Positions 1-33,760 of a DNA stretch of 33,760 nt are shown here, piece by piece. The DNA is from a virus: positions 1 to 33,760 of IMG/VR virus record IMGVR_UViG_3300030060_003713, one strand, 5' to 3'. Below the pieces are notes generated by a model. The model had not been told where the DNA came from and ran no database searches. It saw nothing but the letters and a program-made list of their open reading frames with translations. The first letter of the stretch is position 1, and every line of letters begins with the position of its first letter. Position numbers and translations under genes: made by a program.

Positions 1-231
1 TCAGTTATACCTGCGGCTGACTTTGGATTGTCTACAATACATTGTGCAACAATTACAGGTTTTGATAACGCTAACGGAATACAACCGCAAGTTGAATGTT
101 CAGCAACAGGGGCTTATGAATCAAGCACTTCTATTGCTCTAATGTTCACTTCACTTGACGGAACTAACGCTACCGTTTCCGATGATGGCAACGGTGGTTC
201 TGTTAGACTAAGAGTTTGGGGCAACCTTTGA
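1..231 (+). CDS. Partial virion-type beta-rich protein (C-terminal end only)
   Basis: The reading frame is open from the first base to a TGA at 229-231, so only the last 76 residues of a longer gene are seen. The TTG at 28 could act as a start, but nothing resembling a ribosome-binding site precedes it. The visible part is Ser/Thr/Gly-rich and alternates polar and hydrophobic residues, as beta-sandwich virion proteins do. It ends in a strand-like VRLRVWGNL. It lies just before other small virion-like genes in the same direction. A head decoration or minor structural protein is an inference from composition and position; no specific family is recognised. Confidence 0.55.
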   Translation, partial: SVIPAADFGLSTIHCATITGFDNANGIQPQVECSATGAYESSTSIALMFTSLDGTNATVSDDGNGGSVRLRVWGNL

Positions 232-241
232 GGTGGCTTGA

Positions 242-586
242 TTGGTAACAGTTAGATTAACTGATAATTCTAAAATCGGTAGACTTAACATTACACCAAA
301 ACAAGAAATAACAAGGAAAGAAGAAGCGACAGTCTCAGTAAGATGGGCTGTCCTTCGTCTTTCCGACCCTAATTATTTCTTTAGTTTTGGTGAAGAAGAC
401 CGTGAAGAGTTGTTAGCACTTAATGAAAAACTAGTCCTACTGGGTTGTAAGGAAACAGGAAAGGATATTTCAACTGTTAAAGAATTAGCAGACGAACTAC
501 TTCCTAAGAAAGAGAAGCCTAAACCAAAACCTAAACCAAAACCTAAACCAAAAGCAAAAACTCCTTCTAAAACAAAGAAAGAGTAA
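242..586 (+). CDS. Hypothetical protein with a Lys-Pro repeat tail
   Basis: This 114-residue protein starts at TTG 242, placed by an AGGTGG ribosome-binding site at 231-236. Residues 1-90 look like a small mixed fold with an acidic helical stretch. The last 25 residues are a strongly basic Lys-Pro repeat (KPKPKPKP) followed by a Lys/Thr/Ser end, encoded by a 12-bp tandem repeat. Such tails are usually extended and can bind DNA or thread through a capsid, but no function can be assigned. It sits between two beta-rich virion-type genes, so a virion-associated role is plausible. I do not recognise the family. Confidence 0.7.
   Translation: MVTVRLTDNSKIGRLNITPKQEITRKEEATVSVRWAVLRLSDPNYFFSFGEEDREELLALNEKLVLLGCKETGKDISTVKELADELLPKKEKPKPKPKPKPKPKAKTPSKTKKE
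518..553 (+). repeat. Three tandem copies of a 12-bp unit
   Basis: The unit CCTAAACCAAAA occurs three times without interruption at 518-529, 530-541 and 542-553. It lies inside the preceding gene and codes for alternating Lys-Pro. Copy number in such repeats can vary between related genomes through slippage. Confidence 0.95.
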
Positions 587-603
587 TCGCTACATTAAAT
601 AGG

Positions 604-618
604 TGGAGTCTTTCTCCA
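604..618 (+). other. Small hairpin in the 52-bp gap before the beta-sandwich gene
   Basis: TGGAG at 604-608 pairs with CTCCA at 614-618 around a five-base TCTTT loop. It lies in the gap 587-638, one of the two longest gaps in the rightward unit, ahead of the AGGTGAT ribosome-binding site at about 629-635. No T-run follows directly, so it does not look like a terminator. RNA processing or mRNA stability is possible. Confidence 0.4.
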
Positions 619-638
619 TAGATTGAACAGGTGATAGT

Positions 639-944
639 ATGACAGGCATAGGCGGTTGTAGAAGTAGTGGAGTATTGGGCGCAAGCGCAGTTGTAAGTAA
701 CGAAGGGGCTAAGTTAATTAGCATACATGCGGCAATTACAATAGCGGGTGGAGACGCAGTAACAGTTAAGGTTTTCAACGGAACAGATAACACAGGAACA
801 GAAGTTGCTAGAATATTTCATTCAGTAACAGGGCATTATAATCTTGAATACGATATGCATGGAGTTCTTTGCAGAAGCGGAATATTCTTGGAAGTAACAG
901 AAGCAGGAAGTTCTACGGCAAATGTTTCCGTAGAGTTCAACTGA
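639..944 (+). CDS. Small beta-sandwich virion protein
   Basis: This 101-residue protein starts at ATG 639 after AGGTGAT. The sequence runs as alternating strands: ISIHAAITIAG, VTVKVFNG, ARIFHSVTG, YNLEYDM, GIFLEVTEAG and ANVSVEFN. A short-strand pattern of this type, with an asparagine/threonine turn after KVFNG and a glycine before the penultimate strand, is common in small head-decoration and fibre proteins of tailed viruses. The gene follows the Lys-Pro protein and precedes the membrane proteins in one operon. The virion role is inferred from pattern and context. Confidence 0.6.
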   Translation: MTGIGGCRSSGVLGASAVVSNEGAKLISIHAAITIAGGDAVTVKVFNGTDNTGTEVARIFHSVTGHYNLEYDMHGVLCRSGIFLEVTEAGSSTANVSVEFN

Positions 945-953
945 GGTTTTATT

Positions 954-1364
954 ATGGCGGCACTAAGTCAAGACACAAGGTTAGTTATGACAATTTTATT
1001 TGTCGGAACAGTTAGCGGAGCGAATGTATATTTCTATTCTGCTTACGGATTGAATTTCCCATACGGGGCATTAGCACATTCTGTTCTGTTTGGGCTTATT
1101 ACAGTGGGTGGAATAATGGTTATGAAAGCATTATTTGATTTATCACTAAATGATAAGATTGAGATAAGATTACTAGACAGACAAATTGAAAATCACTTCC
1201 AAAGACTACAAAGAGAAGAACAAATAAAATCAAAACTACAAGATAGTATGAAACAGTTTGGTACAGTAAGGCGTGAAAACTGGCGAAGCGGAGTCATGGC
1301 CACTACTGAAGACTATGACGACAACACAATAGGAAATGAATTCTTAGCAACTATACAACAATAG
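954..1364 (+). CDS. Membrane protein with two N-terminal transmembrane helices
   Basis: This 136-residue protein starts at ATG 954 after GAGGT. Two hydrophobic segments are clear, at about residues 10-30 (VMTILFVGTVSGANVYFY) and 38-62 (AHSVLFGLITVGGIMVMKAL). A charged helical, probably coiled-coil region covers about 65-110 (DRQIENHFQRLQREEQIKSK), and the tail is acidic. A two-helix hairpin with a cytoplasmic charged domain would suit a holin-like or membrane-anchoring protein, but no family is recognised. It is the first gene of a block that also holds a second membrane protein, an acetyltransferase and a small GTPase, inside the virion operon. Confidence 0.65.
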   Translation: MAALSQDTRLVMTILFVGTVSGANVYFYSAYGLNFPYGALAHSVLFGLITVGGIMVMKALFDLSLNDKIEIRLLDRQIENHFQRLQREEQIKSKLQDSMKQFGTVRRENWRSGVMATTEDYDDNTIGNEFLATIQQ

Positions 1365-1375
1365 GTTGTGGTTGA

Positions 1376-1594
1376 TTGGTCTTTGGCGACATAATGGGCT
1401 TTAGTGAGTCCGACTATGTATATAATCAAAGTCGGGCGCATTCAGCAGATATGTTCTTCATAAAAATGAAGATGTATTTTTGGGGAAGTTGCGTTGGACT
1501 ATCAGCCTTTTTGATAGGCAATATCATGGGAGTCTTTGACATCAATATAATGGGTTGGATTATAGAGAGGGCTAAGGATATTTGGGGGCATTAA
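1376..1594 (+). CDS. Small single-span membrane protein
   Basis: This 72-residue ORF starts at TTG 1376; an in-frame ATG at 1394 is an alternative, and neither has a strong ribosome-binding site. One hydrophobic segment is visible at about residues 33-52 (MYFWGSCVGLSAFLIGNIMG), followed by an amphipathic end (IIERAKDIWGH). Twelve bases separate it from the two-helix membrane protein upstream and one base from the next gene. It could be a partner of the upstream protein or a small lysis or anchor protein. Function unknown. Confidence 0.55.
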   Translation: MVFGDIMGFSESDYVYNQSRAHSADMFFIKMKMYFWGSCVGLSAFLIGNIMGVFDINIMGWIIERAKDIWGH

Positions 1595-1595
1595 T

Positions 1596-1913
1596 TTGTG
1601 GAAAAATATTCTTAAAAGCACTTTAGAAGATTTAGGAATAGTAGAGCCTTTTAGTTGGATTTCTAAAGATAGAATAAGCGACGGAGAAGCAGAATTGGTT
1701 GATGGCGAATATGGAATTTATTGGCAAATTAATCAATTTGGCTTAGAAAGGGGATATAGAAATAAAGGCTTAGGTGAAAAATACCTAAGAGAATTTATTG
1801 ACTATTTAGAAAGTGAATTTGAAACCAATGATATTCCTTTAGTTCATATGCCCGTAGGTGAAGCAATTACTTTTTGGGAACGCATGGAAGGAAAGGGATT
1901 AGTGATTGTTTAA
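1596..1913 (+). CDS. Minimal GNAT-type N-acetyltransferase
   Basis: This 105-residue protein starts at TTG 1596. The segment RGYRNKGLGEKYLREFIDYL (about residues 52-71) matches GNAT motif A, the acetyl-CoA pyrophosphate loop with its R/Q-x-x-G-x-G/A pattern after a beta strand. Near the end, AITFWERMEGKGLVIV matches motif B, where a Phe-Trp-Glu helix precedes the last strand. At 105 residues it is shorter than most GNATs (about 140-180) and lacks much of the N-terminal part. The substrate is unknown; small GNATs acetylate proteins, peptides, antibiotics or polyamines. Its stop codon overlaps the start of the GTPase gene (TAATG), so the two are probably translated together. Confidence 0.65.
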   Translation: MWKNILKSTLEDLGIVEPFSWISKDRISDGEAELVDGEYGIYWQINQFGLERGYRNKGLGEKYLREFIDYLESEFETNDIPLVHMPVGEAITFWERMEGKGLVIV

Positions 1914-2575
1914 TGTCCATAATGACAGGTTTTGCCATACTAGTTGGTGAAGCAATTATAGGCTTTTACAAAAAAGTTCATGCAATTAACTTTGGAGTCT
2001 ATGGTTCTACAATGGTTGGTAAAACAACTTTGAGTCATCAACTTAGAACAAGGGGAGAAGTTCCCACGATAAAAGATAGAACCGTTGGTTTACATAGAGC
2101 CACTAGAAAGAATGTTAAGATTGATGGTAGTTCTCACACAATTAAGAGTGCTGACTTAGGAGGAGAAGCAATCTATTGGAAAGAATGGGTCAAAGATATG
2201 CAGAAGCGTAAAGTTAAATATATTATTTTTATGATAGACCACAGACACTTAGATTCACCTTCTAACTTAGACCATCAATTAGCATGGAAGTTTTTAGTAG
2301 ATACTATTGTAGCAGATAGATGGCCTTCGGGCAGAAAGAAGAAAGAGGCCGACTATCCTATGGCAGTTGGTATATGGGGAAACAAATATGATATGTGGGG
2401 AGAGAAGTATAAAAGTGATAAACCCATAGACAAACATGAAATATTTGAACCGTTTACATATGGAATGAGGCAGTTGAATGACAAGGGAATACCTTGTTTT
2501 AAATATATAGTATCGGCCAAGTCCGACCCTGAAATGGTGTATAAAGGAATTACTAGTATGATAAAAGATTATTGA
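1913..2575 (+). CDS. Arf/Ras-like small GTPase with hydrophobic N-terminus
   Basis: The start is ATG 1913, in a TAATG overlap with the acetyltransferase and preceded by GTGATT; this gives 220 residues, a usual small-GTPase length. All five G motifs are visible in order: G1 P-loop GSTMVGKTT (31-39), a candidate G2 threonine in DRTVG (T57), G3 DLGG (81-84), G4 NKYD (157-160) and G5 SAK (201-203). The DLGG form resembles Arf, Sar and SR-beta GTPases more than Ras. The residue after DLGG is Glu rather than the usual catalytic Gln, so hydrolysis may be slow or differently stimulated. The first 20 residues are hydrophobic or amphipathic, as in Arf or SR-beta, and suggest membrane association. Small GTPases are rare in viruses, and the role here is unknown. 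Confidence 0.8.
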   Translation: MSIMTGFAILVGEAIIGFYKKVHAINFGVYGSTMVGKTTLSHQLRTRGEVPTIKDRTVGLHRATRKNVKIDGSSHTIKSADLGGEAIYWKEWVKDMQKRKVKYIIFMIDHRHLDSPSNLDHQLAWKFLVDTIVADRWPSGRKKKEADYPMAVGIWGNKYDMWGEKYKSDKPIDKHEIFEPFTYGMRQLNDKGIPCFKYIVSAKSDPEMVYKGITSMIKDY

Positions 2576-2585
2576 GGAATAAAAG

Positions 2586-3218
2586 ATGTATCAGCAACCG
2601 AATTTAATAAATACGCAACAAGCAAAGAACGCTTTTTTGCCTAAACTACAACAGTATAGAGCAGTTGGGGCAATTGAAGATTATAAGTTTGATGCGCTAA
2701 AACCAAAAAAACAAATGAAAGAAATAAGAAAGGTATTGTTACCGGAAAAGAAACAAATATTGTTTTTAAAATATGGTCACAAGTTTAACTTTAAAGATAG
2801 ATGTGTAGTATGTGGAACTCATCATGTTTGGGAAGCAGGAGATTACTTAAGACCACCAATACCGCTAGATAAAGTAGAGAAAGGAAGACCACTTAGAGGA
2901 ACTTACTGTCCTAGACATGCGGCTATTCACAAACAAATGGAAATGCTACAACAACAAATATTAGCAGATGAACATGGACTAGATTTTAAAGCATTTATTC
3001 CTAAAGCCAAAATGCCTAATATGTTAAAAAGACAACAATTAAACAACTTAACGAAAGAAGATGTTATGAGGCTGACTAGCATGGGATGGAACATAACGCC
3101 ACCAACACCGGCTACAGATGCAGAAACGCAAATGGCAGAAATAATTAGATTGATGGCAGAAATACAATTAAATACAGAAAGAGTTAATTATCTAATTAAA
3201 GGAGAACAGGGTGAATGA
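2586..3218 (+). CDS. Hypothetical protein with putative CxxC/CxxH zinc site
   Basis: This 210-residue protein starts at ATG 2586. Residues C73 and C76 (CVVC) and C108 and H111 (CPRH) form a spaced pair that could bind one zinc ion, as in treble-clef or HNH-like zinc sites. The CPRHAAIH segment superficially recalls HNH nucleases, but the rest of an HNH active site is not evident. The ends are helical and Gln-rich (KQMEMLQQQI; AEIIRLMAEIQ). It follows the GTPase gene by 10 bases and its end touches the start region of the next gene. It may be a nucleic-acid-binding or structural protein; function unknown. Confidence 0.6.
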   Translation: MYQQPNLINTQQAKNAFLPKLQQYRAVGAIEDYKFDALKPKKQMKEIRKVLLPEKKQILFLKYGHKFNFKDRCVVCGTHHVWEAGDYLRPPIPLDKVEKGRPLRGTYCPRHAAIHKQMEMLQQQILADEHGLDFKAFIPKAKMPNMLKRQQLNNLTKEDVMRLTSMGWNITPPTPATDAETQMAEIIRLMAEIQLNTERVNYLIKGEQGE

Positions 3219-3219
3219 T

Positions 3220-3888
3220 ATGGGAATTTTAGGAACAAGTAACGGAACGGTCTTGGCATCAGTACAAGCACAAAGCGACCAACAATTCAAGAATGTAAAT
3301 AATTTACTTTCTTTACAAGACAACCATGTTGAAGAGTTCTTTCAATATCATGGTCAAATGTTTTTGACACAGATGGAGAAACTTATGGAAGATGTTGTAG
3401 AAAGAGTAGTTAGTAAAATGTTGGCTAAGTTACAATTTACAACTGATTCTACAACAGGAATGTTAAGAATACATAATGATGCCATGAGAGAATTTGAAAA
3501 GATTACCTCAGAAAACATTGAGTTAGATATTAAGAATATATTAGATGCGGCTATCAATACAGAAGTTGTTAATCAAAGAAAGTTGGCAAAACAACAATAC
3601 TTAGAATCTCAAGGATTTAGTGGTGGTGGCGGTATGCAACAGATGGCACAACCAACCGCAGGTATGGCAATAGCCGGACTAACAGGACAAACTCAACAAT
3701 ATCAACAAATGCAAGGTGCTATGAATAATGGTAGTGGTTATCCTATTCCACCATCGGGAACTGATAATTATGGAAGGCCATATTGGATAGATGCTCAAGG
3801 GCAGATGAGTTACGAACCTCCACAAAGCGGTTTAGGTTTAGGTAGTGCTATACAAAAAGGTGCGGCTTGGGCTAAATGGTTAATGTGA
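3220..3888 (+). CDS. Hypothetical Gln/Gly-rich structural-type protein
   Basis: ATG 3220 is preferred over the in-frame GTG 3211 because GGTGA at 3210-3214 lies at the right spacing; this gives 222 residues. The N-terminal 120 residues are helical (VEEFFQYHGQMFLTQMEKLM and a following long helix). From about residue 125 the sequence becomes Gly/Gln/Met/Pro-rich and low in complexity (GGGGMQQMAQ, QQYQQMQGAMNNG), and it ends in a short amphipathic helix (AIQKGAAWAKWLM). No family is recognised. Such two-part proteins often occur as scaffold or internal virion proteins, but that is only inference from composition and position. Confidence 0.6.
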   Translation: MGILGTSNGTVLASVQAQSDQQFKNVNNLLSLQDNHVEEFFQYHGQMFLTQMEKLMEDVVERVVSKMLAKLQFTTDSTTGMLRIHNDAMREFEKITSENIELDIKNILDAAINTEVVNQRKLAKQQYLESQGFSGGGGMQQMAQPTAGMAIAGLTGQTQQYQQMQGAMNNGSGYPIPPSGTDNYGRPYWIDAQGQMSYEPPQSGLGLGSAIQKGAAWAKWLM

Positions 3889-3900
3889 AGGTGATTTTTT

Positions 3901-5808
3901 TTGAGAATAAAAGATGCTAAGGGTAGTCCTCTATCTTGGACTCAACCTATAGCAACTCAAAGATTTGCCGAGTTTATTTTATTTGATTATTTAGCAGAAG
4001 GTTCTACTGGAAAAGGAACAGAAGATTATGCGGAAAGAGTAGACCCCGATGATGTAAAAGAAAAAAACTTTGGTGCTGAAGCATATGATGAAAATAAATT
4101 CATAACTGTTTATAAAAAAGCATTGTCAGCACTAAAGAATAAATCTATTTCAACTATTATAAAAGACAAAAGATTTCAATTGCGTTTAAATCCTGACATT
4201 GAAAGTTTCTTAGAAACTAATGAAATCGGAAAGGAACTCGCACAAATAAAATTAAAAAATTTAACAAGTCAAAAATTAGCAAGCGTTTTTAGAGATACAA
4301 AAGCAACAAAAGCAAGTCAATCTAGGATTAGGCAGGGTTTAACTCAAAGTGAGTTAAAGAAACTTAAAAAATTAAAAGATGACAATGGTAATAATATTTT
4401 TAATGTTGAAGAAAAATCTCATAGAAACAAAAACAAAAGAACTAAAATTATTACATTTACTGAATTAAGCAACGATGCCTATATAGACAATCTCAACACT
4501 GAAGAAAGTGGCTACCCCAAAGCGGAGGCATTATTCGACGCAGGTTTTATTAGAGAAGAAAAAGACTTAAGGAATATATTACTTCCCACTATCATAACAA
4601 GTAAAAAAATCCAACAAGAAACTAAAATGACTATTGGGGGCGGAGATGATGAAAAGTTATCTTTGGAAAGTAGCCCTCTTTATAGAGAACAAGTTATACC
4701 CATAGCCACAACAACGGGTAGAGAACAAAAAACAGCAACAGATAGTTTAGAAGTAATATTTGGAAAACAATATGAAGATACAGATGAGGGAGAGAAAGCA
4801 GTATTTGAATATTCTAAACTTAGAAGAGAAACAGATAAACTTAAGCCTATATTCGATGAGTATATTGATAGTTTAAGAGAATTGCTTTTAGAAAGAAACC
4901 CTGCATTGAGAGATATTGAATCATACATTAAAGATGCTACGGAAGAAGAAGTAGATGCAATGTTTGATAGGCTCGAAAGCCCCGAAGAAGAAAAGGACTT
5001 TAGAGCAAAAGAAGAAAAAATAATAGAGGAAACTACCGAAAAAGAAAAAGAAAAAACACAAGGTTTCGTTAAGGATTTTTTAAAAGAGATTATTGATGAA
5101 CCTATTAAAGATAGCACAATATCCGACTTAAAAAGAACTCTTAGTGAAATAAAAATAGGTGGTAAAAGTTTTGAAAATGTGGCTGACTTTGTTACAACAA
5201 ATAGAGATATGTTGAGTCAAATGAGAGTTATAGGACACAACAACCCGCAAAATAACCCATTAAAAGCAAAGCATTTATTGTTGTTACCCGACTTCGACAA
5301 AAGTAGATATGAAATTGAGTTAGGTAAAGGTAAAGATAGCGGAAATCTTTTGAAGCCAATATTTAAAAATTATTTGGCTAATAAAAGAAGATATATTGAC
5401 AAAAGAATAAAAGAAAGCGATAAGGGTTTACCTGCTAGAGATGCAGAAGAAACTGAAACTAGTGAAATGCTAAGAATATTGTATAATAATCCAAGCAGGG
5501 TATTAGACAAACAATATTTTGGTGAAACTATAGGAGATGTTACTAAAGTCATGGACTTTAGATTAGTTATTGATAGGTTTGCTTTTACTGCAAAAGATTC
5601 CGATGGAAAAACTACAACTAGTTATACATATTCTTTAGGTAAATTTGATAGACAGCCTAGCACTATAAAATACAAAAATGTAAACTTAAGAAAGTTACAG
5701 ACAGCATATAAAAAAGAGTCACAGCCCGATTTAAAATCAACAAGAAAAGCAAGAGATTTTATATTTGACATCAAAGAAGAATTAAATATATTAGAAAGGG
5801 AGGTTTAA
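3901..5808 (+). CDS. Large charged hypothetical protein ahead of the connector
   Basis: This 635-residue protein starts at TTG 3901, set by GGTGAT at 3890-3895. It is rich in Lys, Glu and Asp with long helical stretches, including a near-continuous charged helix around residues 360-385 (KEEKIIEETTEKEKEKTQGF), and it has no membrane segment or signal peptide. No enzymatic motif was recognised. It sits between the accessory block and the head-tail connector, where some tailed viruses keep portal-associated, internal or ejected proteins. Lys-rich, flexible composition would suit an internal virion protein, but this cannot be settled by eye. Confidence 0.6.
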   Translation: MRIKDAKGSPLSWTQPIATQRFAEFILFDYLAEGSTGKGTEDYAERVDPDDVKEKNFGAEAYDENKFITVYKKALSALKNKSISTIIKDKRFQLRLNPDIESFLETNEIGKELAQIKLKNLTSQKLASVFRDTKATKASQSRIRQGLTQSELKKLKKLKDDNGNNIFNVEEKSHRNKNKRTKIITFTELSNDAYIDNLNTEESGYPKAEALFDAGFIREEKDLRNILLPTIITSKKIQQETKMTIGGGDDEKLSLESSPLYREQVIPIATTTGREQKTATDSLEVIFGKQYEDTDEGEKAVFEYSKLRRETDKLKPIFDEYIDSLRELLLERNPALRDIESYIKDATEEEVDAMFDRLESPEEEKDFRAKEEKIIEETTEKEKEKTQGFVKDFLKEIIDEPIKDSTISDLKRTLSEIKIGGKSFENVADFVTTNRDMLSQMRVIGHNNPQNNPLKAKHLLLLPDFDKSRYEIELGKGKDSGNLLKPIFKNYLANKRRYIDKRIKESDKGLPARDAEETETSEMLRILYNNPSRVLDKQYFGETIGDVTKVMDFRLVIDRFAFTAKDSDGKTTTSYTYSLGKFDRQPSTIKYKNVNLRKLQTAYKKESQPDLKSTRKARDFIFDIKEELNILEREV

Positions 5809-5812
5809 TACA

Positions 5813-6931
5813 ATGGCAATAGCATCATCACCAAGCGACTACACATCTATTGATGTGGACTATTCAACAGGAAAAGGATTCTATACTGACAAAGATGCAG
5901 TATCGGATATGTTACAGATACCTGCATTTTCATCTTCTACTTTCCCTAGTCAAGCACAGGTCGGTAAGATTATAAAAAACATAGAAGGTATAGTTGATGA
6001 TAAAGTAAAGAGGTCATACAGGCCAATTATTCACAAAGATGAGTTCCATGATTTTGAATTTGTTAGACATCCAATGCAAGCATATTATGGAGGCTATGTA
6101 GGGTTCATACAATTAGCCACAATGAAACTAAAAAAAGTTATATCTCTAAAGGTTTGGCAGGGTAACAGTTATCTTGAGTTAGCATCAGCCCAAGCAAGCG
6201 TCACATTAAACCCCGACAACTTTCAACATCTAAGAAAAATAACTTTACAACTTCCTAATAGTGGTGATACCTTTGAATTGTTTTTTCAAGGGGAAGGAAC
6301 TATGTCGGCTCATAATACATTTGACAGTAGATTTGGAGCAAAGACAACTGCAAGAGATATTTGCCATTTAATTAATGAAGAGTTTCCTGCGAATACTGCT
6401 CAATTTACAGGGGCTAATAGAGAAAAAGAAAGAACTTCTTCGCCTAATAATCTAAGCATAAGTGATTTCTTTTACGCTTCTATTGACCCCGATGATGGAT
6501 ATAAGATTAATATTTCAAGTCTATTGGCAGGGGAAGATGGTTCGGGATGCACAATAACAGTTACAGATAAAGCGGGTCAAGATTCACAATCAACTTCGGA
6601 AGCATTTACAGATAAACAGGATATGAAAAGATTAGGTAGTTTTTGGAGCATCAAGGATGACGGTAGGATATTTTTCTTAAGGGATTATCCATATCATACT
6701 CAAAACTCTATTATTATTACATATGTTGCAGGTTCAAGTCGTGTACCATCGGCTATACATAAAGCAACAACAATGTTAGTTGCGGCTGAATTACTAAGAC
6801 ATGATGACCAAACTATTATGATTGCTGAAACAGGTGGCAATATATCTACTAAAGAAAAGTATGATATTCTAACTAAAGAGGCTATGGATATACTGAAAGG
6901 AAAGGGTGATTTGGTTTATTTACTTGAGTGA
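5813..6931 (+). CDS. Head-tail connector (adaptor) protein, gp6-like, with large insertion
   Basis: This 372-residue protein starts at ATG 5813, preceded by GGAGGT. Residues 31-70 match the typical start of connector adaptors: a short helix after a DKDAVSDMLQ-type motif, then a long helix (QVGKIIKNIEGIVDDKVKRS) ending at an Arg-Ser-Tyr-Arg-Pro turn. Residues 312-331 (PSAIHKATTMLVAAELLRHD) match the C-terminal helix of the same fold. Between them lies an extra beta-rich region of about 200 residues, whereas usual adaptors are about 100-200 residues in total. The gene order connector, small protein, terminator, tail tube supports the call. The adaptor would sit under the portal ring and link the head to the tail. 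Confidence 0.65.
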   Translation: MAIASSPSDYTSIDVDYSTGKGFYTDKDAVSDMLQIPAFSSSTFPSQAQVGKIIKNIEGIVDDKVKRSYRPIIHKDEFHDFEFVRHPMQAYYGGYVGFIQLATMKLKKVISLKVWQGNSYLELASAQASVTLNPDNFQHLRKITLQLPNSGDTFELFFQGEGTMSAHNTFDSRFGAKTTARDICHLINEEFPANTAQFTGANREKERTSSPNNLSISDFFYASIDPDDGYKINISSLLAGEDGSGCTITVTDKAGQDSQSTSEAFTDKQDMKRLGSFWSIKDDGRIFFLRDYPYHTQNSIIITYVAGSSRVPSAIHKATTMLVAAELLRHDDQTIMIAETGGNISTKEKYDILTKEAMDILKGKGDLVYLLE

Positions 6932-6936
6932 TTTTT

Positions 6937-7134
6937 ATGCAAGAGTTACAATTGTTCAAGAAATTTTTAGAAATACAAATGGAAAGACAAAAGGCTATGC
7001 AAGAACTTTCGGAAATATTGGGAATAGATGTATCTTTTAGTGATGAAGAAATAATAAAAAACGCAGAAGAAAGTTTTAGTAAAGCAATAAGTAAGAAACT
7101 AAATGATGATATACAAAAGGCATTGAGGATTTAA
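6937..7134 (+). CDS. Small helical protein between connector and tail terminator
   Basis: ATG 6937 is preferred over the in-frame GTG 6928 because GTGAT at 6928-6932 makes a well-spaced ribosome-binding site; this gives 65 residues. The sequence is helical throughout, with heptad-like hydrophobics (LQLFKKFLEIQMERQKAMQE) and a Lys/Glu-rich second half. It overlaps no neighbour and ends one base before the next start. No family is recognised. The position would fit a stopper or assembly factor, but composition alone does not support a firm call. Confidence 0.6.
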   Translation: MQELQLFKKFLEIQMERQKAMQELSEILGIDVSFSDEEIIKNAEESFSKAISKKLNDDIQKALRI

Positions 7135-7135
7135 T

Positions 7136-7645
7136 ATGGATGAAGTAAGTTTGTTAATAGATTTAGTTTCATCTAATTGGAGTTCTTCTGTAAGCACTTT
7201 AGTTAGTGCCGGAACTATTAGTGCCGACCATGCAGGAACTCCTAACTTTGTTGATGTTAGAACATTACAAAAGAACAAAGGAGTTAGATATGACTTGACG
7301 GCTAAAGATGTTATAATCTTCTTTGAAGACTCTCAAAACATAGAATATCCAACGGTTCATTTTGATGTGAGAAATGAAACTTATTCATTTACAATGCACA
7401 TGAGAACCATACATGATGAAAGAGCAGGTACGGATGCTGACTTTGGAAAGGACAGGCTAAAGGCTTTATACTTGATAGCCCGTCATACGCTTGAGCGAGG
7501 TCGTACTGGATATACCGCAAGTGATGGTTCTAAGTTTAATCAAGTATTTGTAGGTTCAAGAAGCGAAAGTAACGATAGGTCAAAGAGGTTATTCGGTTAT
7601 AAATTAACAATAGAAGCAAAACGATTCGCATTAGCACTCCCTTAG
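7136..7645 (+). CDS. Putative tail terminator / tail completion protein
   Basis: This 169-residue protein starts at ATG 7136. It shows an N-terminal helix (MDEVSLLIDLVSSNW), central strands (VIIFFED, TVHFDVRNETYSFTMHMRT), a helix (DRLKALYLIARHTLE) and a final strand (GYKLTIEAKRFAL). This layout and size match tail terminator and neck proteins, which cap the tail tube and join it to the connector. Its place directly before the tail tube gene supports the call. Confidence is moderate because the family is known more by fold than by sequence motif. Confidence 0.5.
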   Translation: MDEVSLLIDLVSSNWSSSVSTLVSAGTISADHAGTPNFVDVRTLQKNKGVRYDLTAKDVIIFFEDSQNIEYPTVHFDVRNETYSFTMHMRTIHDERAGTDADFGKDRLKALYLIARHTLERGRTGYTASDGSKFNQVFVGSRSESNDRSKRLFGYKLTIEAKRFALALP

Positions 7646-7675
7646 TAAGTATGTAAAGGAAAGGAGAGAAACAAA

Positions 7676-9295
7676 ATGTCAGCAGAAGATATATTTTTAG
7701 GAAGCCAAGCAAGTTTAACATTAGTACCGGAAGTGGATTTATACATACCACTAGACCATAGCAATAGCACAACCACAACATTAAGAGCGCACGATGATTG
7801 GGAAGCACATTTCTTAATGGTAACTAATTTATACACAGGTTGTATAATTGAATTATACGCTACGGGTGCGCCCACAACTGTTGTATCAACTCATACTATT
7901 ACCTCTAATACTGAAAAAGACTTATTGGTTTCTCCTGCTACTAGGGCAATTGTTTCCGGTGATTTTATTCACATTAGAGGATATGGTGCGCCATGTGTCG
8001 GTTTATACACAGGCTCAACTAAAAGATTGAACGCTGATAATTGGCTAGGTCTTTTGGAAACTTCCGCCTTTCCTAACTTAGAAGTTGAAATGAAACAACT
8101 TAACCTATCTTTAGGTGGCTCAAGAAATTTTACTCATCAATATAAAGGCATTGAAACTGCTAGTGGAGGCAATTTAGCATTGGTGGCTAATCATGGTGCA
8201 TTTTTATATTATGCTCTAGGAAAATGCACAGAAATTACCGCTACTTTTGAAGCAAATAGCCCTGCTAACAAATTAACCGGACACGGTGCAAACACATCAC
8301 AAGACGATAGAAGAAATGTTTACCTTGATACTACAAACGGTGGTGCTGAAACAGGAACTATTACTTCAAGTGAATTTTTAGAACAAGGGCCAATTTTCTA
8401 TAAAACTGCAAGAGGGGCAAATACACTAGTTCCTCCTTTACTACATGGTTTTGATTTGAATACTAATATGGAACTATTGGATAGAACTACATCGTCTGCA
8501 ACAAATCTAGCAAATCCTATTACATATAAGTTTGAAGAAGCAAACGGAGAAAAACTACCTTCCTTTGCATTAGAACAAACTATGGCTAAGTCTAGCACAT
8601 TAACTACTAATACCGCAAGTGCTTCGGAAGATACAACTTTTGTTAGAATTGCTAGAGGTAATAGAGTAAATACTCTTACAATGACCGCTAACGAAAATGA
8701 AGAAGTTAAAATGACTCTTGATTTAAATTCAAGAGCCGTTCACAGTTTAGACCAAGATGAAAACTATGAAGCGAGAGGCGGAATATCCGATAACAGACAA
8801 TTGTTTAATTTTGAACAAGCAAATAATACTAGCACAACAGATAAAGATGCTGAACTTTTAGAGCCGTTCTTTTTCTCAAGTGGATTATTTAGCGTCTTTG
8901 GACAACAATTTTTGAAGGTCACAAACTTAACATTGACTATTAACAACAATCTACAAGATAAAAGATTCATTGGTGTTGGTAATAAATCAATCAAAGAAGC
9001 ATTACCGGCACAAAGAACATATGAAGTTTCATTTACTGCTATGGTAACAGATGATAAGTTGTTTGAAGAATTGTTAAATCAAACAGAAGTTGGAGATACT
9101 TCTTCCACTCTTCTTACTCTACAATTTGATAAAGCAAATGGGGAACAAATACTGATTAAGTTGCAGGACTACTACTTAAGTGCGGCTAACTTTACCATAC
9201 CCGACGATAAAGGGCCAATTACAGTAGAAGGAACAGTTATGCCGAGAACATTAAATTCATGCACAGTTAAAACTCATTGGGTCTTACAGGGGTGA
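7676..9295 (+). CDS. Major tail tube protein (enlarged)
   Basis: This 539-residue protein starts at ATG 7676 after a GGAGAG ribosome-binding site. From about residue 121 the pattern NWLGLLETSAFPNLEVEMKQ followed by GSRNFTHQYKGIETASG is typical of tail tube subunits, as are the end strands around 449-470 (TYEVSFTAMVTDDKLFEELL) and 510-530. At 539 residues it is longer than usual (about 150-300). The extra parts are an N-terminal beta domain (1-115) and a middle region (200-430), so surface-exposed decoration of the tube is likely. It is followed by the chaperone and tape measure genes in the standard order of long-tailed viruses. Confidence 0.75.
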   Translation: MSAEDIFLGSQASLTLVPEVDLYIPLDHSNSTTTTLRAHDDWEAHFLMVTNLYTGCIIELYATGAPTTVVSTHTITSNTEKDLLVSPATRAIVSGDFIHIRGYGAPCVGLYTGSTKRLNADNWLGLLETSAFPNLEVEMKQLNLSLGGSRNFTHQYKGIETASGGNLALVANHGAFLYYALGKCTEITATFEANSPANKLTGHGANTSQDDRRNVYLDTTNGGAETGTITSSEFLEQGPIFYKTARGANTLVPPLLHGFDLNTNMELLDRTTSSATNLANPITYKFEEANGEKLPSFALEQTMAKSSTLTTNTASASEDTTFVRIARGNRVNTLTMTANENEEVKMTLDLNSRAVHSLDQDENYEARGGISDNRQLFNFEQANNTSTTDKDAELLEPFFFSSGLFSVFGQQFLKVTNLTLTINNNLQDKRFIGVGNKSIKEALPAQRTYEVSFTAMVTDDKLFEELLNQTEVGDTSSTLLTLQFDKANGEQILIKLQDYYLSAANFTIPDDKGPITVEGTVMPRTLNSCTVKTHWVLQG

Positions 9296-9299
9296 TTAA

Positions 9300-9425
9300 A
9301 TGGTTTCAAAAGCAGAAAAAGGAAAACTAATCATCGAAAGAGAAAAAAAGACAAAAGCCCAACAAAAGGCTGATGCAAGAAAGAAGGCTAAGGAGGCTAA
9401 AAAAGAAACTCCAAAAGCCGAGTAA
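9300..9425 (+). CDS. Tiny Lys/Ala-rich basic protein
   Basis: This 41-residue ORF starts at ATG 9300 with GGTGAT at 9291-9296, immediately after the tail tube gene. It is almost entirely helical Lys/Ala/Glu sequence (KKTKAQQKADARKKAKEAKK). The good ribosome-binding site at ideal spacing and the tight fit between neighbours argue that it is translated. Its function is unknown; a nucleic-acid-binding or tail-assembly accessory role is possible. Low complexity makes any homology call unsafe. Confidence 0.6.
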   Translation: MVSKAEKGKLIIEREKKTKAQQKADARKKAKEAKKETPKAE

Positions 9426-9436
9426 TTATAAATTCC

Positions 9437-9463
9437 ACCAACACCGTTTGTTTGTTTGTTGGT
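9437..9463 (+). other. Hairpin between tail tube region and tail chaperone
   Basis: ACCAACA at 9437-9443 pairs perfectly with TGTTGGT at 9457-9463 around a 13-base loop containing repeated GTTT. It lies in the 54-bp gap 9426-9479, the longest gap in the rightward unit, ending six bases before the AGGTGG ribosome-binding site at 9469. It could mark RNA processing or attenuation between the abundant tail tube message and the less abundant chaperone message. Confidence 0.45.
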
Positions 9464-9479
9464 TTTGAAGGTGGATAAT

Positions 9480-9845
9480 ATGACTGAAAAGAAAGTAATA
9501 CAAGATAAGAATGTGCTATTTGCACTACAAGAGCCTACGCTACATTATATTAAAGTAGCACCCGAAATAGAAGAATATCTAAAAATTTGGATTAAAGAAC
9601 CTACATGGCTTGAATCCGAAAAAGCGTTAAATGCTGTCATGAAGATAGACACAAGAACGCAAAATTTAGATTTAGATTTGAATGCCATGTATCGCTACAT
9701 GGTAGAGAACTTCATATCTAAAACTGAACCAACACTCTCATCGGTTGATATGCTTAGATTAAGCCCGTATATTGGAAATCAAATTAAATCAATCCTACCT
9801 AACCCTATGACAATGTTACAGGAGGATGAAGAAAAAAAGGACTAA
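9480..9845 (+). CDS. Tail assembly chaperone, short form (gpG-like)
   Basis: ATG 9480 is set by AGGTGG at 9469-9474; an upstream in-frame TTG at 9456 lacks such a site. The 121-residue product is acidic and helical (PEIEEYLKIWIKEPTWLESE; LDLDLNAMYRYMVENFISKT) and ends in EEDEEKKD. Position between tail tube and tape measure, size and composition match gpG-type tail assembly chaperones, which bind the tape measure and recruit tube subunits. The last codons contain a slippery sequence, and a second frame continues downstream to give a longer gpGT-like product. Sequence similarity in this family is low, so the call rests on context plus the frameshift. Confidence 0.75.
   Translation: MTEKKVIQDKNVLFALQEPTLHYIKVAPEIEEYLKIWIKEPTWLESEKALNAVMKIDTRTQNLDLDLNAMYRYMVENFISKTEPTLSSVDMLRLSPYIGNQIKSILPNPMTMLQEDEEKKD
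9820..9839 (+). promoter_or_regulatory. Programmed -1 ribosomal frameshift site with internal Shine-Dalgarno
   Basis: The heptamer A AAA AAG at 9833-9839 is in the zero frame of the chaperone gene, which reads GAA AAA AAG GAC TAA. It is the classic -1 slippery sequence, as in bacterial dnaX. An AGGAGG at 9820-9825 lies seven bases upstream, similar to the internal Shine-Dalgarno that stimulates slipping in dnaX. The zero-frame stop follows at 9843-9845. A weak hairpin (CCCT at 9855-9858 with AGGG at 9862-9865) lies downstream. Slippage would continue translation from codon 9839 in the -1 frame. Confidence 0.75.
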
Positions 9846-10048
9846 TCAAAAAAGCCCTTAAAGGGGGTAGTTCCGACCTCAAAACAGCGAGTCTAATTAT
9901 GGTTTACTCGCTTTCTAGTGCTTTACACATTAGTCCATTAGAAGTCTATAAAATGCCAATAAGTCTTGTAAAAGATTTATTAAGCGTTCATGGCGTGATA
10001 GAAACGCTAAAAGCCGAAGAGTATGAGAAAATGAAAAATAAAAAGTGA
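9839..10048 (+). CDS. Tail assembly chaperone, -1 frame extension (gpT-like part of gpGT)
   Basis: The -1 frame is open from codon 9839 for 69 codons to TGA at 10046-10048, giving a 189-residue fusion with the upstream 120 codons. The segment starts basic (GLIKKALKGGSSDLKTASL) and continues as a helical pair with LHISPLEVYKMPISLVKDLL, a pattern typical of the gpT part of gpGT chaperones, which bind tail tube subunits. There is no well-placed ribosome-binding site before the first in-frame ATG (9899), so frameshifting is the best explanation for its expression. It ends five bases before the tape measure start. Confidence 0.75.
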   Translation, partial: GLIKKALKGGSSDLKTASLIMVYSLSSALHISPLEVYKMPISLVKDLLSVHGVIETLKAEEYEKMKNKK

Positions 10049-10053
10049 TTTAG

Positions 10054-12036
10054 ATGGTAGACTTAGAAAGCACCGATAGAAAAATTGCCAAGATTGATGG
10101 CAGTTTAGGTTCTTTAGAAACTACTATCTTTAACACAACTGGTAAAGTTCAAGCCTTTGGTAAAGGATTTTTAGATGCGGCAAACTCATTAAATGGTGCA
10201 GGTAAGAAGTGGACTATCTTTAGTAGGATTGTTTCGGGAACTCCTTTATGGAGATTTCAAAATTATTTAAGAGCCGCACTATCTACTTTCTCGGAGTTTG
10301 GTGAATCGGCTAGAAAGGCACAAGAGGTTCTACAAGAACAAAATAAAGTAGTTGTAGAGAATTTGAAAAATTATGATAAACTAAAAGAGAATGTTGATAA
10401 TGCTAATCGTGCCGTTGATAAATTTATAAAAAATAAAACATTAGACCCCGAAGAAACTAAAGTATTAAAAGACCAAGTAAAAGAATTAGACATTTATACT
10501 ATAGCGTTAAAACAGACTGGTGATGAAACAAAGGCTTTGATAAGAACAAGAAGCATGCTTAATAAACAGGCCGAAACTGCTAGAAAAGAAAATGAAGAAA
10601 CTCTTAAAGTTTTAAGAAAGCAATATGCTTTTGATAAAGATAGAATAGAAGTTGCTAAAGAACAAGCCAAGATAGAAGCACAGGCGCAAGGCAAGGGTAG
10701 ATTTAAACAATTTTTTGTTAAAAGAAAAGCAGAAAAAGACGAAAAGAAACAAATGAAAAAAGACCAAAAGGGTGTTTTAAAAGAAAGCAGAAAAGAAGCA
10801 GGTAAAAGCGCACTTGGAATGACCTTTAATCTTAAACAATTCAAAGCCTTAATGATGCCACTAGCCCCAATAGCAGGTATATTAAAAGTAGCAAAGGATA
10901 GAAAAAAATTAGCAACTAAAGCAAGTGATTTTACTAAATCGTTAGCCCCATTACTAAATCAAGCATTTAAGTTCTTTTTATTTACTATGATGGCTGTAGT
11001 GGTTTTCCTATTGTTTGTTAAAGCCGCTTATGAAATATTCCAATTTTTACAAGAAATGGGTATTGTTGATGAAGTGAAAGCATTTGCGGGAGAAGTCTTT
11101 TCTTTAGTCGGAAGCATTTTCAAAGTCATTGGGACTTTTATAGATGGTGATTATCAAAAAGCATTTGCGCTATTAGGGCCAATATTAGAAAAAGCAGTTG
11201 ATTTAGGAATTAAGGGTGCTAAGTTGTTAGTTAAGTTAGCATTCATGACATTAGTTGGAGGCTTTAATTTAATCATAAGATTCTTTGAGGCATTTGTTGG
11301 CGACCCTGCATTTAGAGAGAGAGTAATAAGTTATGGTTTAATAATTTTAAAGATAGCACTAGGAGCATGGATGTTAAAAACAATAGCAATATCATTACTG
11401 ACTTTAGCAGGAATGTATGCTTTACCTATTCTTTTTGTAATTGCGATGGCCGCTTTATTATATGCACTAGCAGACAGATTCGATGAAAAGTTTAAGCAAG
11501 GTTTGATAGCATTAAAAGATGGCATATTGGAAGGCTTAAGAGATGCATTGTTATTTGCGGGAGATTATGTAGGAGAGTATATTGTAAAACTGTATGATAA
11601 AATAAGGGATTTCTTTGGAACACACCTAGATAAAGTATTCAAGGTAAAGGATGTAGTGTCTAAAGGAGGTGAATTTCTTTTCAAGGGGGGTAAGTTTATT
11701 GGTGAAAAATCATTTGACTTTGCTAGTGATGTAAAAGGTGCTATGGCTAAAGGAGGAACAACCTCACTAGCAGGAAACTATTTAGTTGGAGAAAGAGGTG
11801 CAGAAATAGTAGAGTTACCGGCAGGTGCTAGAGTTCACAACAATAGCGAAACTAATAAATTACTTTCTACTCCTTCTAATACCGTAAATAATACTCATAA
11901 CAATAACATTACAGTTAATGTGGAAGCAAAGGGCAACTCCGATGCAGAACTTAGAATGCTTGCAGATAAGATTGGCAAACTAGTTGCGGGCAATATAAAT
12001 AGAAGAGTATCTTCTTCTTCTAGTATAGTAAGGTGA
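10054..12036 (+). CDS. Tail tape measure protein
   Basis: This 660-residue protein starts at ATG 10054 after GTGATT. Residues 80-260 are charged coiled-coil sequence. Hydrophobic membrane-type segments follow at about 306-329, 391-413 and 429-472. Near the C-terminus (about 578-594), VGERGAEIVELPAGARVHNN matches the conserved VGExGpE-x-V-x-LP-x-Ga-x-V motif seen in many tape measure proteins. The position after the frameshifted chaperone is standard. In known siphoviruses tape measure length scales at about 1.5 angstrom per residue, which would suggest a tail near 100 nm; that number is an inference. The hydrophobic segments could help form a channel during genome entry. Confidence 0.85.
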   Translation: MVDLESTDRKIAKIDGSLGSLETTIFNTTGKVQAFGKGFLDAANSLNGAGKKWTIFSRIVSGTPLWRFQNYLRAALSTFSEFGESARKAQEVLQEQNKVVVENLKNYDKLKENVDNANRAVDKFIKNKTLDPEETKVLKDQVKELDIYTIALKQTGDETKALIRTRSMLNKQAETARKENEETLKVLRKQYAFDKDRIEVAKEQAKIEAQAQGKGRFKQFFVKRKAEKDEKKQMKKDQKGVLKESRKEAGKSALGMTFNLKQFKALMMPLAPIAGILKVAKDRKKLATKASDFTKSLAPLLNQAFKFFLFTMMAVVVFLLFVKAAYEIFQFLQEMGIVDEVKAFAGEVFSLVGSIFKVIGTFIDGDYQKAFALLGPILEKAVDLGIKGAKLLVKLAFMTLVGGFNLIIRFFEAFVGDPAFRERVISYGLIILKIALGAWMLKTIAISLLTLAGMYALPILFVIAMAALLYALADRFDEKFKQGLIALKDGILEGLRDALLFAGDYVGEYIVKLYDKIRDFFGTHLDKVFKVKDVVSKGGEFLFKGGKFIGEKSFDFASDVKGAMAKGGTTSLAGNYLVGERGAEIVELPAGARVHNNSETNKLLSTPSNTVNNTHNNNITVNVEAKGNSDAELRMLADKIGKLVAGNINRRVSSSSSIVR

Positions 12037-12040
12037 TTAA

Positions 12041-12676
12041 ATGACTAATGTATATATTAAACTACAAAGCCATAGTGATAGTGACGGCCTAACTAAAAAT
12101 ATCATACCATTGAAAGTAACTAGTGTTGGCATTAGTGTTTCTAAACAAATACCTGCTTTACCAATTCCATTGTCCGGTGTAACATTCGGAGAATCCATAA
12201 CTGCGGCATTAGATTTAGGAATGGCTAGTAAAACAATACAGATACAAGGTGTAATTTTAGACACAAGCATAACTAAAACCTTTGATAGTGGAGACACCAC
12301 TGTTACTATGACAGCACATGAAATAGCGCAATTAATAGCGGCGGGTGTTGATGCTACAGGGTTTGCCCAAAACCAAGCGTTTAATGAGATAGTTATACTA
12401 GTGCCTTCTTTTGTTAAAGATGACTACACGCAAAGAGCAGGAGTGGATGTAAATGATAGAAACACAGGGACTTTAGTTCCATTTAACTTTTCATCTAGGG
12501 GAACAAGAAACGCTTTAGATAACAAAGGAGTTCCTATACCATTTTCTAGTTTCCCCGATAGTTCTAGTGATACAGGAATTACAGGGTTCGTTAGAAGTTT
12601 TAGTTGTAATATAGAATCGGAATCATATGAGTTATCTTTTAGTTTAGATTTTGAAGCGGCAACCATATTCCCATAG
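12041..12676 (+). CDS. Putative distal tail / baseplate protein
   Basis: This 211-residue protein starts at ATG 12041 after AGGTGAT. It is beta-rich, with SITAALDLGMASKTIQIQGV near residues 50-70 and a C-terminal ESYELSFSLDFEAA strand pair. Its place directly after the tape measure and before the LamG-like and hub genes is that of distal tail proteins, which form the ring at the tail tip. The sequence alone does not prove this, so the call is mostly contextual. Confidence 0.5.
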   Translation: MTNVYIKLQSHSDSDGLTKNIIPLKVTSVGISVSKQIPALPIPLSGVTFGESITAALDLGMASKTIQIQGVILDTSITKTFDSGDTTVTMTAHEIAQLIAAGVDATGFAQNQAFNEIVILVPSFVKDDYTQRAGVDVNDRNTGTLVPFNFSSRGTRNALDNKGVPIPFSSFPDSSSDTGITGFVRSFSCNIESESYELSFSLDFEAATIFP

Positions 12677-12684
12677 GTGATAAT

Positions 12685-13788
12685 ATGTATGATACACTTA
12701 TTGGAAAACAGCGTGGCTTAATATTCCCTGTAATGTGTAATGGTCATGTTAGAATAGATTATAGTGATAATGTTCCTAGCACTTCGGATAATCAAGCGTA
12801 TGGTATATTTGCCCACGAAGGTAATTTTACTTTTGAAACAATACTTACTCCATATGACATAAATGGCTTTGGGCAATATTCTGCGACAGCAAGACCAACT
12901 GTTACTGCTACAACTAAGGTAATGCCTAGTGCAATATTTAGTGATGCTAGTAGTGCTGACCCGCAAAGTAATGAATACATGCCAATTGCTAATAGATTAG
13001 TTCATGAAATGAATCTTTTTTCTAGCACTAATCTTACAATAGCGTTGGTAAATTCAACATTACATAATGAGAATCAACCTGCTGAATATAAAATTAAAGT
13101 TACTATAAAATTAGGCAGTACAGACTATACTGTTACAACAGACTCTACTGTAATTAATGCAACTTCGGGATTCGGTTGGTTTTATACTGCTGATACGCTA
13201 GAAGGATTTGATAGAAGTGGAAGAATAACTCATGTTGTTGGAGGGGTTACTGATGGGTCAAATAGCACAACAACAGTTCCGGTTGCTTCTACTGCTAAAT
13301 TTCATGTAGGGCAGGAAGTATTTACAAGAAGTGGATTTACATTTACCTCTTTAGGAACTATTGCTTCGATTAACTCCGGTGTTAGCATTGTGTTAAATAC
13401 TGCCCCATCTAGTAGTATTAGTACAAGTACAAACATTTTTATTTCTGCGTATAAAGACCCTTCATACATCAACAACAACTTTCACATTGCTTGTAGTTAT
13501 AATGAACTTGGTAAAGAAGTAAAGATATTCTTAGATGGACTATTAATTAAGCGTCAAACATTATCCACTACGGACACCTTTTCTATGGCTCAAGAAGATT
13601 ACTTTATCGGGGCTTCTAGTAATAATGGAACAGGAACAGAAAGTGCTATTGCTAACAAACAATTTATGGGAGAGTTACATGAAATGTCTATGGTAAATAC
13701 CACTAGAAAAAAATTCTCAATAAATAATCTTGCTCCTAACGCAGACAGCACATTATTTTACTTTAGATTTGAAGAGGTGGATATATGA
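12685..13788 (+). CDS. LamG / concanavalin-like tail adhesin with inserted beta module
   Basis: This 367-residue protein starts at ATG 12685 after AGGTGAT. Residues 39-58 (YGIFAHEGNFTFETILTPYD) and 266-340 (FHIACSYNELGKEVKIFLDG, then YFIGASSNNGTG and a FMGELHEMSM strand) match the strands of a LamG/concanavalin A-like lectin fold, with the 'x-W/I-x-x-S-Y-x-G-x-x-V-x-I-F-L-D-G' type core. About 200 residues are inserted between the two halves. The inserted part includes one copy of the G-Q/M-x-V repeat module (about residues 190-255) also found in the next gene. Such domains bind sugars, so a receptor-binding role at the tail tip is likely. The stop overlaps the next start (ATGA). Confidence 0.6.
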   Translation: MYDTLIGKQRGLIFPVMCNGHVRIDYSDNVPSTSDNQAYGIFAHEGNFTFETILTPYDINGFGQYSATARPTVTATTKVMPSAIFSDASSADPQSNEYMPIANRLVHEMNLFSSTNLTIALVNSTLHNENQPAEYKIKVTIKLGSTDYTVTTDSTVINATSGFGWFYTADTLEGFDRSGRITHVVGGVTDGSNSTTTVPVASTAKFHVGQEVFTRSGFTFTSLGTIASINSGVSIVLNTAPSSSISTSTNIFISAYKDPSYINNNFHIACSYNELGKEVKIFLDGLLIKRQTLSTTDTFSMAQEDYFIGASSNNGTGTESAIANKQFMGELHEMSMVNTTRKKFSINNLAPNADSTLFYFRFEEVDI

Positions 13789-16700
13789 CTACTTCTACAC
13801 TTGTTGCACTAAGTAGACCTAGTAAGGGAAGTCCTCAAAGTTTTACTAGAACTTGTAACACTAATAGTAATACTACATTAACAAACCTTACCAACCCAAG
13901 TTTATTTATTGGTATGAAAGTTACTGGGGCAGGAATACCCGATGGAACTATTATTACTGCTTTGGATAGCAGTTCTAATGAAGCAACTATAAGCAAAACC
14001 ACTACTGATTCTGCTAGCATAACTGCTACATTTTTTAAGACCGCTTACGATACTCCTACTAATCCACAACTTTGCGTTAGTGCGCTATCTCCCACTTCTA
14101 ATGGTTCTTTAGTAGATACTTTTGGTGTAGCAATAATAGAAGAAACTTCGGGCAATGTAACTTTAACTCCTGTAGGCAGGGTGCAAGTCACAAACTGTAA
14201 TGCTACTGCCGGAAGTTCAAGAGTTACTCTTTCTAGTGGCAATACTGATTCTTTATATGTAGGGCAACAAGTTACGGGAACAGGGTTTTCCACTGGAAGT
14301 TTACCCGATAATAAAGCCGCTAGAATAGAAAGAATTATTTCTAGCACCGAATTTGAATTAACAGAAAAAGCAACATCTAATGCTACCAATGCTACTTATG
14401 TTCTAGGATTAGAACACTCTAATTTATCAGTAACAGAAGGTATTAGAATAAAATGCTTTGATAATTTGACAGGCGTAGGAATTAGATTAAACAGCATTGA
14501 CTTAACAACTACTCATTTATTTGTTATGATACACTCCGATGATGCAAACAAACACCACTTTGCTAAAGTTTCGGAAATATTTACTGATGATATTAACGGA
14601 GATTCCTTTGAGTTTAGGCCAAAACTGGGAGATGAAATAGCAAAGGATGTAAAATTTAAGTTATTTTCTACACCTATACCTACTGATAAAACAATAGCGG
14701 CAATAGGGCTTGGTATAAAAAATACGCTAGCACCTTCCGTTTCAGTGTCAAGACCCTTGTTTTATTTCTTCAATGAAAACTTAGATAAGAAAAATGAATT
14801 AAATCATAATAAAAAATACAATTTGGTTTATTCGGAATTGGATTTTGTGGCTGTAAGTGCAACTCAAGACTCTTTAGGAACTAAAAGTTTTTTTACTACA
14901 ACTCCCGATTTTGGAACTGACATAATAGATTATGGTAGGCATACTTTGAAAACTAAACTCATTGATAGGCTCAAAGACCAAGATAAACCTACTACTAATA
15001 CTAGTAATGAAGGAGAAACGCTATTAACTTATACTCCATTTTCAAGAGATGCCTGTTTTACTAACGCTAGAAGAGATGATAATGATACAATAACCGATAC
15101 TGCAAGTCAAGATTATGACGGCCAATATAGATATTTGACCTATGGGTTTTCAAAAGATAGGGCAAATATAGCGCATAATGTTATTGACCATATAATGTAT
15201 GAATCTATGGGAGCAAAGTCATCAATAGTTAAGTTAAAACTCACCGACCCATTTAAAATAATGTCCAAAAAAATAAGTGACGAAGAACCAATTAGAATTA
15301 GACATAGACTATTTATCGGAGACTTTAATGAGTTTAAATCAATAGGGGCTAAAATAACTTCTAATCCTAGCGGCAATACTTATGCGACAACAACAGACCA
15401 TGATTTAGGAAGTTACTTGAATGTAGGTGATGAAGTTAGAGTTGGGTCAAGAATAGTTATTGTTCAAAGCATAGCATCAATAAGCGGAAATACGCAAAAC
15501 ATTACTTTTAGAAGTCAAAATAGATTAGAAACTGAATCAATATTTACAACAGGTTCTTACACTTTAGCAAACGATAGTGTTCTTGAAAGAAGGGCATACA
15601 ATAAAAAAGACAAAACTTTGTTTACTGACTTTCCACTAGTGTCCGATAGAACTTCTAGTTTATTTGTTAAGTTAGTTTCCGACTCTCTTAGTGAGTTATA
15701 TGCTAGCGTAAGTGCTATTGATGTGAATAAAAAACTTATAACATTGTCTTTTTCCGATAAGGGCTATTTTGATTCCGACGGTAGCACTACAAACGAAGCG
15801 GCCTATCATTCACAAGGAACTATGTTGGATTATATGTTTGGGAAGTATATGATATACTCAGAAAAACTAAATGGAGAAATAGAAAGAATAGATGTTTACA
15901 AAGAAAATACTATGACTTTCGTTGATTTAGAAGCAAGAAGTAATGTTAGAAAATTAATCTCTCCTGTAATATCTAAAAATAGTTTATTTTCTCAAGATAT
16001 AATTTATTCTACTAATAGCCCATACAATCAACTAACTACTGCGGGTGCTAATTTTACTTGTGCTTTTGATAGCAAAACATTAACAGCATCTACTAGTATA
16101 ACTTTAACGGCAGGTACACAGGTTCACTTACAACATGCTTCGGGAGTAATGAGTTACATAGGAGAAATTGCCGCAACTGTTACTGGAACTGGCTTTACTT
16201 TAGTAGATAACGCAAGGGCTGAAGGAACTACTTTGGCAGGATATAAAGAATCTAATAAAAATTATATGCTAAATAAAGCATTGTCTAGCAATACATTAGT
16301 CGAATCCGCAACTTCTTTAAGTGGTGCTTCTAACAAAGGATTGTTTTTCAACTCCGGTGTTAAGATTACTTCTACCGGAACAGAAGGAGATATTTTAACT
16401 GGTAGTAGTGGAAGCATACATGAAAATGCAGTTGGATATGAAATAAGTGATGTTTCTAATATGTTGAATGATTCTCACTTTCAATCTCGCCTACACAATG
16501 ATGTTATTTTAACAGGAACTACTGCTTCGGGAGATGCAACAATAACAGCCTTATCATCCACTATTAATTTATTTGCAGGAATGGAAGTTTCGGGAACTAA
16601 TATACCAACAGGAACAACAGTTAGTAGTATTACAAATAGTAATACTTTGGAGTTGAGTGCAAACGCAACTGGAAGCGCAACAGAAGTAAGTTTAACCTTT

Positions 16701-19700
16701 TCTAACAAAGCGACTTTTGATACAATAAACACACTAATGGATTTTGAAATAGTAGGAACTAGGTCAGCAGGAGCAAATGCAGGAACAATAGTTACAATCG
16801 CTCCTTATATGCCCTTGACACTGGGAAGAATAGATATAAATTATGCCAATACCCAAGACACTACTTTTGCCAAAGCCACTTTAGGAAAAACTTCTCACGA
16901 TTTTACGACGAGTAGGAGATATATAGATGTAGATAGTGATGAAGTAGTATCGGCCTATAATCATATTAGGGGTCATCGAAACCTGCATGGAAAACCTATT
17001 TACATTGATGGTAAGTTTTTAGCAAATGTACTACAGGCAGAAAAAAGTGTTGAATTAAAGTATACTACAAACTGGACAGGAGGCAGTACAGCCGCTACTG
17101 TTGCAGTTACTAGCGGGCTATCGGAGGGACTGGTTTTATCGGGAGATTCCGATGTGAATACTTTAACTATAACTGCCATAGATAGGGCTGATACAAGTAG
17201 TCCGTTTAATATAACTCTAAGCGGTAATGCAGGTGGGTCGGGAGCAGGAAGCGCAGACATAACTTTTTCTTTACCCTCTACTCATTCTAGGATATATTTA
17301 GACAGGGAAGTGGGTTTACTAGAAATCCCTTGTAAATTAAATTCTAATAAAACTATAACTGATGTTTCTTCTACAGAAAAAATTTATGTTGGTATGAAAG
17401 TTACCGGAACAGGAATACCATCTAACACAACGGTTACTTCAATTGACAGCACTAGTAAGATTACTATTAGTAATGATGCTACTAATTCTAATGCCGATGT
17501 ATCGCTAACCTTTGTTATTGCTAGCGGTACTGTAATTGACAGGCTAACCGGCCATCATAACCAAGATTCTTCAAGAGAAACTTCTAAACTAACTCATGAG
17601 TTTAATCTATTAAACGGAGGACACTTACATACTGGAAAAACTATATCCCTGTTACATCCAAAATTAAATTTAACTAACGCATATAATATAACTAGTGTAT
17701 TGGATTATAGAATGGGAGGAGAACAACCTTTCCATCAAAGAACAAACAGTAGTGGAGGTAGTGCTTCTAATAAAGCAGTTAATATATTAGGAAGCAAGTT
17801 AGATGAATTTGGAACTTATCAATCTAACTTTGGAGCATCTAATTATAGATTAAACAACATAGAGAGAGGAAACTACAATAAATCTAAAAACTACCTTTAT
17901 GAACCTAGCGATATATCATTTTATACAGAAACGCTAAGTAAAATAAAATATTATGCTAGTGCATATAGATTTGGTTCGGGATATTATACTGATGGTTTCC
18001 TGCAAAATAATATAATAGGTACTGATATTTGTGGAATGAATATTATAGGGCAGGGGTCAATACAAACCTATAGTGGTGGTGCCTATTTAGAAGTGCTTCA
18101 TGAAAGTTTCTTTGGAAATCAAAATACAAATTTTATGGATATATTTAGAATAGGGCAAAAAATTGTAGCGTCGGGAATACCCGATAATACTTTTGTTGGT
18201 AATATAATAAATATAGGAGATACTACTACAACAGCAAGGGAAGTAAGACTTACGAACTTGGCGGCAACTACAGTAAACGCTACTGCTAGTGCTAGCGGAG
18301 TTAATGCTAAATTCTATGAGTTTGATAATAAAAGATTAATTGAATCAAGAGGATTTATACCTAGCATCGGAGATAAATTTTACGACCCTAATACGCTAGA
18401 GTCAAAAAGCGGTGATTATTATGGCATTGATAACTACCAACGAGGAGGGAAACAAAACATATTCTTTACTCCTCTTCCTATAAATAATGGAGTATTCCAA
18501 ATTACTGAAACAACTTTAGGAACAAAATTAAGAAATGCTCATGCATATAAAGATAAGATTGAGCATTTAGACCCTAAAATTGCTAGAATGTTTTTATTTA
18601 GCAATAGTGATATATTACCATATTCTTCTACTAGAAAGGATAGTTTGATGAATAAAAAAGTAGAGAGGAATTTACTTAACTATTCTATGCTTACTTTACA
18701 AGACGCTAAATTAACTAATCACTCCGATTTAAAAGAAAGAGTGCTTGGTGCTACAAATACTATCACTAGATTAGATAACTCTTATAGTGCATTTAATATT
18801 AAAGAAATAAGGGATAATAAACTAATAAATGAACTTAAGCGATTTAGTTTAATGAGATTAACAGAAGTAGTTTTTGATGTTTTTTATAATCAGTTTGACC
18901 CCGAAAATGTGCCAAGCAATGATAAAAATATAGGAACTATAGGTAACTACCCTAGATTTTTATTATCACAAGTTACTAATTCCAGTGGAAATGCATTGAG
19001 CATAGGCTCGGTAAGCGGAACAACAGTAAATACGGTTCAAGCAAGTGATGGTAGTGCTTCTAGTGCAAACAACTTGGTTCAAAAGGATATATTAGTAGAT
19101 AAAGCAGGTAGATTTATTGGTATTGTAGATAGTATAGGTACAAATACGATAGTTACTGCTGTTAATGCTTGTAAAACAGATTTAGCGACTGACTCTAGTG
19201 GAGATTATTATGCTCCTAGACTTAACACTAGAGGAGGTTCTTCACCAAATGGGGCTTTCATGGAACTTTACAAAATAGATTTTGAAACTCAAGATTTGGC
19301 TTCTTCTAGCAATACATTTGGTGCAGGTTCTATTACAGGCTACAATACAGAAAATGATTTTGTAGAAATTGATGGAGCAATTAATTTACTACAAATGGGA
19401 ATTATGCGAGGTTTGGCTAGTGATGGAGGAAGTTATGTTGCTTCAACAGCCAATAGAGGTAATGCTGATAGTGGATATGGGGGTAATAGTTCTACTTATA
19501 CTGATACTACCTTTGCTACAAGAAAAGGAGTTAACGCAATGAAAGAAGACCAAATAGACAACGAAATGGAAGATTGTTCTATTGTCTTACCATTTGGTTT
19601 AGCGGGGGCTACAGCATATTATTCACACTTAGCACAAATTATTTCCGACGGAAATCCAACCATATCCGATTCTAGTTTTCTAAATAGTCAAATATTTCCG

Positions 19701-22238
19701 GTTTTAGGAAAGTATGCTTTTCAACCCAATAGCATTAGCACATCATCGGGTTTTAGAAACGGTGCTGATTCTCTTAGCCTTCTTAATAGTGCGACGAACA
19801 CAAGTGCGATGAACACTAATGCTACAACTAGAATGTTACAAAACCACATACCTGTATTCTTTGATAGATTCAATATAGTTGGTGGAAGTGGGGCTAAGGC
19901 CGCTATAGGAATGACTGGCACTAAAATAGGAAATTCTATAGGAATAAATGTAGATGGAACTGAAAAGGAAGTTAGATTCGGATTAGTTACTCGAACAATA
20001 CATAGCGACAATACTCTTGACCCTGCCGGTTTCGCTACTAAAACCTTAGCGAGTGAGCCAACAACAAGTAGTAATGCGCCAACTTATGATAATGATGCAG
20101 ATGGAGTATTTGCCGGATTTAAACCAACGCTAAAAATAGATACTGGTTATATCATAGAGGCCACTTTTAATACTACTACTGCTACTGCGGCAAAATTTAC
20201 AACAACTAGCACTATATCCGGTAATGAAACTATTGGTTCGGACACGCATCTTTCTATGTATGTGCAAAGTAGCCATGTTCCTAAATTTACAAGAACATAT
20301 GAGTTGAATACTTCCGCAAGTCCCGATGAACTTAGAATGACCGCTAATGCGACTTCTGCGGGAACAGACTCGAATGTTAGAGTTAGCAGAAACTACATTG
20401 GTAGTGACACAGCAACCAACGGAACTGAAGTTCATACTTTAGCGTTTACTGATACAATGATACTGAAAGGAGAAACAGGAAGGTCTGCATTTTCAGCATT
20501 TGTTAAATCGGATAATATACACTGGTTAAGTTTTTTAGATTTAACAGGGTGTTATTTAGTGGGAGAAGAAGTAAAGAGTTATAATTCTACAACAGAATCA
20601 ATAGAAGACTATGAATCATCCGACATAGGGGGTTCTCATGGTTTAGGTTCGGCACAAAATCAAGAAAGATTTTCTATAAATGACGGAACACCTAAATATA
20701 TTCTATATGTTATTTCTCACGAAATAGATACTACTAGGCAAGATAGAACTCATATTATAACCGTTAGCGGTACTTTCCCCGATGCCGCTTCTAGCGGTAC
20801 TAGTTCTACTAGATTTAAGTCGTTTAGAATAATGCAACCTAACCATACTTGTTTTTATGATTTTAGTCCTAAAAACATTAGATTAAATCAACTTTCTTCT
20901 AAATACACAAAGAAACCAAAAGAAGATTCGATGTACGATGCACGGATAAACCATTTTATGTTTAAAGATAAACCTGCTCCACGCTCACAGGAAGGAGCAA
21001 ATGAAGGGGTTTTGTCAATGTATGTAGTAGTAGACCCCGATGGACAAACTAGTGATGGTAATTTAGTGGTAAGTGACCCTACTTCCTTGAGAAATAACAT
21101 TATGAAAGGAGGACAATTTAGAATGAATATTAGTGATGGGGATAATAATAATTTAACAAACATTGAATTTGTTGATGAAGGTGATGCTGTACGGCTTAGC
21201 ATGACTTTAGAAGACCAAAAAGAAATGTTAGGAGTAGTTTCAATATCAGAAACTATTGATGTTGTTGTTGATGCTGAAAACACTCAACTAGGTAAAAGAG
21301 CATTAATAGGTTCAGTTGTTTCAGTTTGTCGAGAGGCTGATACATTAATTAATGAAATGTTAGAAGAAAATGATGTTGAGTTTAATTTAACTAAATCACC
21401 TTATCCTTACTTTGTTGCCCCAAACTTTAGGGGAGTGGATTTATTTTCTGCAATACAATTTTTATTAGCCAAGAAAGAAAAAACATTGTTAGAAGAAGAT
21501 AATATATTTACAATAAAAGAAACTAAAGAGTCCTCTTTATTTCCTAATATTTTCTTCAGTACATCTAACCAAAATACTGACATATTATCTTACAGTAGAG
21601 AAAGCAACAAGTTTGACACCTTTAATGAAATCCTTGTTTTTGGTAAATCACACAAAGCGCAAAGAAAACACCTCAAGAACATAAAGAGAAAAGGAAGAAA
21701 AACCCTACAGGTTTTTGAAAATGAATTGATAAATCAAGAAGATGTAGATAAAAGGGCTTCTGAATTACTTAAAATACATAGTGACGAAAATTACGGATTA
21801 AAACTTACAGTAGGGCATAGGGGGCTTTCTCAAACTAAGGTCGGGGATGTGGTTACAGTAGAAATACCCGAAGAGGACATACCTAGAAGTGAATTTATAA
21901 TTACAGAAATACAACATAATTTACAGGGAAGTTTAGATTTAGAACTAGGAAGTTACACTAAAGGGCTAGAAGATAGGTTTGCAGAATTAGCAATTGCTAA
22001 CCAAAATATAAATAATAAAGTTAGGGAAGAATCATTTAACAATAATGAAATAGCCTTTGATTTCTTAGAAGATATTAACATTAAACCTATTAAGTTTAAA
22101 ATACAGAAAAAATCAACCCCTGCCGGAGCATTTACATTAGGAACCAACTCAACAGATTCGGAAACGCTAAATACAAATACCAATGCACTGAATATAGGAG
22201 TGACCACTTTTACTACATTATTGGAGGAAGAATTTTGA
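13785..22238 (+). CDS. Giant baseplate hub / tail adhesin with repeated beta modules
   Basis: This 2817-residue protein starts at ATG 13785, overlapping the previous stop. At least five copies of a 60-70 residue beta module centred on G-M/Q-x-V-x-G-x-G-I-P are spread through it, with central glycines near residues 43, 160, 932, 1203 and 1457; others look decayed. The C-terminal part, about residues 2500-2740, resembles tail hub proteins of the gpD/gp27 type: a helix pair (EADTLINEMLEEN), a FNEILVFGKS strand, then KVGDVVTVEIPEEDIPRSEF and EITEIQHNLQGSLDLELGSY-like strands. It thus probably combines the hub under the tape measure with a very large surface adhesin. The unusual length is a single open frame without interruption. 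Confidence 0.7.
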   Translation: MTTSTLVALSRPSKGSPQSFTRTCNTNSNTTLTNLTNPSLFIGMKVTGAGIPDGTIITALDSSSNEATISKTTTDSASITATFFKTAYDTPTNPQLCVSALSPTSNGSLVDTFGVAIIEETSGNVTLTPVGRVQVTNCNATAGSSRVTLSSGNTDSLYVGQQVTGTGFSTGSLPDNKAARIERIISSTEFELTEKATSNATNATYVLGLEHSNLSVTEGIRIKCFDNLTGVGIRLNSIDLTTTHLFVMIHSDDANKHHFAKVSEIFTDDINGDSFEFRPKLGDEIAKDVKFKLFSTPIPTDKTIAAIGLGIKNTLAPSVSVSRPLFYFFNENLDKKNELNHNKKYNLVYSELDFVAVSATQDSLGTKSFFTTTPDFGTDIIDYGRHTLKTKLIDRLKDQDKPTTNTSNEGETLLTYTPFSRDACFTNARRDDNDTITDTASQDYDGQYRYLTYGFSKDRANIAHNVIDHIMYESMGAKSSIVKLKLTDPFKIMSKKISDEEPIRIRHRLFIGDFNEFKSIGAKITSNPSGNTYATTTDHDLGSYLNVGDEVRVGSRIVIVQSIASISGNTQNITFRSQNRLETESIFTTGSYTLANDSVLERRAYNKKDKTLFTDFPLVSDRTSSLFVKLVSDSLSELYASVSAIDVNKKLITLSFSDKGYFDSDGSTTNEAAYHSQGTMLDYMFGKYMIYSEKLNGEIERIDVYKENTMTFVDLEARSNVRKLISPVISKNSLFSQDIIYSTNSPYNQLTTAGANFTCAFDSKTLTASTSITLTAGTQVHLQHASGVMSYIGEIAATVTGTGFTLVDNARAEGTTLAGYKESNKNYMLNKALSSNTLVESATSLSGASNKGLFFNSGVKITSTGTEGDILTGSSGSIHENAVGYEISDVSNMLNDSHFQSRLHNDVILTGTTASGDATITALSSTINLFAGMEVSGTNIPTGTTVSSITNSNTLELSANATGSATEVSLTFSNKATFDTINTLMDFEIVGTRSAGANAGTIVTIAPYMPLTLGRIDINYANTQDTTFAKATLGKTSHDFTTSRRYIDVDSDEVVSAYNHIRGHRNLHGKPIYIDGKFLANVLQAEKSVELKYTTNWTGGSTAATVAVTSGLSEGLVLSGDSDVNTLTITAIDRADTSSPFNITLSGNAGGSGAGSADITFSLPSTHSRIYLDREVGLLEIPCKLNSNKTITDVSSTEKIYVGMKVTGTGIPSNTTVTSIDSTSKITISNDATNSNADVSLTFVIASGTVIDRLTGHHNQDSSRETSKLTHEFNLLNGGHLHTGKTISLLHPKLNLTNAYNITSVLDYRMGGEQPFHQRTNSSGGSASNKAVNILGSKLDEFGTYQSNFGASNYRLNNIERGNYNKSKNYLYEPSDISFYTETLSKIKYYASAYRFGSGYYTDGFLQNNIIGTDICGMNIIGQGSIQTYSGGAYLEVLHESFFGNQNTNFMDIFRIGQKIVASGIPDNTFVGNIINIGDTTTTAREVRLTNLAATTVNATASASGVNAKFYEFDNKRLIESRGFIPSIGDKFYDPNTLESKSGDYYGIDNYQRGGKQNIFFTPLPINNGVFQITETTLGTKLRNAHAYKDKIEHLDPKIARMFLFSNSDILPYSSTRKDSLMNKKVERNLLNYSMLTLQDAKLTNHSDLKERVLGATNTITRLDNSYSAFNIKEIRDNKLINELKRFSLMRLTEVVFDVFYNQFDPENVPSNDKNIGTIGNYPRFLLSQVTNSSGNALSIGSVSGTTVNTVQASDGSASSANNLVQKDILVDKAGRFIGIVDSIGTNTIVTAVNACKTDLATDSSGDYYAPRLNTRGGSSPNGAFMELYKIDFETQDLASSSNTFGAGSITGYNTENDFVEIDGAINLLQMGIMRGLASDGGSYVASTANRGNADSGYGGNSSTYTDTTFATRKGVNAMKEDQIDNEMEDCSIVLPFGLAGATAYYSHLAQIISDGNPTISDSSFLNSQIFPVLGKYAFQPNSISTSSGFRNGADSLSLLNSATNTSAMNTNATTRMLQNHIPVFFDRFNIVGGSGAKAAIGMTGTKIGNSIGINVDGTEKEVRFGLVTRTIHSDNTLDPAGFATKTLASEPTTSSNAPTYDNDADGVFAGFKPTLKIDTGYIIEATFNTTTATAAKFTTTSTISGNETIGSDTHLSMYVQSSHVPKFTRTYELNTSASPDELRMTANATSAGTDSNVRVSRNYIGSDTATNGTEVHTLAFTDTMILKGETGRSAFSAFVKSDNIHWLSFLDLTGCYLVGEEVKSYNSTTESIEDYESSDIGGSHGLGSAQNQERFSINDGTPKYILYVISHEIDTTRQDRTHIITVSGTFPDAASSGTSSTRFKSFRIMQPNHTCFYDFSPKNIRLNQLSSKYTKKPKEDSMYDARINHFMFKDKPAPRSQEGANEGVLSMYVVVDPDGQTSDGNLVVSDPTSLRNNIMKGGQFRMNISDGDNNNLTNIEFVDEGDAVRLSMTLEDQKEMLGVVSISETIDVVVDAENTQLGKRALIGSVVSVCREADTLINEMLEENDVEFNLTKSPYPYFVAPNFRGVDLFSAIQFLLAKKEKTLLEEDNIFTIKETKESSLFPNIFFSTSNQNTDILSYSRESNKFDTFNEILVFGKSHKAQRKHLKNIKRKGRKTLQVFENELINQEDVDKRASELLKIHSDENYGLKLTVGHRGLSQTKVGDVVTVEIPEEDIPRSEFIITEIQHNLQGSLDLELGSYTKGLEDRFAELAIANQNINNKVREESFNNNEIAFDFLEDINIKPIKFKIQKKSTPAGAFTLGTNSTDSETLNTNTNALNIGVTTFTTLLEEEF
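13851..18310 (+). repeat. Dispersed protein-level repeat of a G-M-x-V-x-G-x-G-I-P beta module
   Basis: Five related coding segments lie at about 13851-14036, 14184-14405, 16500-16710, 17322-17525 and 18120-18310. Each has a leader strand, a V/I-G-M/Q-x-V core, a GIP or GF turn, a T-x-V/I-T-S-I strand and a closing Ser/Asn/Ala/Thr-rich strand. Copies 1, 3 and 4 are the closest to one another. The DNA has diverged, so these are old duplications and not recent tandem repeats. Modules of this form are frequent in marine phage fibres. Confidence 0.65.
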
Positions 22239-22579
22239 TAACTGAAAAAATGCAGAATTTATTGGCTACACATTTGGTCAGCCTAGTGAATAGTGGTAAG
22301 GTTGGTTTAGGTGGAAACTCTACCTTTTCTTCTCAAACAGATTTAGATGTTCCTCTTGTAGCAACTGCAACTGCTACGGCCACTCAATCGGATGCTAATG
22401 TTGTTCAAATAAAATTAACAGTTAGTGGGGCAACTGCGGCTATGACAGGGCAAACACTTAGAGAAGTTGGAGTTTTTGATTCGAGTTCTAATATGTTATT
22501 TAGAGAAAACTTCGACGGAATTGGGCCATTTTCTTCAAATGATACAGTAGAATTTTTCATATTTTTAGAGGTAGAATAG
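22235..22579 (+). CDS. Tail-collar-fibre-like protein
   Basis: This 114-residue protein starts at TTG 22235, set by GGAGGA at 22223-22228 and overlapping the end of the giant gene; ATG 22250 is an in-frame alternative. The pattern of an N-terminal helix (MQNLLATHLVSLVNSG), a glycine-rich loop (GLGGNSTFSSQTDLDVPL), a strand block and TLREVGVFDSSSNMLFRENF followed by a final strand is typical of small collar-fibre or baseplate-attachment proteins. The E-V/I-G-V/L-F-D segment is the most recognisable part. It probably links the following fibre to the baseplate. Confidence 0.6.
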   Translation: MITEKMQNLLATHLVSLVNSGKVGLGGNSTFSSQTDLDVPLVATATATATQSDANVVQIKLTVSGATAAMTGQTLREVGVFDSSSNMLFRENFDGIGPFSSNDTVEFFIFLEVE

Positions 22580-22580
22580 A

Positions 22581-24275
22581 ATGACATTAACAAACCCAAA
22601 TAGATTTAGCACAGCAGGAACAAGTGGAACATTAGGCCACATTACAGATGCAGTAGACTTTCCTCACACTGGTTTGATTAAGTCGTTATCGTTAGGAATG
22701 CGTGGAAATTATGCAGTAAAAACTACTAATGGATTCAACATAACTCAAGCAGGTAGTGGAAATGTAATTCAAGTAACTAGTGGTTTTGTTTTTGCTAATG
22801 GCCAACTGTTTGAATGTGATGCTAAGAATTTTGCCGATTCTGTTTTTACTACTAGCCCTGCCAATGTTAGCCATTTGTTAGTTGCTGATGTTGCAGAAGC
22901 ACAAGCAGATAGATTGAAAATTATTCCTCATGGTGCTAATACAGCAAACAGAATACCGGATTATGCAGATGGTAATGATGTAATAATTGCAGTAATAACT
23001 TATACTTCGGGATTCGGCAGTATGACTGTTCAATATTTAACAACCGATAAGACATCTAATGCTCTAAGCATTGGTTATGATAGTTCGGGATATACTGAAA
23101 TGTGTAAAATAACTGCCGCTAGTGGTGGAACTACAATAGAAGTACCTACTGCCGGTGGAGATTTTATTATTGATAATACAGATGCAGATAAGAAAATTGT
23201 AGCAAGGTTAGGAACCGATACTACTGCTACTGCTTTTGAAGTTAGAAATAACTCGGATGCCGCTAAATTAACTGTTCTTGGAACAGGAGCCACTACAATT
23301 GCAGGGGCTACAACTCTAAGTTCAATAGCGGCTTGTGGTAGTGATACTGATAAATTCTTAGTTAGTGATAGTGGTGTTATTAAATTTAGAACAGGAACAG
23401 AAGTAGCGTCGGACATAGGGGCGGCTACGGCACTAAACGATTTATCGGATGTTTCATATTCAAGTGGAGATTTAACCATAACTAGTTTAGATAAAATTGT
23501 TTATGCTAATAGTGGAAATGCAGAATTAAGTGTAACTGCTTCGGGTTCGGGAACTGTTGGAAGGGATTTAACTATATCAGCAGGTTCAACAACTGCCGCT
23601 TCCGGTAATACTGATGGTGGAGATTTAATTCTTAAATCGGGATTAGCAGATGGAACTGGCTCATCTTTCATTGCATTCCATACTTCTACTGCTACTAGTG
23701 ATGATGCCGTAGCAGAAAGAATGAGGATTCATACTGATGGTAATGTTAGTATAGGAACTGCAAGCCCCGATGCTAACGCTAAATTAACAGTAGAAGGTGC
23801 AATATCTTTAGATGAAATATCAGCCCCTACAAATACTGCTAGTAGAGGACAATTATACACTAACGCTGATAATCATTTACATTTTATTAATGGTGCAGGG
23901 ACAGATATAAAGGTTACAGAAGAAGTTTTTATTGTGGCTTTGTCGGATGAAACTACTGATTTAACGACAGGAACTGGTAAAGCAAGTTTTAGCATGCCAT
24001 TTGCTATGACTTTAACAGGAGTAAAGGCAAACTGCACAACTGCTCCGGTAGGGGCTACAATTATAGTAGATATTAATGAAGCAGGTTCTACAATACTAAG
24101 CACTAAATTATCTATTGATGCAAGTGAACTTACTTCTTCTACTGCCGCTAGTGCCGCAGTAATTAGCGATACTGCTTTAGCCAATGATGCTAAAATTACT
24201 TTTGATATAGACCAAGTAGGTTCTTCAACTGCCGGTAAAGGATTAAAAGTTACATTATATGGTGTAAGGGTGTGA
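22581..24275 (+). CDS. Tail fibre protein
   Basis: This 564-residue protein starts at ATG 22581 after GAGGT. The N-terminal 130 residues look like a baseplate-attachment region (GLIKSLSLGMRGNYAVKTTN). The middle is Ser/Thr/Ala/Gly-rich fibre. At about residue 380, ERMRIHTDGNVSIGTASPDA matches a motif widely seen in marine phage fibres just before the tip. The last 110 residues (FSMPFAMTLTGVKANC; ATIIVDINEAGSTIL; AKITFDIDQVGSSTAGKGLK) form a beta-jelly-roll-like head also common in marine phage fibres and probably binding the receptor. The call is firm for fibre; the receptor is unknown. Confidence 0.8.
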   Translation: MTLTNPNRFSTAGTSGTLGHITDAVDFPHTGLIKSLSLGMRGNYAVKTTNGFNITQAGSGNVIQVTSGFVFANGQLFECDAKNFADSVFTTSPANVSHLLVADVAEAQADRLKIIPHGANTANRIPDYADGNDVIIAVITYTSGFGSMTVQYLTTDKTSNALSIGYDSSGYTEMCKITAASGGTTIEVPTAGGDFIIDNTDADKKIVARLGTDTTATAFEVRNNSDAAKLTVLGTGATTIAGATTLSSIAACGSDTDKFLVSDSGVIKFRTGTEVASDIGAATALNDLSDVSYSSGDLTITSLDKIVYANSGNAELSVTASGSGTVGRDLTISAGSTTAASGNTDGGDLILKSGLADGTGSSFIAFHTSTATSDDAVAERMRIHTDGNVSIGTASPDANAKLTVEGAISLDEISAPTNTASRGQLYTNADNHLHFINGAGTDIKVTEEVFIVALSDETTDLTTGTGKASFSMPFAMTLTGVKANCTTAPVGATIIVDINEAGSTILSTKLSIDASELTSSTAASAAVISDTALANDAKITFDIDQVGSSTAGKGLKVTLYGVRV

Positions 24276-24291
24276 TACTATTCCCGTTCAT

Positions 24292-25062
24292 ATGATTAAC
24301 ACTTATATTCAGTTTCCCGCTACTGGTGGTGGTGGTGCAACTGGAAGCGAATTAATACAAATGGCCACTAGCGCAAGTGGTAATTATATATCGGGTTCAA
24401 CAGGACAGGCTTTACAATTTGGGTTTCAAAATCCAAATATAAGTCCAAATGGTAGTAATATGGTTGGTCGCAATAATACTGATGGCGATATGGCGGTGAT
24501 GGAAGAGGATATGTCTGAGGAAATAGAGGGTTATAGTGAAATTATAGAAGCCGACTTTAGCGCAACACTAGGTTATGGAACGGCATCAACCCCAACTAGA
24601 ACAACTCAGCATGTTGCTTTTTCTACATACGAATTACAGCAAAGTCAAATCGCAAATAGCACTAGTAGTTTTGACTTTTATATTGGTGGATATATAAGAG
24701 GTTGGACTAATGCTTCTACTGCTAATAATGCAGGTGTAAGTAGCCCTGCTTGGACTATTGATAGTGCCGCTTTGATTTCTAGTAGTATTAGTAATGGTTG
24801 TTCTGTTTCACTAAATAATACAAATGATGGCAGAAGAACTACACAAGATAATATATTTTCTACTAATGGTAGGGGAATATATACTACTGGTTCGGCTTCT
24901 TCAAATCTTAAACAACTAATATTGTCTTTAGGTGGAGGGAGGGGCAGTTTTACATTTCCTGCTATGGGTGATACCTTTACTCTTAGGGTTAAAGCCGATG
25001 GTACAATATCGGGTGCGGCACAAACTCAAAGAATACATGATATAATAGTAACTTGGCTTTAG
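24292..25062 (+). CDS. Hypothetical fibre-associated or virion surface protein
   Basis: This 256-residue protein starts at ATG 24292; no ribosome-binding site is well placed, and GTGTGAT lies about 15 bases upstream. The N-terminus is Gly/Ser-rich (ATGGGGATGSELI), an acidic stretch follows (MEEDMSEEIEGYSEIIEADF), and the rest is Ser/Asn/Thr-rich beta sequence ending in strands GSFTFPAMG and RIHDIIVTWL. The composition matches the neighbouring fibre, so it may be a second fibre subunit or tip protein. No family is recognised. Confidence 0.6.
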   Translation: MINTYIQFPATGGGGATGSELIQMATSASGNYISGSTGQALQFGFQNPNISPNGSNMVGRNNTDGDMAVMEEDMSEEIEGYSEIIEADFSATLGYGTASTPTRTTQHVAFSTYELQQSQIANSTSSFDFYIGGYIRGWTNASTANNAGVSSPAWTIDSAALISSSISNGCSVSLNNTNDGRRTTQDNIFSTNGRGIYTTGSASSNLKQLILSLGGGRGSFTFPAMGDTFTLRVKADGTISGAAQTQRIHDIIVTWL

Positions 25063-25070
25063 GTGATATT

Positions 25071-25631
25071 ATGACTAGAATTGCAGTTAATCTCCCTACC
25101 GGAGTTTCCGGTAATTTTGAAATAGCACATTATACTAATACTACTACAGATAAAATGTGGCAGGAGTATTTACAAATGAAAAATGAATCTCATTCAAACT
25201 ATTGTGTTTTATTAGATTCTAATTGCCCTATGCCTATTATGCAAGACTCCGAAGGTGAATATAGAGAACATCAATGGCTATGGGATTTTGCTACAGGCGA
25301 TGTATTAATTGGTGGTTTAGGAATAGGAATGGTAAATGAATTTTTAATCAATGCTCCTAATATTAATTCAGTAACGATTATAGAAAATTCACAAGATGTA
25401 ATAGATTTAGTTTGGCCTCATTGTGTTAAAGATAATAGATTTACTTTAATACAGGCTGACATAGAAACTTGGATTCCCCCTCAAGGTTCTCAATGGGATA
25501 TAATGTGGTTTGATACATGGACTAGTGCTAATTCTCTAGGCTTAACTGAATATGAAACGCTTATGAGAAATAGATATTCTAACTATTGTGATAATATTGG
25601 CTTTTGGGGGAGTTTGCCTCCATCTAATTAA
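25071..25631 (+). CDS. SAM-dependent methyltransferase / spermidine-synthase-fold protein
   Basis: ATG 25071 is set by AGGTGAT at 25062-25068 and gives 186 residues; an in-frame upstream start at 25053 would overlap the previous gene without such a site. The core is a Rossmann methyltransferase: motif I VLIGGLGIGM (78-87), an acidic residue after the second strand (VTIIENS, E105), motif III FTLIQADIE (124-132) and motif IV WDIMWFDTW (142-150). The layout resembles spermidine synthase and related methyltransferases, but their substrate residues are not evident. Standing last in the tail module, it may modify virion proteins or a host molecule. The N-terminal 70 residues are not recognised. Confidence 0.65.
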   Translation: MTRIAVNLPTGVSGNFEIAHYTNTTTDKMWQEYLQMKNESHSNYCVLLDSNCPMPIMQDSEGEYREHQWLWDFATGDVLIGGLGIGMVNEFLINAPNINSVTIIENSQDVIDLVWPHCVKDNRFTLIQADIETWIPPQGSQWDIMWFDTWTSANSLGLTEYETLMRNRYSNYCDNIGFWGSLPPSN

Positions 25632-25635
25632 TAAA

Positions 25636-25752
25636 ATGTTTCTACTTTTTCTATTCTTGCTTAGTTTCGCTATTGGTTATTTAACCGTTAGTGTATTATT
25701 AATTGAAGATAAGCCATTAGGCTTTATTATTTTAAATTCAAACGACGAATAA
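25636..25752 (+). CDS. 38-residue single-span membrane peptide
   Basis: An ATG at 25636 opens a 38-residue frame: a hydrophobic helix (MFLLFLFLLSFAIGYLTVSV), then IEDKPLGF and an acidic end. It starts five bases after the methyltransferase stop and ends just before the T-rich terminator tract. No clear ribosome-binding site is seen, so translation would rely on coupling. The strong amphipathic division and absence of stops favour a real small membrane protein, possibly lysis-related, but evidence is limited. Confidence 0.45.
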   Translation: MFLLFLFLLSFAIGYLTVSVLLIEDKPLGFIILNSNDE

Positions 25753-25771
25753 CTTTCGCCTATTCAGAAAA

Positions 25772-25786
25772 TTTTTTTGCTTTTTT
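25772..25786 (+). terminator. T-rich archaeal-type terminator of the rightward unit
   Basis: Two T runs, seven Ts at 25772-25778 and six at 25781-25786, follow the last rightward gene by about 20 bases. Archaeal RNA polymerase commonly stops at such T tracts without needing a hairpin. The hairpin further downstream would act as a second stop. Confidence 0.55.
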
Positions 25787-25825
25787 AGAAAACTTTTGAA
25801 AAAATTTTGAAAAAAAAATTTAGAA

Positions 25826-25849
25826 GGAGAGTAGCCTAAACTACTCTCC
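25826..25849. terminator. Bidirectional hairpin terminator between convergent units
   Basis: GGAGAGTAG at 25826-25834 pairs perfectly over nine bases with CTACTCTCC at 25841-25849 around a CCTAAA loop. On the plus strand, CTCTATTTTTT follows. On the minus strand, the tract complementary to the A-rich 25809-25820 gives a T run just past the hairpin. Both flanks therefore have the T tract expected for termination, and the site lies where the rightward and leftward units meet. Confidence 0.8.
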
Positions 25850-25851
25850 CT

Positions 25852-25998
25852 CTATTTTTTAGTGTCTACCGACCATATACCCTTACAAGAACGACATTCC
25901 CAAAGTTTTACTTGTTCACTAGAACCAACATAGAATCCTAAGATTCTCTTCGCTAGTGTTTCATCTCCGCAATAGGCACACTTTTGTTTTAAACTCAT
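25852..25998 (-). CDS. 48-residue zinc ribbon protein
   Basis: The frame starts at ATG 25998, overlapping the upstream stop as ATGA, and ends at TAG 25854-25852 beside the terminator hairpin. Four cysteines at 7, 10, 35 and 38 (CAYC and CRSC) make a classic CxxC-24-CxxC zinc ribbon with a beta strand between them (RILGFYVGSS; VKLWECRSCK). Such mini ribbons often bind nucleic acid or polymerase subunits. It is the last gene of the leftward replication unit. Confidence 0.75.
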   Translation of the reverse strand: MSLKQKCAYCGDETLAKRILGFYVGSSEQVKLWECRSCKGIWSVDTKK

Positions 25999-26144
25999 TT
26001 CTTATCTTCCGTTTGACCCATCAATCTTTTAATATAATCATCTACACTTTGTTCTGTTATATTAGTGCCACCAAATGCGGCAAAAAACAATAGTGTTAGA
26101 ATGACCATAAAGATAAACAGACCAAACCATTCTGCTGTACTCAT
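25995..26144 (-). CDS. 49-residue single-span membrane protein
   Basis: ATG 26144 overlaps the exonuclease stop as TAATG and follows a strong GGAGGTGA, so translation is well supported. Residues 6-24 are a transmembrane helix (WFGLFIFMVILTLLFFAAF), followed by a hydrophilic end (GGTNITEQSVDDYIKRLMGQ). The stop overlaps the zinc ribbon start. Function unknown; a small membrane protein at the end of a replication operon could anchor complexes or take part in host takeover. Confidence 0.65.
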   Translation of the reverse strand: MSTAEWFGLFIFMVILTLLFFAAFGGTNITEQSVDDYIKRLMGQTEDKK

Positions 26145-26737
26145 TACCAATTCACCTCCAAATCTACAAATTCTTCTTTCTCTATTGAGAATGCTTTAAC
26201 AATCCCATGTTCTTTTCCATACTGCCAAAGGTCATAAACTAACTGGGTGTCTTTCATACAGTATTCTACTACTTCATCATATTGACCCATCTTCCATAAC
26301 TTAGGTGCATCTGCGCTATCCATAAGTTTAGAGTCATCCATAGTACACTTTACAAGATTCTTAAGTTGGAATCTTTCACCGTGTTCTTTTAGTAATACCT
26401 TACTAGTGTCAATATAGTTTTTTTCATTTAGATATTTATGGATGCAATATATATCCATAGAGTCTCTAAGTATAGGTAGGTCGAATACTGCTATATTGTG
26501 ACCTAACACTTTACCACCTTTAGATAGGTGGTCATCCAAATCATACTTTAGTTCACCTAGACCTTTAACAACATGGCCGGACTTAGCAAATGAATCCACA
26601 GGTTCATCTACATAGACTGTTCCTGTATCTCCATCCCAAGTAGCAACGGTAGAAACTTGAAACATATGGGTATTTCCGAAGCCGCCTATTTCATGCGACA
26701 TATTTTTTGTTTCAATATCTAATGCTAATACTGTCAT
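26144..26737 (-). CDS. Stand-alone DEDDy 3'-5' exonuclease (RNase H-like)
   Basis: ATG 26737 follows GGTGAT; an in-frame GTG at 26746 is less likely. The 197-residue protein carries the three exonuclease motifs: ExoI LALDIET (D7, E9), ExoII GHNIAVFD (79-86, D86) and ExoIII YCMKD (Y159, D163), which is the DEDDy arrangement of family B polymerase proofreading domains and the RNase_H_2 type. It would remove nucleotides from a DNA 3' end in repair or proofreading. It is encoded in the same unit as a family B polymerase, so a proofreading role in trans is possible if the polymerase lacks its own active exonuclease domain. That part of the polymerase is outside the window. Confidence 0.75.
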   Translation of the reverse strand: MTVLALDIETKNMSHEIGGFGNTHMFQVSTVATWDGDTGTVYVDEPVDSFAKSGHVVKGLGELKYDLDDHLSKGGKVLGHNIAVFDLPILRDSMDIYCIHKYLNEKNYIDTSKVLLKEHGERFQLKNLVKCTMDDSKLMDSADAPKLWKMGQYDEVVEYCMKDTQLVYDLWQYGKEHGIVKAFSIEKEEFVDLEVNW

Positions 26738-26742
26738 ATTAA

Positions 26743-28014
26743 TCACCCTATAGTAAAGGTTGGGCTTTGTCGTGGTGTAGTGTTAGGTCTAAGTCGGTTT
26801 CGTCGTCTTTCTTCTGCTTCCCGTCGTTCTCTTTCTCGTTCTTCTTGTGCTAATCTTCGTTCTTGTTCTGCGATTGCTCTATTTTCTCTTTCCCTTGCGG
26901 TGCTTTGAACTAACGGCCTTGACTTTGTTGGTATTTCTTTTCTCTTCGCTTTATCTCTAGCCTTACTCTCTTCCCTTCGTTTTTTCGCCTCTTTTTCCCT
27001 TTCTTCTTTACTTGTTCTACCGACTTCTCTACCTTTGGTTTCTCCGACTTTACTTTTATCCTTTCTTTTTAGATTATCTCTTCGCTGTTTAACTCTATAT
27101 TCGCTATTTGTTAATAGTCTTCTCAACTGGGATAATGCTAATTCTTCATCTCTTGAAATAGTATTTCCAAAAACTTTAGACACTTGCTTTTTCTCCTTAT
27201 CACTAAAAGGCAATTCATCAATTGAGACTGTCCTTTCTTCTCTAGTTGTGCCTCTATATTCGGGATTCATTCTTATTGAATTGGATATTCCCTCAAGGGC
27301 TTCAGTTTTGCCTTTTTCATTAAGGTTTCTACCAAACACATTCGACGATAAAACATTATTAATTTCTTCTAATCCTATGTTTTTTACATTAGCAGACTTG
27401 GCATCTATGTCTTTTACTCTTCTAGCGGTTCTTGCATCTACACCTCTTTGAACAGCCTGTCCGGTTCTACTTAGTATGTTTTTTACTCCTTGAGATAATT
27501 TATCTTTTGCACCTGTCGCACCTCTATATGCACCTGCAACACCCTTTGCACCAAGTTTACCTGCTCCTATCGCACCTTTTACTCCCGCACCTACAGCCCT
27601 TCTTTTTAAACTAGGCTTAGGTTGTTCTTGTTGGCCAATCGCATTAAATTCATTAAGAACAAGTTGCCGGTATTTTTCATTGTCAGGCGCATTAGGTTTC
27701 TTTTCTCTAACCTTGTCTTGTGCCGTTCTAAATTTCTTTCGTTGTTCTTCATTTAATAAAGAGTAATCAGTATTCCCACTTTGAACATATTGTCTGTAGA
27801 AGTTTCTTTCATTTTCTTTAAGTTGTGCTTCATCTACTTCTGCTGTTTGTTCGGTTGGTTTTGGTTGCATTTCACGACCCGACAATAAACCATATGGGTC
27901 ATAGTTTGTTTGTTGTTTGACTATATGCCACCAAGTAAAATAATTATTAGTAATGTTGGCCTCAAATCGGCTATTATTGGTATTGTCATTTTGAATTACC
28001 GAATCATATATCAT
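26743..28014 (-). CDS. Hypothetical Gly/Ala-hinge and Arg/Glu-rich protein
   Basis: ATG 28014 is set by GTGATT at the end of the upstream gene, giving 423 residues; an earlier ATG at 28050 would overlap it more. Residues 1-60 are Asn/Tyr-rich with a Trp pair (YFTWWHIVKQQ). Residues about 135-165 are a Gly/Ala/Lys segment (VGAGVKGAIGAGKLGAKGVA). After a helical middle, the C-terminus is a very charged Arg/Glu/Lys region (EERERERREAEERRRNRLRP). It has no catalytic motif that I recognise. The basic composition suggests nucleic-acid binding, or an internal virion protein. It sits between the DUF4177-like protein and the exonuclease. Confidence 0.6.
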   Translation of the reverse strand: MIYDSVIQNDNTNNSRFEANITNNYFTWWHIVKQQTNYDPYGLLSGREMQPKPTEQTAEVDEAQLKENERNFYRQYVQSGNTDYSLLNEEQRKKFRTAQDKVREKKPNAPDNEKYRQLVLNEFNAIGQQEQPKPSLKRRAVGAGVKGAIGAGKLGAKGVAGAYRGATGAKDKLSQGVKNILSRTGQAVQRGVDARTARRVKDIDAKSANVKNIGLEEINNVLSSNVFGRNLNEKGKTEALEGISNSIRMNPEYRGTTREERTVSIDELPFSDKEKKQVSKVFGNTISRDEELALSQLRRLLTNSEYRVKQRRDNLKRKDKSKVGETKGREVGRTSKEEREKEAKKRREESKARDKAKRKEIPTKSRPLVQSTARERENRAIAEQERRLAQEERERERREAEERRRNRLRPNTTPRQSPTFTIG

Positions 28015-28015
28015 C

Positions 28016-28237
28016 TTAATCACTTGACCATAACTTACTAATCTTTTCACTTTCTTCGTCTACGGTTGGTTCATCTGCGCCAATTCTTCTCTTCAAGAAA
28101 GCGACAATGTTAGTTCCTGCTATACTTAGCATGGAACAACATTCCCATCCTTCATCACCATAAGTATCTAATGTTTCTATTATTACTTTTGGCCCCTTTG
28201 TCACATCAAACACAACATATGTATTTTCGTATTTCAT
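28016..28237 (-). CDS. DUF4177-like small protein
   Basis: This 73-residue protein starts at ATG 28237 after GGAGGA and overlaps the helicase stop as ATGA. The core LDTYGDEGWECCSMLSI followed by IVAFLKRR matches the DUF4177 pattern, in which a helix with Gly-x-Glu-Gly-Trp-Glu precedes a strand and a final FLKR-like strand. The function of that family is unknown. The acidic tail (ADEPTVDEESEKISKLW) is extra. The call is from pattern only. Confidence 0.5.
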   Translation of the reverse strand: MKYENTYVVFDVTKGPKVIIETLDTYGDEGWECCSMLSIAGTNIVAFLKRRIGADEPTVDEESEKISKLWSSD

Positions 28238-29796
28238 TTCTTTTCCTCCTTTAATTTCAAGTAAACGGTTCTTCCTGTTTTTCTTTTGTTGAATTTATCG
28301 TCTTCATAATCTGCAAACATTCTATACCTAGTGGAATAGGTGACACCGGCTTCTTCTAGTTTCTTCATTAAGTCATTTTTAGCAAAGAATCCATCTTCGT
28401 CTTTCTTTACTTCTTTGACCGCTTTAAAGAATACTGAATCTTTTTCCGTGACCTTTTTCCTCCTAGTGCGCTTTAGGCTTTGCTCTAACCATGCTACCAA
28501 TGTTTTATAACATTGTTGCACGATAACACCTGCCGCTTCAACATTCTTGCTCGTAACCCTAAACCTTTTAGTTTTATCCTTAATACTTAGGGCTTCGGCA
28601 ACAGAACACAAAACAGCCATTTTAATCAGTATCTTGAGCAATCTAGTTTGAAAGGTAGATACAATCTTTCTAACTTCGGGGTGCGTATCGCTAATAAATT
28701 TACGCATAACTTCATATTCATAGTGTAGTCTATCGTTAAAGTCCGGTGTATAAACCATCGTACTCAGTGCATTTTTATCAACTTCATGGAATCTATCTCT
28801 AACTGCTTGATAGACTTTGAATAGTCTTTCTGCGTGAACATCAACTGGTTGTTTAGCATCATCAATTTTACCTGCTTGACCTATTTGTTCTTTTCTCATT
28901 TGGTGTAGAGTATGTTCGGGAACATCCCAAATAAATAGAATCATTCTTTGTAATACACCTTTGTTGGCGATAACCTTTGCCAACTTTTCCGGTGGATATG
29001 TCATGGCTAATATTGACCTTTCACAATAGCATTTCATCATATCTCCTTGTTTTAGTTTCTTCTTGATTACCCAAGAAGAACCTGCTAGTGTATTCATTAA
29101 AGTATTTAGATAAACGATGGCTTGTTCTTTGTTTTGGCTTTGTTTAAACACACCGGAATATTCAAACTCATCCCAATGCGCTAATCCGCTACCTTCTAAC
29201 AAACCTGCTTGTCTTACCATGCTTAGTTCTTTCTTCATTCTTTGATGACCATTCTCATCATTCACAGCATTGCCTTCATTATCTAATACAGGCTTTTCTA
29301 CTAGTTTCTCTTCAAAACCACCAACAAGGGCGGCATCAGTATATTCTGTTGCTGACATAATATCAAATTTCTTTTTAGAAAGATATTCTCCTTCTTCGCC
29401 ACTAACTTCTTCTCCTTCGGAGTTTATGTATTTGTTATTTACATGAAGCCCACTTTCGTTTATCATAGTAAACAACTTTTCGGAAACTGGCTCTACAAAA
29501 TTCCATAGAGTTGATTTACCCGAACCGGAAGTTTGTATTTGGCAAAAATGTACCCTGCTATCTTCTGTGCTTCTACCGTTTGGTATTTGTATAAAGTCTT
29601 TACAAATCTGCCCTAATATTACAAAGCAACTTAGTGCCGCAGGTATATCATTCTTGAAAGAAACTGCGATAGCATCTTTTTGAAATTCAGCAACTAATCT
29701 AGGCAATTCGCTAGTCATGTTTACTGACGCTTCTTCTATTATCTCCGCATATTCTCTTTGCTGTTCTGTCTCATAATTATCAATATCTTCATTCAT
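28234..29796 (-). CDS. Replicative helicase-type ATPase (DUF3987/MCM-like)
   Basis: This 520-residue protein starts at ATG 29796, in an ATGA overlap with the nuclease gene and after GGTGA. The P-loop is TSGSGKST (89-96), the Walker B-type DE pair lies in HWDEFEYSG (209-210), a sensor strand follows (SILAMTYPPE, about 261-270), and an arginine sits in GVLQRMILFIWD (R284). These features and their spacing resemble DUF3987 helicases, which archaeal and bacterial viruses use with primases. A C-terminal winged-helix-like region (about 440-515) may bind DNA. It probably unwinds the replication fork together with the primase and polymerase of the same unit. MCM itself is less likely because its usual N-terminal zinc region is missing. 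Confidence 0.7.
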   Translation of the reverse strand: MNEDIDNYETEQQREYAEIIEEASVNMTSELPRLVAEFQKDAIAVSFKNDIPAALSCFVILGQICKDFIQIPNGRSTEDSRVHFCQIQTSGSGKSTLWNFVEPVSEKLFTMINESGLHVNNKYINSEGEEVSGEEGEYLSKKKFDIMSATEYTDAALVGGFEEKLVEKPVLDNEGNAVNDENGHQRMKKELSMVRQAGLLEGSGLAHWDEFEYSGVFKQSQNKEQAIVYLNTLMNTLAGSSWVIKKKLKQGDMMKCYCERSILAMTYPPEKLAKVIANKGVLQRMILFIWDVPEHTLHQMRKEQIGQAGKIDDAKQPVDVHAERLFKVYQAVRDRFHEVDKNALSTMVYTPDFNDRLHYEYEVMRKFISDTHPEVRKIVSTFQTRLLKILIKMAVLCSVAEALSIKDKTKRFRVTSKNVEAAGVIVQQCYKTLVAWLEQSLKRTRRKKVTEKDSVFFKAVKEVKKDEDGFFAKNDLMKKLEEAGVTYSTRYRMFADYEDDKFNKRKTGRTVYLKLKEEKK

Positions 29797-30503
29797 ATTT
29801 TCACCTTTTCTTCGGAATGCAATACATTCAAGATTCTTCGGGCTAGGGTTTTTCCTATACCATTCATCTCTTGAAGTTCTTTTTCTGTTTGTTCGCCTAT
29901 TTCCATAATCGAACCATAGTGCTTTATCAGCGCATTCGCCTTGTCTACTGATAAGCCCTTTATAGTTATGAGGGTGTCTATCCTCAAATCATCTGTTGAT
30001 ATTCTTTTAAATATCTCCGGCTTGATAACTTCTCGCTTAATGGGTTTCATTTTGCATATAGAGGCAATTATCAAAGCCGCTTCTTTTTCACTAGTTACCC
30101 AAAATGCCTTAGCATCGGTATCTAATGTTATTCTACCAATAGCCCCAAGAAACTTATTTCTAAGTTTATTAGACCAATTAGCGTGTTGTGCATTAGTAAA
30201 TGTTTTATCAGTTCTAATGTATTTTTTATATTGGTTTACACCTTCATCTATACTGCCATAAATAATAACAACATTAGTTTGATAGTGCCTATCCATGTTA
30301 TCTAATTGAGTCCACATTCTTTTGCTCATTACTGAACTAAGAAAATCATGTGCTGATTTAGCCTCAAAACATACATCATCGTAAACATAATCTCCTATCT
30401 CTATCCACTTCTTTTCATAGGGTATTTTCATTTTTAATGCTTCACTCTCTACTAGTTCTACTAATTTAGAACCTTTCTTTTCTCTACTATCTATTACTAA
30501 CAT
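29793..30503 (-). CDS. XPF/ERCC4-type nuclease with tandem HhH
   Basis: This 236-residue protein starts at ATG 30503, overlapping the primase stop as TAATG, after GGAGGA. The nuclease core shows IDSREKKGS (D5, R7, E8), IGDY (D38) and FEAKSAHDFL (E47, K49, D53). This matches the ERCC4 motif, with Ala in the middle of the usual ERK. Two helix-hairpin-helix motifs follow, LITIKGLSVDKANALIKHYG (178-197) and ELQEMNGIGKTLARRILN (209-226). This domain pair is the XPF/Hef nuclease without the helicase part, a form common in archaea. It should cut branched or flapped DNA in repair, recombination or fork processing. Confidence 0.85.
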   Translation of the reverse strand: MLVIDSREKKGSKLVELVESEALKMKIPYEKKWIEIGDYVYDDVCFEAKSAHDFLSSVMSKRMWTQLDNMDRHYQTNVVIIYGSIDEGVNQYKKYIRTDKTFTNAQHANWSNKLRNKFLGAIGRITLDTDAKAFWVTSEKEAALIIASICKMKPIKREVIKPEIFKRISTDDLRIDTLITIKGLSVDKANALIKHYGSIMEIGEQTEKELQEMNGIGKTLARRILNVLHSEEKVKI

Positions 30504-31552
30504 TATGCTTCCTCCGCATGTTCAGGGTATCTCCAACATTTACCAACACAATACCCGTTAGGAATCAATACAGTCGTACAATGTGGACTACTATAGTTTC
30601 CATAAACAGTAAACTTGGCATGTTTTCTAGTTTCTCTTTCATCCCAATCTAACCATATCTCTTCGTTTGTTTCGACTAAGGTTCTTATTTCATCTATAAT
30701 AACATCAAGTATTTTCTGTTTATCAGCATCACTTTCTACATTAGCACAGCCGGATAATAAATCTCTATACCATGAAACTAGATATGCTCTAGCCATGTGA
30801 GAGGGGTTTTCGGTCATAATAGCATTATGTAAGCATGGTAGCATTGGTAGTGTTCCTGTTGTTTTAGGGACAGAAACCTCACCACTTACTGCTTGCATGG
30901 GTGGTGCTTCGGGAAACACTACTTTTACATTCCCGCTTTTTCTAAACGGTATGCTTCTAGGTTTCTTTGCTAACTCAAGTATCTCATCAATTGGTTTGTC
31001 TAAATCAGTTTGAAGTAAAGGTATGCAAAAGTAGGGATTACCATTCTCATCCCTAGAACTCATGTTTACTGTATTAGGTATTCTTCTAAGTCTAGTTGCT
31101 TGGCCAACCCTATCATCAAGGGTTATATCATTACCAACTCTATTCATTAAGTAATTCTTAATCTCTCTAAAGAAAACCTGTATGTTTCTAATTGTGTCTG
31201 TAACTTCCCCAAAAACAAACAAGTGAAAGCCTCTACCGGAAAAGAAAAGAGTATATTGATAATCATTCTCAATAATATAAGTCATGACAACATTGACATC
31301 TCTCCATGCTTTCTCGATACTTTCGCCATGAGCATCAAAGTCAAGAAAGATTCTGTCAAGTATAACTGATGAATCTATCTTGGCTTTTTCTGCAAATTCA
31401 GCAAAATCATAAACACTAGTGTAAACATTAGTCCTATTATTTTGAGCCTTTACATAACTCAAGTATTCTTCTTTACTTCTTACTATTCTTCTTGGTAGTG
31501 GAGGAGCGTTCTTCATTTGACTCCCCGACCACACTTCTCTCGGAAACTTCAT
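30503..31552 (-). CDS. Archaeo-eukaryotic primase with PriL-like Fe-S tail
   Basis: ATG 31552 follows GGTGGT; a TTG at 31567 is a less likely start. The 349-residue protein carries AEP primase motifs: FLDFDAHG (D71, D73), SGRGFHLF (105-112) and an Asp pair (D146-D147) before RVGQATRLRRIPNTVN. The start PREVW and VYTSVYDF are also PriS-like. The C-terminal part has four cysteines, C240, C325, C335 and C339, spaced like the 4Fe-4S ligands of PriL. It therefore looks like a natural single-chain PriS-PriL fusion that would synthesise primers for the PolB. Its N-terminal 80 bases overlap the preceding gene in another frame. Confidence 0.75.
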   Translation of the reverse strand: MKFPREVWSGSQMKNAPPLPRRIVRSKEEYLSYVKAQNNRTNVYTSVYDFAEFAEKAKIDSSVILDRIFLDFDAHGESIEKAWRDVNVVMTYIIENDYQYTLFFSGRGFHLFVFGEVTDTIRNIQVFFREIKNYLMNRVGNDITLDDRVGQATRLRRIPNTVNMSSRDENGNPYFCIPLLQTDLDKPIDEILELAKKPRSIPFRKSGNVKVVFPEAPPMQAVSGEVSVPKTTGTLPMLPCLHNAIMTENPSHMARAYLVSWYRDLLSGCANVESDADKQKILDVIIDEIRTLVETNEEIWLDWDERETRKHAKFTVYGNYSSPHCTTVLIPNGYCVGKCWRYPEHAEEA

Positions 31553-31838
31553 TTTTATTACCACCAAAATTAACTGTTGCGTTATTCAACATATTTCTCA
31601 CTGTATCTGCTACTTCTGCTCTTAGAGAAATCATTACAGTTTCTCTCATCACATCTTCAAAGACATGACCAACAAAGGTTTCTTTGATTCTAATTTCTCT
31701 AATTAAATCAAATCTTTCTGTTAGTTTCATCTCCCCATAAATATCACTAGCGAGATTTTCAATTGTTTCTTTTAGATTAGATATTTCATTAAATGTCCAA
31801 TTCTTAGCCAATACTTTTTGTTTTATTATTTCATTCAT
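31473..31838 (-). CDS. Hypothetical helical protein overlapping the primase start
   Basis: This 121-residue protein starts at ATG 31838 after GGTGA, in an ATGA overlap with the upstream gene. It is helical (FNEISNLKETIENLASDI; FDLIREIRIKETFVGHVFED) with a charged, Ser-rich C-terminal tail (NEERSSTTKKNSKK). The last 80 bases also encode the first part of the primase in a different frame, which is unusually long for such an overlap. No function is recognised. It may interact with the primase or the nuclease, being encoded between them. Confidence 0.65.
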   Translation of the reverse strand: MNEIIKQKVLAKNWTFNEISNLKETIENLASDIYGEMKLTERFDLIREIRIKETFVGHVFEDVMRETVMISLRAEVADTVRNMLNNATVNFGGNKNEVSERSVVGESNEERSSTTKKNSKK

Positions 31839-32074
31839 ACATTCACCTTCTTGAAGACTATAATATAAGGGGCATAGTTTTTGTTAAGCATAATAGTATG
31901 CTCACATTCTTTACCATCTAGTCTTTGAGTTTTTACCCACTCACTAACTTCATTAAATAGAGATGTAGTTTTAGTTACATCATTTGCATTCAAATTTACC
32001 CTAGCATATCTTTGGCCGTTAGGCGACCTAGCAAAACTAACTTCTATATTTCCATTATTAAATTCATAATTCAT
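31835..32074 (-). CDS. Hypothetical small beta/alpha protein
   Basis: ATG 32074 is set by GTGATA at the end of the nuclease gene and gives 79 residues; an upstream in-frame start would overlap that gene widely. The sequence has strands (IEVSFARSPN, YARVNLNAND) and a helix (LFNEVSEWVKTQRLD), then strands (HTIMLNKNYAPYIIVFKKVN). It does not match a family that I recognise. Small conserved proteins of this form are common in viral replication operons. Confidence 0.6.
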   Translation of the reverse strand: MNYEFNNGNIEVSFARSPNGQRYARVNLNANDVTKTTSLFNEVSEWVKTQRLDGKECEHTIMLNKNYAPYIIVFKKVNV

Positions 32075-32078
32075 AATA

Positions 32079-32990
32079 TCACACCCACGAATCCTCTTCA
32101 GCCGCATCACATAAACTAAAGTAACTACAATGAGAACAGGTCTTAAAGAAAAACTTAGTCGGAAATGACTTCTGCTCATAGGCATGAATCAACTTCGCAA
32201 TATTTTTCATTACTGATGTCATTGTTCTATTCTTCACTTCTTCTGCGAATACATAGTTAGAAGCAGGATAATACCAACCCCAATGTGTTACAGGAACATT
32301 AGGTTGTAATCCATTCTTAATCAAAACTTCATCTTCTGCATTCTCTATAAGCATTTGATAGAAAGCCATTTCTTTTCTCATGTTTGTTGCCTTGTAGTCT
32401 TTCCATGCTCCTGTCTTATATTCAAAAGGAACATAGCCACCATTTTCCATAAAGATTCTATCTATGATACCTTGAATATGTATCTTGTAATCTCTAGTTA
32501 ATGGAAACTTAAGATTAGTGTTAGCAGGTATTGTTATTTCTGCGTCAAATAAACCTTCATTACATACAGGTAAATACTCATCCACCTTATCTTCTGCTTT
32601 AGCCTCTAAGAAGCGTTCTGCTTCAAAAGCGGCTACAGTCATAGATATGTCGAAGTATTCGTCAATAGGTGTTAAACTTGCACAATAATCATGTAACTCA
32701 TCTGCTGACATATGTTCTGCTTTCTTGATGTCAAAGTCATCAAAGAAGTTTTCTCTATGAACATGCAAAATTGTTCCCTTTCGCATTGCTTCTGTTTGGT
32801 CTTGAGGCAATCGCTGAATATAACTAAAGTTATATTTCTTAGGACACCAATCAAAACTACCCAAAGAAGATTTACTTATCTTCAATATAGGTTCGCTAGG
32901 GTCATCATAATTTTCCGGCTTCCAGTCATAAGTATATTCACTCATGCTATTTATTATTGCATTATATTTTTCATCGTTATTCAAAACCAT
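32079..32990 (-). CDS. Cas4/RecB-like Fe-S PD-(D/E)XK nuclease
   Basis: This 303-residue protein starts at ATG 32990, 10 bases inside the polymerase gene; GGAGG is only one base away, so an alternative ATG at 32945 is possible. Catalytic features are H76 in GTILHVHRE, D177 in GIIDRIF and E190-x-K192 in FEYKTG. The helix KEMAFYQMLIEN follows as in the RecB family. One cysteine in SFDWCPKKY (C49) and three at the end (CSHCSYFSLC: C285, C288, C294) match the 4Fe-4S arrangement of Cas4 and AddB nucleases. It probably resects DNA ends in viral recombination or replication. No CRISPR array or other cas gene is seen, so a recombination role is preferred. Confidence 0.8.
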   Translation of the reverse strand: MVLNNDEKYNAIINSMSEYTYDWKPENYDDPSEPILKISKSSLGSFDWCPKKYNFSYIQRLPQDQTEAMRKGTILHVHRENFFDDFDIKKAEHMSADELHDYCASLTPIDEYFDISMTVAAFEAERFLEAKAEDKVDEYLPVCNEGLFDAEITIPANTNLKFPLTRDYKIHIQGIIDRIFMENGGYVPFEYKTGAWKDYKATNMRKEMAFYQMLIENAEDEVLIKNGLQPNVPVTHWGWYYPASNYVFAEEVKNRTMTSVMKNIAKLIHAYEQKSFPTKFFFKTCSHCSYFSLCDAAEEDSWV

Positions 32991-33760
32991 TCCTCCAATT
33001 TAGTTTGTATTTTACCCGTTTTAATATTAGACAAATCCCAATTCATAGCCTTATAAATCGGTTCTGCTTTCTTTATCACTTGGTCTGCATAATGTTGATA
33101 ATCGGGTTTATACTTATCAAAATCAACATAGCGTGAACCTGCAACATAATCTACTGTTTTTACTTCCTTTGTAAGTGGGTTAGTATATGTTTCGTTAGAC
33201 TTGACCTTTAGATACAGGTAAGAATCATCGAAGTTAATGCCATTTTGTTTAGCATGAACGACTCCTGCAATGCCCGAACCTATTGATGGTCTTCTACTTT
33301 CTAGTGTAGTAAACTTAGAAGTATCTTCTCCACATTTTAAACACCACTTAATAGCAAGACATTCATGTAACTTGTGCTTCTTTCTACACCCATTACACTT
33401 TACAGTAAATCTATCTTCTCTAAGTCTGCTTCTCTTGATAATATCCTCAATAGGAATATCACCATTTAGCACACTATTGTATTTATCATGTAGATATTTA
33501 TTAATTTCAGTCATAGACTTCTCATTCACCCACATGGTCAATACATCTGTTTGAACTCCCTTAGCAAGTTTGGTTTCACTAACTCTCTTAGCAGTAAAGC
33601 CTGTCATTACAAACTCCGGCTCGTCTAACCACTCACCGTCTTTCCATGTAATCATACCTGCATTTCTGTTCTTAGTTGTGCCAACACCTAATGCTGAATA
33701 GTATTTCTCAAACTCTAATACGACAGGGTGTTGTTTCAATCCCATGACATTAGGAAAATG
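32981..33760 (-). CDS. polB: Family B DNA polymerase, C-terminal part (cut by window end)
   Basis: The frame is open to the window end and runs to TGA at 32983-32981; an ATG at 33745 is internal. Residues (numbered from that ATG) VVLEFEKYYSALGV (8-21), KNRNAGMITW (25-34) and EFVMTGFTAKRVS (44-56) match the region just after the YGDTDS motif in PolB, and the DIIKRSRL (101-108) and YQHYADQVIKKAEPIY stretches match the thumb. A Cys/His cluster (C117, C120, H124, C129, C135, C138) lies within the thumb. The last residues QTKLEEWF fit a PCNA-interacting PIP box. The catalytic and exonuclease domains are beyond the window. It is the replicative polymerase of this virus. Confidence 0.85.
   Translation of the reverse strand, partial: HFPNVMGLKQHPVVLEFEKYYSALGVGTTKNRNAGMITWKDGEWLDEPEFVMTGFTAKRVSETKLAKGVQTDVLTMWVNEKSMTEINKYLHDKYNSVLNGDIPIEDIIKRSRLREDRFTVKCNGCRKKHKLHECLAIKWCLKCGEDTSKFTTLESRRPSIGSGIAGVVHAKQNGINFDDSYLYLKVKSNETYTNPLTKEVKTVDYVAGSRYVDFDKYKPDYQHYADQVIKKAEPIYKAMNWDLSNIKTGKIQTKLEEWF

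Follow-up and report, generated by a model that had tools for sequence, protein, structure and literature searches.

A predicted Arf-like small GTPase encoded in the head module of marine, probably archaeal, tailed viruses

The product of a 220-residue open reading frame in a 33,760-nucleotide viral sequence (IMG/VR record IMGVR_UViG_3300030060_003713, hereafter the window) is a Ras-superfamily small GTPase with a predicted G-domain fold. The gene occurs in hundreds of marine virus contigs, among the genes for head morphogenesis. The best explanation of its fold, G motifs, selection and gene order is an Arf-like protein, with a role and partners that we infer from them: a membrane-tied switch of the head-morphogenesis module that would act in assembly, maturation or exit of marine, probably archaeal, tailed viruses. 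We give this reading a probability of about one half.

The G domain and its structural relatives

Homologues of the GTPase were collected from IMG/VR in a stepwise walk from the window protein to ever more distant copies, and the set was cross-checked by one scan with the capsid protein and one with a DNA motif. This yielded 189 distinct full-length sequences, the most distant of which is 58% identical to the window protein. As an earlier note on this DNA had described, the motifs G1 to G5 follow one another in order within one domain (Table 1). The residues invariant in all 189 sequences are G31, G36, K37, T38, T39, T57, D81, G83, G84, W92, D109, H112, N157, K158, D160, S201, A202 and K203. 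The gene is under strong purifying selection, with dN/dS of 0.03–0.09 against six relatives, and the combination of motifs and dN/dS is far beyond chance. The start codon overlaps the stop codon of the upstream reading frame by one base and the next gene begins 10 bases downstream, which places the GTPase in a tight series of genes on the same strand.

Table 1 Features of the GTPase gene and its neighbours in the window.
Feature	Positions	Strand	Description
TM136	954–1364	+	Small, conserved membrane protein whose tail is charged and coiled-coil-like; precedes the GTPase in every case
TM72	1376–1594	+	Conserved 72-aa membrane protein; invariant RAHSAD
GNAT-like cargo gene	1596–1913	+	Inserted between the genes of TM72 and the GTPase; product starts with the leader MWKNILK
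Arf/Ras-like small GTPase	1913–2575	+	220 aa; ATG at 1913, TGA ends at 2575
N-terminal helix	1916–1978	+	Residues 2–22, hydrophobic, nearly invariant Glu13; putative membrane anchor
G1 / P-loop	2003–2026	+	GSTMVGKT, residues 31–38
G2	2078–2089	+	RTVG (R56–G59), invariant Thr57
G3	2153–2167	+	DLGGE, residues 81–85; Gln in sister lineages at Glu85; invariant Trp92 at D+11
Family motif	2237–2248	+	D109-H-R-H112, following the fourth strand; invariant at D109 and H112
G4	2381–2392	+	NKYD (N157–D160)
G5	2513–2521	+	SAK (S201–K203)
ZnP	2586–3218	+	Conserved putative zinc-binding protein, C73xxC76...C108xxH111; always downstream of the GTPase
cc225	3211–3888	+	Conserved structural-module protein
p372	5813–6931	+	Conserved protein of PHROG 17057; by its position, probably a head-tail connector

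A single-sequence profile scan with the window protein returned MMR_HSR1 (E = 0.003), SRPRB (0.01), and Roc and Ras (both 0.02), all short of the cut-off. Across the family, E values for these models fall to 1e-5, and 27 of 27 close members are hit by NCBIfam small_GTP; profile support is thus weak for the single protein and stronger for the family. SRPRB (PF09439) matches 77 of 91 homologues with a best E of 3e-5. Membership in SR-beta, with which the viral protein shares an N-terminal hydrophobic segment and the DxxG form of G3, was rejected, the window protein scoring 15.4–15.7 bits against a family cut-off of 25 bits. Pfam Arf (PF00025) has no match to the window protein at E ≤ 1 and matches 36 of the 91 homologues (best 5e-5). 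No PHROG family fits the window protein, and a search of the GTPase against defence systems gave no match.

The AlphaFold2 model calculated from the 91 homologues (pLDDT 77.6, pTM 0.77) superseded an earlier, poor model from 27 close homologues only (pLDDT 54.6). It shows a long N-terminal helix at residues 2–22, followed by the strand and helix alternation of a G domain; the switch regions are of low confidence, with blocks at pLDDT 53–67. All top Foldseek matches of the model are small GTPases, with Rab33 and Ras first (E 2e-9). VIA-align, a DALI-like comparison, places Arf6 first with Z of 17.4 and rmsd of 2.5 over 161 residues, followed by Arf1 at 17.2; the top 23 rows are all Arf or Arl (Z 16.1–17.4), Rab and Gtr are nearly tied at about 16, and the Asgard archaeal HodArfR1 aligns with Z of 16.3 and rmsd of 2.5. 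The G domain described from the sequence is thus supported by structure prediction. Among viral protein models (BFVD), the top matches are giant-virus Rab/Ras proteins, which are likewise virus-encoded small GTPases but belong to viruses of eukaryotic hosts, are of Rab/Ran type and share 12–20% identity with the window protein.

The Arf G3 pattern is DxGG with a tryptophan at D+11, as is also seen in 8oun_A, and here D81, G83, G84 and W92 are invariant in the 189 sequences. This pattern, the TxG in switch I and the best structural matches, Arf and Arl, give the protein an Arf-like lean short of proven membership, since the gap between Arf and Rab is just 1–2 Z units. The Arf-like form described earlier is supported to that extent, but the Foldseek ranking puts Rab33 and Ras ahead. 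With Arf, Arl and Sar, including the Asgard ArfR proteins (8ouk, 8oun), the viral GTPase shares the G-domain fold at Z of 16–17, DxGG[Q/E] with Trp at D+11, TxG in switch I, a GKTT P-loop and an N-terminal helix directly before the first strand. It differs from them in identity (16–22%), in the Glu that replaces Gln in many viral members, in its family motif D-H-R-H, and in being encoded in a virus head module. G5, CAT in Arf, is SAK in the viral protein.

The hydrophobic N-terminus that had been noted is present, both as the helix of the model and as a mean hydropathy of 1.66 over the best 19 residues. Because the near-invariant Glu13 lies in the middle of the helix and the hydrophobic moment is low, it cleanly matches neither a transmembrane segment nor an amphipathic helix.

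Head module, distribution and probable host

In every contig that covers the region, the gene order is ligase-protease-MCP-h3-TM136-TM72-GTPase-ZnP-cc225-p372, and a survey of about 80 close and some 150 distant loci, in which small head-module proteins stand between MCP and TM136, found no departure from it. The names DNA ligase and prohead protease are readings from sequence and position, made without library matches, and the gene of the major capsid protein (MCP) itself lies outside the window. Among nine head-module proteins compared, the GTPase is the most conserved. Across 70 viruses its pairwise identity averages 68.8%; the means for MCP and cc225 are 65.0% and 61.9%, and those for TM136, the zinc protein and TM72 are 55.3%, 53.7% and 50.6%. 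In the zinc protein, for which no confident Pfam family was found, C73, C76, C108 and H111 are invariant. The gene for the putative 829-residue ATP-dependent DNA ligase (866–3352 in L027) belongs to the head module in nearly every contig and immediately precedes that of the prohead protease. A separate observation in the window is a tail-region protein of 2817 residues (13785–22238), whose gene takes up a quarter of it.

Each of 14 long contigs (57–102 kb) carries exactly one copy of the GTPase. The 185-kb contig IMGVR_UViG_3300021958_000021 (184733 bases) carries the head module twice, each time with a different GTPase (L066, L202), and represents a chimeric assembly or else a join between two related viruses. 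No relatives of the GTPase were found in GenBank phages, PHROGs or plasmids, and tblastn against GenBank phages gave no match for the E-type or Q-type GTPase, the ligase, the tail tube or the zinc protein. A scan of bacterial and archaeal genomes returned a single copy, on the 12-kb contig NZMJ01000024.1 (L082) that is binned as Maricaulis; a Maricaulis origin was rejected, as the contig has the full viral gene order and is evidently a mis-binned virus. The view that such GTPases are rarely encoded by viruses is thus supported as an apparent rarity among prokaryotic viruses, but not for giant viruses of eukaryotes, which encode many Rab/Ras proteins. The magrovirus papers that were consulted mention no GTPase; an earlier annotation in papers on Poseidoniales viruses is possible.

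The capsid protein of the clade has 11 matches in GenBank, all of them archaeal viruses (E to 2e-17, 24–27% identity): Haloarcula viruses such as HVTV-1, HCTV-1 and HCTV-5, as well as viruses of Methanofastidiosa and Methanomassiliicoccales. The related HK97-type major capsid protein links the clade to archaeal tailed viruses near Druskaviridae, and the alignment with HVTV-1 and the methanogen viruses is too divergent to seed a wider scan. An archaeal host is well supported, and the previous description as an archaeal virus can be kept in the form of a tailed virus probably of archaea. Poseidoniales as host is a guess. In PMC13108676 the Satyavativiridae of Poseidoniales are described as tailed marine viruses of 87 kb whose capsid protein is Druskaviridae-like; by this description, Satyavativiridae/Adrikavirales (Poseidoniales virus P01, PP497040) fits these contigs. 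The window encodes an ERCC4/HhH nuclease, and searches for PCNA and MCM gave no confident archaeal replication marker. Family B DNA polymerase is present in 13 of the 14 long contigs. In most contigs it looks split, with the halves of PF00136 matched in two different frames, one of about 550 and the other of about 300 residues (the contigs behind L032, L049, L061, L072, L076, L113 and L404), and in two it is a single frame of 948–987 residues (L391, L414).

Insertions to either side of the GTPase gene carry genes for unrelated cargo proteins, and the proteins that were read start with M-W-x-x-[IV]-[LI]-K. The bearers of this leader include GNAT-like and nucleotidyltransferase-like proteins and others without a family; in the loci analysed, the leader type is found on 95 distinct proteins, in 31 groups without detectable similarity past residue 10. 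Of 8900 methionines near a frame start, 90 begin such a leader, against none of 20477 further in. Among 13 long contigs, the seven nearest the window have 2–8 copies each (29 in total), nearly all on one strand; the strict form is absent from the six more distant ones, and the reversed pattern has two matches over all 13. The codons of the leader vary synonymously, which indicates selection on the peptide. Leader-bearing cargo stands beside the GTPase in the window and at L005, L010, L025, L048, L052, L058, L066, L072, L076, L146, L237, L353 and other loci. The N-terminal 53 residues of the GNAT-like cargo protein in the window match PADLOC Csx20 (E 9.5e-6) over a stretch that overlaps the leader. 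Judged from these sequences, the leader possibly serves as an N-terminal targeting signal, either in packaging or in recognition by a membrane or capsid receptor. Its bearers could be clients of the GTPase process, for example packaged and injected effectors. This finding may rival that of the GTPase.

Glutamate or glutamine at residue 85

In the large E clade of the tree, all 57 rows have glutamate at position 85. The DNA motif used in one of the scans included Glu85, and the sequences that it retrieved were never the sole basis for conservation of this residue; the 58 copies in loci retrieved through the capsid protein, independently of the motif, all have it (58/58), and Glu85 is thus genuine. 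The earlier note had proposed that this glutamate points to slow or unusual hydrolysis and that the protein might act as a locked switch. Its fixation in the window's clade is compatible with that proposal. However, glutamine occupies the site in 45 of the 189 sequences, glutamate in all others and no third residue in any, and the E and Q types lie in identical gene order. In a tree calculated with this column removed, the two residues replaced one another at least four times, with two of the changes forced by well-supported branches. The corresponding substitution in Ras, Q61E, is reported to raise intrinsic GTPase activity (PMC10515638, PMC2987813). Together these observations suggest that hydrolysis is probably retained. 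The toggling between E and Q only makes a catalytic function of residue 85 more likely than a switch-locking one, and a switch locked or slowed by Glu85 is very improbable.

Proposed action at the host membrane and alternatives

Its place among the head genes and a conservation that exceeds that of the capsid protein suggest that the GTPase is probably a core part of virus assembly or release. A link to the membrane is suggested by the helix at residues 2–22, its hydropathy and the two adjacent membrane-protein genes. The hydrophobic helix would tie the GTPase to the host membrane, and GTP loading would alter switches I and II for the recruitment of partners, most likely TM136, TM72 and/or the neighbouring zinc protein, together with head components. 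Hydrolysis, with Glu or Gln orienting the water and the zinc protein perhaps serving as activating partner, would release them. In this way the complex would bring head assembly, maturation or exit to the host membrane, as Arf places coats. ZnP is a possible regulator or effector of the GTPase; contacts with the neighbours, ZnP included, are what we infer from a gene order that alone is no proof of contact. The stronger proposal, that throughout a major clade of marine archaeal tailed viruses an Arf-like switch is obligate for head assembly or exit together with two membrane proteins and a zinc partner, is tentative at best. To our knowledge, no tailed virus uses an Arf-like membrane switch.

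The nearest functional parallel, by analogy of layout, is ArvA (Haloferax HVO_3014), an archaeal Arf-like GTPase that drives vesiculation in haloarchaea, has an N-terminal membrane helix and a zinc-ribbon gene in its operon, and whose deletion abolishes vesicles (PMC10927574). The viral GTPase has a similar layout, with its own N-terminal helix and adjoining zinc protein, and it might accordingly be a remodeller that drives, blocks or redirects vesicles in the archaeon, its place in the head module reflecting late expression. The likeness to ArvA ends at layout. The viral contigs have the viral gene order and lack relatives of ArvB and ArvC above the family cut-off: OapB/ArvB (PF09846) is found in none of 15 contigs, OapC/ArvC (PF09845) gives just two sub-threshold matches in the 15, far from the GTPase, and the zinc protein has no confident Pfam match. 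A host-directed gene would also be expected to vary or be lost, whereas the GTPase is single-copy, is kept in 14 of 14 long contigs and stands in a fixed order. Such remodelling is possible, though doubtful, and assignment to the ArvA vesiculating system itself was rejected, there being no neighbouring ArvB or ArvC genes. The MglA/MglB system was rejected as well: a roadblock/LC7 partner gave one sub-threshold match, interrupted by a stop, in one of the 15 contigs.

The GTPase, TM136 and TM72 might instead be virion components, packaged inside the particle or attached to it, that function during entry, for example at the membrane of the new host. In all contigs their genes lie between those of capsid and connector, a location that, like a conservation of the GTPase beyond that of the capsid protein, would suit a virion protein. 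Small membrane proteins in a head module are no proof of packaging, though, and five motifs under strong selection suggest a protein that cycles and not a purely structural one; packaging of this kind is unlikely. The reading of a membrane-tied switch in head morphogenesis remains the preferred one.

Arf/Ras small GTPases are seen as eukaryotic tools for membrane traffic whose roots are archaeal. If the proposed role is true, a fixed, slowly evolving GTPase would belong to the core of abundant tailed viruses of prokaryotes, and virion building or release may involve GTP-gated membrane recruitment. The natural Glu and Gln versions would make the long-argued role of the catalytic residue testable on natural pairs. 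For viruses of uncultured marine archaea, the GTPase would provide a marker gene and a testable membrane step.
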